The position numbers were made by a program, and so were the translations under genes. DNA of 64,000 nt from Sphingobium fuliginis (GTDB lineage Bacteria > Pseudomonadota > Alphaproteobacteria > Sphingomonadales > Sphingomonadaceae): contig NZ_SEON01000004.1 in NCBI RefSeq assembly GCF_004152845.1, positions 186,001 through 250,000 of the forward strand, in the 5' to 3' direction. The notes beneath the pieces are model-generated. The model saw only the letters and a program-made list of their open reading frames with translations, was not told where the DNA came from and did not search any database. Position 1 is the stretch's first letter; each line of letters begins with the position of its first letter. Positions 1-64,000 of this stretch are shown here, in pieces.

Positions 1-837
1 GAACTGGCGGAGAAAATCGAACAGCCCGGGCGGGGTTGGCTTTTTCCCCGGATCGTACCAGGGCAGCAAGTTCTTGAGCAGTTGTGGGAAAAATACCCTG
101 AGCTGGAAATTGTTGAGCGCCTTGATGTCGCGATCAAGCGCGGCTTGTTCGGCAGGCGTCATGCTTTTCTTGTCCTGTTCGATCAGGTAGGAAAACATGC
201 GGTCCATGAAACCCCGCAAATGAACCATGGCATAGAGGCAGCCATAGACACGGTAGAAATAGCCGTTCCAGATCCTGCCCCACAGGCCGCGGCTGTAAAT
301 CCGGTGATAGATCTGGAAGCAGACCTCCCGATGTTCGAACTCTTCGGCCATATGCCATTTCCAGAATGCCACGGCATTGGGGTCGGCGCCTTCGATCAGC
401 GCATCCATCCGCTCGAACCAGATGCCGCCCTGCACCGCGCCCAGCGATTCGAAGCCGTCGGCATAGGCGAGCATGAATTTGAGCGAGCGGTTCTTCAGGA
501 AAGCGTCCAGATCGTCGGCCAGCTTCTTCTCGAACTCGGCCAGCCGGGGATAGCCTTGCGCCGCGATCACCTTGTTGAACTTCTGATGCTGGCGGTAATG
601 CTGCGATTCCTGGCCGATGAAGGCGGCCATGTCCTCGCGCAGTTGCTCCGAACCGGCGGGCAGGCGCTCCATCGCGATGTTCAGCACCTTGATCAGCCAG
701 GGTTCGACCGGGGCGGGAATGATCGAGGTCGCGTTCTGAAACTGGGCGAAGGCGATATTGGGTGCCCAATGCGCGCGCACCTTTGAAAAATCGATACGTG
801 GATAGCGTATGACGATGCCCACTGGCTCCCCCTCCAT
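1..837 (-). CDS. Predicted metal-dependent hydrolase (PF10118 family), C-terminus cut by window edge
   Basis: The frame is open from an ATG at 837 to the window edge (279 codons, no stop), so the 3' end lies outside. The protein starts MEGEPVGIVIRYPRIDFSK and carries the paired acidic/His motifs of this family, GQESQHYRQH near residue 93 and AEEFEHREV near residue 165, which are expected metal ligands in a mostly helical ferritin-like fold. Family members are about 280-300 residues, so only a few residues are missing. Function is unproven; relatives are annotated as metal-dependent hydrolases and often sit in catabolic clusters. It is transcribed away from the epoxide hydrolase gene. Confidence 0.8.
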   Translation of the reverse strand, partial: MEGEPVGIVIRYPRIDFSKVRAHWAPNIAFAQFQNATSIIPAPVEPWLIKVLNIAMERLPAGSEQLREDMAAFIGQESQHYRQHQKFNKVIAAQGYPRLAEFEKKLADDLDAFLKNRSLKFMLAYADGFESLGAVQGGIWFERMDALIEGADPNAVAFWKWHMAEEFEHREVCFQIYHRIYSRGLWGRIWNGYFYRVYGCLYAMVHLRGFMDRMFSYLIEQDKKSMTPAEQAALDRDIKALNNFQLRVFFPQLLKNLLPWYDPGKKPTPPGLFDFLRQF

Positions 838-993
838 CTTTCGTTGTCATCAAGGATACGCCATCGTACCACCGGCCCGTTCTCCCGTCATGACTGCCCG
901 GGAGTCCGATCATGACTGTGATGCATCCGCCCATGGATATTCGGCCAGGGGATGGAAGCATTATGAATCGGCCGATCATTGAGGAGAGGCCCT

Positions 994-2097
994 TTGACCC
1001 CCACCCCCTTCCGCATCGACGTGCCGCAGTCTGTGCTCGATCATATCCGGCACCGGCTGGCGGACAGTCGCATCGGCTATATGCCCGACGATCCCGACCA
1101 GTGGAAATATGGCATGGATGCGCGCTATCTGGCCGAGCTGGTCGATTATTGGCGTTCGGCATATGACTGGCGCGCGGAGGAGGAGAAGCTCAACCGCTGG
1201 CCGCAGTTCATGGTCGAGATCGACGGCATCCCCATTCATTTCTATCATGTGCGGGACAGTGACACGCACAGGCCGCCGATCCTGCTGACGCATGGATGGC
1301 CGGGATCGGTGGTGGAGTTCCAGGAGGCGATCCCGCTGCTGGTGGAGGCGGGCTTTTCCGTCGTCGTGCCGTCGCTGCCCGGCTATGGCTGGTCGGGCCG
1401 GCCGCCGCGGCCGATCGGTCCCGCCCGCGTCGCCGCCTTGTGGCGCGCCTTGATGGTGAACGTGCTGGGCTATCCGCGCTTCTTCGCGCAGGGGGGCGAC
1501 TGGGGATCGGCGGTGACGACGCAGTTGGGCATCAGCCACGCCGATGTCGTGGCGGCGATCCATCTCAATTTCTTCATGGCGCCGCCGCCGCATGCCGATG
1601 CCGATGCGGAACTGCTCGACTATTGGGCGCAGGTCCGCACGGTGATGGAGGCGGAAAGCGGCTATCATCACGAACAGGCCACCAAACCGCAGACCATCGG
1701 CTTGGCGCTGCATGACAATCCAGTCGGCTGGGCGGCCTGGGTGGTCGAGAAATTCTGGCGCTGGGGCGACACCAAGGGCAATATAGAGAGCCGGTTCAGC
1801 AAGGACCATCTGATCACGAACCTCATGTCCTATCTGGTCACCGACAATGTGATGTCGTCGATCTGGATGTATTACGGCCTGAACGGCGACGCGCTGGCGG
1901 CCGGGCCGGTGACAGTGCCCACCGCGCTCGCCCATTTTCCCGGCGAATTCTATCCCATGCCCAGCCGCGCCCTGGCCGAGCGGCAATATCATGTGGTCCG
2001 CATGACGAAGATGGACGCGGGCGGGCATTTCGCCGCGATGGAGGAACCCCAGGCGTTCGCCCGCGACGTCATCGCATTTTTCGAGAGCCAGATATGA
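994..2097 (+). CDS. Epoxide hydrolase (alpha/beta hydrolase with EHN N-terminal domain)
   Basis: Opens epoxides to diols in the cytoplasm. The N-terminal third (WKYGMDARYLAELVDYWR) matches the EHN domain of microsomal-type epoxide hydrolases. HGWPGS near residue 99 is the oxyanion-hole motif, GGDWGS near residue 167 carries the nucleophilic Asp, and DAGGHFAAMEEP near the C-terminus gives the catalytic His. I chose the TTG at 994 because GAGGAGAG lies 5-7 nt upstream; a TTG at 979 is also in frame but lacks a ribosome site. The length of 367 residues is normal. The stop overlaps the next start (ATGA), so the enoyl-CoA hydratase is probably translationally coupled. Confidence 0.88.
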   Translation: MTPTPFRIDVPQSVLDHIRHRLADSRIGYMPDDPDQWKYGMDARYLAELVDYWRSAYDWRAEEEKLNRWPQFMVEIDGIPIHFYHVRDSDTHRPPILLTHGWPGSVVEFQEAIPLLVEAGFSVVVPSLPGYGWSGRPPRPIGPARVAALWRALMVNVLGYPRFFAQGGDWGSAVTTQLGISHADVVAAIHLNFFMAPPPHADADAELLDYWAQVRTVMEAESGYHHEQATKPQTIGLALHDNPVGWAAWVVEKFWRWGDTKGNIESRFSKDHLITNLMSYLVTDNVMSSIWMYYGLNGDALAAGPVTVPTALAHFPGEFYPMPSRALAERQYHVVRMTKMDAGGHFAAMEEPQAFARDVIAFFESQI

Positions 2098-2840
2098 CGC
2101 TGGAACCGAATGGCGTGCTGCTGGCCGAGGAAGCCGGCGAAGGCATAATGTTGCTGACGATGAACCGGCCGGCGCAACGCAATGCGATCGATCCCGCGCT
2201 GCTTGACGCCATGAACGCGGCATTCGATGCTTTCGTGCAGGACGACCGCTGGCGGGTGGGCGTGTTGACGGGCGCGCCGCCGGCCTTCTGCGCCGGGCTG
2301 GACCTTAAGACCTTCTCTGCTCCTGATGCGCCGCGCCAGAGCGTGACGGCGCTGATCCAGCGCGTACCGCGCCTGGGCAAGCCCATGATCGCCGCGGTCG
2401 GCGGTGCGGCCTATACTGGCGGGCTTGAGCTGGCGCTGGGTTGCGACTTCATTCTGGCCAGCGAGAATGCCCGGTTTGCCGATACGCATGCGAAGATCGG
2501 CGCATTGTCCGGCAGCGGCATGGGGTCGCGCCTGCCCCACGCCGTGGGCGCGCGCTTCGCCCGCCAGATGATATTGAGTTGCCAGCCGGTCGATGCCGCC
2601 ACGGCCTTGCGCGTGGGCCTGGCCAATGAGCTTCTGCCGGCTGAGCAATTGCTGCCCAGAGCCATCGAGATCGCCGGGGCGATCGCCGCGCACGATCCCG
2701 GCCTGATCCGCATGTCCAAGAGCGTGATCGATCGCGGAACGGAAGGCACGCTGGCCGACGCGCTGGCGATCGAGACGGAAGCGCTGCAAAAGCGCAAGGC
2801 CATGGGCGCCATGGCGTGGAGCAGCGCGACGCCCGGCTGA
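2094..2840 (+). CDS. Enoyl-CoA hydratase/isomerase (crotonase family)
   Basis: 248 residues, the usual crotonase length. The N-terminus MNRPAQRNAIDPAL and the oxyanion-hole segment PPAFCAGLDLKTF followed by AAVGGAAYTGGLELAL identify the crotonase fold, which acts on acyl-CoA thioesters in beta-oxidation-like pathways. In the second block GSGMGSRLP replaces the more common G-G-x-x-x-L-P loop, and the usual catalytic Glu pair is not both evident, so the exact reaction (hydration, isomerisation or hydrolysis) is uncertain. The gene overlaps the epoxide hydrolase by 4 nt and is followed by a strong hairpin, which suggests a two-gene operon. Confidence 0.87.
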   Translation: MTLEPNGVLLAEEAGEGIMLLTMNRPAQRNAIDPALLDAMNAAFDAFVQDDRWRVGVLTGAPPAFCAGLDLKTFSAPDAPRQSVTALIQRVPRLGKPMIAAVGGAAYTGGLELALGCDFILASENARFADTHAKIGALSGSGMGSRLPHAVGARFARQMILSCQPVDAATALRVGLANELLPAEQLLPRAIEIAGAIAAHDPGLIRMSKSVIDRGTEGTLADALAIETEALQKRKAMGAMAWSSATPG

Positions 2841-2844
2841 AAGA

Positions 2845-2875
2845 AAGGGGAGCGAACCTCAGGTCCGCTCCCCTT
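2845..2875. terminator. Intrinsic terminator between convergent genes
   Basis: A perfect 10-bp stem: AAGGGGAGCG at 2845-2854 pairs with CGCTCCCCTT at 2866-2875 around an 11-nt loop. It sits between the enoyl-CoA hydratase (+) and the amidohydrolase (-) and could serve both strands. Confidence 0.75.
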
Positions 2876-2893
2876 CCCTTACCCCTTATCCGA

Positions 2894-4000
2894 TCAGATG
2901 CCCCAGAGTTGGGCCGCCGTTTCGCCCAGCACCTTGCGCGCGGCGGGCTCGCCCACCGTATCGAAGATGCGCTTCATGATGGCGTCGCTGCTGCCCATCA
3001 CGCCTTCCGGATGCGGATAGTCGGTCGACCACATCACCCGGCCATCCCCGATGCGCGTGATATTCTCCATCGCGACATCGTCTTCCATGAAGGTGGTGTA
3101 GCAGTGGTTATGCCAGTACCAGCTCGGCTTCTGCGCCAGCTTGGGCCGCAATTCGGTCGCATAGTCGCGTGCGACCTTGTCGGCATTTTCCAGCGTGCCG
3201 GGCACCCAGCTCGCGCCGCCTTCGGTGAAGACGACGCGCAGGCCGGGGAAACGGTCGAACAGGCCGGAGAAAACCAGCTGTCCGAACAGCCCGGTGAAGG
3301 GCATCAGATTGGCGTTCAGGTTCGCGCCCAATGAGCCCCGGCCGCTATATTGGAGATAGGCGCCGATATGGAAGGAGACGGGAAAGCCGCTTTCCTGGAT
3401 CGCTTCCCAGAACGGGTCCATATCCTTGCTGTTGTAGCGCACGCCCTTGGGACTGACGGGAATGTCGATCGCCTTGTAGCCGAGCTGCTTCAGCTTCTGG
3501 AGATAATCCTTCGTTCGTTCCGGCCACAGGAAGGTGGGCAGCAGCGCGACGGGGAACAGCCGGTCGGGCGCCGCTTCCTTCCATTCCGCGGCCCATTCAT
3601 TGCAGACATCGACGCAGCGATACCAGAATTCCTTGTCCGGCATGCGGATCAGGCTGTTGAGGCGGCCATGATAGATGATGGCGGCGTCAATGCCCTCCGC
3701 GTCCATGTCCGCCAGGCGCTTGTCGACATCCCAAAAGCCCTCGCGCCCTTCGGGGAAGGTCGGCGGCAGGCCGGGGACGTCATAATTCTGCCCGTCGACT
3801 TCGAGATGGAAGCCCGTCTCGTCCTTCCAATATTTAGGCGCGCGATCTTTGTCCGCGCCCTTCAGCCGGTTTTCCCACAGCCCCGGTTCCTCGATCAGAT
3901 GATCGTCGCTGGAAATGACGCGCATGCCGGCGGGCCTCTCCCACGATCGGGCCGGCATGACGCGGTCCTTGGGCCACGGGGTCGCGGTGAAACTATTCAT
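2894..4000 (-). CDS. Amidohydrolase family protein (PF04909, amidohydrolase-2)
   Basis: A 368-residue TIM-barrel hydrolase or decarboxylase of the amidohydrolase-2 family. ISSDDHLIEEP near residue 30 holds the first metal-binding motif in its D-x-H variant. VSFHIGAY, the FTEGG strand end and WSTDYPHPEG (catalytic Asp, near residue 325) follow in the expected order. Family members cleave C-N or C-C bonds of ring-derived acids, for example ACMSD-type decarboxylases; the substrate here is unknown. The start at 4000 (MNSFTATPW) is preceded by AAGGAATGGAAAAGG; a longer frame to 4054 has no ribosome site. It is divergent from the dioxygenase gene at 4285 across a palindromic operator. Confidence 0.82.
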   Translation of the reverse strand: MNSFTATPWPKDRVMPARSWERPAGMRVISSDDHLIEEPGLWENRLKGADKDRAPKYWKDETGFHLEVDGQNYDVPGLPPTFPEGREGFWDVDKRLADMDAEGIDAAIIYHGRLNSLIRMPDKEFWYRCVDVCNEWAAEWKEAAPDRLFPVALLPTFLWPERTKDYLQKLKQLGYKAIDIPVSPKGVRYNSKDMDPFWEAIQESGFPVSFHIGAYLQYSGRGSLGANLNANLMPFTGLFGQLVFSGLFDRFPGLRVVFTEGGASWVPGTLENADKVARDYATELRPKLAQKPSWYWHNHCYTTFMEDDVAMENITRIGDGRVMWSTDYPHPEGVMGSSDAIMKRIFDTVGEPAARKVLGETAAQLWGI

Positions 4001-4155
4001 CCTTTTCCATTCCTTCTTGGGGATCTCGTCCGACACGGGGCTGCCGTCCGCCACCCCCGTCTTGCTCGCCCTTATAGCATGGCCGAAGCAATAGGCGCCG
4101 TTATGGGCGGGTTCCGGGCGATGTCATCAGACTTCTGATGAGTTGTCGAAAGTCC

Positions 4156-4185
4156 ATTCAAGATCATTGTTCAATGATATTGAAT
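4156..4185. promoter_or_regulatory. Near-perfect 30-bp inverted repeat, putative operator
   Basis: Left arm ATTCAAGATCATTG (4156-4169) and right arm CAATGATATTGAAT (4172-4185) match at 13 of 14 positions around a 2-nt spacer. The site lies in the AT-rich 280-nt gap between the divergent amidohydrolase and TauD-type genes, the position expected for a shared repressor or activator site. No regulator gene is adjacent, so the binding protein is unknown. Confidence 0.55.
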
Positions 4186-4284
4186 AGTTTTTTCGAAAAT
4201 TGCCCGATTATAGGGGCAATGGGTAAGGTTTAACATGAGCGCACTGGTCCGCCGTTATGGCCCGGCCGCATGCGCGAGGAGAGA

Positions 4285-5271
4285 ATGATGCTGAAAGAAG
4301 ACGAGGTTCAGGAAAGGGCCGGGCTCAAGGTCCGCGCGCTCAGCCCCGGTTTCGGTGCGGAGATCATCGGCGTCGATCTGTCGCGCCCGCTGGACGACAA
4401 CATGGCAAACGCAATCCGCGACATATGGATCGAGGCCGGACTGCTGCTGTTCCGCGATCCCGATGCCGATGACGAAGCGCAGATGCGGCTGAGCCGTCTG
4501 TTCGGGGAGATGGAGCCGGCTGCGACCGCCGATATGAACGATCCCAATAACCAGTTCATGATGACGCTGAAATATGACCCGGCGGACGACAAGCCCCGCT
4601 TCCAGACCGATTATCATTTCGGCGGGCATGACCGGGCGGGCTATATCCCGTGGCATTGGGACCAGAGCTTCATGCCGACGATCGTGCGCGGCGCGGTGCT
4701 CCGCATGGAGAAGCCGGCGACGCAGCTTGGCCGAACCGGGTTCATCGATGCGATCGAAGCCTATGAGCGGCTGTCGCCCGGAATGAAGGAGAAGATCGAC
4801 GGCATGGAGGTCGTCTATCATTTCGTGACGGACTTCATGCAGTGCAAATATGGCGTCCCGGCCGATCTCCGTGCCTTGGCGCGCGACACGCCTTCTGGCG
4901 GAACGAAATATGATTTCCCGCCCGTCGTCCACCCGATGGTCATCACCCAGCGGGAGACCGGGCGCAAGGCGCTGAAGATTTCACCGCTGCAGGCGCAGTA
5001 TATTCTGGGCATGGATCGGGCCGAAAGCGATTCGCTGCTCGCCGAACTGGCGGCGCATCTGACCGACGAGCGACATGCCTATTTCCACGACTGGCAGAAG
5101 AACGACATGCTGGTGTGGGATAATTGGCGGATGATTCACCATGCGGAGGGCGTGCCGTTGAACGTCCCACGCAGCGCCCGACGCACCACGATCATGGGCG
5201 ACTATGCGGTGGGCCGCTATCTCGATCCCACGCTCGACCGCAACCGGGCCGTCAAGCGGATCGTGGATTGA
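4285..5271 (+). CDS. TauD/TfdA-family Fe(II)/2-oxoglutarate-dependent dioxygenase
   Basis: A 328-residue cytoplasmic non-haem iron oxygenase. The HxD part of the iron triad is in IPWHWDQSF near residue 120, and the distal His is in WRMIHHAEG near residue 290. The N-terminal LSPGFGAEIIGVDL is typical of TauD relatives, which hydroxylate organic acids or sulfonates with 2-oxoglutarate and O2. The ATG at 4285 (MMLKEDEV) was chosen because GAGGAGAGA lies just upstream; an in-frame ATG at 4270 lacks one. It converges on an enoyl-CoA hydratase across a hairpin. The substrate is unknown. Confidence 0.85.
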   Translation: MMLKEDEVQERAGLKVRALSPGFGAEIIGVDLSRPLDDNMANAIRDIWIEAGLLLFRDPDADDEAQMRLSRLFGEMEPAATADMNDPNNQFMMTLKYDPADDKPRFQTDYHFGGHDRAGYIPWHWDQSFMPTIVRGAVLRMEKPATQLGRTGFIDAIEAYERLSPGMKEKIDGMEVVYHFVTDFMQCKYGVPADLRALARDTPSGGTKYDFPPVVHPMVITQRETGRKALKISPLQAQYILGMDRAESDSLLAELAAHLTDERHAYFHDWQKNDMLVWDNWRMIHHAEGVPLNVPRSARRTTIMGDYAVGRYLDPTLDRNRAVKRIVD

Positions 5272-5282
5272 CAATCAGGGAA

Positions 5283-5318
5283 GCGCCTTGTCACCGCCTT
5301 CGGGCCGTGACGGGGCGC
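5283..5318. terminator. Bidirectional hairpin terminator
   Basis: Arms 5283-5298 and 5303-5318 pair at 13 of 16 positions, with a TTCG tetraloop between CGCC and GGCC. The hairpin lies between the convergent dioxygenase (+) and enoyl-CoA hydratase (-) genes. Confidence 0.65.
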
Positions 5319-5325
5319 CTTTGGC

Positions 5326-6138
5326 CTATCGTCCCGAAAAATGCGGCGGCCGCTTTTCCATGAAAGCGGCGGTCGCCTCGCTATAATCCTCGGTCATCGT
5401 GCCCAGTATCTGCGCCCGGTTTTCTGCCTGGATCGCGGCTTCATAGCTGTTGGCATCCAGATTGGCCCACATCAGCGCCTTGGTATGGGCGACCGAATAG
5501 GGGCTGTTTGCCAGAACGGAGCGCGCATAGGCGATGGCGTCGTCGATCAACGACCGCGGATCGGACAGCGATCGCACAAGGCCGATGCGCTCGGCTTCCT
5601 CCGCCTCGATCGCGCGGCCGGTCAGCAATATGTCGAAGGCTCGCGCCGCGCCGATCATGCGCGGCAGCAGATAGGAGATGCCGCTTTCGCCGCCGGTCAG
5701 CCCGATCCGCACCGCCGCCACCAGAAATTTCGCTGCGGGGGTCGCGATCCGTACATCGGCGCTGAGCGCGATCGCCATGCCCGCACCCACAGCCGGGCCA
5801 TTGACCGCCGCGATCACCAGTTTCGGCATGGACCGGATGCGTCCGCCCATGCCGGCGAACTGTTGTTGCCAGTGAAGTTTCTCGATGACGCCGCTGCTGC
5901 CCGTCTGGTTACGCTGGTTGGTCGCCGCGAGATCCTGCCCTGAACAGAAGCCTCGCCCCGCGCCGGTGACGATGACGGCCCGGCAGGCGGCGTCGGCCGC
6001 CAGTTCGTCCATCAGCCCGTTGAAGCGGGCGACCGTCTCCCGAAGCAGGGCGTTCATGCGCGCGGGCCGATTGAGCGTTACGAGCGCGATTCCCTGGCCG
6101 TCCGTCAGCCGTTCGACGACAATATCCTCGGCCATCAT
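5326..6138 (-). CDS. Enoyl-CoA hydratase/isomerase (crotonase family)
   Basis: 270 residues starting MMAEDIVVERL. GRGFCSGQDLAATN is the oxyanion-hole block, AAVNGPAVGAGMAIAL the second, and the loop GESGISYLLPRM is the PaaG-like active-site loop. The ending MEKRPPHFSGR matches 2-(1,2-epoxy-1,2-dihydrophenyl)acetyl-CoA isomerase-type and other crotonases. The ATG pair at 6138/6135 follows GGGGAGAGG; the frame stays open to 6639 but that part has no start signal. It is divergent from the MFS gene at 6271 with a palindrome between them. Confidence 0.87.
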   Translation of the reverse strand: MMAEDIVVERLTDGQGIALVTLNRPARMNALLRETVARFNGLMDELAADAACRAVIVTGAGRGFCSGQDLAATNQRNQTGSSGVIEKLHWQQQFAGMGGRIRSMPKLVIAAVNGPAVGAGMAIALSADVRIATPAAKFLVAAVRIGLTGGESGISYLLPRMIGAARAFDILLTGRAIEAEEAERIGLVRSLSDPRSLIDDAIAYARSVLANSPYSVAHTKALMWANLDANSYEAAIQAENRAQILGTMTEDYSEATAAFMEKRPPHFSGR

Positions 6139-6205
6139 CCTCTCCCCAACATGGCCATGACGGTGCCGCCGCCGTCGACCCGCTGGCAAGCCATGGCCAT
6201 GGTCT

Positions 6206-6221
6206 CTACACATATGCGTAG
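6206..6221. promoter_or_regulatory. Imperfect 16-bp palindrome in divergent promoter region
   Basis: CTACACATATGCGTAG, with a CATATG core and one unpaired position per arm, sits between the divergent enoyl-CoA hydratase (start 6138) and MFS transporter (start 6271). It is a plausible operator; no bound regulator is known. Confidence 0.35.
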
Positions 6222-6270
6222 AAATGGGATGCGGCTGTTCCCATCGCCCGCTTTCGCGCAGGAATGGGGC

Positions 6271-7524
6271 ATGAGCCCGCACCCGCCCCCTGACGCCGCC
6301 GGTACATCCCAATTGCATCTGATCGCGCAAGAATGGAGGCGCGCCTGGCGTCCCGGCGTTGCGGCGCTGTTCGCAGGATCGCTGGGCTATTCCCTCTATT
6401 CTGCGGTTTCCAGCCTGTTCGTGGAACCCTTGCAGCAGCAGTTCGGCTGGTCGCGCGGGGACATCGCCTTCGTCCACAGCTTCGGCCTGATCATCGCTTT
6501 CATCGCGCCGGTCATCGGCCGGATGACGGATCGTCACGGCGTCAGACCGATATTGTCGGCGGGCCTGCTGCTGACCGCCATCGGTTATGGGCTGCTCGCT
6601 TCCATGGGCGGATCGCTCGGCTATTTCTACGCGGTGCATTTCGGCTTTGCGCTCGTCGGCATGGCGACGACCGGCATCACCGTCACGCGCATCCTGAGCG
6701 GCGCGTTCGAGCGGACGCGGGGGACCGCGCTCGCCATAGGCCGGTCGGGGCTGGCGGTCGCGGGTGCGTTGATGCCGATGGCGCTATATCCGATGATCCT
6801 GCGCTTCGGATCGTCGGGCGGCTATCTGCTGCTTGCCGCCTTCATCCTGTTGATCGCGCTGCCTCTCATCTGGTTCTGGGTGCCCTCACGCACTGCGGAG
6901 CTGCGGTCCGGACGCACCGCGCTGCCCCGTGCTGACAGCGCGCTGTCGCTGCTGGCCAATGGCAAGGTCCGCATCCTCATCGCGGCGTCCGTTCTCAACT
7001 ATGTGCCGGTGGTGGCGTTGCTCTCCCAGATGAAGCCGCTTGGCGTGGAAAAGGGGCTCGATGCCGTCGCCGCCGTGGGCGCGGTATCGATGATGGGCGC
7101 GGCTGCCGCCATGGGCGCATTGCTCAGCGGTGTCCTGGTCGATCGCTTCTGGGCGCCCGCAATTGCCTTCATCCTGAATTTCGCGCCTGCGGTCGGTTGC
7201 CTGCTGCTGCTCCAGCACGATGTACCGCCCGCGCTTTTCTATGGCGCGGTGCTGATGATCGGCCTTGGCCAGGGGGCGGAGATCGATATCGTCGCCTTCA
7301 TGATCGCGCGCTATTTCGGGCTGCGCAGCTATGCCACCATCTACAGCCTGTCGACGCTGGGCATCGCGCTTGGCGTCGCGGTAGGCGCCAGCCTGATCGG
7401 CATGGCCTATGATCGTTTCGGCAGTTACGACATTGCCCTGCTGGCTTGTTCAAGCAGCTTCTTTCTCGCCGCCTTGTTCTACCTGATGATGGGGCGTTAT
7501 CCGAAGGGCGGCCAACCGGACTAG
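6271..7524 (+). CDS. MFS transporter (12 TM)
   Basis: 417 residues with alternating hydrophobic segments consistent with 12 membrane spans and the MFS signature after TM2, GRMTDRHGVRP near residue 80. The second half has the pseudo-repeat LVDRFWAP. It probably moves an organic acid across the inner membrane, as is common beside catabolic genes. The ATG at 6271 (MSPHPPPD) has AGGAATGGGG upstream and gives the normal family length; the frame is open further 5' but that extension would be an unusual tail. The stop codon lies within the left arm of a large hairpin element. Confidence 0.85.
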   Translation: MSPHPPPDAAGTSQLHLIAQEWRRAWRPGVAALFAGSLGYSLYSAVSSLFVEPLQQQFGWSRGDIAFVHSFGLIIAFIAPVIGRMTDRHGVRPILSAGLLLTAIGYGLLASMGGSLGYFYAVHFGFALVGMATTGITVTRILSGAFERTRGTALAIGRSGLAVAGALMPMALYPMILRFGSSGGYLLLAAFILLIALPLIWFWVPSRTAELRSGRTALPRADSALSLLANGKVRILIAASVLNYVPVVALLSQMKPLGVEKGLDAVAAVGAVSMMGAAAAMGALLSGVLVDRFWAPAIAFILNFAPAVGCLLLLQHDVPPALFYGAVLMIGLGQGAEIDIVAFMIARYFGLRSYATIYSLSTLGIALGVAVGASLIGMAYDRFGSYDIALLACSSSFFLAALFYLMMGRYPKGGQPD

Positions 7525-7666
7525 AGCCATCGACATTCAGAAGATGACGAGCCGAAAATGGTGGTTTTCCGTGACCCGGCGCGCAGCGTACTCAAAGTAC
7601 GTGAGCACCGGAAGCACGGAAAAGCGTCATTCGCAGGCCGTCAGGGCTGAATGTCGATTGGCTCTA
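7522..7666. repeat. Large nested inverted-repeat element (MITE/REP-like)
   Basis: The outer arms TAGAGCCATCGACATTCAG (7522-7540) and its near-complement at 7647-7666 differ by one bulged base. Inside lie further paired segments (TTTTCCGTG with CACGGAAAA, CCGG with CCGG, GATGACG with CGTCATT) and a central CGTACT-CAA-AGTACG hairpin, so the whole 145 nt can fold into one long stem. It includes the stop codon of the MFS gene and ends 8 nt before the stop of the convergent thioesterase. It may be a dispersed repeat and probably acts as a terminator. Confidence 0.7.
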
Positions 7667-7674
7667 AGCTCGCC

Positions 7675-8565
7675 TCAAGTCCGGAGGCGGCGCATCAGGC
7701 ATTCCTGGGCGGTCGACGCGATCAGACGGCCATCGCGGTCGAAAATCCGCCCCGTCGTGAGGCCCAGGCCATCACCTGCCGACGGGCTGGACGTATGATG
7801 CAGCATCCATGCCTCGCAGCGGGCAGGGCGGTGGAACCACATCGCATGATCCATGCTGGTGATCAGGAATTCGCCGCTGTTGGTGGGCAGGAAATGCGGA
7901 ATCGCCGCGGCGCCGCCCAGCCAGTAATCGCTGGCGAAGGCGAGCAGACACTGCTGCAACCGGCTGTCCTCCACAGTGGCGGCGCCGGACTGGCTGAACC
8001 AGAATGATCGCGCCGCTTCGGTCGGCCGTGCGAGGAAATAGTCTTCCGGCGCGATCGGGCGCATCTCTATCGCCAGGGCGGCGGCGAAGTTGTGCGTCAC
8101 CGCCTGTTCCAACTCCGCCGCCCGTTCGCGCACGAAATGCTGGATCGGCGCGACCCGCTCGGGCGGCGGCACGACAGGCATCGCTGCGTTCTGATGGACG
8201 AATCCCTCCTCTGGCGCATGGAATTCGGCCATCATCGTGAAGATCGCCCGCCCATCCTGACAGGCGGTGATCTGACGGTTCGCGAAGCGACGGCTGTCGC
8301 GCAGGCGCGCAACCTGATAGTCGAGCCGCCGATCCGTGCGCCCGGCGGCCAGGAAATAGGCGTGGAAAGAGCTTGCGGGCAGCGCTTCCACCGTCTTCAT
8401 CCCTGCCAGCAAGGCCTGGGCCAGCAATCGCCCGCCGAACACCGACCCGATGTGATTGTGCGCTCCGGCCGATCCGGTGAACCGGTCCGGTCCCGTTTGC
8501 GTGACATCGAGGATGTCGGATAGCATCCCGCGTCGGCAGGGGTCTATCGTCATGGAACGGCCCAT
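7675..8565 (-). CDS. Acyl-CoA thioesterase II (TesB-like, double hot-dog)
   Basis: 296 residues, standard for TesB. HNHIGSVFGGRLLAQAL begins the first hot-dog domain, and LTSTAQECLMRR-like text at the C-terminus (IASTAQECLMRRL) is the characteristic TesB ending. DHAMWFHRP and SPSAGDGLGLTTGRIFDRDG hold the active-site Asp/Ser/Gln region of the second domain. It hydrolyses acyl-CoAs in the cytoplasm and may release pathway end products or rescue CoA. Its start lies 9 nt after the stop of the upstream SDR (both on the minus strand), so the two are likely co-transcribed. A start at 8553 (MTIDP) is an alternative. Confidence 0.85.
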   Translation of the reverse strand: MGRSMTIDPCRRGMLSDILDVTQTGPDRFTGSAGAHNHIGSVFGGRLLAQALLAGMKTVEALPASSFHAYFLAAGRTDRRLDYQVARLRDSRRFANRQITACQDGRAIFTMMAEFHAPEEGFVHQNAAMPVVPPPERVAPIQHFVRERAAELEQAVTHNFAAALAIEMRPIAPEDYFLARPTEAARSFWFSQSGAATVEDSRLQQCLLAFASDYWLGGAAAIPHFLPTNSGEFLITSMDHAMWFHRPARCEAWMLHHTSSPSAGDGLGLTTGRIFDRDGRLIASTAQECLMRRLRT

Positions 8566-8574
8566 CCGCCGCGA

Positions 8575-9540
8575 TCATGCATCGAGTCCCAGAGCGCGCC
8601 GCACCGACAGGACCGTATCCATCTCGTCCAGACCGCTCAACGGCAGGTCATATTCCGAGCGGTCGTCGATCTCGCTGATATGGGCCGCGATGTCGTCGCA
8701 GCTCGGCGCGTCCGGGCCGGGGCTGTACCAGCCCCGCGTCAGGCCGACGAACAGCCGCGAATATTTGCCGCCCAGCACCGAATACATATGCTGGGAGGAG
8801 GTGCAGTCCCGGCTGGCCATATAGCAGGCCAGGGCGGCGACGAATTCCGGCTTCATCCCTTCGATGAAATGACGGGTCCGGGCGCCTGCGGCCTTGAGGA
8901 AAGCGATGTCCGGGCGCTGCTCGACAGGGGTGCCGCCCAGCCGCCCGCCCTGCGCATTGGGGAAGAGCGTATTGACGACGATCCCTGCGGGAGCCTCCTG
9001 CGCGATGACGTTCATCAGGCCGATCAGCGCCGTCTTGGCAGCCCCATAATTGGCGCGATAGGGGTTGCCGAATACGCCCGATTGCGAACTGACCAGCACG
9101 ATCCGGCCATAGCCCTGCTCCATCATGGCGCGATAGGCGGGCTGGCATATGTTGAACGCGCCCTTCACATGAACGGCCAGCACGGATTCGATGTCCTCCC
9201 CGGTCAGTGCGCCGAAAGCTCCGTTCCGCTGATTGCCGGCATTGGAGATGACGATGTCGACCCGGCCGAAGGCGGCCATCGCGGCATCGACGACGGCCTG
9301 TCCTCCCGTCTCGGTCGCCACCGTGTCGTAATTGGCGATGGCGCGGGCGCCCAGATTCCTGAGTTCTTCCACGACGGCATCGGCATAGCCGGTCGATCCG
9401 CCCTGCCCCGTCGGATCTCCACCCAGGTCATTGGCGACCACAGCCGCACCTCTGCGCGCCAGTTCCCGGCAGAAGGCCGAACCAAGCGCGCCGCCCGCAC
9501 CCGTCACCACAGCCACTTGCCCGTTGAAATCGATCGCCAT
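8575..9540 (-). CDS. SDR-family oxidoreductase with C-terminal extension (MFE-2/HSD17B4-like)
   Basis: 321 residues. TGAGGALGSAF is the NAD-binding loop, NDLGGDPTGQGG is typical of the hydroxyacyl-CoA dehydrogenase domain of multifunctional enzyme 2, SNAG follows, and the active site is Ser in VLVSSQSG with YRANYGAAK. About 70 residues beyond the usual SDR end are rich in acidic residues. The ATG at 9540 has GGAGG 5 nt upstream. A role in oxidising a 3-hydroxyacyl-CoA is inferred from the motif and from the thioesterase immediately downstream. Confidence 0.82.
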   Translation of the reverse strand: MAIDFNGQVAVVTGAGGALGSAFCRELARRGAAVVANDLGGDPTGQGGSTGYADAVVEELRNLGARAIANYDTVATETGGQAVVDAAMAAFGRVDIVISNAGNQRNGAFGALTGEDIESVLAVHVKGAFNICQPAYRAMMEQGYGRIVLVSSQSGVFGNPYRANYGAAKTALIGLMNVIAQEAPAGIVVNTLFPNAQGGRLGGTPVEQRPDIAFLKAAGARTRHFIEGMKPEFVAALACYMASRDCTSSQHMYSVLGGKYSRLFVGLTRGWYSPGPDAPSCDDIAAHISEIDDRSEYDLPLSGLDEMDTVLSVRRALGLDA

Positions 9541-9637
9541 CCGCGCCTCCATCAGGCGCCGACCATGGCGGCAGCCCGGCCGGCCGCCAAGCCGGGCGAT
9601 GGAATTTCGGCCATGTGATGAATGGCGGCGCCGTAAC

Positions 9638-10279
9638 TCAAAGCTGTTTGGGTTCGCTCGCCTTGAAAAGCATGCGCGCCAGAACGCTTTCCTCGACGTC
9701 CGGGTCCGGTCCGCCCTCGGGAAAGAACCAGTCGCCCAGCAGGACCGATCCGGCCAGCATGCCGAATCCATAGCGGACCATCAGTTCCGGCGGCACGTCG
9801 AATTCCAGCCCCGCCTGCTCATATTGCGATCGCATGCGGGCGACGGCGCGCGTGAAATAGTCGTCCAGACCATGAATGGCCGCCGCATCCACGTCCCCCC
9901 TGGACTTGACCATCGCCAGCAACAGATCGGCATGGTCGCGCAGAAAGGGATACAGCGCCTGGACGAAGCGCATGCTGCGTTCCTCACGGTCGGGCGGCAG
10001 CGTGTCGCTGTAGTCCAGGAATTCGCGGAAACGGGCATTGAACGGCTCGGTCACCGCTTCGGTGAACAAAGCCTCCTTGCTGCCGAAATTGTTGAAGATC
10101 AAAGGCTCCGCCACCTCCGCGCGGGCAGCGATATGGCGCGTCGTCGCGCCGGCAAAGCCCCGCTCCGCGAAGACCGCGCGGGCAGCGTCGAGAATGAGCG
10201 CCCGAATTTCCGCCGTCGACCGCCGGGCGCGGCGACGAGGAACGGCAACGTCCTGGGGGCGATCGGAAATATCATGCAT
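9638..10279 (-). CDS. TetR-family transcriptional regulator
   Basis: 213 residues with an N-terminal helix-turn-helix (AARAVFAERGFAGATTRHIAARAEVAEPLIFNNFGSK would span residues 32-68), the classical TetR DNA-binding domain, followed by an all-helical ligand domain. It is divergent from the amidohydrolase at 10378, with a perfect palindrome between them, so it is the likely local repressor. The start at 10279 has only a weak ribosome site. Confidence 0.88.
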   Translation of the reverse strand: MHDISDRPQDVAVPRRRARRSTAEIRALILDAARAVFAERGFAGATTRHIAARAEVAEPLIFNNFGSKEALFTEAVTEPFNARFREFLDYSDTLPPDREERSMRFVQALYPFLRDHADLLLAMVKSRGDVDAAAIHGLDDYFTRAVARMRSQYEQAGLEFDVPPELMVRYGFGMLAGSVLLGDWFFPEGGPDPDVEESVLARMLFKASEPKQL

Positions 10280-10315
10280 GCGTCACTAGGCCATTGTCCT
10301 GTCTTCATCGATGCT

Positions 10316-10337
10316 ATAAATAGCACATACTATTTAT
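10316..10337. promoter_or_regulatory. Perfect inverted repeat, probable TetR operator
   Basis: ATAAATAG (10316-10323) and CTATTTAT (10330-10337) are exact complements across the 6-nt spacer CACATA. The site lies between the divergent TetR gene (start 10279) and the amidohydrolase (start 10378), close to where both promoters must be. Confidence 0.7.
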
Positions 10338-10377
10338 CTACGCGACTCCATTGCGTGGCGATTCTGAAAGGAGAGGC

Positions 10378-12120
10378 ATGAGCAGTCAATTCGACGTGGT
10401 GATCCGCGGTGGCACGATCGTGGACGGCACCGGCGCCCAGCCCTATGTCGCGGATGTCGGCGTGAAGGACGGCGTGATCGCTGAAATCGGCAGGATCGAG
10501 GCTTCGGCTCCGGAGGAAATCGATGCGCGCGGCCTGACGGTGACGCCCGGCTTCGTCGATGTCCACACCCATTATGACGGCCAGATCACCTGGGAAAACC
10601 GCATGGCTCCTTCGTCCAATCACGGCGTCACCACCGTCGTCATGGGCAATTGCGGCGTCGGCTTCGCGCCGGTGCGGGACGGCGATCATCAATTGATGAT
10701 CAAGCTGATGGAGGGGGTCGAGGATATTCCCGAAGTCGTCATGGCCGAAGGCGTGCCGTTCAACTGGAACAGCTTCCCCGACTATCTCGACGCGCTGGAC
10801 CAGCGCGTGTCCGACGTCGATTTCGCCGCGCAAATCCCCCACAGCCCCTTGCGCGTCTTCGTCATGGGTGAGCGTGGCGCCAATCTGGAGCCTCCAACGC
10901 TGGAGGATCTGGTCGAAATGCGCCGCTGCGTCAGCGAGGCAGTGAAGGCCGGTGCGCTGGGCGTCGCCAGTTCGCGCAATCTGTTCCACCGTTTCCGTTC
11001 CGGCGAACTCGCGCCTTCGGTCACGACGGAACTGGACGAGGTATTGGCCCTGGCCGAGGGCCTGAAGGATGCGGGCGCTGGCACGTTCCAGTGCAACCCC
11101 AATCTCGACAATGATGCCGAGGTGGAACTGAAGATTTTCCGCACCATCGCCCAGCAGGCGGGCGTTCCCGTGACATTCAGCCTGATCGCCATGCCGACGC
11201 GGCCGGACAATTGGGGCCGCTATGTCGAAGGCGTGCGCCAGGCGGCGGCTGATGGCCTGACCATCCGTTGCCAGTTCATGCCGCGTCCGATGGGCGTCAT
11301 GTACGGGCTGGAGCTCAGCTACCACCCCTTCTCGCTCAACCCCAGCTTCCGCCCGCTCGCCCAACTGCCGCTGGAGGAAAAGGTGGCGCAGATGCGCGAT
11401 CCGGAACTGCGCGCGCGCCTGATCGCGGAGGAGCCGGACGATCCGAACCCCGCCTTCGTCGGGCTGATCAAGTCGATCAAAGCGCTGTTCCGCATCAGCG
11501 ATCCGGCCGATTACAATTTCGCGGCCGAGGACAGCATCCAGGCGGAAGCGGCGCGTCGCGGCGTCGATCCGCGCGAAATGATCTACGACGCGCTGCTGGA
11601 GGATGACGGCCGGGCGATCCTCTGTTCCTATTCGTCCGACGTGCCTGAATATCTCGCCCAGAGCCGCGACCTCATCGGGCAGGACAATATGATCGTCGCG
11701 CTGGGCGATGGCGGGGCGCATTACGGCATGATCTGCGACGCGGCCTATACCACCTATCTGCTGACCGGGCGGCTGGGCCGGGACGGTCTGGACCTGCCGA
11801 CCGCGATCAAGGCGTTGACCAGCCAGCCCGCAAACTCCGTGGGCCTGTGCGATCGCGGCGTGCTGGGCGTGGGTTATAAGGCGGACATCAATGTCCTCGA
11901 CATCCCCAACATGATCCTGCACCGGCCGCAGGTGATCGCGGACCTGCCGGCGGGCGGCAAGCGCCTGTCGCAAAAGTCGAAGGGCTATGTCGCGACCCTC
12001 GTCAGCGGCGCCGTGACCTACCGCAATGGCGAAGCGACCGACGCGCTTCCGGGCCGGCTGGTGCGCGGCGTCCGTGGCGCTCCGGCAGCCGCGCAGGTGA
12101 GGCAGCATGAAGTCGCCTGA
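10378..12120 (+). CDS. Amidohydrolase, N-acyl-D-amino-acid deacylase (D-aminoacylase)-like
   Basis: 580 residues. The N-terminal beta-sandwich start FDVVIRGGTIVDGTG and TPGFVDVHTHYDGQ (HxH metal ligands) define the metal-dependent amidohydrolase superfamily of D-aminoacylase/dihydroorotase type. MGNCGVGFAP holds the conserved Cys ligand, and LGDGGAHYGMICD near residue 450 gives the catalytic Asp. The C-terminal KADINVLD closes the sandwich. It cleaves an amide or related bond; the substrate is unknown. AAAGGAGAGG precedes the start at 10378. It is probably controlled by the divergent TetR gene through the palindrome at 10316. Confidence 0.83.
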   Translation: MSSQFDVVIRGGTIVDGTGAQPYVADVGVKDGVIAEIGRIEASAPEEIDARGLTVTPGFVDVHTHYDGQITWENRMAPSSNHGVTTVVMGNCGVGFAPVRDGDHQLMIKLMEGVEDIPEVVMAEGVPFNWNSFPDYLDALDQRVSDVDFAAQIPHSPLRVFVMGERGANLEPPTLEDLVEMRRCVSEAVKAGALGVASSRNLFHRFRSGELAPSVTTELDEVLALAEGLKDAGAGTFQCNPNLDNDAEVELKIFRTIAQQAGVPVTFSLIAMPTRPDNWGRYVEGVRQAAADGLTIRCQFMPRPMGVMYGLELSYHPFSLNPSFRPLAQLPLEEKVAQMRDPELRARLIAEEPDDPNPAFVGLIKSIKALFRISDPADYNFAAEDSIQAEAARRGVDPREMIYDALLEDDGRAILCSYSSDVPEYLAQSRDLIGQDNMIVALGDGGAHYGMICDAAYTTYLLTGRLGRDGLDLPTAIKALTSQPANSVGLCDRGVLGVGYKADINVLDIPNMILHRPQVIADLPAGGKRLSQKSKGYVATLVSGAVTYRNGEATDALPGRLVRGVRGAPAAAQVRQHEVA

Positions 12121-12161
12121 TAGGGCGTGTCCGCGCGGATAAGGGGCGCGCGGGCCTCCTG

Positions 12162-12193
12162 AAGACCGGCACGGTCCTATCCGTGCCGGTCTT
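12162..12193. terminator. Strong intrinsic terminator
   Basis: AAGACCGGCACGG (12162-12174) and CCGTGCCGGTCTT (12181-12193) form a perfect 13-bp stem with a 6-nt loop, followed by a T run to 12196. It terminates the amidohydrolase gene and overlaps the last codons of the convergent TetR gene that ends at 12177. Confidence 0.88.
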
Positions 12194-12818
12194 TTTCATG
12201 GCGGAACAGCGGCCGCAGCAATGCGACCGCTGAGGCGATCCGTTTTCCCGTCTCCTGTTCGGAGCATTGCAGCAGACCGTCATGGCCGCCGGTCACGAGC
12301 GCGCCGAATTGCCGCGCCAGCAAAGCCGGATCATGGCTGGCAAGTCGCCCCTCCCGCGCCAGCCCCTCCAGCCAGACGACGAGCGGCGCGGCCACGTCGC
12401 GGCTCTCGAGCAATATCTGCTCCGCCAGTTCGGGAAATCGAGGCGCTTCGAAAATGACCAGGCGAAGGAAGCGGTCGGCGGCAGGGTCGGCGGTCGCTTC
12501 GGCAATCGCGACGGCAAAATCGGCCAGCACATCGTCCGGCTCACGCCCCTCTGTCGCGACCGCCGCGAAACGATAGGCCGGGACGCGGCAGGCATAGCTG
12601 CATATCGCACGGAACAACGTCGGCTTGTCGGGGTAGCGGGCGTAGAGCGTCGTCTTGCTGATGCGGGCGCGGCGCGCCACCTCCGCCATCGTTACGCCGG
12701 CAAAGCCATGCTGTTCGAACAGTGCCGCAGCGACCTCCATGACGGCCTGCTCGCGCGCCTGGGTCTCGTCCGCCGTGGGACGCCCCCGCCGCCGTCGGGC
12801 CTGGTGCCCAATCATCAT
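12177..12818 (-). CDS. TetR-family transcriptional regulator
   Basis: 213 residues. The DNA-binding domain (VTMAEVARRARISKTTLYAR near residues 41-60) is standard TetR, and the C-terminal half is helical. It is divergent from the Gfo/Idh/MocA oxidoreductase at 12903, with a palindrome between, which suggests that it represses that gene, the downstream hydrolase and itself. The ATG at 12818 or 12815 follows AGGA. Its 3' end overlaps the terminator stem of the neighbouring gene by 17 nt. Confidence 0.87.
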   Translation of the reverse strand: MMIGHQARRRRGRPTADETQAREQAVMEVAAALFEQHGFAGVTMAEVARRARISKTTLYARYPDKPTLFRAICSYACRVPAYRFAAVATEGREPDDVLADFAVAIAEATADPAADRFLRLVIFEAPRFPELAEQILLESRDVAAPLVVWLEGLAREGRLASHDPALLARQFGALVTGGHDGLLQCSEQETGKRIASAVALLRPLFRHEKDRHG

Positions 12819-12853
12819 ATTCCTGATCCCCTTCCCGCTTGCGCGGGCTGCTT

Positions 12854-12881
12854 TTTAATTGGACACATAGGTTCAATTAAA
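12854..12881. promoter_or_regulatory. 28-bp inverted repeat, probable TetR operator
   Basis: TTTAATTGGAC (12854-12864) and GTTCAATTAAA (12871-12881) match at 10 of 11 positions around the spacer ACATAG. The site lies between the TetR gene (start 12818) and the oxidoreductase (start 12903). Confidence 0.65.
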
Positions 12882-12902
12882 TCAAGGCGAAGGGGCAAGG
12901 CA

Positions 12903-14054
12903 ATGGCGGATACGCTCAAGGTGGGGATCATCAGCGCCAACTGGAGCCTCAAGGTCCACGGCGCGGCCTGGCGGCGGATCGAGGGCGTGGAAGTCGCCGC
13001 CATCTGCACCTCTCGCCAGGAAACGGCGGAAAGGGCGGCGCGGGAATATGACATTCCCAAAGCCTATTGGAACCATGAGGAGATGTCGGCCGATCCGGAC
13101 CTGCACATCATCGATGTCGGCACACGGCCATCCTTCCGTTTTCCTATGGTCATGGCGGCGCTGAAGAACGGCAAGCATGTCTATGACGCCCTGCCCTTCG
13201 CGGTCAGCCTTTCCGATGCCGAAGCGATGCGCGACGCGCAGCGGGCCGCTGGCGTCGTCGGCGTCGTGGACGCGCAATTCCGCTGGTCGCCGCATGCGCA
13301 GAAGATGAAGCGCATGATCGATGAAGGCTTCATCGGCCGCCCGCTGGGCTTCAATGTCCAGCTCATGCTGCCGCTGATCGTCGCCAACGACAAGGCCTAT
13401 GCCTATTGCGCCTATTCGGAACATACCGACCCCTATTATTGGCTGGCGGAAAAGAGCAGCGGCGGCAGCGCGTGGCGGAATTTCGCCACCCATTCGCTGC
13501 TGTTCCTGACGCATCTGATCGGCCCGGTGGCGGAGGCGACCGGCATGTTGACGACCGGCGTGCCCGAATGGTTCCTGCCCAATGGCGAAGTGCTCCGGCC
13601 GGAGACGCACGATCTGGGCAGCGCGGTGCTGCGCATGGAGAATGGCGCCATCGGCAGCCTGCAGGCGGGCTGGTGCGTGCCCGACACCGAAGGCTGGCGG
13701 GTGGAGGTCTGGGGCGACAGGGGCCGGCTGCTGCTGGTCGACGACAGCTTCGGCAATTTCCCCTCGGCAAAGCTCTATGCCGGCGATGCGCGGTTGTTGA
13801 CCTATGGCCAGCGCACCTGCGAAGAGGTGACGGTGGACGACTATTATGCCGTTCCCGGCGTCGCGGGCGCCACGGCGGAGCCTCGTCCCTTCGCCGCGAT
13901 GGACTGGATGTTCCGGCATATGGTCGATGCCATCCGCAACGGGACGGAAGGATCGCCCAGCTTCACCGAGGCGGCAGCCGTGCATCGGGTGGTCGAGGCG
14001 GTCGAGCGCGCCAATGCTGAGAGGCGCTGGATCGCCATGATGGACATGGGCTGA
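12903..14054 (+). CDS. Gfo/Idh/MocA-family oxidoreductase
   Basis: 383 residues. The N-terminal Rossmann domain starts VGIISANWSLKVHGAAW, and YDALPFAVSLSDAEAM aligns with the E-K-P-(L) region of this family with the usual Lys replaced (DALPFAV). The second domain is the alpha/beta substrate domain. Such enzymes use NAD(P) on sugars, inositols or related polyols. The missing canonical Lys makes classical dehydrogenase chemistry uncertain. It is followed after 69 nt by an alpha/beta hydrolase on the same strand and is likely controlled by the divergent TetR. Confidence 0.82.
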   Translation: MADTLKVGIISANWSLKVHGAAWRRIEGVEVAAICTSRQETAERAAREYDIPKAYWNHEEMSADPDLHIIDVGTRPSFRFPMVMAALKNGKHVYDALPFAVSLSDAEAMRDAQRAAGVVGVVDAQFRWSPHAQKMKRMIDEGFIGRPLGFNVQLMLPLIVANDKAYAYCAYSEHTDPYYWLAEKSSGGSAWRNFATHSLLFLTHLIGPVAEATGMLTTGVPEWFLPNGEVLRPETHDLGSAVLRMENGAIGSLQAGWCVPDTEGWRVEVWGDRGRLLLVDDSFGNFPSAKLYAGDARLLTYGQRTCEEVTVDDYYAVPGVAGATAEPRPFAAMDWMFRHMVDAIRNGTEGSPSFTEAAAVHRVVEAVERANAERRWIAMMDMG

Positions 14055-14123
14055 ACCGGCGCGATCCAATAAACGAAACGATCCGCCTGCCCGGCCAGGG
14101 GATATTTGCAGGGAGAGAAGCAT

Positions 14124-15125
14124 ATGCTGAGAGTGCATAAGCGCATTGATGTCACTACGGCCGCCCCAAAATTGGGAGACGGGATCGAAATGGCCGTCAC
14201 GCTGACATTGCCCGATCCGTCCGCGATGCCGGACCGGCCCGTCGCGATCTTCGCCTGTCCGGGCGGCGGATATTCGCGCCATTATTTCATGATGCGCTTC
14301 GAGGGTCATGAAGGCTATGACGAGGCGGAATGGCAAGCGCGGCACGGCCTGATCCATGTCGCCATTGACCATGTGGGCGTCGGGGAAAGCAGCATCCCGG
14401 ACCTCTCCAGCATCGATTTCCAGACGATGGCGGCGACCCATGACGCCTGCGTACGGCAGGTTGCCGCTTCCCTGCGCGACGGCACGGCGGCGGAGGGTTT
14501 TCCCGGCTTGCCGTCGCTCTTTCTGGTGGGCATGGGGCAGTCCATGGGCGGCGGTGTCAGCATATTGACGCAGGGCCGCTTCGCCACCTTCGACGCGATT
14601 GCGCCTTTCGGCGTCAGCGCGATCCACACCGCCTTGCCCCAGCGCGACAAGGCCGCTTTCGAACATGGCATGCGCCGCTTCGACAAGGTGGCGAGTGGGG
14701 AAGTCACAAGCCATCTGGACCACGACCATGAGGGGGTCGATTATGTCTACCCCTTCCACTGGGAAGATGTGCCCGCCGACATATTGGAAGAGGATATGAA
14801 GGGCGGATACCCGATCCGGCAGACCGCTCCGATATTCGGCAGCCTCACCATCCCGCATTGCGCGGTGCGGATGATGCTGCCCGGCGTCTTCGCGGAAGAT
14901 GCGGCGCGTGTCGCGGTGCCGGTGCTGGTCGGGGATGGCGAGCGGGATACCTGCCCCGAGCCTTATCGCGAGCCGTCGGCCTATTCCACTTCCCGCGACG
15001 TCTCCCTCTTCATCGTGCCGCGCATGGCGCACATGCACAATTTCGCTTCCACCCGCGCCATATTGTGGCAGCGCCTCAATGACTGGTCGCGCATGGTCGC
15101 CGCTGCGGAAGACGGCCTGCACTGA
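14124..15125 (+). CDS. Alpha/beta hydrolase
   Basis: 333 residues. FACPGGGYSRHY near residue 47 looks like an HGGG-type oxyanion region. GMGQSMGGG near residue 139 is the nucleophile elbow with Ser, and PRMAHMHNFAS near the C-terminus supplies the catalytic His. VLVGDGERDTCPEPY fits the acid position. It is an esterase or thioesterase of unknown substrate. CAGGGAGAGAAG lies upstream of the ATG at 14124, which is preferred over one at 14106. It is probably co-transcribed with the Gfo/Idh/MocA gene. Confidence 0.78.
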   Translation: MLRVHKRIDVTTAAPKLGDGIEMAVTLTLPDPSAMPDRPVAIFACPGGGYSRHYFMMRFEGHEGYDEAEWQARHGLIHVAIDHVGVGESSIPDLSSIDFQTMAATHDACVRQVAASLRDGTAAEGFPGLPSLFLVGMGQSMGGGVSILTQGRFATFDAIAPFGVSAIHTALPQRDKAAFEHGMRRFDKVASGEVTSHLDHDHEGVDYVYPFHWEDVPADILEEDMKGGYPIRQTAPIFGSLTIPHCAVRMMLPGVFAEDAARVAVPVLVGDGERDTCPEPYREPSAYSTSRDVSLFIVPRMAHMHNFASTRAILWQRLNDWSRMVAAAEDGLH

Positions 15126-15140
15126 AACATGCGATAGGCC

Positions 15141-15169
15141 CCGGCATCCCCCTGCGCCGGGGATGCCGG
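15141..15169. terminator. Bidirectional hairpin between convergent genes
   Basis: CCGGCATCCCC (15141-15151) and GGGGATGCCGG (15159-15169) form a perfect 11-bp stem with a 7-nt loop, between the alpha/beta hydrolase (+) and the DUF1214 gene (-). There is no long T run. Confidence 0.65.
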
Positions 15170-15178
15170 AAGAATATC

Positions 15179-16510
15179 CTACCAGCGCCTGCGCATCTGG
15201 AGCCCCAGATTGCGCTTGCGCAGGGCAGCCTCCCGCTCGTCCGGCGTCACCTTCGGCGTGTCGGCGGGCAGGTGGCTGGCGATTTCGGAAAGCGGCACTT
15301 TCCTGATCGTCGGCATCGGATAGCTGTCCGCGCCATGCCAGCGCCCCACCAGCATGCCCCGCCTGTGACCGCCGCTGTCGAGCCAATTGGCGACGCCCGG
15401 GTCTTCCAACGCGATCACGGCGCGGAACTTGCCGTCGCGGTCCAGCTTCGCCTGCATCGCGTTCAGGCTGCTCTGGCGATAGCCGAACTCTATCTGGTTC
15501 CAGAGTTCGTCGTTAAGCTGCACATTCCAATATTTGCAGTTCTCCGGCAATTCCGTCTCGATGATCAGCGCCTCGCCCGGCTGATAGTCATAGATGCACC
15601 GGAAATATTTTTGCGGCCATTCGCCGCTGTTTCCCAGATCTTCGAAGCCCGACAATTCCATGACGTTCAGGCCAAGATCATGGATGACCTTGTTCTGATA
15701 GCCGATGCAGATGCGCGAGAAACGCTCGACGAAACCGCCCATGATCGCGTCGAGCCGCGCCGCGATCTGTTCCTGCGTCAGACGGGGTTTCAGCGGCGGT
15801 TTGTCCAGCCGTTCGATGGCGAAGCGCGCATCCACGTCGACGCCCCAGTCATAGGCGAACTGGCGGATCATGATGTCGCCCGCCTGAGGATCGAGATAAC
15901 GCCAGTCGCCAGTCCAGTCCTTTGGCCTTTCCGCGCTGAATATCACCTCGAAATAGCCGTCCTTGCCCAGCGTCAGGCCATCGGCATCATAATTGTTGAA
16001 GCCGGGTTTGGGGTCTTGCGTGCCGAACATGCCGCCGCCGACGGCGAAACCCATCACCTTGTTGGTGCCGCGATAGCCGCTGATCTTGTAGACGCCGTCG
16101 CCGCTGACCGGCGCGATATGATAAATGGCGTCAGGATTGGGTTGCAGCAGGAAGATGCTGTTTTCGAACGGCATCCAGTCGGGATGTTCAGGCGTGGACT
16201 GGAAATACCAGACATAGGATTGCGCGATGTTCATCACCAGTTGGCGATAAAGCTCGGCGCGGATCTGGCCATCCTCGGGAAAGCCGGTCATGGCGTTGAG
16301 CGCCCCTGCCGGTTTCAACAGGTCGGCATAGGCGCTCCAGTCCCTGAGCGCGGCGGCAGGCGCGGCGCTGCTGTTCATGGCCGCGCCCGATGCGGATGCC
16401 GGCAGCAGGCCGCCGACTGTTGTGCAGAGCGCGGCGCCCAGAAGGCCCCGGCGTGACAGTGCAAAGTCCTTCGCGTCCTCATCCGGCACTCTCCTTCTCC
16501 ATATCGTCAT
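15179..16510 (-). CDS. DUF1214-domain protein with Tat-like export signal
   Basis: 443 residues. The N-terminus has SRRGLLGAALCTTVGGLLPASASGA, a twin-arginine-like signal that ends near residue 43. The body contains the DUF1214 C-terminal domain (ENCKYWNVQLNDELW, DPGVANWLDSGGHRRGM, GRWHG), a conserved block of unknown function found in envelope proteins and in many sphingomonad degradation clusters. It is the last gene of a five-gene minus-strand operon (enoyl-CoA hydratase, Old Yellow Enzyme, SnoaL-like, SDR, this gene). Function is not established. Confidence 0.8.
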   Translation of the reverse strand: MTIWRRRVPDEDAKDFALSRRGLLGAALCTTVGGLLPASASGAAMNSSAAPAAALRDWSAYADLLKPAGALNAMTGFPEDGQIRAELYRQLVMNIAQSYVWYFQSTPEHPDWMPFENSIFLLQPNPDAIYHIAPVSGDGVYKISGYRGTNKVMGFAVGGGMFGTQDPKPGFNNYDADGLTLGKDGYFEVIFSAERPKDWTGDWRYLDPQAGDIMIRQFAYDWGVDVDARFAIERLDKPPLKPRLTQEQIAARLDAIMGGFVERFSRICIGYQNKVIHDLGLNVMELSGFEDLGNSGEWPQKYFRCIYDYQPGEALIIETELPENCKYWNVQLNDELWNQIEFGYRQSSLNAMQAKLDRDGKFRAVIALEDPGVANWLDSGGHRRGMLVGRWHGADSYPMPTIRKVPLSEIASHLPADTPKVTPDEREAALRKRNLGLQMRRRW

Positions 16511-16547
16511 TTCCTCGGGCGGCCGGGCGCCGCCCGACGGGCTGATG

Positions 16548-17315
16548 TCAGCTTCCGTGCCTGCGTCCGCCCGACACTTCGATCCCGCGCCCGGTGATCA
16601 TCGATGCCTCATCGCTCGACAGGAAGAGCACCGCATTGGCGATTTCGCGGGGATCGACCGCGCGGCGGATCACCTGATTCTCGCCCGCAATCTCCGCCTG
16701 CTCCTCGGCGGTGAACATGGATGCGATCTGCGGCGTCGCGGTCAACCCCGGAAGCACGCTGTTCACGCGGATATTGTCGTCCGCATAGGCGCAGCTCGCA
16801 TGATGGCTGAGATGGATGACCCCCGCCTTGGCCGCGGCATAGGAACAGGGCGCGGACGGCGTGTAGAGCCGCGCCGCCATGGACGCGGTATTGACGATGG
16901 TGCCGCCACCATTGGCCTTCATCATCGGGATTTCATATTTCATCGCCAGGAAGGTGCTGGTCAGCGAAATGCTGATCGTCCAGTTCCAATCCTCCAGGCT
17001 CATCTCCTCGATGCTGCCGGGGCGCGACATGCCGATATTGTTGAAGGCGTGGGCGATAGGACCATGCGCCTCGTTGGCGGCGGCGATCGCGGCCTTCACC
17101 GACGCCTCGTCCGTGGCGTCGGTGGCGACGAACAGGGCGGTGCCGCCCTTGGCCCGGATGGCGTCGCGCACGGCTTCGCCCCTGGCCGGGTCCAGTTCGG
17201 CAATCGCCACCTTCGCGCCTTCCTCGGCAAAGGCATGCGCCGTCGCTTCACCGATGCCCGATCCGGCGCCGGTGATGAAAACCGATCGCCCCTCGAAACG
17301 CCGCCTGTCGCCCAT
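16548..17315 (-). CDS. SDR-family oxidoreductase
   Basis: 255 residues, classical SDR. TGAGSGIGEAT binds the NAD(P), NNIG replaces NNAG, and Ser in NTASMAA with YAAAK near residue 161 form the active site. The ending TGRGIEVSGGRR fits SDR C-termini. AGGAG lies 7 nt before the start at 17315. It sits 28 nt after the SnoaL-like gene, in the same operon. A secondary alcohol or 3-hydroxyacyl substrate is likely but unknown. Confidence 0.86.
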   Translation of the reverse strand: MGDRRRFEGRSVFITGAGSGIGEATAHAFAEEGAKVAIAELDPARGEAVRDAIRAKGGTALFVATDATDEASVKAAIAAANEAHGPIAHAFNNIGMSRPGSIEEMSLEDWNWTISISLTSTFLAMKYEIPMMKANGGGTIVNTASMAARLYTPSAPCSYAAAKAGVIHLSHHASCAYADDNIRVNSVLPGLTATPQIASMFTAEEQAEIAGENQVIRRAVDPREIANAVLFLSSDEASMITGRGIEVSGGRRHGS

Positions 17316-17343
17316 CCTGAATCTCCTGCCGATTGTTTATCCG

Positions 17344-17898
17344 TCAATGTGCCGGCCGGTCGGTCAGGCGGTCGATGTCCTGCCCGTCCATGTCCGCCCA
17401 GAAACGCGCCCAACTGTCGAAATCCTGGGGAAGATCAGGCGGATTGTCATGCCCGGCCCAACCGGTGAAGGGGGCCGCCGGTCGTTCCTGCCAATCGGCC
17501 GAATACCAGTGCTTTTCCCGTCGCCGGACGAAAAACCACTCGCCATCCCGCCGTTCATAGCTGTCGAAATAGGCGATCGCCATGACCACCCATTTGCCCT
17601 GGTCCTCATGCTCGGCGCGGCAATAGACCACGCCATGCGCATGATCGGCATCGTCAAATTCGACCCGGTGCCCGCAAATCTGGTGGACGGACCGATAGAA
17701 AGTCCTGACCGCGGGCGTGATGATGGATTTGAGCACATCGCGCCCGCTGCCGCGCGCCCCACAATAGACATCAGGGATGAACAGATCGACCCAGGCGTCC
17801 ATATCCCGGCTGTCCACCGCAATCGCGTAACGGATCGGAAGCTGCTGGATCGCCGCCAGCGATTCCAGCCGGTCGATCCGCGCCTCCAGTTCGTTCAT
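17344..17898 (-). CDS. SnoaL/NTF2-like protein (ring-hydroxylating beta-type fold)
   Basis: 184 residues. The N-terminal helix LAAIQQLPIRYAIAVDSRDMDAW with WVDLF and later FYRSVHQICGHRVEFDD, HGVVYCRAEHED and RRDGEWFFVRRREKHWY is the NTF2/SnoaL cone fold used by ketosteroid isomerase-like and dehydratase proteins. The start ATG overlaps the stop of the Old Yellow Enzyme gene by 4 nt, so they are translationally coupled. It probably isomerises or dehydrates a pathway intermediate, inferred only from fold and context. Confidence 0.8.
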   Translation of the reverse strand: MNELEARIDRLESLAAIQQLPIRYAIAVDSRDMDAWVDLFIPDVYCGARGSGRDVLKSIITPAVRTFYRSVHQICGHRVEFDDADHAHGVVYCRAEHEDQGKWVVMAIAYFDSYERRDGEWFFVRRREKHWYSADWQERPAAPFTGWAGHDNPPDLPQDFDSWARFWADMDGQDIDRLTDRPAH

Positions 17899-19028
17899 GC
17901 CAGCCGCTCCAGATTGGCGGGGTCGAATGGCAGGAAGGGTTCGTCCCGCTTCGCCTTGCCGAACCAGTCCGGGTCGTTGAGGATCGCCCGGCCGACACCG
18001 ACCAGATCGAACTCGCCCTTTTCGAACCGTTCGATCAGCAGCGGCAGATTGTTCACCGACTGCTGGCTGTCGTCGATATGCCTGGCCTTGCCCTTGGCCT
18101 TGTCCAGCGCGACGCCGCCCACGGTCATGGACGCCTTGCCGGTCAGCTTCTTCGCCCAGCCCGCCAGATTGAGCGGCGATCCGTCGAAAATCGGCGTGTC
18201 GAAATAGCGCTGGCTGGCATCGAACAGGTCGACCCCCGCATCGGCCAGCGGCCCGAGCAACGCGCCAAGGCCATCCGGCGTATCCGCCAGCATGGCGCGG
18301 TAATCCTGCATCTTGAATTGGGAAAAGCGCAGCACGATCGGCATATCCTCGCCAATCTCCGCCCGGATCGCCTTCACCACCGCCACGCCGAAGGCGGCGC
18401 GTTCGCCCCATCGGTCTTCGCGCCGGTTGGTATAGTCCCACAGGAAGCTGTCGATCAGATAGCCATGCGCGCCATGGATGGCGATGCCGTCCACGCCCAG
18501 CGCCACCGCATTGCGCGCCGCCTGGCGGTAGGCGGCGATGATGTCGGCAATATCGCTTTCGCTCATCGGCGGCACAGGCGCCAAGCTCTCCACCCGTCCC
18601 TCCTCGCGGAAGGAGATGATGCCGTCCGGCGGACCCCAGATGCCCGACGGCCGCATCGGATTGCCGGTGCCGGTGCCGGCATATTCGACATTCCACATCG
18701 GCCCCTGATGCCAGAGCTGGGGAATGATCCGCCCGCCCGCATCATGCACGACATCGACCAGCTTGCGCCAGCCGGCCAGGGCCTCGACCCCGTCGATGCG
18801 CGGTATGTCCGGATGATCGGCCGCCGCATAATGGGGCAACGCAACTCCCTCGGTCAGGATCGCGCCCAGGCCCGTTGCGGCGCGGCGGCCATAATAGCTC
18901 GCCACGTCATCGGTCGGCACGCCCAGCGGCGAGCGGTAACGGGTCATTGGCGCCATCACCACCCGGTTCGGCAGGGTCAGGCCACGCAGAGTTAGAGGGC
19001 TGAGCAGAGGATCGATCAGGCTCATCAT
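17895..19028 (-). CDS. NADH:flavin oxidoreductase / Old Yellow Enzyme family
   Basis: 377 residues, an FMN-binding TIM barrel. NRVVMAPMTRYRS is the N-terminal FMN loop, PQLWHQG and VDGIAIHGAHGYLIDSFL hold the substrate-binding His and Tyr region, and GVGRAILNDPDWFGKAK is the phosphate-binding end. Such enzymes reduce activated C=C bonds with NAD(P)H. It begins within the stop of the enoyl-CoA hydratase (ATGATGA) and ends within the start of the SnoaL-like gene, so three genes are tightly coupled. Confidence 0.9.
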   Translation of the reverse strand: MMSLIDPLLSPLTLRGLTLPNRVVMAPMTRYRSPLGVPTDDVASYYGRRAATGLGAILTEGVALPHYAAADHPDIPRIDGVEALAGWRKLVDVVHDAGGRIIPQLWHQGPMWNVEYAGTGTGNPMRPSGIWGPPDGIISFREEGRVESLAPVPPMSESDIADIIAAYRQAARNAVALGVDGIAIHGAHGYLIDSFLWDYTNRREDRWGERAAFGVAVVKAIRAEIGEDMPIVLRFSQFKMQDYRAMLADTPDGLGALLGPLADAGVDLFDASQRYFDTPIFDGSPLNLAGWAKKLTGKASMTVGGVALDKAKGKARHIDDSQQSVNNLPLLIERFEKGEFDLVGVGRAILNDPDWFGKAKRDEPFLPFDPANLERLA

Positions 19029-19828
19029 TCCCCCCTGAACAGGGGTTTGCGCTTCTCGATGAAGGCGGCCCGCTTTTCGGCGGTGTCGGCGGTCGACTGA
19101 CTCATGAAGATGGCGCGGTTCTCCATTTCGATCGCCGCTTCCAGGCTGGGCGCGTCGGCGTTGAACTGGAGCGAGCTTTTGGTGAGGGCGATGCCGATCG
19201 GGCTGTTGACCATCACCGCCTCCGCCAGCTTGAGCGCCTCCTCCATCAGCGCATCGTCGTCGACGCAGCGCAGGATGAGGCCGATCCGTTCGGCTTCCTC
19301 GGCCATCACGGCGCGGCCCGTCAACACCAGCTCGGCGGCGCGCTGCAATCCGACCAGGCGCGGCAGCAGGTAGGAAAAGCCCATTTCATGGCCCGTCCCC
19401 GCATTGTGGAAGGCGTTGACGAACTTGGCGGAGCGCGCCGCGATAGTCATGTCGGCGGCGATTGCGATCGGATAGCCTGCGCCCGCCGTCACGCCGTTCA
19501 CCGCGCAGATCACAGGCTGCGGCAGGGCGCGCATCAGCAGCGGAATCTGGCCCAGCTTGGCCATGACGCGCTGCTGGAACTGCGCCCTGCCCAACCCTTC
19601 GGCCACCCAATCGGGCTTGCCCGCGCCGCGAATGTCATGACCCGCGCAGAAGCCGCGCCCCGCGCCCGTCAGCAGAACGACCCGCACGTCATGATCATAG
19701 CGCACGGCCTCCAGATGGCCGATCAGTTCGGCATACATGGCATAGGTCAGTGAATTGAGCGCATCGGGCCGGTTCAGCGTCAGTCGGCAGACGCCCTCTA
19801 CCGGCATGTCGCGCAAGATGTCGCCCAT
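19025..19828 (-). CDS. Enoyl-CoA hydratase/isomerase (crotonase family)
   Basis: 267 residues. GAGRGFCAGHDIRGAG is the oxyanion block, AVNGVTAGAGYPIAI the second, and AGTGHEMGFSYLLPRL the active-site loop. The ending IEKRKPLFRGE is typical. The ATG at 19828 (MGDILRDMP) has GGGAG 5 nt upstream; in-frame ATGs at 19852 and 19927 are less likely. It is the first gene of the operon that runs to the DUF1214 gene, divergent from the CoA-transferase at 20012. Confidence 0.87.
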   Translation of the reverse strand: MGDILRDMPVEGVCRLTLNRPDALNSLTYAMYAELIGHLEAVRYDHDVRVVLLTGAGRGFCAGHDIRGAGKPDWVAEGLGRAQFQQRVMAKLGQIPLLMRALPQPVICAVNGVTAGAGYPIAIAADMTIAARSAKFVNAFHNAGTGHEMGFSYLLPRLVGLQRAAELVLTGRAVMAEEAERIGLILRCVDDDALMEEALKLAEAVMVNSPIGIALTKSSLQFNADAPSLEAAIEMENRAIFMSQSTADTAEKRAAFIEKRKPLFRGE

Positions 19829-20011
19829 CTGGCTCCCGTCCTTTTCTTTCATTCCGCGTGGCTGTGGACCATAGTCGACCAAAAGACGGGGGTCGCGGAA
19901 CCCCTGACAGCCTTCCGCGCAGAGCATATCATGGTTGTGAACAGGCGTGCCCCGATCTTGTCATCATGCCTGCCGATGGCATGGGAAAAGGGTATTTCAG
20001 CAAGGTGATCC

Positions 20012-21241
20012 ATGGCCAGACTGCCCCTTGAAAAGATCCGCGTGCTTGACCTGACCCGCGTGCTGGCGGGGCCGTTCGGATCGCAGGTGCTGGCTGACAT
20101 GGGCGCCGACGTGATCAAGATCGAACGGCCGGTCGTGGGCGACGACGCCCGCATCTTCGGGGAGCCTTATCTGCGCGATGCGGAAGGCAGGCCGACGCGG
20201 GAAAACGCCTTCTACATGTCGGTCAACCGCAACAAGCGGTCGGTCGCGCTCAACATCGCCAGCGCCAGGGGGCAGGAACTGGTCCGCGAACTGGTCAAGT
20301 CCTGCGACGTGGTGATGGAGAATTACAAGGTCGGCGATCTCAAGCGCTACGGTCTCGACTATGAAAGCCTGAAGGCCGTCAATCCCCGCATCATCTATTG
20401 CTCGGTCACCGGCTATGGCCAGGACGGCCCGCTGGCGACCAAGCCCGGCTATGACGCGGTGTTTCAGGGCGAATGCGGCCTGATGAGCGTGACCGGCGTG
20501 CCGGAGGGCAAGCCGGGCGCCGGACCGATGAAGGTCGGCCCCAGCATCATCGACCTGTTCACCGGGCTGAACGTCGCCAATGCCATATTGGCCGCCCTCT
20601 ATCATCGCGACGCGGCGGGCGGCGAGGGTCAGTATATCGACATCGCCCTGCTCGATTGCGGCGTGTCGGCGCTGTCCCATTATGCGCAAATCTACCTGAC
20701 GTCAGGCGAAGTGCCGGTCCGGCGGGGCACGCAGGGCAATGGCGGCATGCCGACCAGCATGTTCCCGTGCAGCGACGGCGCGATCATGATCACGTCGGGC
20801 AACGACAAGCAATATATCGCGCTGTGCGACGCGGTCGGCCATCCTGAATTGAAGAACGATCCGCGCTTCTATACCAATGTCGAGCGGGTGAAGAATCGCG
20901 ACGAGATCACCGAGGTGTTCAACGCGATCTTCCAGACGAACAGCGTCGATTACTGGCTGGAGAAGCTCGGGGCCGCCGGCATCCCCAGCGGGCCGATCAA
21001 CGATCTGGAGCAGGTGTTCGCCTATCCGCAGGCGTTGCATCGGGGCCTGCGCGTGCGCGCTCCGCATCCGCTGAAGCCCGATCTGGACGTGATCCGCAGC
21101 CCGCTGAACTTCTCGGAAACGCCGATCACCGACTATCGCGCCCCGCCGATGCTGGGGGAACATACGCGCGACGTGCTGGCGCAGGAACTGGGGCTGGACG
21201 CGGCGGCGCTTGACGGGCTGGCCGAAGACGGGATCATCTGA
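20012..21241 (+). CDS. Family III CoA-transferase (CaiB/BaiF)
   Basis: 409 residues. The N-terminal VLDLTRVLAGPFGSQVLADM, GADVIKIERP and later NRNKRSVALN are family hallmarks. Asp181 in PSIIDLFTGLN is in the position of the catalytic Asp that forms an aspartyl-CoA intermediate. These enzymes form interlocked dimers and move CoA between acids. It is monocistronic, ended by a hairpin at 21256, and divergent from the enoyl-CoA hydratase operon, whose substrate it may activate. Confidence 0.9.
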   Translation: MARLPLEKIRVLDLTRVLAGPFGSQVLADMGADVIKIERPVVGDDARIFGEPYLRDAEGRPTRENAFYMSVNRNKRSVALNIASARGQELVRELVKSCDVVMENYKVGDLKRYGLDYESLKAVNPRIIYCSVTGYGQDGPLATKPGYDAVFQGECGLMSVTGVPEGKPGAGPMKVGPSIIDLFTGLNVANAILAALYHRDAAGGEGQYIDIALLDCGVSALSHYAQIYLTSGEVPVRRGTQGNGGMPTSMFPCSDGAIMITSGNDKQYIALCDAVGHPELKNDPRFYTNVERVKNRDEITEVFNAIFQTNSVDYWLEKLGAAGIPSGPINDLEQVFAYPQALHRGLRVRAPHPLKPDLDVIRSPLNFSETPITDYRAPPMLGEHTRDVLAQELGLDAAALDGLAEDGII

Positions 21242-21255
21242 AACAGATCGCGCGC

Positions 21256-21277
21256 GGGCCCATTTTTGAACGGGCCC
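21256..21277. terminator. Hairpin terminator between convergent genes
   Basis: GGGCCC (21256-21261) pairs with GGGCCC (21272-21277) around ATTTTTGAAC, with further GC pairing outside. It lies between the CoA-transferase (+) and the sulfotransferase (-). Confidence 0.5.
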
Positions 21278-21306
21278 CCCGCCCAGATCCCTCAGATGCA
21301 AATCCG

Positions 21307-22473
21307 TCAGATATAGCCGCGCCGGGCGCGATAGGCGGCGAAGCGTTCCTCCAGCCCTTCCCGCGTCAGGCCGAAATCCTCCGGCCTGTGCTTGGGCCCC
21401 TTGCTCGGCTTGTGAGGATGCGCGTCCAGCCAGGCTTGCATCGCGCCCTCCGTCTCGGCCGTCAGCGTCAGGCCTAGCTGGTCGTAGATGGAGCGGATTG
21501 ACGCCATCTGATCGCGGGTGAAGTCGCGGAACTCGACGTCGATGAACGTCGCGTCGCTCTTTTCGCGCACCGACTCGGCGCGTTCCAATGCCTGCGCCCA
21601 CATCTCCGCCTCGCGCCGCCCGACATCGGCGCGATCCGCCTTGTCGCCGCAAAAGGCCCGGCGCGCCGAGAAGATGAGATTGCTGACCGATGGCGTCGAA
21701 TCCACCGGGTCGCGATGGGTCTGGATGATCTTCGCATCGGGAAAGACGTTCAGCACCTCCTGCAAGGAAAAGAGGTCCGTCGGGTTCTTGAGCAGCCAGC
21801 GGCGATCGTCCCCCGCGCCGATCAGACGCAGCACATCGGCCAGCCAGCGATAGCTGTCGGTGTCGTCGCGCCCGCGATACCAGCGGTCATAGCGGGGGGC
21901 GTCCCACATGGACGGCCACATGTTGCTGGCAAAGCTGGCGCCCAGGATGAACAGGGATTCCTCAATCCCCTCTGCCGTCATCATATGGTCGTCGGCCGAT
22001 TCCGGCGACGCCGCCAGATAGGCGTCCAGCGACGCCTTCTCCGTCCGATATTCGGCAATACCGTCCCACGTCTCCCGCGGCGGGCGCGGCATGGGATAGA
22101 CGGTCAGCCAATGTTCCGGCCCCTGGAACTGAGGGTCCAGCGACATCAGCAGGTGCAGCGCCGTCGTGCCCGAACGGACGAGACCGGCGATGATGATCGG
22201 CTCCCGGATCGGCTGCTCCAGCGCCTCCGGCCGTTCCCTCAACCCCTTGACCGCCAGGGCGCGGGTATCGAGCGACTGGCCGATGCGCCATGCGGTCGCC
22301 TGCACGCACGCGGGATCAAGGTCGAGCGCGCGGATGTCGGACAGCAGCAGGCCCAGCCCCTCGCGAAAGCCGGCGTCGCCAAAATCGTCAAGGCCCGTGC
22401 GCGCCGTCGAGGCAGCCAGCAGGGCGTCGAGGGTCAATATCCGCTGGTCCTGGACAATGGTTTCTGTGTTCAT
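21307..22473 (-). CDS. Sulfotransferase-family protein (PAPS-binding)
   Basis: 388 residues. IIAGLVRSGTTALHLLMSL near residue 95 is the 5'-phosphosulfate-binding loop, and IIQTHRDPVDSTPSVSNL near residue 245 is the 3'-phosphate motif. The length suits the sulfotransferase_3 family. Bacterial members of unknown acceptor are common in catabolic clusters of actinobacteria and sphingomonads. The start at 22473 shares a base with the stop of the upstream zinc dehydrogenase (TGATG), so the two form an operon. It could sulfonate a hydroxylated lipid-like substrate. Confidence 0.82.
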   Translation of the reverse strand: MNTETIVQDQRILTLDALLAASTARTGLDDFGDAGFREGLGLLLSDIRALDLDPACVQATAWRIGQSLDTRALAVKGLRERPEALEQPIREPIIIAGLVRSGTTALHLLMSLDPQFQGPEHWLTVYPMPRPPRETWDGIAEYRTEKASLDAYLAASPESADDHMMTAEGIEESLFILGASFASNMWPSMWDAPRYDRWYRGRDDTDSYRWLADVLRLIGAGDDRRWLLKNPTDLFSLQEVLNVFPDAKIIQTHRDPVDSTPSVSNLIFSARRAFCGDKADRADVGRREAEMWAQALERAESVREKSDATFIDVEFRDFTRDQMASIRSIYDQLGLTLTAETEGAMQAWLDAHPHKPSKGPKHRPEDFGLTREGLEERFAAYRARRGYI

Positions 22474-23486
22474 CAGGCCGCGCTCCACGGATCGACATGA
22501 ATCTTGGTTTCGTTGGCCCCGGCGCGCAGTTGCTCGAACAGGTCGGGGAAGGCGTCCAGGCCGACCGTCCGCGACACCATCAGGCGCGGCTCGACGTGTC
22601 CGGCGTCCAGCGCATTGGCGCTATGTTCGAATTCCCTGAGATCATAGGCGAACGAGAATTTGATCGTGACCTGCTTCCATGTGGCGAGCGAAGGCAGGAT
22701 CGGGTCGGGCGAGGTGCAGAAACCCAGCGAGACGACCGTTCCGCCGGGCGCGACCAGTTCGACCGCTTTCTGCGTCATGCCGACCGCGCCGACGCATTCC
22801 AGCACGATGTCGGGCATGCCGCCCAGCGCGGCCGAAACGCGTTCCGCTTCGCCTTCGCCCAGCGCCTCGAAGCTGTTCGCGCCCATCTGCAGCGCAAGAT
22901 CGGCGCGCCGTGACGAACGGGAAATGGCCACGATCTTCCCCGCCCCCAGCAACCGCGCCCAATAGATGGCAGCGAGGCCGATGGACCCAGCGCCCAGCAC
23001 CGCGACCTTCGCGCCCGGCGGCATCTGCGCGAGCCGTATGCCGCGCAGACCCACGGCGAGAGGCTCGATCAGAGCACCGTCAGCAGGCGTCAGCGTGTCG
23101 GGCAGCACGATAGAACTCGTCGCCGCGATCCGCATATATTCGCTAAAGCCGCCGACAAGACCCTGCATCTGCGCGCAAGCCATGGGATAACCGGCCAGGC
23201 AGGGGGCGCAGCGGCCGCAGCCCGCCACCGGCATGGCGGTGACGAACTGACCGACCTTGAGATTGTCTACGCCTTTGCCCAGTGCGACGACTTCCCCGCA
23301 ATATTCATGGCCGATCACGCTGTCGACGGGGAAATCATTGCCATGGCCGGAGGTCATGTGGAGGTCCGTGCCGCATACGCCGCAGCGCGTGACCTTGATG
23401 ACCGCTTCGCCCTCGCCGGGCTGGGGATCGTCTATGGTCTCCACGACCAGCGGTGTGCCCGCGCCCTTGAATAACGCTGCCCTCAT
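22473..23486 (-). CDS. Zinc-dependent alcohol dehydrogenase (MDR family)
   Basis: 337 residues. The catalytic zinc is bound by Cys38 in CGVCGTDLH with His60-Glu61 (GHEYCG). The structural zinc has all four cysteines, Cys90, Cys93, Cys96 and Cys104. VLGAGSIGLAA near residue 164 is the NAD-binding loop. It oxidises an alcohol in the cytoplasm. It is the first gene of a pair with the sulfotransferase and divergent from a ferredoxin gene. Confidence 0.9.
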   Translation of the reverse strand: MRAALFKGAGTPLVVETIDDPQPGEGEAVIKVTRCGVCGTDLHMTSGHGNDFPVDSVIGHEYCGEVVALGKGVDNLKVGQFVTAMPVAGCGRCAPCLAGYPMACAQMQGLVGGFSEYMRIAATSSIVLPDTLTPADGALIEPLAVGLRGIRLAQMPPGAKVAVLGAGSIGLAAIYWARLLGAGKIVAISRSSRRADLALQMGANSFEALGEGEAERVSAALGGMPDIVLECVGAVGMTQKAVELVAPGGTVVSLGFCTSPDPILPSLATWKQVTIKFSFAYDLREFEHSANALDAGHVEPRLMVSRTVGLDAFPDLFEQLRAGANETKIHVDPWSAA

Positions 23487-23700
23487 CTCTCTCCTCCTTC
23501 TCCTACCGTGCCATTAAAGCTACTATTCAGTACCTAAAATGACAAAGCGGCGGCACTGGACCGGTCGGCCTGCGGCCGAACCTGCCCGTAGCGGCAAGAG
23601 GTGTGAAGATCGGCGGTGAGTGATCGCAAACATGATGTCCGGAACGGCCGGCGGCATAAGCGCTTTCCGATCGCGCCAAGCCGGTTCAAAGGGTATCACC

Positions 23701-24021
23701 ATGGTCCATGTCACCTTCATCACCCCTGCCGGGATCGCGACCACGCTGGACGGCGATGTCGGCCAGTCGGTGATGGACATCGGCAAGCGGGCGGGCGTCG
23801 AGAATATCATCGGGGAATGCGGCGGCAGCGCCGCCTGCGCGACCTGCCATGTTCATGTCGATCCCGCGTGGATCGATCGGGTCGGTCCTCCATCCGCCGA
23901 CGAATGGGACATGCTCGACTTCGCCCATGGCAAGCGGGCGGATTCGCGCCTTTCCTGTCAGATCCGTCTGCGCGCGGCGCTGGATGGCCTTATCGTGCAT
24001 ACGCCGGAACGGCAGGGCTGA
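23701..24021 (+). CDS. 2Fe-2S ferredoxin (putidaredoxin/adrenodoxin type)
   Basis: 106 residues, the exact size of putidaredoxin-type ferredoxins. Cys40, Cys46, Cys49 (CGGSAACATC) and Cys86 (RLSCQIRL) are the four cluster ligands with the usual C-x5-C-x2-C spacing. It carries electrons to a P450 or Rieske-type oxygenase; no such partner or reductase lies in this window, so the partner must be elsewhere. The ATG at 23701 has AAGGG upstream; a longer frame from 23620 has no support. Confidence 0.9.
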   Translation: MVHVTFITPAGIATTLDGDVGQSVMDIGKRAGVENIIGECGGSAACATCHVHVDPAWIDRVGPPSADEWDMLDFAHGKRADSRLSCQIRLRAALDGLIVHTPERQG

Positions 24022-24049
24022 GGCGCAACGGCGCGCCCGGCAAGAAACG

Positions 24050-24847
24050 TCAACCCAGCGTCCTGAGCGCGGCGATGGCCGCCGCCTCCCCATCGATGTC
24101 CCGCAGCTTCGGCATCAGCTCCGCCTCGACAAGGCCGCCCCAGCCGATTGTCCGCAGCGCCGCCATGATCGGCGCAAAGTCGATCACGCCCGCACCGGGT
24201 TGAACGCGGCCTGGCATGTCAGCGATCTGCACAGCGGCGAGAATATCCGCCTGCGCCACAATCGCCGCCGCCATGTCCTCGCCGGCGCAATGGCAATGGC
24301 AGCTATCGAGGATCAGCCCCACGCCTGCCGACCGGGCGATAGCGCCGATGTCGGCCAGGCGCTCGACCAGGGCCAGGGGTACACGCTCCCGGCTGACCAT
24401 CTCCACCGCCAGCGCCACGCCCCGCTCCGCCGCCAGCTTCGTGGCGGCAGCGAAATTCTCCGTCGCCCGCGCTAGCTGTTCCGCCAACGGTGCGCCGCAA
24501 TCCAGCAGGACCGCGTTGATGCAGCCACCGCCCACATGCTCCGCTGCCGTGAGGCTGGACGCCATGGCCGCTTCCATATCGGTGATCGGCGCGCCCCAGA
24601 AGAAGGGCGGCTCCATCCCCAGAACATTATGGGTGAAGCTGCCCATCTCCATCCCATGATCCCGCAACGCCACACCCATGCGCCGCTGAACCTCCGGCGT
24701 GCGGGCTTTCAGACCATTGTCGGTGATGCCGGCAAAGCCCAGCCGAGCGGCGCAATTTATCTGAGCGACCGGATCGACCGAGCCGGCCGTTGCGGCCAGC
24801 AACGGCGCGTCGGGATCGGCTATGCCAAGATGCGCCGCATACCGCAT
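24050..24847 (-). CDS. Sugar-phosphate isomerase/epimerase-like TIM barrel (hydroxypyruvate isomerase-like)
   Basis: 265 residues with an AP-endonuclease-2/xylose-isomerase-like barrel: ARLGFAGITDNGL at the first strands, VALAVEMVSRERVP with the metal-binding Glu, LILDSCHCHCAGED with Asp/His ligands, VQIADMPGR, and GWGGLVEAELMP with the last Glu. This pattern matches hydroxypyruvate isomerase relatives. It is the last gene of the operon running from the UGSC gene. The actual substrate is unknown. Confidence 0.78.
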   Translation of the reverse strand: MRYAAHLGIADPDAPLLAATAGSVDPVAQINCAARLGFAGITDNGLKARTPEVQRRMGVALRDHGMEMGSFTHNVLGMEPPFFWGAPITDMEAAMASSLTAAEHVGGGCINAVLLDCGAPLAEQLARATENFAAATKLAAERGVALAVEMVSRERVPLALVERLADIGAIARSAGVGLILDSCHCHCAGEDMAAAIVAQADILAAVQIADMPGRVQPGAGVIDFAPIMAALRTIGWGGLVEAELMPKLRDIDGEAAAIAALRTLG

Positions 24848-24858
24848 GAGCTGCGCCG

Positions 24859-25950
24859 TCAGCTTCCGGCCCAGCGCTCAAGCGCGGCATCCGCATCCGT
24901 ACCCAGGGGCGGGTTTACATCGCCAATCCTGCCCGGCGTCTCCGATAGGCGCGGCGCGGGCGCGGCCAATGCCAGATCGCCCAACGCTTCATCCGCCACA
25001 TGGATCAGGCTCCCGCGAGCGCGCATATGAGGATCGGCCAGCATATCGTCCAGGCTGTTGACCGGCGTCACCGGAATACGCCGGGCGACGAGCTGCTCCA
25101 CCAGCGCAGCCTGCGGCACGGTGGCGATCCAGGCGGCGACGCAGGCATCCTGGTCGTCCCCCTGCCCGCCCGCCAGCGCCAGCAGATCGGCGGCATGCCG
25201 AGCGGTGCTGGCGGAGATAGCGACGTATCTTTCGTCGGAGGTTCGATAGACGTTGCGCAGTACGCCGGGCAGTCGCGACCCGCAACGTTCGGGCGAGCGG
25301 CCGGGCTCCCATCTTTGCGCCGCATGGGCGACGATCTGCAATATCGGTTCGTAGAGGCTGGCGTCCACCTGTTGCCCCCGTCCGCTACGGTCGCGCCAAT
25401 AAAGGGCAGAGAGCGTGCCGATCACCGCGCTCATCGCGCCCACGGCGTCACCCAAGGCTACGGAAGGGAGCATCGGCGGACCGTCTTCCGTCCCCGTCAG
25501 GAAGGTCAGGCCGCCAAAGCCTTCACCGATCGTGCCCGATCCCGGCCGGCCCCGATAAGGACCGGTGGCGCCGAAGCAGGACACGGAAAGCATGACAAGC
25601 CGGGGATTGACCGCCGACAGGACTTTCCAGCCGATGCCCCGCCTCTCCAGCACGGCGGCGGGATAATTTTCCACCAGCACGTCGGCTTGCGCCGCCAGCG
25701 CCTTGAGCCGGTCGATCCCCTCTTCCGAACGCAAGTCCAGCGCCAGGCAACGCTTCCCCCGCGCGACCAGCGGCCACATCTTGCTGTCGCGGAACAGGTC
25801 GCCCTCCGGCGGCTCGATCTTCAGCACATCGGCGCCGAAATCGGCCATGATCGTCGCCGCAAGCGGCGCGGCATAGAGCGACGCCATGTCGATGACCTTC
25901 AGCCCCGCCAGCGCGCCGGGCGGGATGGCGCCTTTCCCCGGTTCCTCCAT
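24859..25950 (-). CDS. Family III CoA-transferase (CaiB/BaiF)
   Basis: 363 residues. LKVIDMASLYAAPLAATIMADFGADVLKIEPP splits into the usual N-terminal blocks, and Asp168 in VALGDAVGAM is in the catalytic position. It is shorter than the 409-residue paralogue at 20012. Together with the acyl-CoA ligase just upstream (4-nt gap) it provides two routes to a CoA thioester in one operon. Confidence 0.88.
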   Translation of the reverse strand: MEEPGKGAIPPGALAGLKVIDMASLYAAPLAATIMADFGADVLKIEPPEGDLFRDSKMWPLVARGKRCLALDLRSEEGIDRLKALAAQADVLVENYPAAVLERRGIGWKVLSAVNPRLVMLSVSCFGATGPYRGRPGSGTIGEGFGGLTFLTGTEDGPPMLPSVALGDAVGAMSAVIGTLSALYWRDRSGRGQQVDASLYEPILQIVAHAAQRWEPGRSPERCGSRLPGVLRNVYRTSDERYVAISASTARHAADLLALAGGQGDDQDACVAAWIATVPQAALVEQLVARRIPVTPVNSLDDMLADPHMRARGSLIHVADEALGDLALAAPAPRLSETPGRIGDVNPPLGTDADAALERWAGS

Positions 25951-25953
25951 CCG

Positions 25954-27435
25954 TCAATATGCTCCCGTTTCCCGCGCTTCGCCGGCCAGGAAACTTTCCC
26001 GCAGCCTGCGCTTCAAGATCTTTCCCGTTTCCTCGCGCGGCAAGCTGGCGCCGACGACCAGATGACGCGGAATCTTGTAGCCCGCGATGCGCCCGCGCAG
26101 GAACGCTGTCACCTCATCGGGGATCAGCGCCTCGTCGCTCTGGAGATACGCGACCAGCACTTCACCATATTCGGAGTCCGGCACGCCGAAGACAGCGCAA
26201 TCGGATACCGCGGGATGCTCCAGCAAGGCAGCCTCCACCTCTGCCGGATAGATGTTGACCCCGCCGGACAACACCATGTCCGCGCGCCGGTCGCACAGAA
26301 ACAGATAGCCTTCTTCGTCCAGCCAGCCCATGTCGCCGCAGGTAATAAGGCCGTCATATTCGACGGCGGCGCGCTTTTCCGGATCGCCGTGAAAAGTGAA
26401 ATCGGGCGTGCCGTGGATGCGCAGGTAGACGTCGCCCGTCCGCCCCGCCTCTGTCCATTGGCCGTCTTCGCCACGAATACGGACTTCACCAGTCAGGACA
26501 GGTCGGCCGACGCTGCCGGGTCGAGCCAGCCATTCCCGAGGACTGATCTTCGTGACGACGCCGGTTTCGGTCGATCCATAGGTTTCATACAGGACCGGCC
26601 CCCACCAGTTCAGCATCGCCCTTTTTACTTCCGGCGCGCAGGGCGCGCCCGAATGGACGACGTGACGAAGGGTGGAGAGATCATATCGGCCCTTCACCTC
26701 TTCGGGGAGGCGCAGCAGCCTGACGAAAAGCGTGGGCACCAGCGCGCCATGGGTCACATGATGCTGCTCGATGAGCCGCAGGCAATCCTCCGGATCGAAG
26801 CGCTCCATCACCACCACCGTGCCCCCGGCGGCGAAAGTCGCCATCAGGATCGCCTGGCTGAAGAGATGATAGAGCGGTCCCGTCACCAGCGCGACATTGC
26901 CGGGCGCCGTGTCATGGATGACCGCCAGCACACGGGCGCGCTGCGCCGATTCCTCGCCTGTCGCGGGCAGGCGCCTGACCGCCTTGGGCTTGCCCGTGGT
27001 GCCCGACGTGTAGACCATGGAGGAACCGAGACCGTTGCCATGGCCCTCATGGGGTTCATGGGCAGCGATCCAGTCGTCATAATCCGGCTGCTCGCCCGAA
27101 CCGCCGACGGCGATCACGCGCAGGCCTTCGGGAATATGGGCGCCCAGCCCGTCCAGCAGGTCGGCATGGCCGATCAGCAGCCGGGGCGTCGCGTCGCGCA
27201 GCACATAGCCGATCTCCGTCGGGTGCCAGTGCCAGTTGATCGGCACGCCATAGGCGTCGAGCCTGCGCACGGCCAGATTGGCTTCCAGCACGGCAAAGTC
27301 GTTGCGCAGCAACAGCGCCACCGCATCGCCCGCGCCGACGCCTGCCGCCGCCATCGCGCTCGCCAGCCGCGCCGCCCGGTCGAGCAGTTCGGCGCGTCCG
27401 CGAATGCGATCGCCGACGATCACATCGCCGCTCAT
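25954..27435 (-). CDS. AMP-dependent acyl-CoA synthetase/ligase
   Basis: 493 residues of the ANL superfamily. YTSGTTGKPK at residues 142-151 is the P-loop-like A3 motif, YGSTETGVV the A5 motif, CGDMGWLDEEGYLFLCDR the A7-A8 hinge, and Lys in EETGKILKRRLRE near the C-terminus the A10 catalytic lysine. The enzyme activates a carboxylic acid to an acyl-CoA. The N-terminus is slightly short for the family. Its start overlaps the stop of the upstream unrecognised gene (ATGA). Confidence 0.88.
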   Translation of the reverse strand: MSGDVIVGDRIRGRAELLDRAARLASAMAAAGVGAGDAVALLLRNDFAVLEANLAVRRLDAYGVPINWHWHPTEIGYVLRDATPRLLIGHADLLDGLGAHIPEGLRVIAVGGSGEQPDYDDWIAAHEPHEGHGNGLGSSMVYTSGTTGKPKAVRRLPATGEESAQRARVLAVIHDTAPGNVALVTGPLYHLFSQAILMATFAAGGTVVVMERFDPEDCLRLIEQHHVTHGALVPTLFVRLLRLPEEVKGRYDLSTLRHVVHSGAPCAPEVKRAMLNWWGPVLYETYGSTETGVVTKISPREWLARPGSVGRPVLTGEVRIRGEDGQWTEAGRTGDVYLRIHGTPDFTFHGDPEKRAAVEYDGLITCGDMGWLDEEGYLFLCDRRADMVLSGGVNIYPAEVEAALLEHPAVSDCAVFGVPDSEYGEVLVAYLQSDEALIPDEVTAFLRGRIAGYKIPRHLVVGASLPREETGKILKRRLRESFLAGEARETGAY

Positions 27436-28532
27436 GCCGTCTCGACGGGCCGGGTCACGGTGAGGCAGGTGCCCCAGCTATGCAGCATCGCGGCGTGCAG
27501 GCCGCCTTCCCCTCCCGCGACCATGACCAGCACATCATCGGGCGTCGGCACCAGATGCACGCGCCCGTCGGGCTTGATCCGACCCAAATTGCCGATGGGA
27601 TCGCGATATTCGGGTCGGAACCAGTCGATCGGCAATGCGCATCTGTCCCAGATATAGGCCTGCACATCCTCGATCCTGGGATAGGCCTTCGCAATCACCT
27701 CCGCCCAGATCGGGTTGATGACGCACAAAGTCTCCGCAAAGGCCGAGGACGGCAGGAAGCCGTTTGCGCCCGGATAGGCCATGGATTTGGCGATCATGTC
27801 GAGGAAACCGTCGGCACTGTTCGCCACCACGTCGCAGATATTGGCCGTGCCCATCGCGCCGTAAACGGTGACGGCATCGCCTCCTACGCCGCGACGTTCA
27901 GCCAGCGGCGCCCAGGGAGAGCGCTCCTCCCATTCGCCAAAGACGATGCCGGCGACACGCCCCGGTGTGCCATAGACGCTTTGCGACGTCGAACCGATCG
28001 ACTGGCCCGCCACATTGCGCATGATCAGACGGATCGCCCGGCCGATGGCCACCGCTCGACCGGCCACTCCGCCCAGGCAACCGGCCTGACAGGGAATGTC
28101 CAGCCGGTTGCGGATCGACCCGTTCACGATCATGGCGGGCACCACCGACCCGGTCGTGGCATTGAGGCCGGCCAGGTCGAACCTGGGGTCCGCCATCGCT
28201 TCTATCGCCGCGCACAGCAGCGGCATCGCGTCGCCCGTGCAGCCGGCCATAACCGCGTTGATCGCGATCTTCTCCACCGTGCATTCGGCGCGCAGCGGCG
28301 GCAGCACGGCGATCAACTCGTCCGGAAAGCGTCCGCCCGCGATCAGGAAGTCCTGCACCCGCTGCTGCGTCGGCGGGATCAGCGGCAGTCCGTCACCCCA
28401 GCCCTGAGCCATGGCGAAATCGTTGAAGGCGACGATGTCATCCTCGACCTCATGCCGCCGACTGCTCAGCCAGTCTGCTTCGCACCCCGAAATTCCGCAG
28501 GAACGATCGATAGTGGTTTCGTGCAATGTCAT
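27432..28532 (-). CDS. Unrecognised conserved protein, partner of UGSC protein
   Basis: 366 residues; I do not recognise a characterised family. Visible features are an N-terminal GWGDGLPLIPPT motif, MAGCTGDAMPLL, a cysteine pair in CQAGCLGGVAG, and many Gly/Ala-rich segments, with no signal peptide or membrane span. The C-terminus (DVLVMVAGGEGGLHAAMLH) is conserved-looking. Its first 83 nt lie inside the 3' end of the UGSC gene, and its stop overlaps the ligase start, so it is coupled on both sides. The cysteines and the overlap suggest that it works with the UGSC protein; this is inference. Confidence 0.6.
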   Translation of the reverse strand: MTLHETTIDRSCGISGCEADWLSSRRHEVEDDIVAFNDFAMAQGWGDGLPLIPPTQQRVQDFLIAGGRFPDELIAVLPPLRAECTVEKIAINAVMAGCTGDAMPLLCAAIEAMADPRFDLAGLNATTGSVVPAMIVNGSIRNRLDIPCQAGCLGGVAGRAVAIGRAIRLIMRNVAGQSIGSTSQSVYGTPGRVAGIVFGEWEERSPWAPLAERRGVGGDAVTVYGAMGTANICDVVANSADGFLDMIAKSMAYPGANGFLPSSAFAETLCVINPIWAEVIAKAYPRIEDVQAYIWDRCALPIDWFRPEYRDPIGNLGRIKPDGRVHLVPTPDDVLVMVAGGEGGLHAAMLHSWGTCLTVTRPVETA

Positions 28533-29007
28533 GGACCTGTTCTTTTGGAAGAATGTCGAGAGGATAGGGAAGGATGTGAAAGCGCAGGCCCGACCGGCCG
28601 CCCCGTTTCGCCAGATTATGGGCCAGCCCTTCGAAATGCGCGGTCGCCACCGCGATGGTCGGGATGCCGGCGGCTGCCGCGGTCAGTGCGTCCGCGATGG
28701 TCCAACTGGTGCAGGACCCGCAATTGCCCAGTCCGACGATGGCCATGTCGCTTTGCGCCAGTAGCGCGCCATAGTCGCGTTCGGCTTGCTCGCCCTCCCG
28801 GCCCGTGCGGCCGCAACTGCGCCAGAAGGTCACCTCGGCGCCTTCGGCCCGCAAGCCTTCGGCCCAGATCTCGCTGACCCAGTCCCAGCTACGCCACAGC
28901 ATATCGATGCGGATGGCGATCTTCTTGCCCCTCAGGACGCCGGCATCCGGACCCGGCTCAGCCAGATCGTGCACCAGCGATGCAGTGGGATCGAGAATGA
29001 TGGTCAT
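28450..29007 (-). CDS. UGSC-family protein, cysteine (CGSC) form
   Basis: 185 residues. IVGLGNCGSCTSWTIADA near residue 97 contains the motif that names the UGSC family, with Cys (codon TGC) where selenoprotein members have selenocysteine. The fold looks Rossmann-like (GKKIAIRIDMLW, MAIVGLGNCG). A redox or thiol-based role is suggested by the motif; no biochemical function is established for the family. The ATG at 29007 has GGAGG 7 nt upstream, and a GntR-type palindrome lies 22 nt 5' of it. It heads the run UGSC, partner, ligase, CoA-transferase, isomerase. Confidence 0.75.
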   Translation of the reverse strand: MTIILDPTASLVHDLAEPGPDAGVLRGKKIAIRIDMLWRSWDWVSEIWAEGLRAEGAEVTFWRSCGRTGREGEQAERDYGALLAQSDMAIVGLGNCGSCTSWTIADALTAAAAGIPTIAVATAHFEGLAHNLAKRGGRSGLRFHILPYPLDILPKEQVHDIARNHYRSFLRNFGVRSRLAEQSAA

Positions 29008-29028
29008 GTCGTTACCTCCACCATCTTT

Positions 29029-29045
29029 TTGCATGTTGCATGCAA
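29029..29045. promoter_or_regulatory. Perfect 17-bp palindrome, probable GntR operator
   Basis: TTGCATG-TTG-CATGCAA has exact 7-bp arms. It lies 21 nt upstream of the UGSC start codon, and a related copy lies 23 nt upstream of the SDR gene at 31001. The FadR-like GntR gene at 31196-31906 is the natural candidate to bind it. Confidence 0.7.
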
Positions 29046-29063
29046 ATTGTCAAATTGGGCATT

Positions 29064-29963
29064 TCAGAAGCGGTATTTTGGCTCCTCAATGCCCCGAACG
29101 CCCGTTTCGATCGCGAAGAGGCCACCGGCATGCCTGCCCAGGGGCTGATCGCCGGGAAGATGGCGGTGAGCGGCGGACGTCAGATAAAGCGTGGCCAGTT
29201 CCGGCCCGCCAAAGGCCACCTTGGTCGGTTGCAGAACCGGCACAGCAATCTCCCGGTCCAGCCGTCCGTCCGGCATATAGCGCGCCACCGCGCCCTTCAT
29301 CAGCAGGCAGACCCAATAGCCGCCCTCCGCATCCACTTCCGCCCCGTCGAAAATCCCGTCGCCGCGATCCCGCTCCGTGAAGACACGGCGGTTGGACGGC
29401 GTGCCGGTCACGATGTCATAGTCGAAGGCATAGACCCGCCCGGCGGGGGAATCCGCCAGATACATGATCCGCCCGTCGGGACTGAAGGCCATGCCGTTGC
29501 TGCACGTGATGTCTCCGATCACCTCGGCCAACCCGCCGCCGTCCAGCCGATAGACGGCGGCGCGGCCGGCCACCCCGGTCTGGAAATAGGAAAGGTCGAC
29601 CGAACCGATCAGATAGCGACCCTGCCGGTCGCACCGGCCGTCATTGAAACGGTGGGTTTCGACGGGATAGGGCGGCGGCGCGGCGACCGGCGCCAACGTG
29701 CCGCTGGCCCGGTCGAAATCGAACAGGCCGGTACGCAGCGCCACGACAATCGGCTCGCCCGCGCCGCGCAGCGCAAAGCTGCTGACATGGGCGGGCATCT
29801 GCCAGCTTTCATTGCTCCCGCAGGCCGGATCGAAGGCATTGAGCCGGTGCGCCTCCTGATCCACCCAGAACAGCTTCCGCTCCGCCACCGACCAGACCGG
29901 GGTTTCGCCCGATTCCGCCCTGATGTCCAGCACGCAGCGCGCCGGGGCGTTACCCTCCTGCAT
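29064..29963 (-). CDS. SMP-30/gluconolactonase-family hydrolase
   Basis: 299 residues forming a six-bladed propeller. AESGETPVWSVAERKLFWVD with its Glu is the first metal-ligand blade, THRFNDGRCDRQGRYLIGS gives the Asn/Asp ligands, CSNGMAFSPDGRIMYLADSP follows with the third Asn, and FDGAEVDAEGGYWVCL has the catalytic Asp. It hydrolyses lactones. AAGGAG precedes the ATG at 29963, preferred over 29978. It follows the SDR gene in the same direction and lies just upstream of the GntR-type operator of the UGSC gene. Confidence 0.86.
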   Translation of the reverse strand: MQEGNAPARCVLDIRAESGETPVWSVAERKLFWVDQEAHRLNAFDPACGSNESWQMPAHVSSFALRGAGEPIVVALRTGLFDFDRASGTLAPVAAPPPYPVETHRFNDGRCDRQGRYLIGSVDLSYFQTGVAGRAAVYRLDGGGLAEVIGDITCSNGMAFSPDGRIMYLADSPAGRVYAFDYDIVTGTPSNRRVFTERDRGDGIFDGAEVDAEGGYWVCLLMKGAVARYMPDGRLDREIAVPVLQPTKVAFGGPELATLYLTSAAHRHLPGDQPLGRHAGGLFAIETGVRGIEEPKYRF

Positions 29964-30074
29964 CTTCTTCTCCTTCATCCGGCGCCTGTCAGCTCATGGT
30001 GGTTATGCCGAACCCGCTTCCGTTGATGGCTGCGGCCTTTCTGCCAGGCAGCCATATCCTGTCGTTTCACCGCT

Positions 30075-31001
30075 TCAGAACAGGCCGGCCTTGCCGCCAG
30101 TCCAGGGAATGCGCGCAAAATAGCGCTCGGTCTGCGCCCAGAGCGTGGGAATCATGGTGGGTTTGCTCATGTCACGAATCAGGTCGATATTGGCGGCTAT
30201 GCTTTCAGGGGTGATCGCCGGATCGAACGATCCGTCATTGTCGAAGATCGCCAGCCGCGCGACGCGCCCACCCCCGACGTTGAAGACTTCTCCGCCGAAG
30301 TCCAACTGCTCGCTACTGAGATAGGCGATCAGCGCCGACACCTTTTCCGGCTGGAAATGGGTGCGATACCAGCGCGCCAGATCTTCGTGCGACGTTTCCG
30401 TAAGGCGGGAGGCGCCCGTGGGGAAGATGCCGTTCACCAATATATTATGCGGCCGCCCGTCAAAGGCCGCATCATGGGTCAGCCCCAGCAGCCCGGCCTT
30501 GCCCGCTGCATAGGGCCCCAGATGTCCCGCGCCCAGAACCGCCGACGACATGACGTTGACGATGCGTCCGAAACCCTGACCGCGCATCAGCGGCCAGACC
30601 CGACGCAGCAGCATATAGGGACCGATGAAATTGGTCCGCAGCACGCCCTCTATCTCTTCATCGGTGAAGGCATCGGGATCACCGATCAGCGATCCGCCGG
30701 CATTATTGATCAGAATGTCGACCCGGCCGAAGGCGTCCAGCGCATGTTCGACGATGAGCCGGGCGGACTCGCCGGTGCCGACCATCTCGCCGTCCGCTTC
30801 CGCCTCACCTCCCGCAGCGCGGATTTCATCCACAACCGCTTGGGCATGGGAAATGGTGCCGGGCGTCAATGTGGACTGCGCGCCGCCATAGTCGTTGACG
30901 ATCACCCTCGCCCCCCGCGCGGCGAGCAGAAGGGCATGAGCCCGGCCCATGCCCCGCCCCGCCCCCGTGACGATCGCGACCCGCCCGTCCAACCGAATCA
31001 T
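30075..31001 (-). CDS. SDR-family oxidoreductase (MFE-2/HSD17B4-like)
   Basis: 308 residues. TGAGRGMGRAHA is the nucleotide loop, VNDYGGAQS the hydroxyacyl dehydrogenase-like loop, NNAGG follows, and the active site is Ser in NVMSSAVLG with YAAGK. It has a C-terminal extension of about 50 residues, like the SDR at 8575. The start at 31001 has GGAAG upstream, and a GntR-type palindrome sits 23 nt further 5'. It forms a unit with the SMP-30 gene. Confidence 0.83.
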   Translation of the reverse strand: MIRLDGRVAIVTGAGRGMGRAHALLLAARGARVIVNDYGGAQSTLTPGTISHAQAVVDEIRAAGGEAEADGEMVGTGESARLIVEHALDAFGRVDILINNAGGSLIGDPDAFTDEEIEGVLRTNFIGPYMLLRRVWPLMRGQGFGRIVNVMSSAVLGAGHLGPYAAGKAGLLGLTHDAAFDGRPHNILVNGIFPTGASRLTETSHEDLARWYRTHFQPEKVSALIAYLSSEQLDFGGEVFNVGGGRVARLAIFDNDGSFDPAITPESIAANIDLIRDMSKPTMIPTLWAQTERYFARIPWTGGKAGLF

Positions 31002-31024
31002 CCCGCTTCCTCTCGCCTGTCCAT

Positions 31025-31041
31025 ATACATGCAACATGCAG
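31025..31041. promoter_or_regulatory. Second GntR-type operator
   Basis: The 17-mer matches the reverse complement of the palindrome at 29029-29045 at 14 of 17 positions, including the 12-base core ATGCAACATGCA. It lies upstream of the SDR start at 31001, in the same geometry as the first copy. Confidence 0.65.
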
Positions 31042-31195
31042 AGGGGCGGCGTCGCCATATCCGCGTCCAAAACATCGCCTATCCATTATATGGCGGCGTC
31101 CCTTCGGCGGAGCGGTGGCAATAGTCCACATAGGGCGGCCCAGCGCCACGAGCGGAGCCACAACCGGGATCGGCCAATACGGAGGGGTCGCAGCC

Positions 31196-31906
31196 TCAGT
31201 CCTGGCCGGCGGATTGCAACTGGAATGCGCGGGTGCGCTCAATATGCGCCCGCATATGCCGTTCGGCAGCGTCGGGATTGCCGGCTTCGATCGCGTCGAT
31301 GATCGCCTTGTGATCCCGCAGCACGGCCCGCCCGCTCCAGCCACGGGCGCGAGAGAGCCGGCTGTTGAGTACCCGCAATTGCTGGTCGATCTGCACCAGT
31401 TGCCGCGCCAGCCGCATATTGCCCGCACCCTCGCGGATCATGCCGTGAAAGGCGGCGTCGAGTTCGACATGAGCAGCCAGGTCGCTTTTCTCCACCACGA
31501 TCTCATGCTGCGCGAACAACGCCCTGAGCCGGGCAACGCCTTCCGCATCCATGCGCTCGGCCGCACGGCGCACGGTCATGATCTCCAACCCTTCCCGAAT
31601 GTCGAGCAGATCGAGAATGTCGGGCGTGCCGCCTGCGATCACCGCTACGCCGGTCCTGGCGCGGGGTTCGACCAGCCCTTCCCGCTCCAGCGCGATCAGT
31701 CCTTCGCGCGCAGGCGTACGGCTAACCCCCAATTGCCGCGCGATCTCCGGCACGCTCAAATGAGTGCCGGGGGCCAGTGCGCCTGAAAGTATGGCATTGC
31801 GCAGGCGCTCGGCAACCATTTCCGTCAGCGCCTCCGGCCGGGTCAGCGGTTCGAAATGCCCAGACGCCTCCAGCTCCCCGTCGGCATATTCATGTTCCTT
31901 CTGCAT
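31196..31906 (-). CDS. GntR-family regulator with FCD effector domain
   Basis: 236 residues. The N-terminal winged helix (ERLRNAILSGALAPGTHLSV, IARQLGVSRTPAREGLIALE) is GntR. The C-terminal domain is FadR/FCD-like: LLDIREGLEIMTVRRAAERM, ELDAAFHGMIREGAGN, and a late RALRDHKAII-type helix (VLRDHKAIIDAIEAGN). Such regulators respond to acids or acyl-CoAs and bind TGGTNNACCA-like or other palindromes. The ATG at 31906 has GGAG 6 nt upstream, and a half site GCATGCAA overlaps it, which suggests autoregulation. It heads the cluster that ends at 24050. Confidence 0.88.
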   Translation of the reverse strand: MQKEHEYADGELEASGHFEPLTRPEALTEMVAERLRNAILSGALAPGTHLSVPEIARQLGVSRTPAREGLIALEREGLVEPRARTGVAVIAGGTPDILDLLDIREGLEIMTVRRAAERMDAEGVARLRALFAQHEIVVEKSDLAAHVELDAAFHGMIREGAGNMRLARQLVQIDQQLRVLNSRLSRARGWSGRAVLRDHKAIIDAIEAGNPDAAERHMRAHIERTRAFQLQSAGQD

Positions 31907-32090
31907 GCAAAGCTCCATGCTCCCAATCGCGGCTGGTTTCAACGCAAACCGGGCCGCCGTGCCAATTGCAGGCATGAGGATATGACCACGGCAATCTTCA
32001 GATAGGCGATGGCATGCTGAACGGATCGGATTCATTTTGTTTGCTGCCGGCCGGCATGATAGCGCGCGGGCAAACGATCATGAGGCATAT

Positions 32091-32366
32091 ATGAAGTATA
32101 TTTTTGCTCTTGCGGCTGCCCTGTCCCTTTCCAGCCCGGTGGCCGCGCAGGACGCGCCCGTCATCAAGGCGCGCACGATGGTCAAGACGGCCGATGGCGT
32201 CCGCGTCGGCTTCATCGATCGCGTCAATGCGAATGCCGAGGGCGCCCCGACCTCGGTACAGATCATCTACAAGGGCCGCTTCGTGTCGATACCGGCGGCA
32301 ACCCTGTCCAATGGGGAAAAGGGACTGGTCACCAGCCTGACCGCAGCCGACCTCAACAAGCTCTGA
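32091..32366 (+). CDS. Small exported protein of unknown function
   Basis: 91 residues. The first about 20 residues (MKYIFALAAALSLSSPVAAQ) form a Sec signal with an AQ-D cleavage region. The mature part is rich in Val and Ala, with short beta-like strands (VRVGFIDRVN, VQIIYKGRFVSIP) and an ending TAADLNKL. I do not recognise a named family. AGGCATAT lies upstream. It converges on an SDR gene across a hairpin and is probably periplasmic. Confidence 0.65.
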   Translation: MKYIFALAAALSLSSPVAAQDAPVIKARTMVKTADGVRVGFIDRVNANAEGAPTSVQIIYKGRFVSIPAATLSNGEKGLVTSLTAADLNKL

Positions 32367-32377
32367 CCGGGCCGGAA

Positions 32378-32410
32378 AATGGCATGGCGCATCATGCGCG
32401 TCATGCCATT
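32378..32410. terminator. Hairpin terminator
   Basis: AATGGCATGGCGC (32378-32390) pairs with GCGTCATGCCATT (32398-32410) with one mismatch and a 7-nt loop, and the flanking CCGGGCCGG/CCGGCCCGG can extend the structure. It lies between the small exported protein (+) and an SDR (-). Confidence 0.6.
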
Positions 32411-32523
32411 GCGTTCGGCATCTTATCCCGGCCCGGAAAAGCGCAACCCCTCGTCGGGCGCCAGATGGCGGAGCTGGACGAACTTGCCCGGCTGCCTGCT
32501 TGGGATGCCGGCCCCGCCTTCGC

Positions 32524-33306
32524 TCACCGCTGCGCACCGGGTTCGAAGACCGCGGCGGTCAGATGCTGGCCGCCGTCCGCCAGCGCGCGATGGCCCAGGA
32601 TGAAGCAGGCCTCGTCCGAAACCAGGAACATCGCCGCCCCGCCCACATCCTCCACCGGGTCGGCAAGGCGCGGCATCGCCATATTGGCGATCAGCGTATC
32701 GACGCTCTTGCCCTTCTTCGCGCGATAATCCGCAAAGATCGCAATGTCCGGCACCGCCGGCTGGAGGAAATTGACGAGAATGCCATCCTTCCCCCATTCG
32801 ACGCCTGCCGACCGCGTAAGGCCCGTCAGCGCGAAGTCCATGGTGACGGCATCCGTCACGCCCTCATTCGCCGTCGGACCGTAGATCGAACCCAGGTTGA
32901 CGATGCGCCCGCCGCCCGCCGCTTTCATGTGCGGATAGACCGCCTGCATCATGTTGATCGCGCTCAGCAGCACGTCATTGAACGCTGCGGTGAAGTCGGG
33001 CGCCCCCTGCCTGTCCGCCAGCCGGTCCCATTTCAGCGCCGCGTGCGCGCCATTCAGCATTATGTCGATCCGGCCATGCGCCCCCACTACCGCATCGGCC
33101 AGCGCCCGTGCGGCTTCGGGGTCGGAAAGGTCGGCGCTGCGCGCCTCCGCGCCGGGAATAGGGCGGGCGGCCGCTTGTGCCGCTTCGTCATCCTTGTCGA
33201 CCAGCACCACCTTTGCGCCTTCACGGGCGAAACGGAGGGCGATGCCCCGCGTCACTTCATTGGCCGCGCCGGTAACGATCGCGACCTGCCCTTCGATCAA
33301 TCCCAT
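32524..33306 (-). CDS. SDR-fold protein lacking the usual catalytic Tyr-Lys
   Basis: 260 residues with SDR shape (VAIVTGAANEVTRG nucleotide loop, a variant of TGxxxGxG; AKVVLVDKD; GRIDIML). The NNAG motif reads LNGAH, and in the place of YxxxK the sequence is TDAVTMDFALTG, so both catalytic Tyr and Lys are absent. GHRALADGGQHL fits the C-terminus. It may be a non-catalytic or differently acting paralogue of the two SDRs just upstream (33323 and 34186), with which it is probably co-transcribed. Confidence 0.75.
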   Translation of the reverse strand: MGLIEGQVAIVTGAANEVTRGIALRFAREGAKVVLVDKDDEAAQAAARPIPGAEARSADLSDPEAARALADAVVGAHGRIDIMLNGAHAALKWDRLADRQGAPDFTAAFNDVLLSAINMMQAVYPHMKAAGGGRIVNLGSIYGPTANEGVTDAVTMDFALTGLTRSAGVEWGKDGILVNFLQPAVPDIAIFADYRAKKGKSVDTLIANMAMPRLADPVEDVGGAAMFLVSDEACFILGHRALADGGQHLTAAVFEPGAQR

Positions 33307-33322
33307 CCTGTCCTCCCCGCGC

Positions 33323-34177
33323 TCAGGCCGTCAGTTCGACGGCCGCCTGGCTGTGCTCCTTGTGGATGTCGGTGCCTTCCTCATGCATCTGGAGCGGCGC
33401 GGTCGCCCATGCGCCGCCGTCGACGCAGAAGACCTGCCCGGTGATGAAGCGGCCATTGTCGCTGCAAAGCCCCAGCACCGCGCCGGCAATGTCGATCTCG
33501 CAATCGCCCATGCGACGCATCGGGAATTGGCGCACGCTGGCTTCGGCCATTTCCCTGTTCTGGTCGGCCCAGCTTTTATAGGCCCAACTGTCGCCAGCCG
33601 GCGTGATGCAGTTGACAGTGATATTGTCCTTGCCGAATTCTCGTGCGGCGCTGCGCGTCAGTGCTTCATTGGCGGATTTGGTGATGTTGTAATCGCTGGC
33701 ATAGGGCTGACCCCAGATGTTCCAGTGGCTGGAAAAATAGATCAGCCGCCCGCCGCCAACCTTGCGCATGTGCGGAACCGCCGCGCGGCTGGTCCAGAGC
33801 GACTGGTAGAAGCCGGTCATCAGCGTCATCCTGTAATCGGCGTCGGGCTTGTTTTCGATCGACCGAACAGGCGCGATCCCCTGCGCATTGTTGACGACGA
33901 TGTCGAGCCGCCCGAATCGTTCGGCCGCATTATTGACCAGATCTTCCATCTGTTGCCGGTTGCCGACATCGGCGGCGACGAACTGCGCCCGTTCCGCAGC
34001 GCCGGAAAGCTGCGCGATCAGCGCTTCATTCTCCCGATTATTTTCCGGGCTGCGCGAGCAATAGACCACTGCGGCGCCTTCCTTCAGGAAACGCAGCACG
34101 ATGCCCTGGCCAATGCCTTTCGTGCCGCCCGTGACGACCGCCACCTTGCCGCTCAGGCGCCCATGCGTCTGCATCAT
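33323..34177 (-). CDS. SDR-family oxidoreductase
   Basis: 284 residues. TGGTKGIGQGI binds the cofactor, VVNNAQG is present, the active site is in FSSHWNIWGQPYASDYNITK with Tyr-x3-Lys, and FCVDGGAW follows. It is the middle of three consecutive SDR genes on the minus strand. GAGGAGGG precedes the ATG pair at 34177/34174. The substrate is unknown. Confidence 0.84.
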   Translation of the reverse strand: MMQTHGRLSGKVAVVTGGTKGIGQGIVLRFLKEGAAVVYCSRSPENNRENEALIAQLSGAAERAQFVAADVGNRQQMEDLVNNAAERFGRLDIVVNNAQGIAPVRSIENKPDADYRMTLMTGFYQSLWTSRAAVPHMRKVGGGRLIYFSSHWNIWGQPYASDYNITKSANEALTRSAAREFGKDNITVNCITPAGDSWAYKSWADQNREMAEASVRQFPMRRMGDCEIDIAGAVLGLCSDNGRFITGQVFCVDGGAWATAPLQMHEEGTDIHKEHSQAAVELTA

Positions 34178-34185
34178 TTCCCTCC

Positions 34186-35013
34186 TCAAGCTGTTTCGAT
34201 CAGCGGCTTGCCCGCCGTCATGCGCCACATGTCCGCCACTACCGGCAGGTGGATGGTCTGTCCGCCGTCCACCGCCAGCAACTGGCCCGTGATGTAACGG
34301 GCCGCGTCTGACAGCAGGAACAGCGCGGCCTGCGCAATATCGTCCGGCCGACCAAGATAAGGCAGCACATTATTGTCCAGTGTCATCTGGAAGAACCGGT
34401 CGCCCATATTGCGCGTCGTGGGCGTGTCGATGAAGCCCGGCGCTATCGTGTTGCAGCGGATTCCCCGCTTGCCATAGGCGGTGGCGATCGATTGGCTCAG
34501 ACTGTGCACCGCCGCCTTCGAAGCCGCATAGGCGGGAACGGTGCCAAGCGACAATATGCCGGCGGTGGACGAAATATTGACGATCGCCCCGCCGCCGCGC
34601 TTCAACATCTGCGGGATACAATATTTGGCGGCCAGCATCGGCCCGCGCAGATTGACCTCCAGCGCGCGGTTCCAGATGGCGACGTCCATCTCATGAATCT
34701 CGCCATCGGCACCGGTCTGATCGGGCGCGTTGTACGACACGGTGTTGTCGAGCAGATCGACACCCCCAAAGCGCGCCACGGTCTCATCGACCATCATCCG
34801 GACCTGCGCTTCGTCGCGCATGTCGACCCGTAGCGCCAACGCCTGTCCGCCGGCCGCTGCAATGGCCCCCGCCGCGGAGCGTGCATTGCCCTCGTCCAGA
34901 TCGGCAATCACCACCGCCGCGCCTTGCGTAGCGAGCAACTCGGCTGTCGCCTTGCCGATGCCCGATGCGCCGCCCGTCACGACAGCCACCTTGTCCGCCA
35001 ATATGGGCTGCAC
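34186..35013 (-). CDS. SDR-family oxidoreductase
   Basis: 275 residues with TGGASGIGKAT, the active site NISSTAGILSLGTVPAYAAS followed by Lys, and LAVDGGQT. The NNAG motif is altered to DNTVS. The proposed start is GTG at 35013 (VQPILADKV), which has GGAGAG 5 nt upstream; a longer frame to 35223 would add a non-homologous 70-residue tail. It is the first gene of the three-SDR operon, and a perfect palindrome lies 116 nt upstream. Confidence 0.8.
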   Translation of the reverse strand: MQPILADKVAVVTGGASGIGKATAELLATQGAAVVIADLDEGNARSAAGAIAAAGGQALALRVDMRDEAQVRMMVDETVARFGGVDLLDNTVSYNAPDQTGADGEIHEMDVAIWNRALEVNLRGPMLAAKYCIPQMLKRGGGAIVNISSTAGILSLGTVPAYAASKAAVHSLSQSIATAYGKRGIRCNTIAPGFIDTPTTRNMGDRFFQMTLDNNVLPYLGRPDDIAQAALFLLSDAARYITGQLLAVDGGQTIHLPVVADMWRMTAGKPLIETA

Positions 35014-35128
35014 GGCTCTCTCCACTCGATGATATTTCACCAAGTTTATTATATGGCCATGAAGATGATCAATATTACCGGGGATTCCATCATGGATATG
35101 AAGGTGAACGGAAATTCGCCAGATATAT

Positions 35129-35142
35129 AGAACGATCGTTCT
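35129..35142. promoter_or_regulatory. Perfect 14-bp palindrome AGAACGATCGTTCT
   Basis: An unbroken 14-bp palindrome lies upstream of the three-SDR operon and touches the last base of the glyoxalase gene's stop codon. Its compact form resembles TetR-type operators, but no TetR gene is adjacent. Confidence 0.5.
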
Positions 35143-35627
35143 TATGAATTGCCTGTTATCGTGCGCGGAACTGCGTCGAAAAAGGCCTTGCCGGCCTCCT
35201 CCAGACGGATGAATTCCGACCATAGGCCCAGATCGCGGCGCGTATCGGCATAGCTATAGTCCAGCACCCCCGGCATGGAACCCGCCATCGGTACATCATA
35301 GCCCATGCCCCGAAGCCGGTGGAGCATCGCCTGATGATCGTCGATCAGATAACCGAAATGATGCAGCCGTATCGGCCCCGCCAAAGCGGGTACATGATCG
35401 TCATAGATTGTCCTCTGCATCGGATCGGGTTCGATGATCTCGGTCATCACCTCGTCGATCCATGCAAGCGCAATCCGCCGCGTCGGCGCCGGTCGGCCGT
35501 CGATCGCCGGCGGTTCGTTCACCATGAACTCGACCGGGCCGAACTTCGCGCGGAACGCGGCAACAGCGGCGTCCGCGTCGCGGGTGACATAGCCGAACTG
35601 GAAAAAGCCCTTGAAGAAATTCTGCAC
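35142..35627 (-). CDS. VOC (glyoxalase/bleomycin resistance) family protein
   Basis: 161 residues. The first VOC module begins FFQFGYVTRDADAAVAAFRA and the second PIRLHHFGYLIDDHQAML, with metal-type residues His in RLHHFGY and Glu in SEFIRLEEAG. It is a metal-dependent lyase, isomerase or dioxygenase-like enzyme of unknown substrate. The start is a GTG at 35627 with GGAGGACAGG upstream. It is the first gene of a minus-strand group with the three SDRs, though a palindrome separates them. Confidence 0.75.
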   Translation of the reverse strand: MQNFFKGFFQFGYVTRDADAAVAAFRAKFGPVEFMVNEPPAIDGRPAPTRRIALAWIDEVMTEIIEPDPMQRTIYDDHVPALAGPIRLHHFGYLIDDHQAMLHRLRGMGYDVPMAGSMPGVLDYSYADTRRDLGLWSEFIRLEEAGKAFFDAVPRTITGNS

Positions 35628-35660
35628 CCTGTCCTCCGCCGCTGCGTACCTTATGCCAAG

Positions 35661-35682
35661 ATAGGTACTATCAAGAACCTAT
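35661..35682. promoter_or_regulatory. Inverted repeat in the glyoxalase promoter region
   Basis: ATAGGT (35661-35666) and ACCTAT (35677-35682) are complementary around a 10-nt spacer, upstream of the VOC gene start at 35627. The octamer TAGGTACT here also occurs upstream of the alcohol dehydrogenase gene (23529-23536, minus strand). Confidence 0.3.
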
Positions 35683-35841
35683 GCTGGCAAGCGAGCCGGT
35701 CTTGGGCGGTTTCGGCAGCGCGACGCCCTGGCCCAGCGGTCGTCCAGCAAGCGCGCATGGACGACATAGGCGCGCCGTGAAATGGGGCGGCCCCAGCATC
35801 CTTTATCGCCCCTTGCCGTTTCAGAATGAGGGAGAGCATCG

Positions 35842-36600
35842 ATGCATGGAGCCTTGGAAGCGGGATTTTGGGGCCTGGTGGGCGGATCGGCGCTGTTGAT
35901 AGGCGCGTGCATCGCCTATGTGGCAGATCTTCCGCAACGGCTGATCGCCGCGATCATGGCGATTGGATCGGGCGTGCTGATTTCGGCCGTGGCCTTCGAC
36001 CTGATGGACGATGCCTATGCTCGCGGCGGCTTCGATTCCACCGCCTTCGGATTTCTGGCCGGGGCGGTCGTCTACACGATTGCGAATGTGGCCGTGTCGC
36101 GGGCCGGTGCCCGGCATCGTAAACGGTCGGGTTCGAACCCGCACGAGAGCCAGGCGCCGGCTGCCGGGAATTCCGGGCTGTCGATTGCCGTCGGCGCCTT
36201 GCTGGACGGCATTCCGGAGTCCGTGGTCATAGGGGTGAGTCTGCTGCATGGCGGCGGCGTCAGCATGGTCACGGTCATCGCCGTGTTCCTTTCCAACGTT
36301 CCCGAAGGCCTTTCCAGCGCCGCGGGAATGAAGAAGGCGGGTCGGGGCCCCGCCTATATCTTTGGCGTCTGGGGAGCTATCGCTTTGGCTTCCGGTCTGG
36401 CCGCGCTGATCGGCTACATCACTCTGGCGGGCGCGGACCCGGATCTGATCGCAGCCACCACCGCCGTGGCAGCAGGAGCCATTCTCGCCATGCTGGTGGA
36501 CACGATGATTCCGGAAGCGACGGAGGAAGCGCATGAATTTTCCGGCCTCATCGCCGTCGCGGGATTCCTGATTGCCTTCATATTGACGAAGCTGGAGTGA
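35842..36600 (+). CDS. ZIP-family divalent metal transporter
   Basis: 252 residues with about seven to eight membrane spans. GALLDGIPESVVIG near residue 117 (TM4) and VFLSNVPEGLSSA near residue 149 (TM5) hold the His/Asp/Glu metal-binding residues of ZIP carriers, with the His replaced by Asp in the first motif. It moves Zn or another divalent metal into the cytoplasm, or acts as an organellar-type ZIP relative. The start MHGALEAG follows GAGGGAGAG. Confidence 0.82.
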   Translation: MHGALEAGFWGLVGGSALLIGACIAYVADLPQRLIAAIMAIGSGVLISAVAFDLMDDAYARGGFDSTAFGFLAGAVVYTIANVAVSRAGARHRKRSGSNPHESQAPAAGNSGLSIAVGALLDGIPESVVIGVSLLHGGGVSMVTVIAVFLSNVPEGLSSAAGMKKAGRGPAYIFGVWGAIALASGLAALIGYITLAGADPDLIAATTAVAAGAILAMLVDTMIPEATEEAHEFSGLIAVAGFLIAFILTKLE

Positions 36601-36754
36601 GCGTGGCCACAGATGAACGGGAAAATGCCAGCCTCGTTCATCTCCGGTTACACATGCAGGACCGACGCCCATGCACGACACGGCGTCCAACCCTCATGCT
36701 TGCGGGTAGCCGACGACTTCGCAAGGGAAGGCAGGCCCCCTGCCATAACAAAAC

Positions 36755-36778
36755 GCCCCGTCCCTTTCGGGACAGGGC
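36755..36778 (-). terminator. Terminator of the small membrane protein gene
   Basis: GCCCCGTCCC (36755-36764) pairs with GGGACAGGGC (36769-36778), one G-T type mismatch and a TTTC loop. On the minus strand it is followed by GTTTTG, as expected for termination of the gene ending at 36805. Confidence 0.65.
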
Positions 36779-36804
36779 GCCGGTGCTGAATTTACAATCG
36801 GCCT

Positions 36805-37095
36805 TTATTCTTCGCCATTATCCTTCACGCCCACCGTCGGCACATCGATGGTTTCCTTCTTTGTGCCGACGACGACCGCCTTGGAATCGACGTCCACCTT
36901 GGGAAGTTCGCCGCCCTTCACACTGACCTCCGGAACATCTCCACCGGAAACATCGGCTTTCCAGAAGCCGGTTGCGAACAATATTCCGACAATCGCCAGA
37001 ACGATGATCAAGGCAATCGCAACGGTCCGCCCGCCGCGATGTTTATGAACCACGACACGGTCATCCGTATAGCGATCCCTGTGAACTTCTACCAT
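36805..37095 (-). CDS. Small single-span membrane protein, unknown function
   Basis: About 96 residues. A basic N-terminal stretch (HRDRYTDDRVVVHKHRGGR) is followed by one hydrophobic span (TVAIALIIVLAIVGILFATG) and an acidic C-terminal tail with repeated VDV/PEV-like text (GDVPEVSVKGGELPKVDVD). It is probably inner-membrane with the tail outside. GGAGG lies 6 nt before the ATG at 37095; an ATG at 37101 is possible. No family recognised. It follows the DUF1206 gene. Confidence 0.65.
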   Translation of the reverse strand: MVEVHRDRYTDDRVVVHKHRGGRTVAIALIIVLAIVGILFATGFWKADVSGGDVPEVSVKGGELPKVDVDSKAVVVGTKKETIDVPTVGVKDNGEE

Positions 37096-37158
37096 CTCCA
37101 TCCTCCTCCTTAAGAGACTGGGGAAACAATCAGGCCTTAATTCTTGTTCCCTTTCCAT

Positions 37159-38016
37159 TCATTGTCTGGCCGTCCGGGCAATTTCCCGAAGCTGCGAACC
37201 GTCGATCCTGACATGGCGATATAGCGCTTCAACAATGCTGAACAGGCCGAACAGCGCGAGCCCGCTCGCCACGATGAAGAGCAGCAGCGGCCCATGCTCC
37301 TGATCGCGGAGCTGCCTGAGGGCCGCGCCCAACCCGCCTGCCTCGTCGGGATCGGCATGCAAGGCAGCGTTGATCACGAACCAGCCGATCATGGCGAAGA
37401 CGATGGCGCGGGCCGCATAGCCGATCCGTCCGGCCCAGCGCACGGCTTCCGGCACCGGCACATCGGCCGCAAGTTCGTCGAAACGGCCCCGGCAGGCCTT
37501 TACCGCCTGTGCGAGCGCAATGAAGAAGAATATGACCCCGCAAATGACGAGCACGGCCTGACCGCCCGGCTGATCGAGCAGCCAGGCGGACCAGCCTTGC
37601 GCCGTCCGGTCGCCGGGACTTCCTTCGGCTGCCGGCGCCTTGCGAAGCACCAGGTTGACCGCCGCCAGGGCGAGTGCCCCGTACACGATTCCACTCATGG
37701 CATAGCCTGCACGTTCCAGCCTTCCCTTCAGGCTGCGGCTGCGATGTTCGGGGTCGAGAGCGGCTTCGATCAAGCGCCAGAGCGCATAGCCCGCGAAACC
37801 TGCCGCGCAGAGCAGGAGCAGGAACGACCCCAGGCTGCTTTGGGAAAGGGAGCCGAGAACGCCCTGATTGTCGCTTGGTTGGCCGCCGTGGCGCGCGACG
37901 TCTATGGCGAACAGTCCGATGAGAAGATACACCATCCCGCGCGCCGCGAACCCTATGCGCGCCAGTATCGTCAGACGTTCGCCATAACTCTCCGTGCCGT
38001 TCATCATCTTCACCAT
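37159..38016 (-). CDS. DUF1206-family membrane protein
   Basis: About 285 residues with three repeats of a two-helix unit: ARIGFAARGMVYLLIGLFAI, then RAGYAMSGIVYGALALAAV, then GRIGYAARAIVFAMIGWFVI. This threefold pattern is the DUF1206 hallmark, giving six membrane helices. Function is unknown. The start is uncertain: ATGs at 38016 and 38007/38004 are all plausible, with no strong ribosome site. Confidence 0.83.
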   Translation of the reverse strand: MVKMMNGTESYGERLTILARIGFAARGMVYLLIGLFAIDVARHGGQPSDNQGVLGSLSQSSLGSFLLLLCAAGFAGYALWRLIEAALDPEHRSRSLKGRLERAGYAMSGIVYGALALAAVNLVLRKAPAAEGSPGDRTAQGWSAWLLDQPGGQAVLVICGVIFFFIALAQAVKACRGRFDELAADVPVPEAVRWAGRIGYAARAIVFAMIGWFVINAALHADPDEAGGLGAALRQLRDQEHGPLLLFIVASGLALFGLFSIVEALYRHVRIDGSQLREIARTARQ

Positions 38017-38192
38017 CGCATTGGAAGCAGGGTAACGCGGCATCGCCCGTGAAGTTGCCTCAGCCGCATTTGCCAGGCTGCACATGCGGAAGCAGGTCGG
38101 AAACCTGCTGGGCGCCCTCCATTTATCGCAAATCGATTGCCTTGCGCCCTCTCCCGCGCGAAGGAAGGCGACTGATAAAGAGGGGCGCATTC

Positions 38193-38516
38193 ATGAAGCT
38201 TGGATCCTGTGCGTTGGCGCTTGCGATAGGTGCGGCCCTTCTGCCCGTGACGGCGCATGCGGACGACCCCAATGATCCGACGATGCGCAGCGCCGCAGCA
38301 CGCGCACGCGACAGCGCGATCATCAGAAGGATGAATCAGCAGCAGCTCGCCTATGTCCGTCAGCGCGACGCCAGGATCATGCGTAACTACCGCCAGGCAC
38401 AAGGCGATCGCGACAGCTATGCCGACGCCCGCGGCGAATATGCGCAGAGAATGGCGGAATGGCGCCGGGCCGTCGCGGCCTGCAATGCCGGGCGCTGGGA
38501 ATATTGCACCGACTAA
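38193..38516 (+). CDS. Small exported basic protein, unknown function
   Basis: 107 residues. MKLGSCALALAIGAALLPVTAHAD is a Sec signal peptide. The mature protein is helical and charged (RAARARDSAIIRRM-type text, QQQLAYVRQRDARIMRNY) and has two cysteines near the end (ACNAGRWEYC). The shape resembles small periplasmic proteins of sphingomonads. GAGGGG lies 8 nt upstream of the ATG at 38193. It is divergent from the DUF1206 gene. Confidence 0.68.
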   Translation: MKLGSCALALAIGAALLPVTAHADDPNDPTMRSAAARARDSAIIRRMNQQQLAYVRQRDARIMRNYRQAQGDRDSYADARGEYAQRMAEWRRAVAACNAGRWEYCTD

Positions 38517-38538
38517 CCCAATTGCCCGGTACAACATT

Positions 38539-38557
38539 GAAAAATAAGCTATTTTTC
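38539..38557. terminator. AT-rich hairpin, possible terminator
   Basis: GAAAAATA (38539-38546) and TATTTTTC (38550-38557) are exact complements with a 3-nt loop, 22 nt after the stop of the small exported protein. It may act as a terminator in both directions. Confidence 0.45.
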
Positions 38558-38833
38558 TGCCGCCCCTGTCGTAGTTTCCAACAAAATTCCAACAGTTGCG
38601 GCAAGCGACACTCTGGAACGCTATGGAACGAATGTCAAACGGGCGTGGATGGGGCAATCCACGTCCGATCTGAAAGCAACGCGCATCGCCTTTTACAGGG
38701 AGGCTCCAATCTGCCGCGAGGAAGCCGTGGGAGGCTGTTATCTACGCGAAGAGTACACAAACCAAAGTCACCTATAAGCTCTGTAAATGTCACTCTCGCT
38801 GTCGGCCGTGCCGAACCGTTCGAAGTGCGAACG
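38558..38833. other. Intergenic stretch without recognised gene
   Basis: The gap leads from the chromosomal-like region into the conjugation remnant. I see no convincing gene, RNA or repeat in it; short frames here do not resemble known proteins. Confidence 0.4.
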
Positions 38834-39406
38834 CTAGCGAGGTCCGAAAATAACCAAATGTGACTTCCTGAATTTTCGTTCCCGCAATGGCGAGGCGACG
38901 AACGCCTGTCGCTGGGTCAACATGATCGAGGCGATGCTTCGCGAATATCGCATTTGTCGCCAGCGGGTAGGGCTGTGATAAATGCCCACTGCCCGCCAGA
39001 AATCCTTTACGTCGTGGAGCGCTGAGAGAAATATCCAGCGGGCCGCATCGACATTGAAGCACGGATCATCCCGCAGCCACGACTTGATCTGCGATTCGCT
39101 CCGCCCGATCATTCGGGCGATTCGAGGAACCCACCAACTGTTGACCTGCATCGGCCCCAGGTCGACGGAACCATCCCTATTCCTGACTTCTGCACCAATC
39201 CATCCCCCCTCCCGCTTCCTCAAGGCCCGCAGGGTTTGGGCAAGCCATGGCCGGCCGGAAGCTGCCCGATGGATGCATTGATTGATCGCCTTCTCCGCCG
39301 CCAGCATGTCCAGGTCCCTCGCCTCACCATAAGCTGGCGCTGCCTGAACGATCAGCGTGGAAGCGAAGCCGCCGGCCAGAAGCGTTGCACAACACCGCCC
39401 GATCAT
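38834..39406 (-). CDS. Conjugation-type lytic transglycosylase (SLT, VirB1/TrbN-like)
   Basis: 190 residues. A signal-like N-terminus (LLAGGFASTLIVQAAPAYG) precedes a small transglycosylase domain: catalytic Glu in LRKREGGWIGAEV, then NRDGSVDLGPMQVNSWW, the usual N-x-x-x-x-D-x-G-x-M-Q-I/V-N pattern. Such enzymes open peptidoglycan for a mating pore. Its start overlaps the stop of the TraI fragment (ATGA), as in intact conjugation operons. It appears intact although its neighbours are broken. Confidence 0.8.
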   Translation of the reverse strand: MIGRCCATLLAGGFASTLIVQAAPAYGEARDLDMLAAEKAINQCIHRAASGRPWLAQTLRALRKREGGWIGAEVRNRDGSVDLGPMQVNSWWVPRIARMIGRSESQIKSWLRDDPCFNVDAARWIFLSALHDVKDFWRAVGIYHSPTRWRQMRYSRSIASIMLTQRQAFVASPLRERKFRKSHLVIFGPR

Positions 39407-40748
39407 CGGTCGCGCCCTCGGTCCCTGCGCACCTCGGTCGTCCGATCCGGCTGTTTGGGCTGGGAGATTTCCGGCTGCGGCTGGTTCCGAAGCATGCGCT
39501 CGATGAGCGCCGTGAGGGTTTCCGTTGCGCGAAGCCCTGCGCCGGCCAGACCCTTGGGCTCGCTCCCTCGATTACGGTTTCTGCGTTCGGTGCGCAGAAG
39601 GGCCAGTTCACGCCGCTGCACGTCATAGAGGTCGTGTTCTTTCTGAATGCGGGCGGCTTCCCTTTCGAGCCGTGCTTCCGTTCCGCTTCGCTTGATCAGG
39701 TCCAGCCCTTCCAGGGACGAGGTCTTCTGGCCGGAATTGCGCTTCAATTTCTCCGCGAGGTCCGCCCGGTTCTCGGTCCAGAGCGTCACGCTAAATTCGG
39801 CACGAGTGATCGCGGTGTAGAAATTTTGCCCCGTCACCAGCGGGGAGTCGACGGGAGCGAGAACAAAGACCCGCGGGTAGGTTTTCGACTGCGAGGAGTA
39901 GACCGTCTCCGCATAGCCGTGATCCCAGGTCTTGTATTTCGAGAAGTCGATCTCCTGTCGTTCGCCCGTTCGATCCCATCGGATCGTGGCCCGCTCGTTC
40001 TCTATGCGCTCGACCGTGCCCCGCTCGGCATTTTTCAGTCCCAGCTCCTTCGTCGCCAGGCGCCATTGGATTCGATCACCCTTTGCGAGGCCCCGGTCCT
40101 GTACGTTGAAGACGCTGACCATGGAAGCGCGCGTTCGGCGGGGGTCCCAAAGGATGATTCGGCCCTGCTGATCTTCCAGCCTGACGACCTCGCGTCCACT
40201 CTCCTGTCGCCCGAAACCGACGACCGCATATTCCGCCTGCCGGGCGATCCCCAACTGATCAACATCACGGTTGAACATGACGACCTGGCCCTTGGAATAG
40301 AGGCGTGCCATTCGACGCTCCTCACTCGTCAGACCCGCCGGCGCGAGGATTTTCAACGACACTTCCTGAATGGCGATGACACCTTCCTTCTGGAGCCCGC
40401 GCCGGACATTTGCGTTGACCGTGATCCGGGTCGCATTGTCGAGAACAAGGATGTTCGTCGCGGCGCGCGTTTCGGGGGCCAGTTGCATCCATTGATCGAC
40501 GAGATTTTTCGCAAGCTTGCTCGCTTTGTCCCCGCTCACGACGCCGTCCAGAAAGCCGATCGCCCGCGCATATTCTCCAAGGCGCGCCTTCATGACCGCC
40601 TTCATCATCTTCTGATTGTTTTGCTGCCGCAGCGATTCGGAGAGCTCCGCCTTTGGCAATCCAAGCTGCTGAAGAAGCCAGAATGCCTTCCCTTGTTCGA
40701 TCGCGCCTGTCTGCTTGTTGTCGCCGAGGAAGAGAATCCGAGCGCCGG
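39403..40748 (-). pseudogene. Conjugative relaxase/helicase TraI, C-terminal fragment
   Basis: The frame is open from about 40748 and contains RILFLGDNKQTGAIEQGKAF (helicase motif with the GD-x-x-Q signature), then an OB-like region, LVTGQNFYTAITRA (UvrD/RecD motif VI-like) and a coiled, basic C-terminus. This is the second helicase half of a MobF-type relaxase such as TraI/TrwC. The relaxase domain and first helicase half are missing. The break lies where an oppositely oriented TraF fragment begins. No genuine start exists; a TTG at 40659 merely opens the frame. Confidence 0.75.
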
Positions 40749-41156
40749 TATGCCCTCGTCATGTTCAGCCGGACAAGCTGTGGCTATTGCCGCGTGCAGT
40801 GGCCGATCGCCCAGCGCTTCCAGGAGGAGTTTGGCTGGCAGGTGATCCGCCAGGATCTCGATACCCATCCTGAGCTGGGTCAACGATTCGGCGTCGAGGT
40901 GACGCCAACGACCATGGTCATCAAGCGCGACAGTCAGCAGCGGATGATCATCGCCAGCGGGGTGGAGGCATATCCCAATCTCTCGGCAATGGCCTATCAG
41001 GCGGTGCGGCTATTGAACGGCGACATCCGGCCCGAGCAGTTCATGACGGGCGCAGGCGAGGAAGGTGGCTTCTTCGACGCGCTAGCCAATGGTCCGGTTT
41101 CCGCCAGCGCGGCTGATGATGCGCCCGGCGCCACCGAACAACGGGCTGACCGGTAA
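40747..41156 (+). pseudogene. Conjugal transfer protein TraF-like, N-terminally truncated
   Basis: The homology begins at RYALVMFSRTSCGYCRVQ, a thioredoxin-like CxxC segment, and continues through GWQVIRQDLDTHPELGQRF, VEVTPTTMVIKRD, ASGVEAYPNLSAMAYQAVRL and GEEGGFFDAL. This is the C-terminal domain of TraF, an envelope protein of F-type mating-pair formation. The signal peptide and N-terminal half are absent, replaced by sequence antisense to TraI. Its stop overlaps an ATG at 41156 (TAATG), the remnant of the next transfer gene. Confidence 0.7.
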
Positions 41157-41209
41157 TGAGCGCGCCCTTCCCTTTGAACTCCACTCCATGGGCTGAGCGC
41201 ATATCCCTC

Positions 41210-41608
41210 TCAATCGGGATGGGCGGCGTTATGCCCTGTGGCCTGCAGAAGCTTCACAGCCTTTTTGTCAAAGCTCATGAAGACATCGGCGCCCAGCCAC
41301 TGGCCATCATGCGCGATGACGCCATCGGCAAAGTCGCCGCCAGCATCGAGCAGGGCCAGGCCGGCCTCTGCCGCTCCCCGATCCATGACGACATTGCCGG
41401 CGTTCAGCAGCAGCCGAACAGAGTTCGCAATCTCCGCAGAGCTCAATTTGTAGCCGACCTTGAGAACCCAGCAGAACTCGCAAAGTGCCGAAAGCGGCAC
41501 AGCGACCAGTTCCGCGCTCGACACGAGCTTACGAGCAATTGGTCCTTGTTTCGCATCATCCTGCGTGGCCGCGCGAACCAGAATGTTGGTGTCCGCCGTG
41601 ACCTTCAC
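41210..41608 (-). CDS. vapC: PIN-domain toxin VapC
   Basis: 132 residues. The PIN ribonuclease acidic residues are visible: Asp6 in TADTNILVRA, Glu in LCEFCWVL, and Asp in GGDFADGVIAHD and MSFDKKAVKLL. The family cleaves tRNA or rRNA when free. It overlaps the antitoxin gene by 4 nt (ATGA) and sits inside a broken conjugation operon, in opposite orientation to it. Confidence 0.85.
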   Translation of the reverse strand: MKVTADTNILVRAATQDDAKQGPIARKLVSSAELVAVPLSALCEFCWVLKVGYKLSSAEIANSVRLLLNAGNVVMDRGAAEAGLALLDAGGDFADGVIAHDGQWLGADVFMSFDKKAVKLLQATGHNAAHPD

Positions 41609-41856
41609 AGCTCTCCGGCCCAGCCTTTGCCGATGATCTCGTTCATTTCTTCGATCGAAAGAGACCGCTGCCCTTCCCGCTTCAGCGATCCGCAGAAATC
41701 GGCAATGCTTCCCGAAGGCCGCTCGGCCCGGATCCGGATTTCGCCTCCCGGCATCTTGTCGATGCTGAGCTTGTCGCCGGGATGGATACCCATATGCTGG
41801 AGCAAATCCCTCTTAAGCGTGATTTGTCCTTTGGCGGTGACGGTAAGCGCGTTCAT
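41605..41856 (-). CDS. vapB: AbrB-family antitoxin VapB
   Basis: 83 residues. The N-terminal swapped-hairpin AbrB domain (NALTVTAKGQITLKRDLLQHM, then GDKLSI) binds DNA. The C-terminal tail RSLSIEEMNEIIGKGW should wrap VapC. A palindrome 24 nt upstream is the expected autoregulatory site. It is the upstream gene of the pair. Confidence 0.83.
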   Translation of the reverse strand: MNALTVTAKGQITLKRDLLQHMGIHPGDKLSIDKMPGGEIRIRAERPSGSIADFCGSLKREGQRSLSIEEMNEIIGKGWAGEL

Positions 41857-41880
41857 CCGGATAATCCTTTCAATCTGTCA

Positions 41881-41902
41881 TGTAATGGAAACTTCCATTA
41901 CA
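41881..41902. promoter_or_regulatory. Palindromic VapB operator
   Basis: TGTAATGGAA (41881-41890) and TTCCATTACA (41893-41902) are exact complements around AC. It lies upstream of vapB and also spans the first possible ATG (41885) of the oppositely oriented thioredoxin-fold gene. Confidence 0.7.
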
Positions 41903-42358
41903 TTCAAGCCGCGAGGGCTCATGGCATTCCTTCCCCTCGCGCTGCTGACCGTGTCCACGTACGCAAATGCCGCGGGGAATGACAAGGCCAAGGCTGAGCG
42001 CGCAGCGATCCATCCTGTCACGACACCCCGCGAACTGAGCGCCTGGCTGGCAAGGGTTCCTCGCACGCGAGATTTTCCCGCGGATCTCGACCCGACCTTG
42101 CGCGCGGAGGGCGGAACTTTTGTCGTCGAGATGAGCTCGGCTCCCGGCTGCCTACCTTGCGGCGATCTTTGGACGCGCCTCCTCCGCTTCGGCCGCAGCT
42201 ATGGCTGGCAGGTCCGCACCATTTCCTCCAGTGAAGCGCTGCTACGTTCCGGACGGCTTGGGCTTCCATGGGTTTCCGCCAACTATGCCGGCCTCCTTCG
42301 TCAGCGCGACCAGGATGCCCGCAACGCCGCCGGCGTCGCCGCCAGTCGCAATCGCTGA
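41885..42358 (+). CDS. Exported thioredoxin-fold protein of conjugation operon (TrbB-like, tentative)
   Basis: About 157 residues. A signal-like start (TFKPRGLMAFLPLALLTVSTYANA) precedes a segment with MSSAPGCLPCGDLWTRLL, a CxxC in thioredoxin position, and GRSYGWQVRTIS. This resembles disulfide isomerases such as TrbB in F-type transfer regions. The start could be 41885 or 41921 (GAGGG upstream of the latter). It follows the TraF fragment and the inserted VapBC module, so it is probably another transfer remnant; the C-terminus appears complete. Confidence 0.5.
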   Translation: METSITFKPRGLMAFLPLALLTVSTYANAAGNDKAKAERAAIHPVTTPRELSAWLARVPRTRDFPADLDPTLRAEGGTFVVEMSSAPGCLPCGDLWTRLLRFGRSYGWQVRTISSSEALLRSGRLGLPWVSANYAGLLRQRDQDARNAAGVAASRNR

Positions 42359-42374
42359 AGGGAAAGGCTGACCC

Positions 42375-42614
42375 ATGCATACTATAATGCGCCCTGCCCT
42401 TGCGTCCCGGCTGACCAGCACGCTGGCAGCGGCCCTTGCCGCCCTCCCCTCGCCTGCCCTGGCGCTGGAGGCGAGCTATCACAGCTATGACGGCTTTGAG
42501 GAAACGGTCGATGCCTTCCGCCTCGTCTCGATGATCTTTGCCGAACTGGCTGCCCATCCGCTGCGCGTCGGCCTGTCGATGGAAGCCGAGATCGACGTCT
42601 CGGGGAAGGAATAG
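42375..42614 (+). CDS. Chimeric ORF: TraG-like N-terminus joined to EmrA C-terminus
   Basis: 79 residues. The first about 27 residues are a signal peptide (LASRLTSTLAAALAALPSPA). The next segment YHSYDGFEETVDAFRLVSMIF is compatible with the start of a TraG-like transfer protein, a tentative call. From about 42535 the text LAAHPLRVGLSMEAEIDVS matches the last residues of an EmrA/HlyD membrane-fusion protein, followed 8 nt later by an EmrB start, the normal emrAB order. The fusion is in frame. It is probably a non-functional recombination product. Confidence 0.5.
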   Translation: MHTIMRPALASRLTSTLAAALAALPSPALALEASYHSYDGFEETVDAFRLVSMIFAELAAHPLRVGLSMEAEIDVSGKE

Positions 42615-42622
42615 GTGACGCC

Positions 42623-42817
42623 ATGACTGCCAACGCATCTACTCCGGCACCGCTCAGCGGCACCACCTTGATACTTGCCGGGGTGGTGCTGGCGGTGACC
42701 AATTTCATGGTCGTGCTCGACACGACGATCGCCAACGTTTCGGTCGCCCATATGCGCTCGCCTATCCCGACGAGGTGCAGCGGTTGGCGCTGTTCGATGC
42801 CGGCATTCCCGGCGTGA
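42623..42817 (+). pseudogene. EmrB/QacA-type MFS exporter, N-terminal fragment
   Basis: GTTLILAGVVLAVTNFMVVLDTTIANVSV is the first transmembrane region of DHA2-family drug exporters, including the LDTTIANV motif; here it is given in pieces across residues 12-40. After about codon 42 (near 42748) the homology stops and the frame runs out within a different gene, an alpha/beta hydrolase fragment read in another frame. Over 90% of the exporter is missing. Confidence 0.7.
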
Positions 42818-43317
42818 CTTTGCCGGATCTGCTGCCCGCCGCGCCGGACCGTGCGTGGAAGACGTGGCACTTCGCCTTCCACACCGTCCCCGATTTGCCG
42901 GAGGCGCTAATCACCGGGCGCGAGCGGGAATATCTCGACTGGTTCCTGCGTCGCAAGGTCGCCGATCCACGCAGTATCGGCGATGCCGATCTTGACGAAT
43001 ATGTCAGGATCTTCACGCTTCCCGGCGCACTCAGGGCGGGCTTGGCCTATTATCGCGAGGTCGGTGTGTCCGCCGAGCAGAACCGGGCGCTCGTACGAGA
43101 CGGCAAGCTGACCATGCCGGTGCTCGCGGTCAGCGCGGACCAAGGGTCCATCCCAGACATGGCGGCGCCGCTCCGAGCTTATGCCGATGACGTGCGGGGT
43201 GAGACCGTGGCTGACAGCGGGCACTTCATTCCCGAAGAGCAACCCGAGGCGGTTGCCGCGCTCCTCGCCTCCTTCTTTCAGGGGCGCGCCGAAGCCGGTT
43301 GCCCGATCGGCGCTTAG
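42748..43317 (+). pseudogene. Alpha/beta hydrolase, N-terminally truncated
   Basis: Homology starts at about YALAYPDEVQRLALFDAGIP and continues through a cap domain (WKTWHFAFHTVPDLPEALIT) to VADSGHFIPEEQPEAV with the catalytic His, as in epoxide hydrolase or haloacetate dehalogenase relatives. The oxyanion loop and the nucleophile elbow are missing, so the product cannot be active. A GTG at 42775 opens the remaining frame. The 5' boundary abuts the EmrB fragment. Confidence 0.7.
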
Positions 43318-43380
43318 TGCCTGTGGAAGGCTCGCGTCCTTAATCTGCCCCCCCTTTCATGCTGACGGCGTTTGACCGCG

Positions 43381-44106
43381 CTAAACCTGCGCCATACCAC
43401 CGTCGACCGGCAGTTCGGTGCCCGTGATGAAACTGCTTTCCTCGCTGGCGAAGAACAGCGCAGCTGAAGCAACCTCGCTGGCCCGGGCCATGTGCCCAAG
43501 CGGGATCAGCTTTGTCAGGGTGTCACGCACTTCGTCGGAAGCCGCCGCCATCATGGCCGTGTCGGTCGGTCCTGGCGCCACGACGTTGACGCGGATTTTG
43601 CGGGGGGCGAGTTCGTTGGCCCAGGTACGCGCGAACGAGCGTACCGCCGCCTTAGTCGCACCGTAGACCCCATACCCCTTGGTGCCGATTCCATCAGCAA
43701 TCGAACCCACCAACACCACCGAGCCGCCATCCGGCATGATCGCGGTCGCGGCCTTGGTGGCGAACAGCAGCGCACGCACGTTGAGGCCGAACGTCCGGTC
43801 GAAGTGATCCTCGCTGACCTCGTCCAGGGTCGCGAACTCGGAGATCCCCGCGTTCACGGCCAGGACATCCACCCGGCCCGCCTCGTGCCGCACCGCCTCA
43901 AAGAAGGCGCCCAACTCGGCCAGATCGGAAGCATCGACGCGGCGCGGTCTCGGCACGCCAGCCCCATGCGCCGTCTCCCCTTCCGCCGCGCGCCGGCTTG
44001 TGGCGTAGACTGTGGCGCCTTCCGCCGCGAAGCGCTCGGCAATGGCGCCGCCAATGCCTTCATGGCCGCCGATGACGACTGCGATCTTGTTTGAAAGGCT
44101 ACCCAT
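43381..44106 (-). CDS. SDR-family oxidoreductase
   Basis: 241 residues. IGGHEGIGGAI is the nucleotide loop, AVNAGIS replaces NNAG, and the active site is Ser in VLVGSIAD with YGATKAA. TGTELPVDGG ends the fold. The Rossmann start VVIGG departs from the usual TGG. It is divergent from an HxlR-type regulator across a perfect palindrome, so it is likely an inducible redox or detoxification gene. Confidence 0.85.
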   Translation of the reverse strand: MGSLSNKIAVVIGGHEGIGGAIAERFAAEGATVYATSRRAAEGETAHGAGVPRPRRVDASDLAELGAFFEAVRHEAGRVDVLAVNAGISEFATLDEVSEDHFDRTFGLNVRALLFATKAATAIMPDGGSVVLVGSIADGIGTKGYGVYGATKAAVRSFARTWANELAPRKIRVNVVAPGPTDTAMMAAASDEVRDTLTKLIPLGHMARASEVASAALFFASEESSFITGTELPVDGGMAQV

Positions 44107-44130
44107 GATTCCTCACGTCATTGATGATGA

Positions 44131-44159
44131 CGCGTAGATATATTCGCTATATCTACGCG
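44131..44159. promoter_or_regulatory. Perfect inverted repeat, probable HxlR operator
   Basis: CGCGTAGATATA (44131-44142) and TATATCTACGCG (44148-44159) are exact 12-bp complements around TTCGC, centred between the divergent SDR (start 44106) and HxlR (start 44187) genes. Confidence 0.8.
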
Positions 44160-44186
44160 CAAGAACGCACCGAGGAGTGACTAGAT

Positions 44187-44594
44187 ATGGCTGTGTATAC
44201 TCGCGACCCCTGCGCTATCGAACTGCCGCTGGATGTGACCGCGACGCGACCGATTCTCGAACAGATCGCCAATAAGTGGACGGTGCTGATCCTCAGCGTG
44301 CTGTGTACGCAACCGGCGCGGTTCAATGACCTTAAGCGCCGACTCGACGGAATCACCCACAAGGCGCTGTCAGATGCGTTGAAACGGCTGGAGCGCGACG
44401 GCTTGATCAGCCGCAAAATCCTGCCGACGCAGCCGATCGGCGTCGAATATGCCATCACCGCGCTCGGGGCCTCTCTGCGGGAGCCTTTCGCCGCGCTCTA
44501 CAACTGGTCGCTCGTCCACGGCACCGCGCTGGCTAATGCCCAAGCGGCCTATGATGCATCGAGAAAGGGCGACGGCCTGTCGGCAGCGGCATGA
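44187..44594 (+). CDS. HxlR-family transcriptional regulator
   Basis: 135 residues with a winged helix: ILEQIANKWTVLILSVL, RFNDLKRRLDGITHKALSDA, LKRLERDGLISR. Cys9 in TRDPCAIEL is in the position used by YodB/HypR-type HxlR sensors to react with electrophiles. It probably represses the divergent SDR gene through the palindrome at 44131. Confidence 0.87.
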   Translation: MAVYTRDPCAIELPLDVTATRPILEQIANKWTVLILSVLCTQPARFNDLKRRLDGITHKALSDALKRLERDGLISRKILPTQPIGVEYAITALGASLREPFAALYNWSLVHGTALANAQAAYDASRKGDGLSAAA

Positions 44595-44613
44595 GCGAGT
44601 GGGGCTGAGGCTT

Positions 44614-45504
44614 TCACTTGCCGATGTAAGCGGCCAGCTCGTCAGGCGTCCCGTTCGGAAAGGCACGCCTGAGATGATCGAGGAAGGCCGAGACCCGCGC
44701 GCTCAGCAGCCGCCTGGTCGGATACAGCGTCCATAGCGCGATATCGGGTGTATCCGCGTCACCCCAATGGTTGAGCGTACCGTCGGCGATATCGTGACTG
44801 ACCAGCGAAATCGGCAAGCGCGCGGCGCCAACGCCGCTGCGCACCGCATCGCGGATCATGATGAGCGAGGACAGGCTCAACACCGGTTCGATGGCGATGC
44901 TCGCGGGCCCCGAGGACGACTTGACCCGCCACGCTGCGGCGTCGGCCGGCGTGCGCACGACTGCGGGCACGGCTGCGCCCCCGACCGGCGGCGTCAGTCC
45001 CGGCGGGGCGACCACCACCAGACGGTCACGCAAGAAGGCGCGGCCGACCAGAGTCTCGTCGGCGTCGGGGTTCACGCGGATCACGAGGTCGAACCCTTCC
45101 TCGATCATGTCGACCGCGCGATCCTCGGTCGTCACCTCAAGCCGGACGTCAGGGAAGCGCCGCGCGAAGTCGGCGGCTAACTTGCCCATCGCGGTCTGAC
45201 AGAACAGAAGCGGCGCGCTGATCCGCAGCCGCCCGCGCGGGCGCTCGCCACCCGAGGCGATGGCCGCTGCGGTTTCCTCCAACTCGCTAAGAAGCCTGCC
45301 GGCACGCTCGAAGAGCGCCCGCCCTTCTTCGGTCAGCTTGAGGTCCCTTGCGCCGCGTTCGAACAGGCGCAGGTTGAGCCTCGCCTCCAGTTCGGCGACG
45401 CGCCGGGACAAGGTGGCCTTCGGCCGTCCGGCGGCGCGCGCGGCTTTTCCGAAGCCCCCGTACCGGGCCACCAGGTTGAAATCGGCGAGGGCTAGCAGAT
45501 CCAT
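44614..45504 (-). CDS. LysR-family transcriptional regulator
   Basis: 296 residues. The N-terminal helix-turn-helix (FNLVARYGGFGKAARAAGRP, KATLSRRVAELEARL) and the LysR effector domain (RGRLRISAPLLFCQTAMGKL onward) are clear. It is divergent from the NmrA-type gene at 45614, which it probably activates. The ATG at 45504 (MDLLALADF) is the family start; a longer frame to 45543 is less likely. Confidence 0.88.
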   Translation of the reverse strand: MDLLALADFNLVARYGGFGKAARAAGRPKATLSRRVAELEARLNLRLFERGARDLKLTEEGRALFERAGRLLSELEETAAAIASGGERPRGRLRISAPLLFCQTAMGKLAADFARRFPDVRLEVTTEDRAVDMIEEGFDLVIRVNPDADETLVGRAFLRDRLVVVAPPGLTPPVGGAAVPAVVRTPADAAAWRVKSSSGPASIAIEPVLSLSSLIMIRDAVRSGVGAARLPISLVSHDIADGTLNHWGDADTPDIALWTLYPTRRLLSARVSAFLDHLRRAFPNGTPDELAAYIGK

Positions 45505-45613
45505 ACTGTTCCACCATAGAGACGGACAGTCTAAACATAGCATCTATTTGCAGGAATATGGATCGATCATTTTCGGAACTGCCAACCGGCTCAACCGAAA
45601 AGGAGTGACCCTC

Positions 45614-46678
45614 ATGACCATTCTCGTAACTGGCGCGACCGGCAATGTCGGACGTAATGTCGTCGATCAGCTTGTCCGCCGCGGCGCCAACGTGCGCGCC
45701 CTTGTCCGCGATCCCGCGAAAGCCGGCCTGCCGGCAGATGTCGAACTGGCGAAGGGCGATCTGCTCGACGTCGATGCGCTCCGCTCGGCCATGTCGGGCG
45801 TCTCTACGCTGTTCCTGCTCAACGGCGTCGTCGCGGATGAATTCACGCAGGCGCTGATCGCGCTGAACGTCGCCCGAGACGCCGGGGTCGAGCGGGTCGT
45901 CTATCTCTCGGTCATCCACAGCGATGTCTATGTCAACGTGCCGCACTTCGCCGGCAAGTTCGGCGTCGAGCGAATGATCGAGGCCATGGGCTTTAGCGCC
46001 ACCATCCTGCGCCCGGCCTATTTCATGGAAAACGAAGCCACCATCAAGGACGTGGTATCGAGCTATGGCATCTATCCGGTGCCGATCGGCGACAAGGGCC
46101 TCGCCATGATCGATGCGCGCGATATCGGCGAGATCGCCGCGATCGAGCTCATCCGCCGCGAGCAATCGCCCGAGTCGCTGCCGCTGACCCGCATGAACCT
46201 GATCGGGCCCGATACCCTGACCGGCGCCGATGCCGCCGCGATCTGGTCCGACGTGCTTGGCCGTCCGATCGCCTTCCCGGGCAACGACACGGCCGGCTTC
46301 GAGCAGAACCTTCGCCAGTTCATGCCCGCGTGGATGGCCTATGACATGCGCCAGATGGCCGAGCGCTTCCAGACCGACGGCATGGTTCCCGAAGCGGGCG
46401 ACGTCGAGCGCCTGACAGCGCTGCTCGGCCGCCCCTTGCGGACCTATCGCGATCATGTGGCCGAGCTCGTCGGCTGTACTGAGTGGTCGGGGCGACGAGC
46501 TCATAGAACTCGCCAAGACCAATCTTCGATAACCGTGATCGGCAGATGGTCGCTTCATCTGGAAGCGCCCAGGTGCGATCAGAGCATGGGGTTAAAGCGG
46601 ACGGGCAGCTTCAATCGGTTCGGTACCAAGACCGGACCGAGCAGTTTCCCACCACAGTTGCGCGTTACGCGCCGGTGA
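45614..46678 (+). CDS. NmrA-type NAD(P)-binding protein with run-on C-terminus
   Basis: 354 residues. ILVTGATGNVGRNVVDQL binds NAD(P), and the atypical SDR (NmrA/QOR2-like) domain ends near RTYRDHVAELVG at residue 288. About 65 further residues (CTEWSGRRAHRTRQDQSSI onward) look like translated non-coding DNA, so the native stop seems to have been lost. It is likely a quinone- or redox-related sensor or reductase controlled by the divergent LysR. AGGAG precedes the ATG at 45614. Confidence 0.78.
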   Translation: MTILVTGATGNVGRNVVDQLVRRGANVRALVRDPAKAGLPADVELAKGDLLDVDALRSAMSGVSTLFLLNGVVADEFTQALIALNVARDAGVERVVYLSVIHSDVYVNVPHFAGKFGVERMIEAMGFSATILRPAYFMENEATIKDVVSSYGIYPVPIGDKGLAMIDARDIGEIAAIELIRREQSPESLPLTRMNLIGPDTLTGADAAAIWSDVLGRPIAFPGNDTAGFEQNLRQFMPAWMAYDMRQMAERFQTDGMVPEAGDVERLTALLGRPLRTYRDHVAELVGCTEWSGRRAHRTRQDQSSITVIGRWSLHLEAPRCDQSMGLKRTGSFNRFGTKTGPSSFPPQLRVTRR

Positions 46679-47178
46679 TCGATCCAGGTGGTAATGACCG
46701 CTTCCGTAAGAAGCCGCCGTCGCCACGAAGCTCAGGGAATGGCGGCTTTGTCCGACATTGCAGCCACGAGCACGAGCTGATTTTATGTCCGCTTTCGGTA
46801 GATCGGCCCAGATGCTTCCACGACCGAAGTGGGGCGCTTTGCCGACCTTCTGCTTTCCCCTCAGCGATAGGCAGGTTTTGGTTTGATGCGACATTCACTG
46901 CTGCAAGCCTGAGCGACCGGGTCTGGTCGGCAGTCGCCAACATAGCCGACCTTCATGGCCCCGAAGACGATTGCCGTTGGTTCATTCAGCCTAGCCGGGG
47001 CTATTCGTGTTCATCTGTAGGGCGACAGCCAAAGTGACCGCAATGGGCGCTGGAAGTCTGGTTTCTGGAGGCAGCTGCCCATTCAGCGCTGGTCATCCGG
47101 CGGTAGATGGATTCGACCTGCCGGATCCTGTCTGCGAATTGCGCGTTTGGAATAACGATAAAGGAGGAGGCTCCTGTG
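46679..47178. other. Non-coding, repeat-like stretch
   Basis: About 500 nt without a convincing gene. It contains short motifs that recur elsewhere in the window, such as a 19-mer at 46936 and segments like TGTCCGCTTT. It looks like the degenerate intergenic repeat material common between accessory genes of sphingomonads. Confidence 0.4.
46936..46954. repeat. Dispersed 19-mer, copy 1
   Basis: GCCAACATAGCCGACCTTC. It differs from copy 3 (48984) at two positions and is followed by similar flanking text. Confidence 0.45.
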
Positions 47179-47550
47179 ATGATCCATCACGTATCGCTCG
47201 GCACCAACGACGCTGATCGCGCAATCCGCTTCTACGATCCAGTGCTCGCGGTAATTGGAATGTCGCGCCGGAGCCTGAAGGGTGGGTCGGTTGGATATGG
47301 CAGCGCCGCACACGAATATCTTTTCGCTCTGGAGAAGCCTGTCGATGGTAAGCCGGCGACCGTTGGTAACGGTGTGCACATCGCGTTGGCCGCTGCTCGT
47401 CGGACGGTTTACCGGGTCGCTCTCGCCAATGGTGGCACAGACGGCGGCGCACCTGCCCTACGGCCTGAATACGATGGCAATTATTACGGAGCCTTCGTTC
47501 ACGATCTCGATGGCAACAAGATTGAGGTCGTCACCTACTCGGCAAGCTAG
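47179..47550 (+). CDS. VOC (glyoxalase) family protein
   Basis: 123 residues, a single-chain VOC unit. MIHHVSLGTNDADRAIRFYD gives the first metal-type His, GNGVHIALAA the second, and HDLDGNKIEVVTYS the C-terminal Glu. It probably acts on a small reactive metabolite. AAGGAGGAGG precedes the ATG pair; the frame upstream to 47107 is not supported. Confidence 0.85.
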   Translation: MIHHVSLGTNDADRAIRFYDPVLAVIGMSRRSLKGGSVGYGSAAHEYLFALEKPVDGKPATVGNGVHIALAAARRTVYRVALANGGTDGGAPALRPEYDGNYYGAFVHDLDGNKIEVVTYSAS

Positions 47551-47565
47551 CCATGGCCCGGGGTC

Positions 47566-47584
47566 GCCGACATAGCGGTCGTTC
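47566..47584. repeat. Dispersed 19-mer, copy 2
   Basis: GCCGACATAGCGGTCGTTC, 16 nt after the glyoxalase stop. It differs from copy 3 at two positions. Confidence 0.45.
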
Positions 47585-47666
47585 TCGGGGTCAGCAGCAC
47601 TCGTGATACCTGCGGGTCGTACATATGGTGAACCGGCTTCCCAGAAATATCAGGAAGCCGGAAATT

Positions 47667-48299
47667 TCAAATTTCAGTCCGTTCGGACAGCGTCAGAGCA
47701 TCATCGACATCTACGCCGAGGTATCTGACTGTATTTTCGATGTTGGTATGGCCAAGCAGGATTTGCACAGCGCGGAGATTGCCTGTGGTTTTATAGATCA
47801 GCGCCGCCTTGGTCCGTCGCATCGAGTGCGTGCCATACTCTCGTCTGTCGAGGCCGATCGTCGAGACCCATTCGTCGACGAGACGCGCATATTGCCGTGT
47901 GCTCAAATGACCAAGGTAATCGATCCTGCTTGGGAATACGAAGTCGCGGATCGTCCCGCCGCGCCGATCAAGCCATGCTTTGAGGCTCTTACGTGCCTCG
48001 GTCATGATCTCGAATTGCACCGGACGACCGGTCTTTTGCTGGATAACCGTCGCGCGATCGCGAAATGACCCTGCGCTCATCAGGTCGCCTATCCTGATCT
48101 TGACCAGGTCGCAGCCACGCAATTTGCTGTCAATCGCAAGATCGAACAGGGCCCGGTCGCGCAGGCGCCTGTGTTCGTCTAGATAGAAACGGATTGCCCA
48201 GATATCGCGCGGCTTCAGAGGGCGCTTCGGCCCCACATTCTGCCCTGCATTCCAAGGGCGCCGATCATGTATGGCGGGGTCGAGGTCCGAATGTCCCAT
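47667..48299 (-). CDS. Tyrosine-type site-specific recombinase (compact, 210 residues)
   Basis: The full catalytic set is present: Arg61 in DSKLRGCDLVKI, Lys89 in QQKTGRP, His158 and Arg161 in THSMRRTKAA, His184 in LLGHTNIE and the nucleophile Tyr193 in TVRYLGV. It lacks the long N-terminal arm-binding domain of phage integrases. It is probably a mobile or plasmid-type recombinase. A broken paralogue of the same type lies at 55504-56135 in the opposite orientation. Confidence 0.87.
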   Translation of the reverse strand: MGHSDLDPAIHDRRPWNAGQNVGPKRPLKPRDIWAIRFYLDEHRRLRDRALFDLAIDSKLRGCDLVKIRIGDLMSAGSFRDRATVIQQKTGRPVQFEIMTEARKSLKAWLDRRGGTIRDFVFPSRIDYLGHLSTRQYARLVDEWVSTIGLDRREYGTHSMRRTKAALIYKTTGNLRAVQILLGHTNIENTVRYLGVDVDDALTLSERTEI

Positions 48300-48381
48300 G
48301 ATAGTTCTCCGATAGCCGGAATTGGCCGATCGGAAGGTATCGGAACGTTGCTATGTTCGGCGACTGGAGCCTCGCGGCATC

Positions 48382-48399
48382 TTGCCAAATTTTGCCAAA
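48382..48399. promoter_or_regulatory. Direct repeat TTGCCAAA x2, possible ParD operator
   Basis: TTGCCAAA occurs at 48382-48389 and 48392-48399, spaced 10 bp (one helical turn), 19 nt upstream of the parD start. Confidence 0.4.
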
Positions 48400-48417
48400 C
48401 CTCCTATATCATAGTCC

Positions 48418-48654
48418 ATGTCGACGATGAACATCTCGCTTCCGGATGCGCTCAAGGCGTTTGTTGACCAGCAGGTCAACATGCGTGGTTATGGCACGAG
48501 CAGTGAGTATGTGCGGGAATTGATCCGTAAGGACCAGGACATTCAGCGCCTTCGTGAAATGCTCTTGGACGGCGGCAGTTCTGAAGCCTCAGCACCGGCC
48601 GATGCCGGATATTTTCAAGGCCTTCGTGACCGTGTGGCGCAACGCGCCGGGTAG
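48418..48654 (+). CDS. parD: Ribbon-helix-helix antitoxin ParD
   Basis: 78 residues. TMNISLPDALKAFVDQQVNM and GTSSEYVRELIRKDQD are the typical RHH DNA-binding part of ParD; the C-terminal tail (AGYFQGLRDRVAQRAG) binds the toxin. It is coupled to parE (TAGTG overlap). Confidence 0.85.
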   Translation: MSTMNISLPDALKAFVDQQVNMRGYGTSSEYVRELIRKDQDIQRLREMLLDGGSSEASAPADAGYFQGLRDRVAQRAG

Positions 48655-48980
48655 TGACTGCAAAACCGATCATACCGCGCGCCAAAGCGCGGGCGGATGT
48701 CGACCTTGCGGTCGAACATTACGCTGATGTAGCCGGCGCTGATGCCGCCTTCGGCTTCATTGATGCACTTGAACAGGCCTATACTTTCATCGGGGAAATG
48801 CCGGCGGCAGGCTCTCCGCGATGGTCTCACGAGCTGAACTTACCCGGGTTGAGAACCATAGGGCTTAAAGGATTTCCTTGGCTAGTTTTCTACCTTGAAT
48901 TCGAGACCCATGTGGATGTCTGGCGCGTGCTTCATGCCAAGCGGGACATGCCAGCTTGGTTGGTCGATGTAGACGATTAA
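48654..48980 (+). CDS. parE: ParE/RelE-fold toxin
   Basis: 108 residues starting with GTG inside the parD stop. ARADVDLAVEHYADVAGADAA, LEQAYTFIGEMPAAGSPRW and LPGLRTIGLKGFPWLVFYLE match the ParE toxin fold, whose members attack DNA gyrase. HVDVWRVLHAKRDMP is the usual C-terminal strand. Confidence 0.85.
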   Translation: MTAKPIIPRAKARADVDLAVEHYADVAGADAAFGFIDALEQAYTFIGEMPAAGSPRWSHELNLPGLRTIGLKGFPWLVFYLEFETHVDVWRVLHAKRDMPAWLVDVDD

Positions 48981-49312
48981 ACCGCCAACATAGCCGTCGT
49001 TCGCGGCGGTTCGCCTGAGCGTCGAAACCGGCCGTTCATTCACGCGGCGAGTTATGGCGCCTTCTGGGCGGACAGCCGACGGGCCGCTTTTGGAACTCGA
49101 ACTGCGAAATCGGACATTGCATTCGATCGCACGAACGGCCGCATCTGGGCCGACCGGGTACTTACAGGTTGGGAAGGCAGCTGGGAAAATCAGCCGCTGC
49201 GCGCTTATCCTTCGCAGAACGAAGCCGCTGAACCAATACATCCAGCAGCCCGTCCAGTCCCCCGATAGACGTTCGGGTCTTTCATTAATTGAGATGGCCC
49301 TTCCGTAGCGGT
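48981..49312. other. Non-coding, repeat-like stretch
   Basis: About 330 nt between parE and the AhpD-like gene. It begins with the third 19-mer copy (48984) and contains sequence like that at 46679-47178. I see no gene. Confidence 0.4.
48984..49002. repeat. Dispersed 19-mer, copy 3
   Basis: GCCAACATAGCCGTCGTTC, immediately after the parE stop. Confidence 0.45.
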
Positions 49313-49768
49313 TCACGCCTGCGCCTTGACGGGCAACCGAAATGGTGCGCCAAGGCGATTGAAGGCATTCATTGCCGCAATGGCGATGGTGAGATCCACG
49401 AGGTCCTTCGGTTCAAATACCGCCGAAGCAGCTGCATATGCTTCGTCCGAAGCATGTGTTTCGCTGACGAGCGTAACCTCCTCGGCCCAAGCCAGCGCGG
49501 CGCGGTATTGCTCCGGAAAAAGATGCGGAACTTCCGCCCAGACCGGGATCAAGGCAACTTTGTCGACCGGCATCGTCTTGAGTAGGTCGCGCGTGTGGAG
49601 GTCGATGCAATGCGCGCAGCCATTGATTTGCGAAACCCGCAGGAACACGAGATGTATAAGTTCCTCCGGCAGGTTGGTGCCGGTTGTCACGTAGTGATGG
49701 ATACCGAACAACGCCTTCGCGCCCTGTGGCGCGATCTCGTGCCAGATCAGCCGTTTCGTTTCGCTCAT
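49313..49768 (-). CDS. Carboxymuconolactone decarboxylase/AhpD-family protein
   Basis: 151 residues. The redox motif is QINGCAHCIDLHTRDLL with CxxC and His, as in AhpD-type alkylhydroperoxidases. MSETKRLIWHEIAPQGAKAL is the usual start. The ATG at 49768 follows AAGGA at good spacing. It is divergent from an ECF41-type sigma factor and has a matching promoter; such pairs are the standard ECF41 arrangement. Confidence 0.87.
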   Translation of the reverse strand: MSETKRLIWHEIAPQGAKALFGIHHYVTTGTNLPEELIHLVFLRVSQINGCAHCIDLHTRDLLKTMPVDKVALIPVWAEVPHLFPEQYRAALAWAEEVTLVSETHASDEAYAAASAVFEPKDLVDLTIAIAAMNAFNRLGAPFRLPVKAQA

Positions 49769-49815
49769 CATCATGTCCTTGGCCTGTGGCGCCATTCAGC
49801 GGCGCTCGCGGACTT

Positions 49816-49842
49816 GACGAGGCAAGACGGGCAAGTGTGACA
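49816..49842 (-). promoter_or_regulatory. ECF41-type promoter of the AhpD-like gene
   Basis: On the minus strand TGTCACA (49842-49836) and CGTC (49819-49816) are separated by 16 nt, matching the ECF41 consensus. It lies 48 nt upstream of the start at 49768. Confidence 0.72.
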
Positions 49843-49877
49843 TCTTCGGAGAAATTTTTCGTGAATGGCCGGGTTTA

Positions 49878-49904
49878 TGTCACAACCGGGCACGCTGCAT
49901 CGTC
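49878..49904 (+). promoter_or_regulatory. ECF41-type promoter of the sigma factor gene
   Basis: TGTCACA (49878-49884), a 16-nt spacer and CGTC (49901-49904), upstream of the GTG at 49934. It indicates autoregulation. Confidence 0.72.
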
Positions 49905-49933
49905 TTGTACACATGACCATGAAGGAGACATTG

Positions 49934-50857
49934 GTGTCGACGCGCGCCGGCGGAAATGCCGCCGACCGACGGACGGCGAGACGTGAACAGCGCATCTCCG
50001 GATATGAGGCCGAACGCAATCGATTGCATCGGCTCGCATACCGAATGCTCGGCTCCCACAGCGATGCCGAGGATGTTATGCAAGATGCCTGGCTGCGCTG
50101 GGAAGGGATCGAAGATGATATCGACTTCCCTACGACCTATCTGACCCGGATTGTCACCCGCTTGTGCCTCGACCGCAAGAAATCGGCGCGCGCACAACGC
50201 GAGACCTATATAGGTCCGTGGCTACCCGATCCGCTGATCGGGTCCGTCGAGCCGGACGAAACAATCGCCGACGACATAACTGTCACGCTTATGCTGGCGA
50301 TGGAGCGCCTGTCGCCGCTGGAGCGGGCGGCCTTCCTTCTTCATGACGTGTTCGACGTGGCATTGCCCGAGGTGGCCATAACCCTGGGTCGAGAGCCTGC
50401 CGCCGTCCGTCAACTCGCTTCACGAGCCCGCAAACATGTTCAGGCTGCGCGACCGAGGTTCGCCGTTGAGCCTGCCGAAGCAGACAGGCTTGCACGCGCC
50501 TTTTTCACCGCCGCGCGGGATGGAGATACGACCCGACTTTCGAAAATCCTGGCGGAGGACGTCGAGATTCATACCGATGGCGGTGGTAAGGTACTCGCTT
50601 TCCGCAATGTCGTGCGGGGGATCGAGTTTGCGCTGCGTGTCTTTGCCGGAGTACGTCGCAAGAACGCGCCACCGCCCAGATTGCTTCGCACCGTAATGAT
50701 CGATGGCTTGCCCGGCTACATCAGCCGCAATCAGGGCGGCGCACTGCAAACGACGGCACTCGACCTGCAGGACGGCAAAATCGTCGCGATCTACATAGTT
50801 AAGAACCCCGATAAGCTTGCCCACATTTCGTCCACAATCCAAACCAGCCACGCTTGA
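49934..50857 (+). CDS. ECF sigma factor, ECF41 group, with SnoaL-like C-terminal domain
   Basis: 307 residues. Region 2 (AYRMLGSHSDAEDVMQDAWLRW) and region 4 (MERLSPLERAAFLLHDVFDV, LPEVAITLGREPAAVRQLAS) are clear. The three ECF41 marks are present: WLPDPL in the linker, DGGGK and the final NPDKL in the C-terminal SnoaL-like domain, which replaces an anti-sigma factor. The GTG at 49934 was chosen because AAGGAG lies 6 nt before it and the predicted promoter ends at 49904; earlier ATGs (49865, 49913) would fall inside or too near the promoter. Confidence 0.9.
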   Translation: MSTRAGGNAADRRTARREQRISGYEAERNRLHRLAYRMLGSHSDAEDVMQDAWLRWEGIEDDIDFPTTYLTRIVTRLCLDRKKSARAQRETYIGPWLPDPLIGSVEPDETIADDITVTLMLAMERLSPLERAAFLLHDVFDVALPEVAITLGREPAAVRQLASRARKHVQAARPRFAVEPAEADRLARAFFTAARDGDTTRLSKILAEDVEIHTDGGGKVLAFRNVVRGIEFALRVFAGVRRKNAPPPRLLRTVMIDGLPGYISRNQGGALQTTALDLQDGKIVAIYIVKNPDKLAHISSTIQTSHA

Positions 50858-51034
50858 AAGGTGATGGTCGTACACGTTCTACGGTTGGCCGCACCAGGGC
50901 ACCACTTAGAGCAGGATGAACGAGTATCAGTTTAGGACATGTCGGCCCAAGCTGAGCGACTGGGATTGGGGCTCATAGCAGCTGACGAGCTGAAGGCGTT
51001 GCTGATCGACTGCTAACGACGTCCTTGCGGGCGT

Positions 51035-51964
51035 TCATACGGGTGCGATTTCCAGCCCGATCTTCTTCCTGAAAGCGCCCGGCGTCTGGCCGGTTTCCTT
51101 TTTGAACGCGCGATTGAACGCTGCCGGCGACTCATAGCCGATGCTGCGGGAGACCTCCGCCAGAGCTGTGCCACGCCTCTGGATCATCCGCGTCGCCCGA
51201 TATATGCGCCAGTGGGTCAGATACTCCAACGGCGTACGGCCGACCACGACCTTGAACCGGGCCGCAAACGCTGATCGCGACATTCCCGCTTCCCGCGCGA
51301 GAGCTTCGACAGTCCAATCCCGCCCGGGCTCCGCATGAACGGCCTTTATGGCCTGCGCCAGATTGCGGTCGGCGAGCGCCGCCAGCCATCCGTGCGTGGG
51401 ACCGCCAGGCTGCGACGCGAGCGCGCGTATGGCATGGACGAACAGCAGCTCGAAGAGCCGGCTCGTGACCGCCTCGGAGCCAAGACCCGGCGCCTCGGTC
51501 TCCGCTGCAAGCAGCTCGAGGACTGACTGGAAGGCAAGCGACCGGTTCTGATCGAGCTTTAGATGAAGCAGCTTCGGCAACACGGCGAGAAGCGGCTGGG
51601 CATCGAGCGCGTCGATCTCGAAAGCGCCGCTCACAAAGGTGGTGAGCGCGCCCCCGCCGCCTAGCTCTATCCGATGCCCCACGCGCAGCTTCTCCACGTC
51701 GACACAGTCGATCATCTGCGAGCCTTCATGGTCGAACAGGCGATAGGGCTCGTCATCTAGCATGATGAAGACATCGCCGCCGCGCAGCGGGATCGGTTCG
51801 GCATTGTTCCCCGAAATCAGGATTCCCGATCCTCGCACCACGAGCACGAACTTCACGGCCTGCTCGCCTTTGGACATGAAGCCCCAGGGCGCGGTCGCAT
51901 CGAGCCGCGTGAAGCCCGCCTTGCGAATGCGCATTTGCGTGAAGATCTCTGTCAGAGGGTCCAT
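51035..51964 (-). CDS. AraC-family transcriptional regulator (cupin_6 type)
   Basis: 309 residues. A cupin-like sensor (VKFVLVVRGSGILISGNNAE) precedes the two-HTH AraC domain (WTVEALAREAGMSRSAFAAR, then TRMIQRRGTALAEVSRSIGY). It is divergent from the SnoaL-like gene at 52067 and probably controls it and the SDR. AAGGATGG lies 7 nt before the ATG at 51964. Confidence 0.87.
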   Translation of the reverse strand: MDPLTEIFTQMRIRKAGFTRLDATAPWGFMSKGEQAVKFVLVVRGSGILISGNNAEPIPLRGGDVFIMLDDEPYRLFDHEGSQMIDCVDVEKLRVGHRIELGGGGALTTFVSGAFEIDALDAQPLLAVLPKLLHLKLDQNRSLAFQSVLELLAAETEAPGLGSEAVTSRLFELLFVHAIRALASQPGGPTHGWLAALADRNLAQAIKAVHAEPGRDWTVEALAREAGMSRSAFAARFKVVVGRTPLEYLTHWRIYRATRMIQRRGTALAEVSRSIGYESPAAFNRAFKKETGQTPGAFRKKIGLEIAPV

Positions 51965-52066
51965 GATCAGCCATCCTTCTGGACGATAGAGCAACAAATA
52001 TGGCGGTCTGATATCTATACGTTTCTACTCCTTGGCGCAATATCAGTCACAGAAAGGAGACCGGCG

Positions 52067-52501
52067 ATGGATACCGCCATAGACAATATCGAGCAGGTTC
52101 GGCGCGCCAAGGCGCGCTACGCCCGCTTCCTCGACACCAAGGATTGGGACGGTTTCGCCGACCTCTTCGAGCCGGCGGTCGAGGTGCGCATGTTCGATCC
52201 GGCGGGGAACCTGGTCGTTTCCCACGACGACCGCGACAGCTTCGTGGCTGCGGCCCGGGCCGGGCTCGAAGGCGGGCAGTCGATCCACCAGATGCACAAC
52301 GACGAAATAGATCAGATCTCCGATACCGAGATTTCCGCGACTTGGTCGATGGAGGACATGATCATCTTCCGCCCGGGGTCGGAAGGGCCGCGCCGGATGC
52401 ACGGCTATGGGCACTATCACGAGCTCTGGCGCCTGGGGACCGACGGCTGGCGGATCACGCGTCTCGAGCTTCGCCGCACCATCCTCGAGTTCACGGAATA
52501 G
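52067..52501 (+). CDS. SnoaL/NTF2-like protein
   Basis: 144 residues. RRAKARYARFLDTKDWDGFADLFEP is the N-terminal helix of this fold, followed by HQMHNDEIDQISDTEISATW and GHYHELWRLGTDGWRITRLE. It could be a dehydratase/isomerase-like enzyme or a binding protein. AAAGGAGA precedes the ATG at 52067. The broken MDR gene follows 9 nt after its stop. Confidence 0.83.
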   Translation: MDTAIDNIEQVRRAKARYARFLDTKDWDGFADLFEPAVEVRMFDPAGNLVVSHDDRDSFVAAARAGLEGGQSIHQMHNDEIDQISDTEISATWSMEDMIIFRPGSEGPRRMHGYGHYHELWRLGTDGWRITRLELRRTILEFTE

Positions 52502-52510
52502 GAGGCGGCG

Positions 52511-53200
52511 ATGAGCGAGAACTCGAACAAGGTCGCTACGATGCAAGCGCTGGTCATGGCGCGCGCCGGAGGGCCCGAAGTGCTCGAGCTGCGAGAGATC
52601 GCAAGGCCGCGCATACTGGCCGATACCGACATTCTCGTCCGCGTGATGGCGGCAGGCATCAACCCCGCAGACTGGCAGAGCCGCAGGAACGGTGCAGTGT
52701 ACGGCGACGGAGCGATCGACGCCTTCACGATCCTCGGAATCGACGGGACGGGCGTCGTCGATGCCGTCGGCGCCGCCATCAAGCACCTCCAGCCGGGCGA
52801 TGCGGTCTGGTATGTCGACGGTGGCTATGCCGGCAAGTTCGGCAGCTATGCCGAGTACAAGGTGCTGAACGGGCACTATGCGGCCCGGATGCCGGCCAGC
52901 CTCGACTTCCTTGAGGCGGCCGCGCTGCCGACCGTCGCGCTGACCGCGTGGCAGGCTGTGTTCGACAAGGCCGACATCCACCCCGGCGACTTCGTGCTGG
53001 TCCAGGGCGGCGCAGGCGGGCTCGGACACATCGCGATCCAGTATCTCCGCGCGCTGGGCGCGCGGATCGCGGCGAGGCGCTGGCCGGCAACCGCGCGCGG
53101 TTCTTCCGCGACGTTGCCTCGGGGCCGTTCTACGGCTTCAACCGCCCCGGGGCGGACGTCTCGCAGGCGATCATCGACAACTGGTGGCGCCAGGGCATGA
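52511..53200 (+). pseudogene. Zinc-type/quinone oxidoreductase (MDR), C-terminally truncated
   Basis: Residues 1-187 match an NADPH:quinone reductase-like MDR: QALVMARAGGPEVLELREIA, AAGINPADWQ, LPTVALTAWQAVFDKADI and VLVQGGAGGLGHIAIQYL (nucleotide loop). Homology stops at ALGARIA near 53072, where the frame enters a haloperoxidase fragment read out of frame. The cofactor-binding second half is missing, so the product is unlikely to work. Confidence 0.78.
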
Positions 53201-53463
53201 TGGGCAGCGCGCTCGCCCAATACCAGGGCATCAAGGCATTCTCCGAGACCGACCAGACCGAGGACCTGACGGCGATCGACGTTCCGATCCTCGTCGTGCA
53301 GGGTGACGACGACCAGGTGGTGCCTTATTCCGCCGCGGCGCTGAAACAGATCGGGCTGCTCCGCAACGGCACGCTGAAGATCTACGAGGGCTACCCGCAC
53401 GGGATGCTGACGACGCATGCCGACCTCATCAATCCCGACCTGCTCGCCTTCGTGAAGGCGTAG
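53072..53463 (+). pseudogene. Haloperoxidase-like alpha/beta hydrolase, C-terminal fragment
   Basis: NRARFFRDVASGPFYGFNRP, VPILVVQGDDDQVVPYSAAA (catalytic Asp region) and IYEGYPHGMLTTHADLINPD with the catalytic His match the C-terminal half of non-haem chloroperoxidases. The nucleophile elbow is absent. It is joined directly to the truncated MDR gene at about 53072. Confidence 0.75.
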
Positions 53464-53529
53464 CTCGGCCGCTCGCGCGCAGCGGACGGGGAGTGGCTCC
53501 GCGGGTCCTCCGCCTGAAAGGAAACCATC

Positions 53530-54363
53530 ATGACTGCTCGAACCTGGTTCATCACCGGCGCCTCCAGCGGCCTTGGCGCGGCGATCGCGAGAGCTGCGCT
53601 GCGCGCCGGCCATCGCGTCGCTGCGACAGCCCGCGACAACACCCGTCTTGCGAAGCTGACCGAGACCGCGCCCGAGCGGGTGCTGGCGTTGTCGATGGAC
53701 CTGACCGCTCCGGACCAGATCGAAGGGGCCATTGCGGCAGCCGAGGCGTGGCATGGCGGCATCGACGTCCTCGTGAACAATGCTGCGCTGGGCTATCTCG
53801 CGGCGATCGAGGAAGGGGAGGATGCTAAGATCCGCACGCTCTTCGAAACCAATGTCCTAGGGGCAGCACACGCCATCCGCGCCGCTCTCCCGGGAATGCG
53901 GGACCGGGGCAGAGGCGCTATCATCAACGTGTCGTCGTTCAACGGGGTCGTCGCAATGCCGTCGCTCGGCTACTATAGCGCCACCAAGTTTGCCCTCGAG
54001 GGGCTTACCGAAGCGCTCGCGCAAGAGGTCGCGCCGCTCGGGATCAAGGTGATGGCGATCGAGCCCGGCGGCATCCGTACGGGAATCGTCGAGCGCAACC
54101 TTCGCAGCCCCCGGATCGACGCATACGCTGAAAGCGCCCACGCGATCATCGACCTTCTGGACAACGACAAAGATTTCGCGCTGGCGCCCAGCGATCCCGA
54201 CCGGATCGGCGAAATTCTGGTCGGGCTGGCAGAAGCGGGCGAGATGCCGCGACGCCTAATTCTTGGCGCGGACAGCTGGGCCGGGATCACAGCGGCGTTG
54301 GAGGGGCGGCGTGAAGAATACGAAGCTTGGAGAGATCTGTCGCACAGCACGTCTTTCGCATGA
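53530..54363 (+). CDS. SDR-family oxidoreductase
   Basis: 277 residues. ITGASSGLGAAIA binds the cofactor, NNAALG replaces NNAG, and Ser in NVSSFNG with YYSATK is the active site. The length and the substrate-loop ending (LGADSWAGITAALEGRREEY) resemble the SDR class with a long C-terminus. It follows the broken gene pair and is the only intact enzyme gene in this stretch. Confidence 0.86.
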   Translation: MTARTWFITGASSGLGAAIARAALRAGHRVAATARDNTRLAKLTETAPERVLALSMDLTAPDQIEGAIAAAEAWHGGIDVLVNNAALGYLAAIEEGEDAKIRTLFETNVLGAAHAIRAALPGMRDRGRGAIINVSSFNGVVAMPSLGYYSATKFALEGLTEALAQEVAPLGIKVMAIEPGGIRTGIVERNLRSPRIDAYAESAHAIIDLLDNDKDFALAPSDPDRIGEILVGLAEAGEMPRRLILGADSWAGITAALEGRREEYEAWRDLSHSTSFA

Positions 54364-54686
54364 CGGCGACCTGAACCACCCTGTAGAAGTACGTTGCGGA
54401 ACTCCCTAGCCGTTAGGAATACGTCTGCTTTTGAGGGCATCTATGCGGGCGCTGAACGACGGCAATCAGGGCGCCAAGCTGACAGGTCGGTCCGCCGTCC
54501 GGAACGTCCGGTATCCCTATCAGCGCTCCCGAAAGGAGCCGTTCCGGATCGTCCAACGAAGCGGACATGATGACCGGCCCGAAGGCAGCAATGAGATGTC
54601 CGCTCCTGGTGAACGAAATTTGGCCGCTGAGCGGCGAGGAAGGGTCGTGACCACCTCGTCATTCGCCTTGTCGCCCGGATTGAGCG
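54364..54686. other. Non-coding stretch, repeat-like
   Basis: About 320 nt before the second VapBC module. It contains CGGACAT/TGTCCGCT segments like those at 46679 and 48981, but no convincing gene. Confidence 0.35.
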
Positions 54687-55076
54687 TTAGGGCACGACGA
54701 CGGGGATCGCGTCCAATTTTGCAGCGCGCTTGGCGAACTTGCGGTCGAAAGTCAGAAATTCAGTGCATTGTGCGGATCGCGCAAGGTGAAGGGCGTCGGC
54801 GAAATCCATTCCCTGTTCCATCCAGTCGAGGGCTAATGCTATACGGGCAGGTTCTTCTACCAGCATTCCTGGAAGGCCGGCTAGGCCACGTAGCACGCGA
54901 GCAATTTCGTCTGGCGCGAAGCCATAACCCGCGCGCAGCACCCATTCTGCCTCCAAAAGCACTGTTACGCCGAGAAAAATTTCGTTCCCATCAACGATGC
55001 TGCGGGCTGCCTTCGCCTGTTTTTCATCGTCAGCGGTCAGCAAGCGGACGACGATGTTGGTATCAATCCCGCGCAC
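54687..55076 (-). CDS. vapC: PIN-domain toxin VapC (second copy)
   Basis: 129 residues. Asp5 in GIDTNIVVRL, Glu in LLEAEWVLRAGYG, Asp in GMDFADALHL and FDRKFAKRA are the PIN active-site residues. It is related to the VapC at 41210 (same size and pattern). It overlaps its antitoxin by 14 nt. Confidence 0.86.
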   Translation of the reverse strand: MRGIDTNIVVRLLTADDEKQAKAARSIVDGNEIFLGVTVLLEAEWVLRAGYGFAPDEIARVLRGLAGLPGMLVEEPARIALALDWMEQGMDFADALHLARSAQCTEFLTFDRKFAKRAAKLDAIPVVVP

Positions 55077-55335
55077 GCCGCTTTGCTTCCTCCGATATGA
55101 CCATATTCATCTCATCGATAGAGAGAGCGGGCTTTGTTGATCGTAGCGACCCAAAGACAGATTCGATATCCGTGGCGGCAAAAACAGGCGCAGCTTTCAG
55201 GAGCACGCCTTCGTCCGTTTCTTCCACAATCAGCTTGGTGCCCGCCGTCCAGTGTTTCTGTTCACGGATCGCTTTGGGCAAGATAACCTGCCCTTTAGTT
55301 GAAAGCGTGGTGGTGATCCGTTCCTGAATGCCCAT
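55063..55335 (-). CDS. vapB: AbrB-family antitoxin VapB (second copy)
   Basis: 90 residues. TTTLSTKGQVILPKAIREQK is the AbrB swapped-hairpin domain; the tail LSIDEMNMVISEEAKRRA matches the style of the first VapB tail. The ATG at 55335 has GGAGG 5 nt upstream. Confidence 0.83.
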   Translation of the reverse strand: MGIQERITTTLSTKGQVILPKAIREQKHWTAGTKLIVEETDEGVLLKAAPVFAATDIESVFGSLRSTKPALSIDEMNMVISEEAKRRARD

Positions 55336-55503
55336 GGCGGCCTCCGTCAGTAAGACAGAGGTAAGATAGCAGTGGCTGTAGTCGGTGGCAAGGAGCGGCC
55401 GGTCCGCACCTGAAGAGCAAATATGGGCAGATGAATGTCGGCACAGGGTCGGCCTATTTTGAAGCGTTATTCCTGCGGCCATCATGGCCACAGGAGACGT
55501 GTC

Positions 55504-56135
55504 ATGGGATTATCAGAATTTGATCCCGCCGCTCGGCAGAGAGTATCATGGAACGCCGGACGCAAGCTTGGCGCGAAACGAGCGCTGAAACCCCGTTAGA
55601 TTTGGGCGATCCGCTTCTTTCTCGACCAACATGGGCGCATCCGGGATCGCGCCATCTTCGATCTCGCCATCGATAGCAAGCTGCGCGGTTGGACCTGGTG
55701 AAGATCAGGATCAGCGATATCGTTTGTGATCGGAAAGTTCGCACCCGGGCCACCGTCGTTCAGCACAAGACCGGAAGGCCAGTCCAGTTTGAGCTGATGG
55801 ACGATGTTCGGGCCAGCCCCCTCAAATGGCTTGAGCTACGAGGGGGATCCCTCGAGGATTTCGCCTTCCCGAGCCGCACCGACCACACGACCCACATCAG
55901 CATACGGCAATATGCCCGTCTTGTTGACGAATGGGTCACAGGAATTGGACTGCCGAGCGAGGATTACGGTACCCATTCCCTGCGGCGAACCAAGGCGTCG
56001 ATCATATACAAAGCTGCTGGAAATCTCCGAGCGGTCCAGATCCTGCTGGGACATACGAAGATCGAAAGTACGGTCAGATATCTCGGGGTGGATGTAGAGG
56101 ACGCACTGACATTGGCAGAGGGCACGGAAATCTGA
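55504..56135 (+). pseudogene. Broken tyrosine recombinase, paralogue of the intact copy at 47667
   Basis: Translation from ATG 55504 matches the intact 210-residue recombinase, but there is an in-frame TAG where the intact copy has Asp32 (KPRDIW), and after DSKLRG a single base is missing, shifting the frame into the 148-codon remainder (LVKIRISDI to the end). The late catalytic residues His, Arg and Tyr (THSLRRT, LLGHTKIE, TVRYLGV) are still encoded. Two lesions make it a pseudogene. Confidence 0.82.
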
Positions 56136-56596
56136 GGTTTCCTGGCTCCTCACCGAAATCCACCATTAGGAGCTGTGACAGAAGCTAGTCAAAAATAGCA
56201 AATCCATCAAAATAGTCGTCGAGATAAATATATTCGGATTGATGGCGTGCCTAACCTGAAAAGTAATATGCCGGATTAGTCTCTATGCTCTTAGCCACCA
56301 CGGCCACCGTATCCTTGACGCCGGTGCTTCAGCAAGCGCATGCGAGAGCGGGATTCTTTTACGCTCCAGAAGGGTTGCTACAATCTGTAGCTTTTCGATC
56401 AACTCTTCATGACGAACATGAGCAAAGCGGGCGGCCTGTTCAATCGTGGAAAAGACGCGACAAACAGTTTGTTGCCAAGTAGCAACATATTGCAAAAAAA
56501 CGACATAGGTTGTGCGCCGCAACAGAAGTGCGATTGCCAGCCGGTAGCAGAGCAGCAACACTCCACTCCAGGGAACGACGGTCAAGGGGTAAAATC
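56136..56596. other. AT-richer intergenic region before the TonB receptor
   Basis: About 460 nt with lower GC than its neighbours. A small inverted repeat TGTTGC-CAAGTA-GCAACA lies at 56470-56487. A minus-strand frame at 56283-56585 encodes 100 residues without recognisable homology or a good start. The promoter of the receptor gene must lie here. Confidence 0.4.
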
Positions 56597-59416
56597 ATGC
56601 GATTGAAAAATACCTTGTATTGCGGCGTCATGCTTTCGGTTCTTGGAGCGACTGCGCCGGCATTAGCGCAGTCCGCTGTTCCGCAGGCCGATGACGGCAA
56701 CGCCATCATCGTCACCGGATCGCGCATTCGCCGGGATCCCACCGAACAAGACAAACCCATCGTCACGGTGGATCAGGAATCCATCGCGCGGACCGGCCTG
56801 ACCTCGATCGCCGACGTGCTGCAACGTATCCCAAGCGCCGCAGGCGGCCTCAACACCAAGACTAACAATGCGGGGAATATCGGTGGGCCGCCCGACGGCA
56901 CCGGCGTGAGTTCGGGTTCAGCCGAAATTGACCTACGCTATCTGGGTGCCAAGCGGACACTCGTGCTGGTCGACGGTATGCGCTACGTCAACGGATCGGC
57001 GGCTGGCGGCATTCCGGCCTCGGTTGATCTCAACACCATTCCGCAGAGCATGATTGAGCGGGTGGAAGTGCTGCAGTCGGGTGCTTCCCCGCTCTATGGC
57101 TCGGACGCGGTCGCGGGCGTGGTGAACATCATCACCCGCCAGTCGCAAAAGGGCCTCGACATGTCGGCCCAGTTCGGCACCTATCGTCAGGGCGACGGAC
57201 ACACCTACGACATCAACGCCAGCTACGGCATCCAGTCCGATCGCGTCTCGATCGTCTTTGGCGGCAATTATGTGAAGCAGGAAGGCGTCAGCACCGCCGA
57301 CCGCTCGATCTCGCAATGGCCCGCCGCCGGCGGTAGCAGTTGCGCGGATGGCGGTTGTTCGAGCGCCACGCCCAACGGCCGCTACGACGTGCTGGGACAA
57401 AGCCTGACGTTGAGCAATCCGATCATAGGCCGCGCGCCGGTGCTGAGCGACTATCGCCCCTATGTGTCCGCAACGGACTCTTTCAACTTCGCGCCTTATA
57501 ATTATCTGCTGACGCCCTCGAAGCGTTATGGCGCCTTTCTGAACGGCAAGTTTGAATTTTCCGACGCTGTCAGCCTGCGGACAAGGCTGGTCTATCAGCA
57601 CCGCGAGTCGACCACGCAAGCAGCGTTCCTACCGCTGTTCATCGGGCCCGATGCGGGTAACGGCAACCTGCTGGACACGATCTCGGTCGATGCCAGCAAC
57701 CCCTATAATCCATTTGGCGTCACGCTCTCGGCCGATCCGGGATCGGCTAACTATTCGACGATCCGCCGCCGCTTCGTAGAGGGCGGACCGCGCATCTTCA
57801 GCCAGGAAGTCGATACGCTCACAATGGCGGCCACGCTGGAAGGCACGTTCGATGTCGGCGATCATAAATGGTATTGGGACGTCAATGGCAGCTATGGCAC
57901 CAATAATGCGCACCAAGTCTTCACCGGCAACCTCAACGCCGCCAGGCTCGCCCAGGCGCTGGGGCCAGTCGGCGCCTGTACCGGCGCTTGCGTGCCGTTC
58001 AACATCTTCGGCGGCGCCGGGTCGATAACTCAGGCAATGCTCGATTATGTGACCTTCGACGAGCGCGACCGCAGCGAACAGGAATTGTGGGACGTCACTG
58101 CCAACCTGTCGGGCGACCTGTTCGACCTGCCTGGCGGCGCGGTGGGCTTCGCTGTCGGCTATGAGCATCGCGATCAGCAGGCATACTATACTCCCGACCC
58201 GATCATCACAGCGGGCCTGGGGGCGGACGTGCCGACCAGCCCTGCACGCGGCGGCTTCAATGTCGATGAATTCTATGGCGAACTGCGCATCCCCATCCTG
58301 TCCGACACGCCCTTTTTCCAGAAGTTGGAACTGAACGGCGCGGTGCGCCATTCCAACTATTCCAGCTTCGGCAGCAACACCACCTACACGGTTTCGGGCC
58401 TGTGGAAGCCGACCCGTGATCTGCTCCTGCGCGGCGGTTATGCCGAAAGCCTTCGCGCGCCCAGCATTGGTGAACTCTATGCCGGCCGTTCCCGCACTGA
58501 CGCGACGATCAACGATCCCTGCACGAATGTGCCGGGCAGCCCATGGCAGACCAACGCGACCGTCCGGGCGAATTGCATTGCCAATGGCGTCCCTGCCAGC
58601 GGCAGCTATGCCGAACCGCAGGGCGGTCAGTTGGGCGTTTTCTCGCAGGGCTTTACGGGTCTGAAGCCGGAAACATCCAAGACTTGGACCGCAGGCGGCG
58701 TCTATAGCCCGGCCTGGGCCCGCGACAGCTTCGCCAGCGCGTTCAGCATCGAGGTCAATTACTACACGATCAAGCTGAAGAATGCGATTGACTCGGTGCC
58801 CGCCACGCTCACACTCCAGCGTTGCGCGTTCGAGGCCGATCCGATCAGCTGTGCCGCGATCACCCGTACCGGCAGCGGTGCGGTCGCGGGTATCGACGGC
58901 GTGCTCCAGAACCTCAACGCGATTGAAACCGACGGGATCGACGGCACTCTGAACTACCGCTCGAAGATGATCGGCAACGGCTCCATCGGTCTCAACATCA
59001 ACGCCGCTTATTTGCTGAAGTACAACATCAAGCCCCCAGCTGATCTGGGCGCGCCGACGATCAAGTGCGCCGGTACGGAGCGGTGCGGGGCGAGCGATCA
59101 GGCCTATCCGCATTTCAAGGCGAACGCCACGCTGGACTACTCAACCGAAAGCTATGGATTGTCCTTCACCGGCCGCTATCTCAGCAAGGTCACTGAAAGC
59201 GACGGCCATGTCATGAAGGCGACCTTCTACGGGGACATCCAGGCCTATTTCTCGCCCGACTGGCTGGATCATCGCACCCGCCTGACAATCGGCGTCAACA
59301 ATGTGTTCGATAAGGATCCGCCGCTTTGCGGAACATGCGACGGCGCGAATTTCGACACGACCAGCTACGACGTGCCGGGGCAGTTCGGCTATCTGCGCTT
59401 GTCCTACAAGATGTAA
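56597..59416 (+). CDS. TonB-dependent outer-membrane receptor
   Basis: 939 residues. [20 protein letters not shown] is the signal start, ALAQSAVPQ the cleavage region, and [20 protein letters not shown] opens the plug. [32 protein letters not shown] and GVVNIITR are plug hallmarks of sphingomonad receptors; the rest is a 22-strand barrel ending YLRLSYKM. It imports a large or scarce organic nutrient with TonB energy. It has no regulator attached and is followed by a GC hairpin. AAGGGG precedes the ATG at 56597. Confidence 0.93.
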
Positions 59417-59439
59417 AATTCAAACGCTTGAAAACGAAC

Positions 59440-59462
59440 GGGCGCGTCCGCCGGGCGCGCCC
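59440..59462 (+). terminator. GC-rich hairpin after TonB receptor
   Basis: GGGCGCG (59440-59446) pairs with CGCGCCC (59456-59462) around 9 nt, 23 nt after the stop. There is no clear T run. Confidence 0.5.
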
Positions 59463-59636
59463 TCAGGCGCGATCAACCTAGCCTAATCTTCACACGTTCG
59501 TCTCCTTCTCTGCTTAGGACTACCGCTGTTGGGCTTTCACGCCAAGTGTGGAAACTGGTTTCGGAGAGGAAAGCCGGCTGGTCAGTTTCAGTCCGCCAAA
59601 GCCCTTCATTGTCTGGATATCGCTTAGTTTTAAGGA

Positions 59637-59729
59637 CGGCTGAAGGAGGGCGAGGTCATCCACATCATCTGCGACAGGATCACCGATCATGACGAGATGC
59701 CAAGATCGGGCGGACGCATGGATTTTTAG
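59637..59729 (+). pseudogene. Possible DnaE2-type polymerase remnant
   Basis: About 30 codons (GRLKEGEVIHIICDRITDHD, RSGGRMDF, then a stop) resemble the last domain of an error-prone DNA polymerase DnaE2. The match is short and no start or upstream part remains. The rest of the gap 59463-59971 shows nothing clear. It could be chance similarity. Confidence 0.3.
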
Positions 59730-59971
59730 TCTTGCGTCCAGCCGGGGCGATGGCGCTAGCCATGGCGGCCGCTCGCCTGACGAACAGACACTGACCGCCC
59801 GGTTGATCGGTTGGTGAACCGAGAAGCCTTCAAACCACTTGCGACCCAGTCACTGCCGTTCGAGATAACCTAAGGAACGGCAGCGCCCCATAGGCTAAAC
59901 CGAAGTGGAAAAGGCGGCATTGTTGGCGAAATGGCACAATATTAACGATAACGGGTAGATTGACGGCACGT

Positions 59972-62533
59972 TCAGGATGCCAACAAACCTCGTTCTCTCG
60001 CAATTGCTGCCGCTTCACCGCGGGTACGCGCATTGAGCTTGCCGAGGATGGCGGAGACATGATGATCAACGGTCTTGGCCGATACGAACAAGCGTTCGCC
60101 GATCTGACGATTGGTCATGCCTTTGTCGATCGCATTCAGTACGTCGACCTCACGCCTCGTCAGGCCGAAGCCATTGTTCCGGGTCGAAGCGCGAGGACCG
60201 CGAACGCCACGCCGGATGCCCCGCTGAATGAAATCCGCCCGCACCCGTGCGGCGCTGGCGGTCGCGCTGAGACGCTCAAGGATGGCCAGGCCCTGCGTCG
60301 CCTGCAATTCATCTCCTTCGATCAATGCGAGAGCCTGCTCGAACGGTAATCCAATTTTCGAGAAAGCTTTTGCCGCGCCGACGATGTCCTCTTTCGCTAG
60401 GCAGGCGAATGGCACGGGGATATCCGCGGGCGGGTCTTGCGCATCGCCGAGCTTCCTGCGCCAGAACCAGAGTGCGGCTCGATCCCAGCGACTGCTGTCG
60501 GGTGCCAGCAGCCCCTGTGCTTCTTCAAGGAGCGCAAGTGCCTCGGAGGGATCGAGTCCGCTGACCCAGCAATGTTCCGCAACGATCAGTGCCAGGCTGG
60601 TGAAGCGGGGTGCTTCGCGACCGCGGGCCATATGTTCGCGCAGTTCCTCGACCAGCCGCTCGAGATCGGGATCGCCGCGCCGCACGGCGAGCAGAGCGAG
60701 CGCCCGCACCGCCGGATTGCGCATCAAATAGCTGTTGTTCTGATCAAGCACGACGGGCTCCGCCGTCTCGCGCGCCTCGCCCCAGCGACCGACGTCGAGC
60801 AGGCTCAGTGCCTTGCCGCCCAGCATGTAATCGCGCCAGGGATCAAGATCGCGCTCCCGGCAATAAAGGATGCCCTCGTCGTGTATGGACAGTGCTTCCC
60901 CATGCCTGCGGCACTGCATGAGCACCCACCCCTTGTTGGTGTATGCGCGCGCGACATGCTCCTGACTGCCGGAAGCGATCCCGAGCGCGATGCTCTGATC
61001 GAGCAGGTCGAGGCCGCGCTCCAGATCGGAATATTGCAGGCCCGTTCCGTAATTGTTGTACAGAGTGGAGAGGATATCTTTGCGCCCGAGCCGATGCGCG
61101 ATGGGGATTGCCTTCTCGCTCCACAGCGCCGTTTCGCGCGGTTGATCGGCAAGCATCGCGAGATGCGCCAAATTGGCATAGGCAAGCGCCAGTTCCGGCG
61201 TTTCGGAATGAGGCTCGAGCAGGGTGACGGCGGCCTCGCCGGCTTCATCGGCAAGCACACGGTCGCCATTGACGTAATGTAATCGGGACAGGAAGCGCAG
61301 CGCGTCCCCTTGGCGCAGCGCATCGCCGGCCGCGCGGTGAATGGCCAGAGCGCGCTCCTGCCATTCGATCGCGCCGGCCGTGTCGGCAGTCACGTGCAGC
61401 TCATAGGCATATTGTTGGCAATGCTCCGGATTAAGATCTTCCGCCTCTCGTTTAAGCAGAGCGCCCCATGCGCGTGCGGCTTCGCGGTGAGCACCAAGCG
61501 ACGAAGCATGTCGGGCGGCGAGCGGCGCGAGCCTACGAATGGTGTCTAGATCGTTCGCGCCGATCGCATGATGCAGGCGCCGCGCCGCACTGGCGCCTGC
61601 CGCTTCCAGCCGGGCCAGCTCGCGGCTGTGAAGCTGCTTGCGCTTGAGCGGAGACAGCGCGTCTTCGACCGCGCGTCGCGTGATCTCATGCCGAAACGCA
61701 AGACCGGCGCCATCCGTCAACAGCAGGCCCGTTTCCATGCAGGCGGTTAGGGCATCGTCCGGCGTGCCATGTGCCTCCACCTGATCCAACGACACCCGGC
61801 GCGGGATGATCGAACAATAGTCCAGAAAGTCGCGCGCCATTTCGTCAAGGCGATCGGCGCGACCGACGACAAGGTCATCGATCGAGCTCGATCGGCTGCC
61901 GCCATTGGCAAGGATTTCGGTGACCAAAAGGGGATTGCCGTTCGTCACTTCATGAATGGCCGATCCGATGAGGCCATGCGCTGCGGCAAGCTTGCCGACG
62001 GCCGCAGAGGACAGGCGGGCCAGGTCGAACCGGCGGCGCGACGCGGGCGGAAGATCGTTGGCGGCGCGACCCAGGCGCACGCGCGCAGCCAGATCCTCAT
62101 TACGGGACGAGATAATGAGGAGAAGCGGCTGGTCCGCGATCCGACGGCCGAGATAGCGCACGAAGTCAATGCTGCCGTCGTCAGCCCAATGCAGATCCTC
62201 GATGAGGAGGGTGGTCGGTACATCGCGCAGGCGCGCGATCGCCTCATTGAACAGTGCAAGCCGCGAGCCGCTGTCATTCGCGCGATCAAGCGCGTCGGCT
62301 TCGATGACGGGCAGATCGCGCAGCAGCGTGAGCGCCTCGGCCGCGCTCAGATCTTCGCAGGCGGCCCAGAGGAGCCGCAAATGCGGTTCGAGCCGAACGG
62401 CGGCTGCGCGCAGCACGCTGGTCTTGCCGATGCCAGCCTCGCCGACGAGGAACACGACCCGGCCCTGGCCAGCGAGCGCGTCGCGCCCAAGCTCGTCCAG
62501 TTCGTCGAGGATATGATCGCGCTCCAGCAGCAT
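59972..62533 (-). CDS. Large ATP-binding LuxR (LAL/MalT-type) regulator
   Basis: 853 residues. The N-terminal ATPase has Walker A GEAGIGKTS at residues 31-39 and a Walker B-like LLIEDLHWADD. The centre consists of TPR-like helices, and the C-terminal LuxR helix-turn-helix contains TRREVDVLNAIDKGMTNRQI and VSAKTVDHHVSAILGKLNAR. LAL proteins act as ligand-driven activators that assemble on repeated boxes. The divergent cassette starting at 62684 is the likely target; three GGGGA-like repeats lie between. Confidence 0.9.
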   Translation of the reverse strand: MLLERDHILDELDELGRDALAGQGRVVFLVGEAGIGKTSVLRAAAVRLEPHLRLLWAACEDLSAAEALTLLRDLPVIEADALDRANDSGSRLALFNEAIARLRDVPTTLLIEDLHWADDGSIDFVRYLGRRIADQPLLLIISSRNEDLAARVRLGRAANDLPPASRRRFDLARLSSAAVGKLAAAHGLIGSAIHEVTNGNPLLVTEILANGGSRSSSIDDLVVGRADRLDEMARDFLDYCSIIPRRVSLDQVEAHGTPDDALTACMETGLLLTDGAGLAFRHEITRRAVEDALSPLKRKQLHSRELARLEAAGASAARRLHHAIGANDLDTIRRLAPLAARHASSLGAHREAARAWGALLKREAEDLNPEHCQQYAYELHVTADTAGAIEWQERALAIHRAAGDALRQGDALRFLSRLHYVNGDRVLADEAGEAAVTLLEPHSETPELALAYANLAHLAMLADQPRETALWSEKAIPIAHRLGRKDILSTLYNNYGTGLQYSDLERGLDLLDQSIALGIASGSQEHVARAYTNKGWVLMQCRRHGEALSIHDEGILYCRERDLDPWRDYMLGGKALSLLDVGRWGEARETAEPVVLDQNNSYLMRNPAVRALALLAVRRGDPDLERLVEELREHMARGREAPRFTSLALIVAEHCWVSGLDPSEALALLEEAQGLLAPDSSRWDRAALWFWRRKLGDAQDPPADIPVPFACLAKEDIVGAAKAFSKIGLPFEQALALIEGDELQATQGLAILERLSATASAARVRADFIQRGIRRGVRGPRASTRNNGFGLTRREVDVLNAIDKGMTNRQIGERLFVSAKTVDHHVSAILGKLNARTRGEAAAIARERGLLAS

Positions 62534-62566
62534 TGCGGGCGCTACAATACAAGAACGGGCGCGGCG

Positions 62567-62614
62567 AAAATAGGGAGATCAAAAATGGGGAAGCGGTTCC
62601 CGCAAAATAGGGAG
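62567..62614. promoter_or_regulatory. Three direct repeats, possible LAL/MalT-type boxes
   Basis: AAAATAGGGAG occurs at 62567-62577 and 62604-62614, with AAAATGGGGA at 62582-62591 between them, in the 150-nt gap between the LAL gene (start 62533) and the DUF4242 gene (start 62684). Confidence 0.5.
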
Positions 62615-62683
62615 TCCCGCCGATGCGGCAGCCCAGCATTTCGACGATCCAGCCCTTGCTCAAGAAAGCAAAGGAATATTGTC

Positions 62684-62956
62684 ATGCCACGTTATATTGT
62701 CGAACGTACCTTCCCGTCGGGTCTCCACATCCCGTGCAACAGCGATGGCGCAGGTGCTTGCCTCAACGTCGTCGACCAGAATGCGCAGGGATCAGTGACC
62801 TGGGTGCAGAGCTTCGTCTCGATGGACAAGCAGAAGACCTTCTGCGTGTACGACGCCCCCACTCCATCGGCAATCGAAGCCGCGGCGGACCGGACGGGCC
62901 TGCCCGTCGACAGCATCACCGAGATCCGGGTGCTGGATCCCTATTTCTACTACTGA
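62684..62956 (+). CDS. DUF4242-family protein (SCO4226-like)
   Basis: 90 residues starting MPRYIVERTFPSGLHIPC. VTWVQSFVSMDKQKTFCVYD and TGLPVDSITEIRVLDPYFYY are the conserved DUF4242 blocks. Some members bind nickel, but the function is unknown. AAAGGA precedes the ATG at 62684. It is the first gene of a three-gene cassette divergent from the LAL regulator. Confidence 0.85.
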   Translation: MPRYIVERTFPSGLHIPCNSDGAGACLNVVDQNAQGSVTWVQSFVSMDKQKTFCVYDAPTPSAIEAAADRTGLPVDSITEIRVLDPYFYY

Positions 62957-62967
62957 AAGGACATCCG

Positions 62968-63096
62968 ATGAAATGGCTGTCAACCTGGGCGGGAACCGCT
63001 GCTTATGCTGTCGGTCTCGCGATCTTCGCGTCGACGATGCAGCTTGCGCTGCTCTTTCAGCTCCTCGCGCACTTCTCTTTGCGCCTCATTGCCTGA
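62968..63096 (+). CDS. 42-residue membrane peptide
   Basis: 42 residues starting MKWLSTWAGTAAYAVGLAIF, one or two hydrophobic spans. GAAAGGACATCC precedes the ATG at 62968. It lies 11 nt after the DUF4242 stop and 79 nt before the methyltransferase start. It matches no named family I know. Confidence 0.6.
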   Translation: MKWLSTWAGTAAYAVGLAIFASTMQLALLFQLLAHFSLRLIA

Positions 63097-63175
63097 ACCT
63101 CCGCTGCGGGGCGCTCCAAAGGGCGTTCCGCAGCAGCTGCAGGCGCGCAACGCAATCCCCTGGGGAGTATGGATC

Positions 63176-63907
63176 ATGAAGCGGCTGGCTTTTCTGTCAT
63201 TCAGCGCGATCGCCTATGCGGTCTTCCTGTCGACCTTTCTCTATCTCATCGCATTCGTCGCAGGGCTGCCGATCCTGCCGAAAAGTGTCGATCATGGCGG
63301 CGGCGCTCCCGTCATCATTGCCGTCCTCGTCGACCTGCTGCTCATCACGGCCTTCGCCCTGCAGCACAGCATCATGGCGCGGCCCGGCTTCAAGCGGCTC
63401 TGGACCATGCTGGTGCCCGAGCCGATCGAGCGGAGCATCTACGTGTTGGCAGCGAGCCTCGCCCTCATCCTGCTGTTCATGCTCTGGCAACCGGTGCCGG
63501 ACGTGCTGTGGCGAGTCGGCGGTAGCGGCGCCGTGCTGCTCTGGGCGGTTTTCGGCCTCGGCTGGCTGATCGTGCTGCTGAGCACATTTCTCATCAGCCA
63601 TTTCGAACTGTTCGGGCTGAAGCAGAGTTGGGACCATGTGCACGGCCGTGCTCGGCGGTTGGCGGTCTTCCGCACACCGTTCTTCTACCGGCTGGTGCGC
63701 CATCCGCTCTATTCCGGCTTCTTCATCGCCTTTTGGGCGACGCCATATATGACGCTCGGGCACCTGATGTTCGCGACTGGCATGTCGACCTTCATGCTGG
63801 TGGCGATCCGGTTCGAGGAGCGCGACCTGGTGGGCACGTTCGGAGAAGACTATGTCCGCTACCGCGCAAGAACCGGCATGCTGGCGCCGCGCCTGCGTCG
63901 AGGATGA
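63176..63907 (+). CDS. mddA: Membrane methyltransferase, MddA-like (methanethiol S-methyltransferase family)
   Basis: 243 residues with about six membrane helices. AFALQHSIMARPGFKRLW, PIERSIYVLAAS, LISHFELFGLKQSW, FRTPFFYRLVRHPLYSGFFI and IAFWATPYMTLGHLMFATG match the NnrU/MddA-type isoprenylcysteine methyltransferase superfamily, in which MddA methylates methanethiol to dimethyl sulfide. EERDLVGTFGEDYVRYR is the usual ending. GGGGAG precedes the ATG at 63176. The substrate is not proven. Confidence 0.68.
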   Translation: MKRLAFLSFSAIAYAVFLSTFLYLIAFVAGLPILPKSVDHGGGAPVIIAVLVDLLLITAFALQHSIMARPGFKRLWTMLVPEPIERSIYVLAASLALILLFMLWQPVPDVLWRVGGSGAVLLWAVFGLGWLIVLLSTFLISHFELFGLKQSWDHVHGRARRLAVFRTPFFYRLVRHPLYSGFFIAFWATPYMTLGHLMFATGMSTFMLVAIRFEERDLVGTFGEDYVRYRARTGMLAPRLRRG

Positions 63908-64000
63908 ACAAAACTCTGCTCTCTGGTGCGGCGCATGTCGCGCCCTAAGCTGACCATCCGCAACCAGCGAACCTGAATTCGCCGTTCAGCGACCAAAAAA

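Follow-up and report, generated by a model that had tools for sequence, protein, structure and literature searches.

The stretch at 49816-49904 of the window, by which we mean the whole 64,000-nucleotide piece of Sphingobium fuliginis DNA that was analysed, separates a gene for an AhpD-like protein of the CMD family from a divergently oriented gene for an ECF41 sigma factor. It carries two copies of TGTCACA-N16-CGTC, which lie on opposite strands and face apart, with 35 bp between the two 7-mers (Table 1). A search of 47000-52500 gave no Rfam family match.

Table 1. Features of the divergent locus, in window coordinates.
Feature	Position	Strand	Details
AhpD-like / CMD family protein, predicted target	49313..49768	-	151 aa; CxxC motif (CAHC); PF02627, ahpD_dom, 2gmy
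ECF41-type promoter of the AhpD-like gene	49816..49842	-	TGTCACACTTGCCCGTCTTGCCTCGTC; -35 TGTCACA 49842-49836, N16, -10 CGTC 49819-49816; exact match
A/T tract, UP-like element	49852..49859	-	AAAAATTT on the - strand; 10-17 bp upstream of the - strand -35 box
ECF41-type promoter of the sigma gene	49878..49904	+	TGTCACAACCGGGCACGCTGCATCGTC; -35 TGTCACA 49878-49884, N16, -10 CGTC 49901-49904; exact match
Shine-Dalgarno AAGGAG	49922..49927	+	6 nt before GTG 49934; same place in L004, L085, L086
ECF41 sigma factor, SigJ-type	49934..50857	+	307 aa from GTG; WLPDP linker motif; C-terminal extension; NF007214, PDB 5xe7

The sigma factor matches the SigJ subfamily model NF007214 with 353 bits (cut-off 271; residues 18-299) and M. 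tuberculosis SigJ (PDB 5xe7), a distant homologue whose likeness is that of the protein match, over residues 19-296 with an E value of 2.6e-47, a span that covers the C-terminal extension. Its architecture is that of ECF41 factors, with sigma2 and sigma4 as the only domains (PF04542 and PF08281 in Pfam) and a C-terminal extension of about 100 aa; no Pfam match to SnoaL was found in the protein at 1e-3. The extension contains DGGGK and NPDKL, which we take to be motifs of the ECF41 group. In the linker between sigma2 and sigma4, WLPDP agrees in four of five residues (E to D) with WLPEP, the ECF41 linker motif (Wecke et al., 2012, PMC3426412). ECF41 genes are further marked by linkage to a gene for a CMD protein (with a CxxC motif), an oxidoreductase or an epimerase, and by the lack of an anti-sigma gene; here the neighbour has PF02627 with CAHC, and an anti-sigma domain was found in none of the eight neighbourhood proteins scanned with Pfam. 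The nearest named relative comes from Sphingomonas kyeonggiensis (83%), which points to a sphingomonad as the probable host.

The neighbouring protein matches PF02627 (E 2.7e-12) and the ahpD_dom model TIGR00778 (35.5 bits, cut-off 27.8), as is expected of a CMD domain with a CxxC motif. Its score against the full AhpD model TIGR00777 is 20.4, below the cut-off of 191.95, and we therefore call it AhpD-like, not AhpD. The best solved relative is 2gmy (Atu0492; E 3.6e-26 for the 160-aa form), and a redox or peroxide role for this CMD protein may be supposed. Read from its first ATG, the gene would begin at 49795; the most likely start, judged from the surrounding sequence, is instead ATG 49768, seven bases past AAGGA and with an ATG at the matching place in seven related loci (L004, L005, L006, L008, L024, L085 and L086).

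The promoter pair and the start of the sigma gene

The ECF41 promoter consensus is TGTCACA-n16-CGTC (Wecke et al., 2012, PMC3426412), and ECF41 loci are expected to carry it, with a spacer of 16 +/-1, at the target gene, the sigma gene or both. Here it stands before both genes, and the sequence-only reading, which had reported the motif on the two strands with equal spacers, was right in this respect: each site has the 7-mer, 16 bases and CGTC. With a more variable spacer (TGTCACA-N14-18-CGTC) the window holds two matches, against a mean of 0.08 and a largest count of 1 in 100 dinucleotide shuffles. There are three exact matches in the 4.6-Mb genome, two of which are the promoter pair, and the pattern read backwards occurs once. 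The looser pattern TGTCAC-N15-19-CGTC has 27 hits genome-wide, three of them at ECF41 loci, namely the pair and a site at a second ECF41 factor of the same genome (G000 C4:953-1777; 52% identical). This paralogue resembles the locus in its sigma group, its CMD gene and its ECF41-type promoter but differs in the co-directional CMD-ECF order, in having a single site, TGTCACG-N16-CGTC, with an 8-base A/T run, and in a CMD gene of another lineage.

The third exact match (G000 C14:597912-597938, L001) lies 28 nt before the ATG of a gene that is presumably phytase-like. We considered it as a third ECF41 target and rejected it: the match is rarely kept in relatives, and repeats at the site look like a Pho box. 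Among the best 30 of 49 matches to the downstream gene (its own included) from 61 genomes of the genus, the full match upstream is kept only in its own genome and in the closest relative, L275; L274-L277 have two TGTCAY-like repeats 11 bp apart, which by their consensus we take to be a Pho box. In this comparison the reading followed the strand of the gene, and the start position in L282 was guessed. Of the other 23 looser hits, 22 lie under an open frame of more than 100 codons; in a genome so rich in GC this carries little weight.

The locus is an ordinary ECF41 member of a layout that has been in print since 2012. The published <ECF< >COE> class comprises 55 loci (15%), with a promoter on the ECF side in 36 and on the COE side in 41 (PMC3426412), and our locus is like these in its sigma group, the class of its CMD partner, its divergent layout and the presence of TGTCACA-n16-CGTC on both genes; in the accessible parts of that paper we found no value given for the gap between the boxes. 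The enzyme gene was demonstrated there to be the target of other ECF41 factors, and self-control of the sigma gene from the ECF-side promoter most likely follows from the motif. Comparison of sequences thus far supports the interpretation that the sequence-only reading gave to the pair, GTG start included. Its proposal that the sigma gene is under its own control, with the AhpD-like gene as target, gains from the exact ECF41 consensus and from the paired layout kept in relatives, but has to be amended in that the two promoters are not equivalent, the in-register A/T tract being present on the AhpD-like side only.

The promoters were also said to fix the start of the sigma gene at GTG 49934. 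The frame has four in-frame starts, ATG 49913, ATG 49919, TTG 49931 and GTG 49934, and translation is most likely to begin at the last of these, with AAGGAG six nt ahead of it; GTG and AAGGAG are kept in L004, L085 and L086, and the latter two have no upstream in-frame ATG. An ATG stands one codon after the GTG position in L005, L006 and L024, and L184 has a later ATG ahead of which the frame is closed. 'Fixes' is nonetheless too strong a word, for there is a small probability that translation starts instead at ATG 49913 or 49919, leaderless or nearly so: both are in frame, both are also found in L004, and the first of them roughly coincides with the transcription start that published leaders lead one to expect. 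A transcript start at about 49911-49912 would leave a 22/23-nt leader for the GTG form and almost none for the ATG forms, and the two mapped ECF41 transcripts have leaders of 22/23 nt with a ribosome site according to the text of the paper (31/32 nt in its Table 5; PMC3426412), which again argues for the GTG. The GTG lies 29 nt beyond CGTC here; the corresponding distance in S. meliloti, to what is probably the start ATG, is 32 nt.

The paired layout and its origin among relatives

Relatives were gathered from a scan of genome contigs together with 198 close relatives, 385 genomes of the class and three distant genomes. After L033-L083 (51 of the 80 loci of the first scan, weak or partial), L114 (the same place as L172) and five copies had been dropped, 183 loci were scored, two of them (L019 and L247) with little upstream DNA. 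A site was defined by TGTCAC, a spacer of 16 +/-1 after the seventh base and YGTY, and at this strictness 33 loci carry two sites back to back, 116 have one on the sigma strand alone, four have one on the opposite strand alone, and 30 lack any. A tree of 180 sigma proteins, made by a quick method (three of the 183 were too short, the pair L245 among them), places the sigma factor of the window in a group of 34 rows, clade A, with an SH-aLRT value of 97. The pair is present in 29 of these 34; two have the enzyme side only (L021 and L023), two the sigma side only (L007 and L019) and one neither (L141). At L021 and L023 the sigma-side sequence has decayed and holds no site at this strictness, L007 has one change in the -10 of the CMD side, and at L019 the contig ends. 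Sequence between and around the boxes drifts within clade A while the paired layout stays. The sigma-side site precedes the start-equivalent codon by 19-102 bases in 22 of the 29 paired rows; in the remaining seven it lies 526-1206 bases ahead, with other genes or gene pieces between.

The distribution of clade A is patchy: of the 198 close relatives searched, 9 have it, with the genome of the window counted in. A strict scan for pairs (gap 20-50) found one in 3 of the 385 genomes of the class, again including this genome. A phage-integrase-family gene (47667-48299, minus strand) and a ParE-type toxin gene (48654-48980, plus strand) adjoin the locus, neighbours that fit such a patchy distribution.

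As TGTGACA-N35-TGTCACA is an inverted repeat, the two boxes might be supposed to form an operator for a dimeric regulator instead of being promoter elements. All gaps from 31 to 39 bp, however, occur among the 29 clade A pairs, and elsewhere the gap is 2 bp (L223 and L225), 47 bp (L245) or 29 bp (L254), so that no fixed operator geometry is kept; co-directional relatives have just one box, with -10 and spacer as here, CGTC stays with the box at N16, and a transcription start has been mapped for the S. meliloti site (PMC6180224). We consider an operator extremely improbable. The same gaps dispose of two ideas about spacing: helical phasing of the -35 boxes, whose centres are 42 bp or four turns apart, does not agree with clade A gaps at all values from 31 to 39 bp, nor does a universal spacing of divergent pairs with the gaps of 2, 47 and 29 bp outside the clade. 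L223 and L225, which belong to one genus and have about 40% identity, are divergent CMD/ECF41 loci with their -35 boxes 2 bp apart, where two polymerases could presumably hardly bind together. L264, next to a divergent CMD gene, has possible face-to-face ECF41 sites (plus strand at -24 and minus strand at +37 from the start-equivalent). The ECF41 gene of L030, which has a site close to the consensus, comes from a contig that bears the label of a Klebsiella pneumoniae MAG; this may be an error of binning.

The nearest sisters of clade A (L093, L094, L185-L187 and L189-L191) have the co-directional order and one promoter, while no match to a CMD gene was found in L188. Those of the sisters' CMD proteins that were compared are 59-95% identical to one another and at most 46% identical to their best-scoring divergent CMD protein. 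Within the 29 paired rows, of which the window is one, the CMD proteins are 71-95% identical to the window's, and for the five of them that were compared identity to the best co-directional CMD protein does not exceed 46%. One quick tree suggests, as the simplest reading, a joint change of orientation and CMD partner at the base of the clade; the sigma factor would then have switched both its gene orientation and its enzyme partner while retaining its promoter code.

An A/T tract upstream of the -35 box

In the window the A/T run in register with the box is 8 bases long on the AhpD-like side and 3 on the sigma side. Such a run is common ahead of the -35 box in alphaproteobacterial ECF41 promoters. 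Among relatives we scored an A/T run of at least 5 at -20 to -9 from the box, with 200 shuffles of the upstream bases for comparison. The single-promoter set (at least 44% identity) required one site but not a CMD gene; it includes three rows of at least 64% identity (L007, L019 and L093), and one of its 84 members had too little upstream DNA. The run is found in 71 of the remaining 83 (shuffle mean 5.1, maximum 12), as against 12/83 at the control position -44 to -33 and 3/83 at -56 to -45, and in 63 of 75 once the set had been thinned so that the 60 bases upstream shared less than 70% identity. For the pairs, in which the -44 to -33 control overlaps the partner promoter and shuffles are the fairer control, the run is present on 19 of 29 CMD sides (shuffle mean 1.8, maximum 5) and on 6 of 29 sigma sides (mean 1.9, maximum 6), the latter a count that shuffles also reach. 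Loci of less than 44% identity have it in 11/32, a weak signal (mean 3.6, maximum 9). The dinucleotide CA directly precedes the box in 64/83 single promoters, 19/29 CMD sides and 14/29 sigma sides. Of the 27 looser hits in the genome, three have the run: the AhpD-like side (8), the paralogue (8) and the C14 site (5).

A run is absent from ten CMD sides, those of L184 and of nine rows from Bradyrhizobium, Microvirga or Azospirillum, and present on six sigma sides, those of L005 and of the rhizobial L017, L018, L020, L022 and L029. The one-sided tract therefore fails in Bradyrhizobium/Microvirga and in rhizobial rows, and is not general in clade A.

A further comparison is with S. meliloti RpoE9, for which overexpression gave one target, a co-directional CMD gene with the same promoter type and one identified start, that of the SMb20029 promoter, identified earlier by RNA-seq (PMC6180224). 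This system is like ours in its ECF41 sigma factor, its CMD target, TGTCACA-N16-CGTC and an upstream A/T tract, a 9-base run, AAAAAAATT, at -17 to -9 with CA before the box; it is unlike ours in being a co-directional CMD-sigma operon with one promoter.

In position and composition the tract is a candidate UP element, an A/T-rich site for the alpha-CTD that lies close ahead of the -35 and raises promoter activity. It is tempting to speculate, although we would put this at a little under even odds, that the tract, which often resembles GAAAAAATTT, has its centre some 14 bp ahead of TGTCACA and often has CA before the box, is a third, functional element of many alphaproteobacterial ECF41 promoters, and that in the branch of the window it came to serve a single promoter, following the change of sigma orientation and CMD partner, making an unequal feedback switch with a strong target and weak self-activation. 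The two-box ECF41 consensus leaves such a tract out. Literature searched for ECF41 with 'UP element' gave no description of it as an ECF41 feature, and A/T-rich or UP element terms are absent from the main text of Wecke et al. (2012, PMC3426412). UP elements are the subject of a general remark in PMC10880074, and in E. coli synthetic ones have restored ECF promoters that came from genomes rich in GC (PMC3817407), a paper in whose text 'ECF41' does not occur. The upstream tract, together with its one-sided placement in a divergent unit, may be the part of the locus that is new. Its use, if true, would allow better prediction of ECF41 targets and of ECF switches in synthetic biology.

A proposed working of the divergent unit

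From the observed sites, their spacing and conservation, and the protein families, we arrive with a probability of roughly 0.88 at a divergent ECF41 unit in which the sigma factor drives both the AhpD-like gene and its own gene, with the A/T tract favouring the target. The SnoaL-like extension of ECF41 factors is described as inhibitory, and activation by conformational change has been proposed (PMC8999054); by analogy, the sigma factor here would be kept at low activity by its own C-terminal extension until some signal relieved the inhibition. RNA polymerase bearing the sigma factor would then read both back-to-back promoters, one yielding the AhpD-like CxxC protein and the other the sigma gene, in a positive feedback. 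The AhpD-like gene would be expected to be transcribed more strongly than the sigma gene, since the A/T tract is in register with its promoter only.

It could be argued that the sigma factor truly acts on the AhpD-like promoter alone, the site on the ECF side being inherited but weak or idle and the sigma gene being transcribed from another, housekeeping promoter. The ECF side of the window has no in-register A/T tract, L021 and L023 have lost their ECF-side site and retained the CMD side, so that feedback appears dispensable in some members of clade A, and in published expression data the COE gene was the sole detectable target (PMC3426412). In that work, however, the native ecf41 transcript could not be separated from the overexpressed copy, and autoregulation of an ECF41 factor was for this reason not directly demonstrated. 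Against the argument, the ECF-side site departs from the consensus nowhere, the N16 spacer included, and is retained in the 29 paired rows of clade A, and a sigma-70 scan of 49200-51050, of a kind unreliable for this organism, gave one hit on the minus strand and no candidate reading into the sigma gene. We think it unlikely that the ECF-side site is idle, and prefer the reading in which the sigma factor serves both genes. The locus offers a compact natural test of ECF41 self-activation and of the use of an upstream A/T tract.

In part of the clade the unit may extend to a further enzyme. At L142 (2495-5208) the sigma gene is separated from the sigma-side promoter by an NAD(P)-binding epimerase gene and a 157-aa ORF, the latter without a hit in Pfam, and both are also matched in L087, L088, L090 and L092; L089 and L091 have pieces of the epimerase only and L141 only its end. 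In this subgroup the divergent unit would drive the CMD gene and the epimerase. Elsewhere, L005, L006 and L024 have a second CMD gene downstream of the first and on the same strand, its product 32-35% identical to that of the window.
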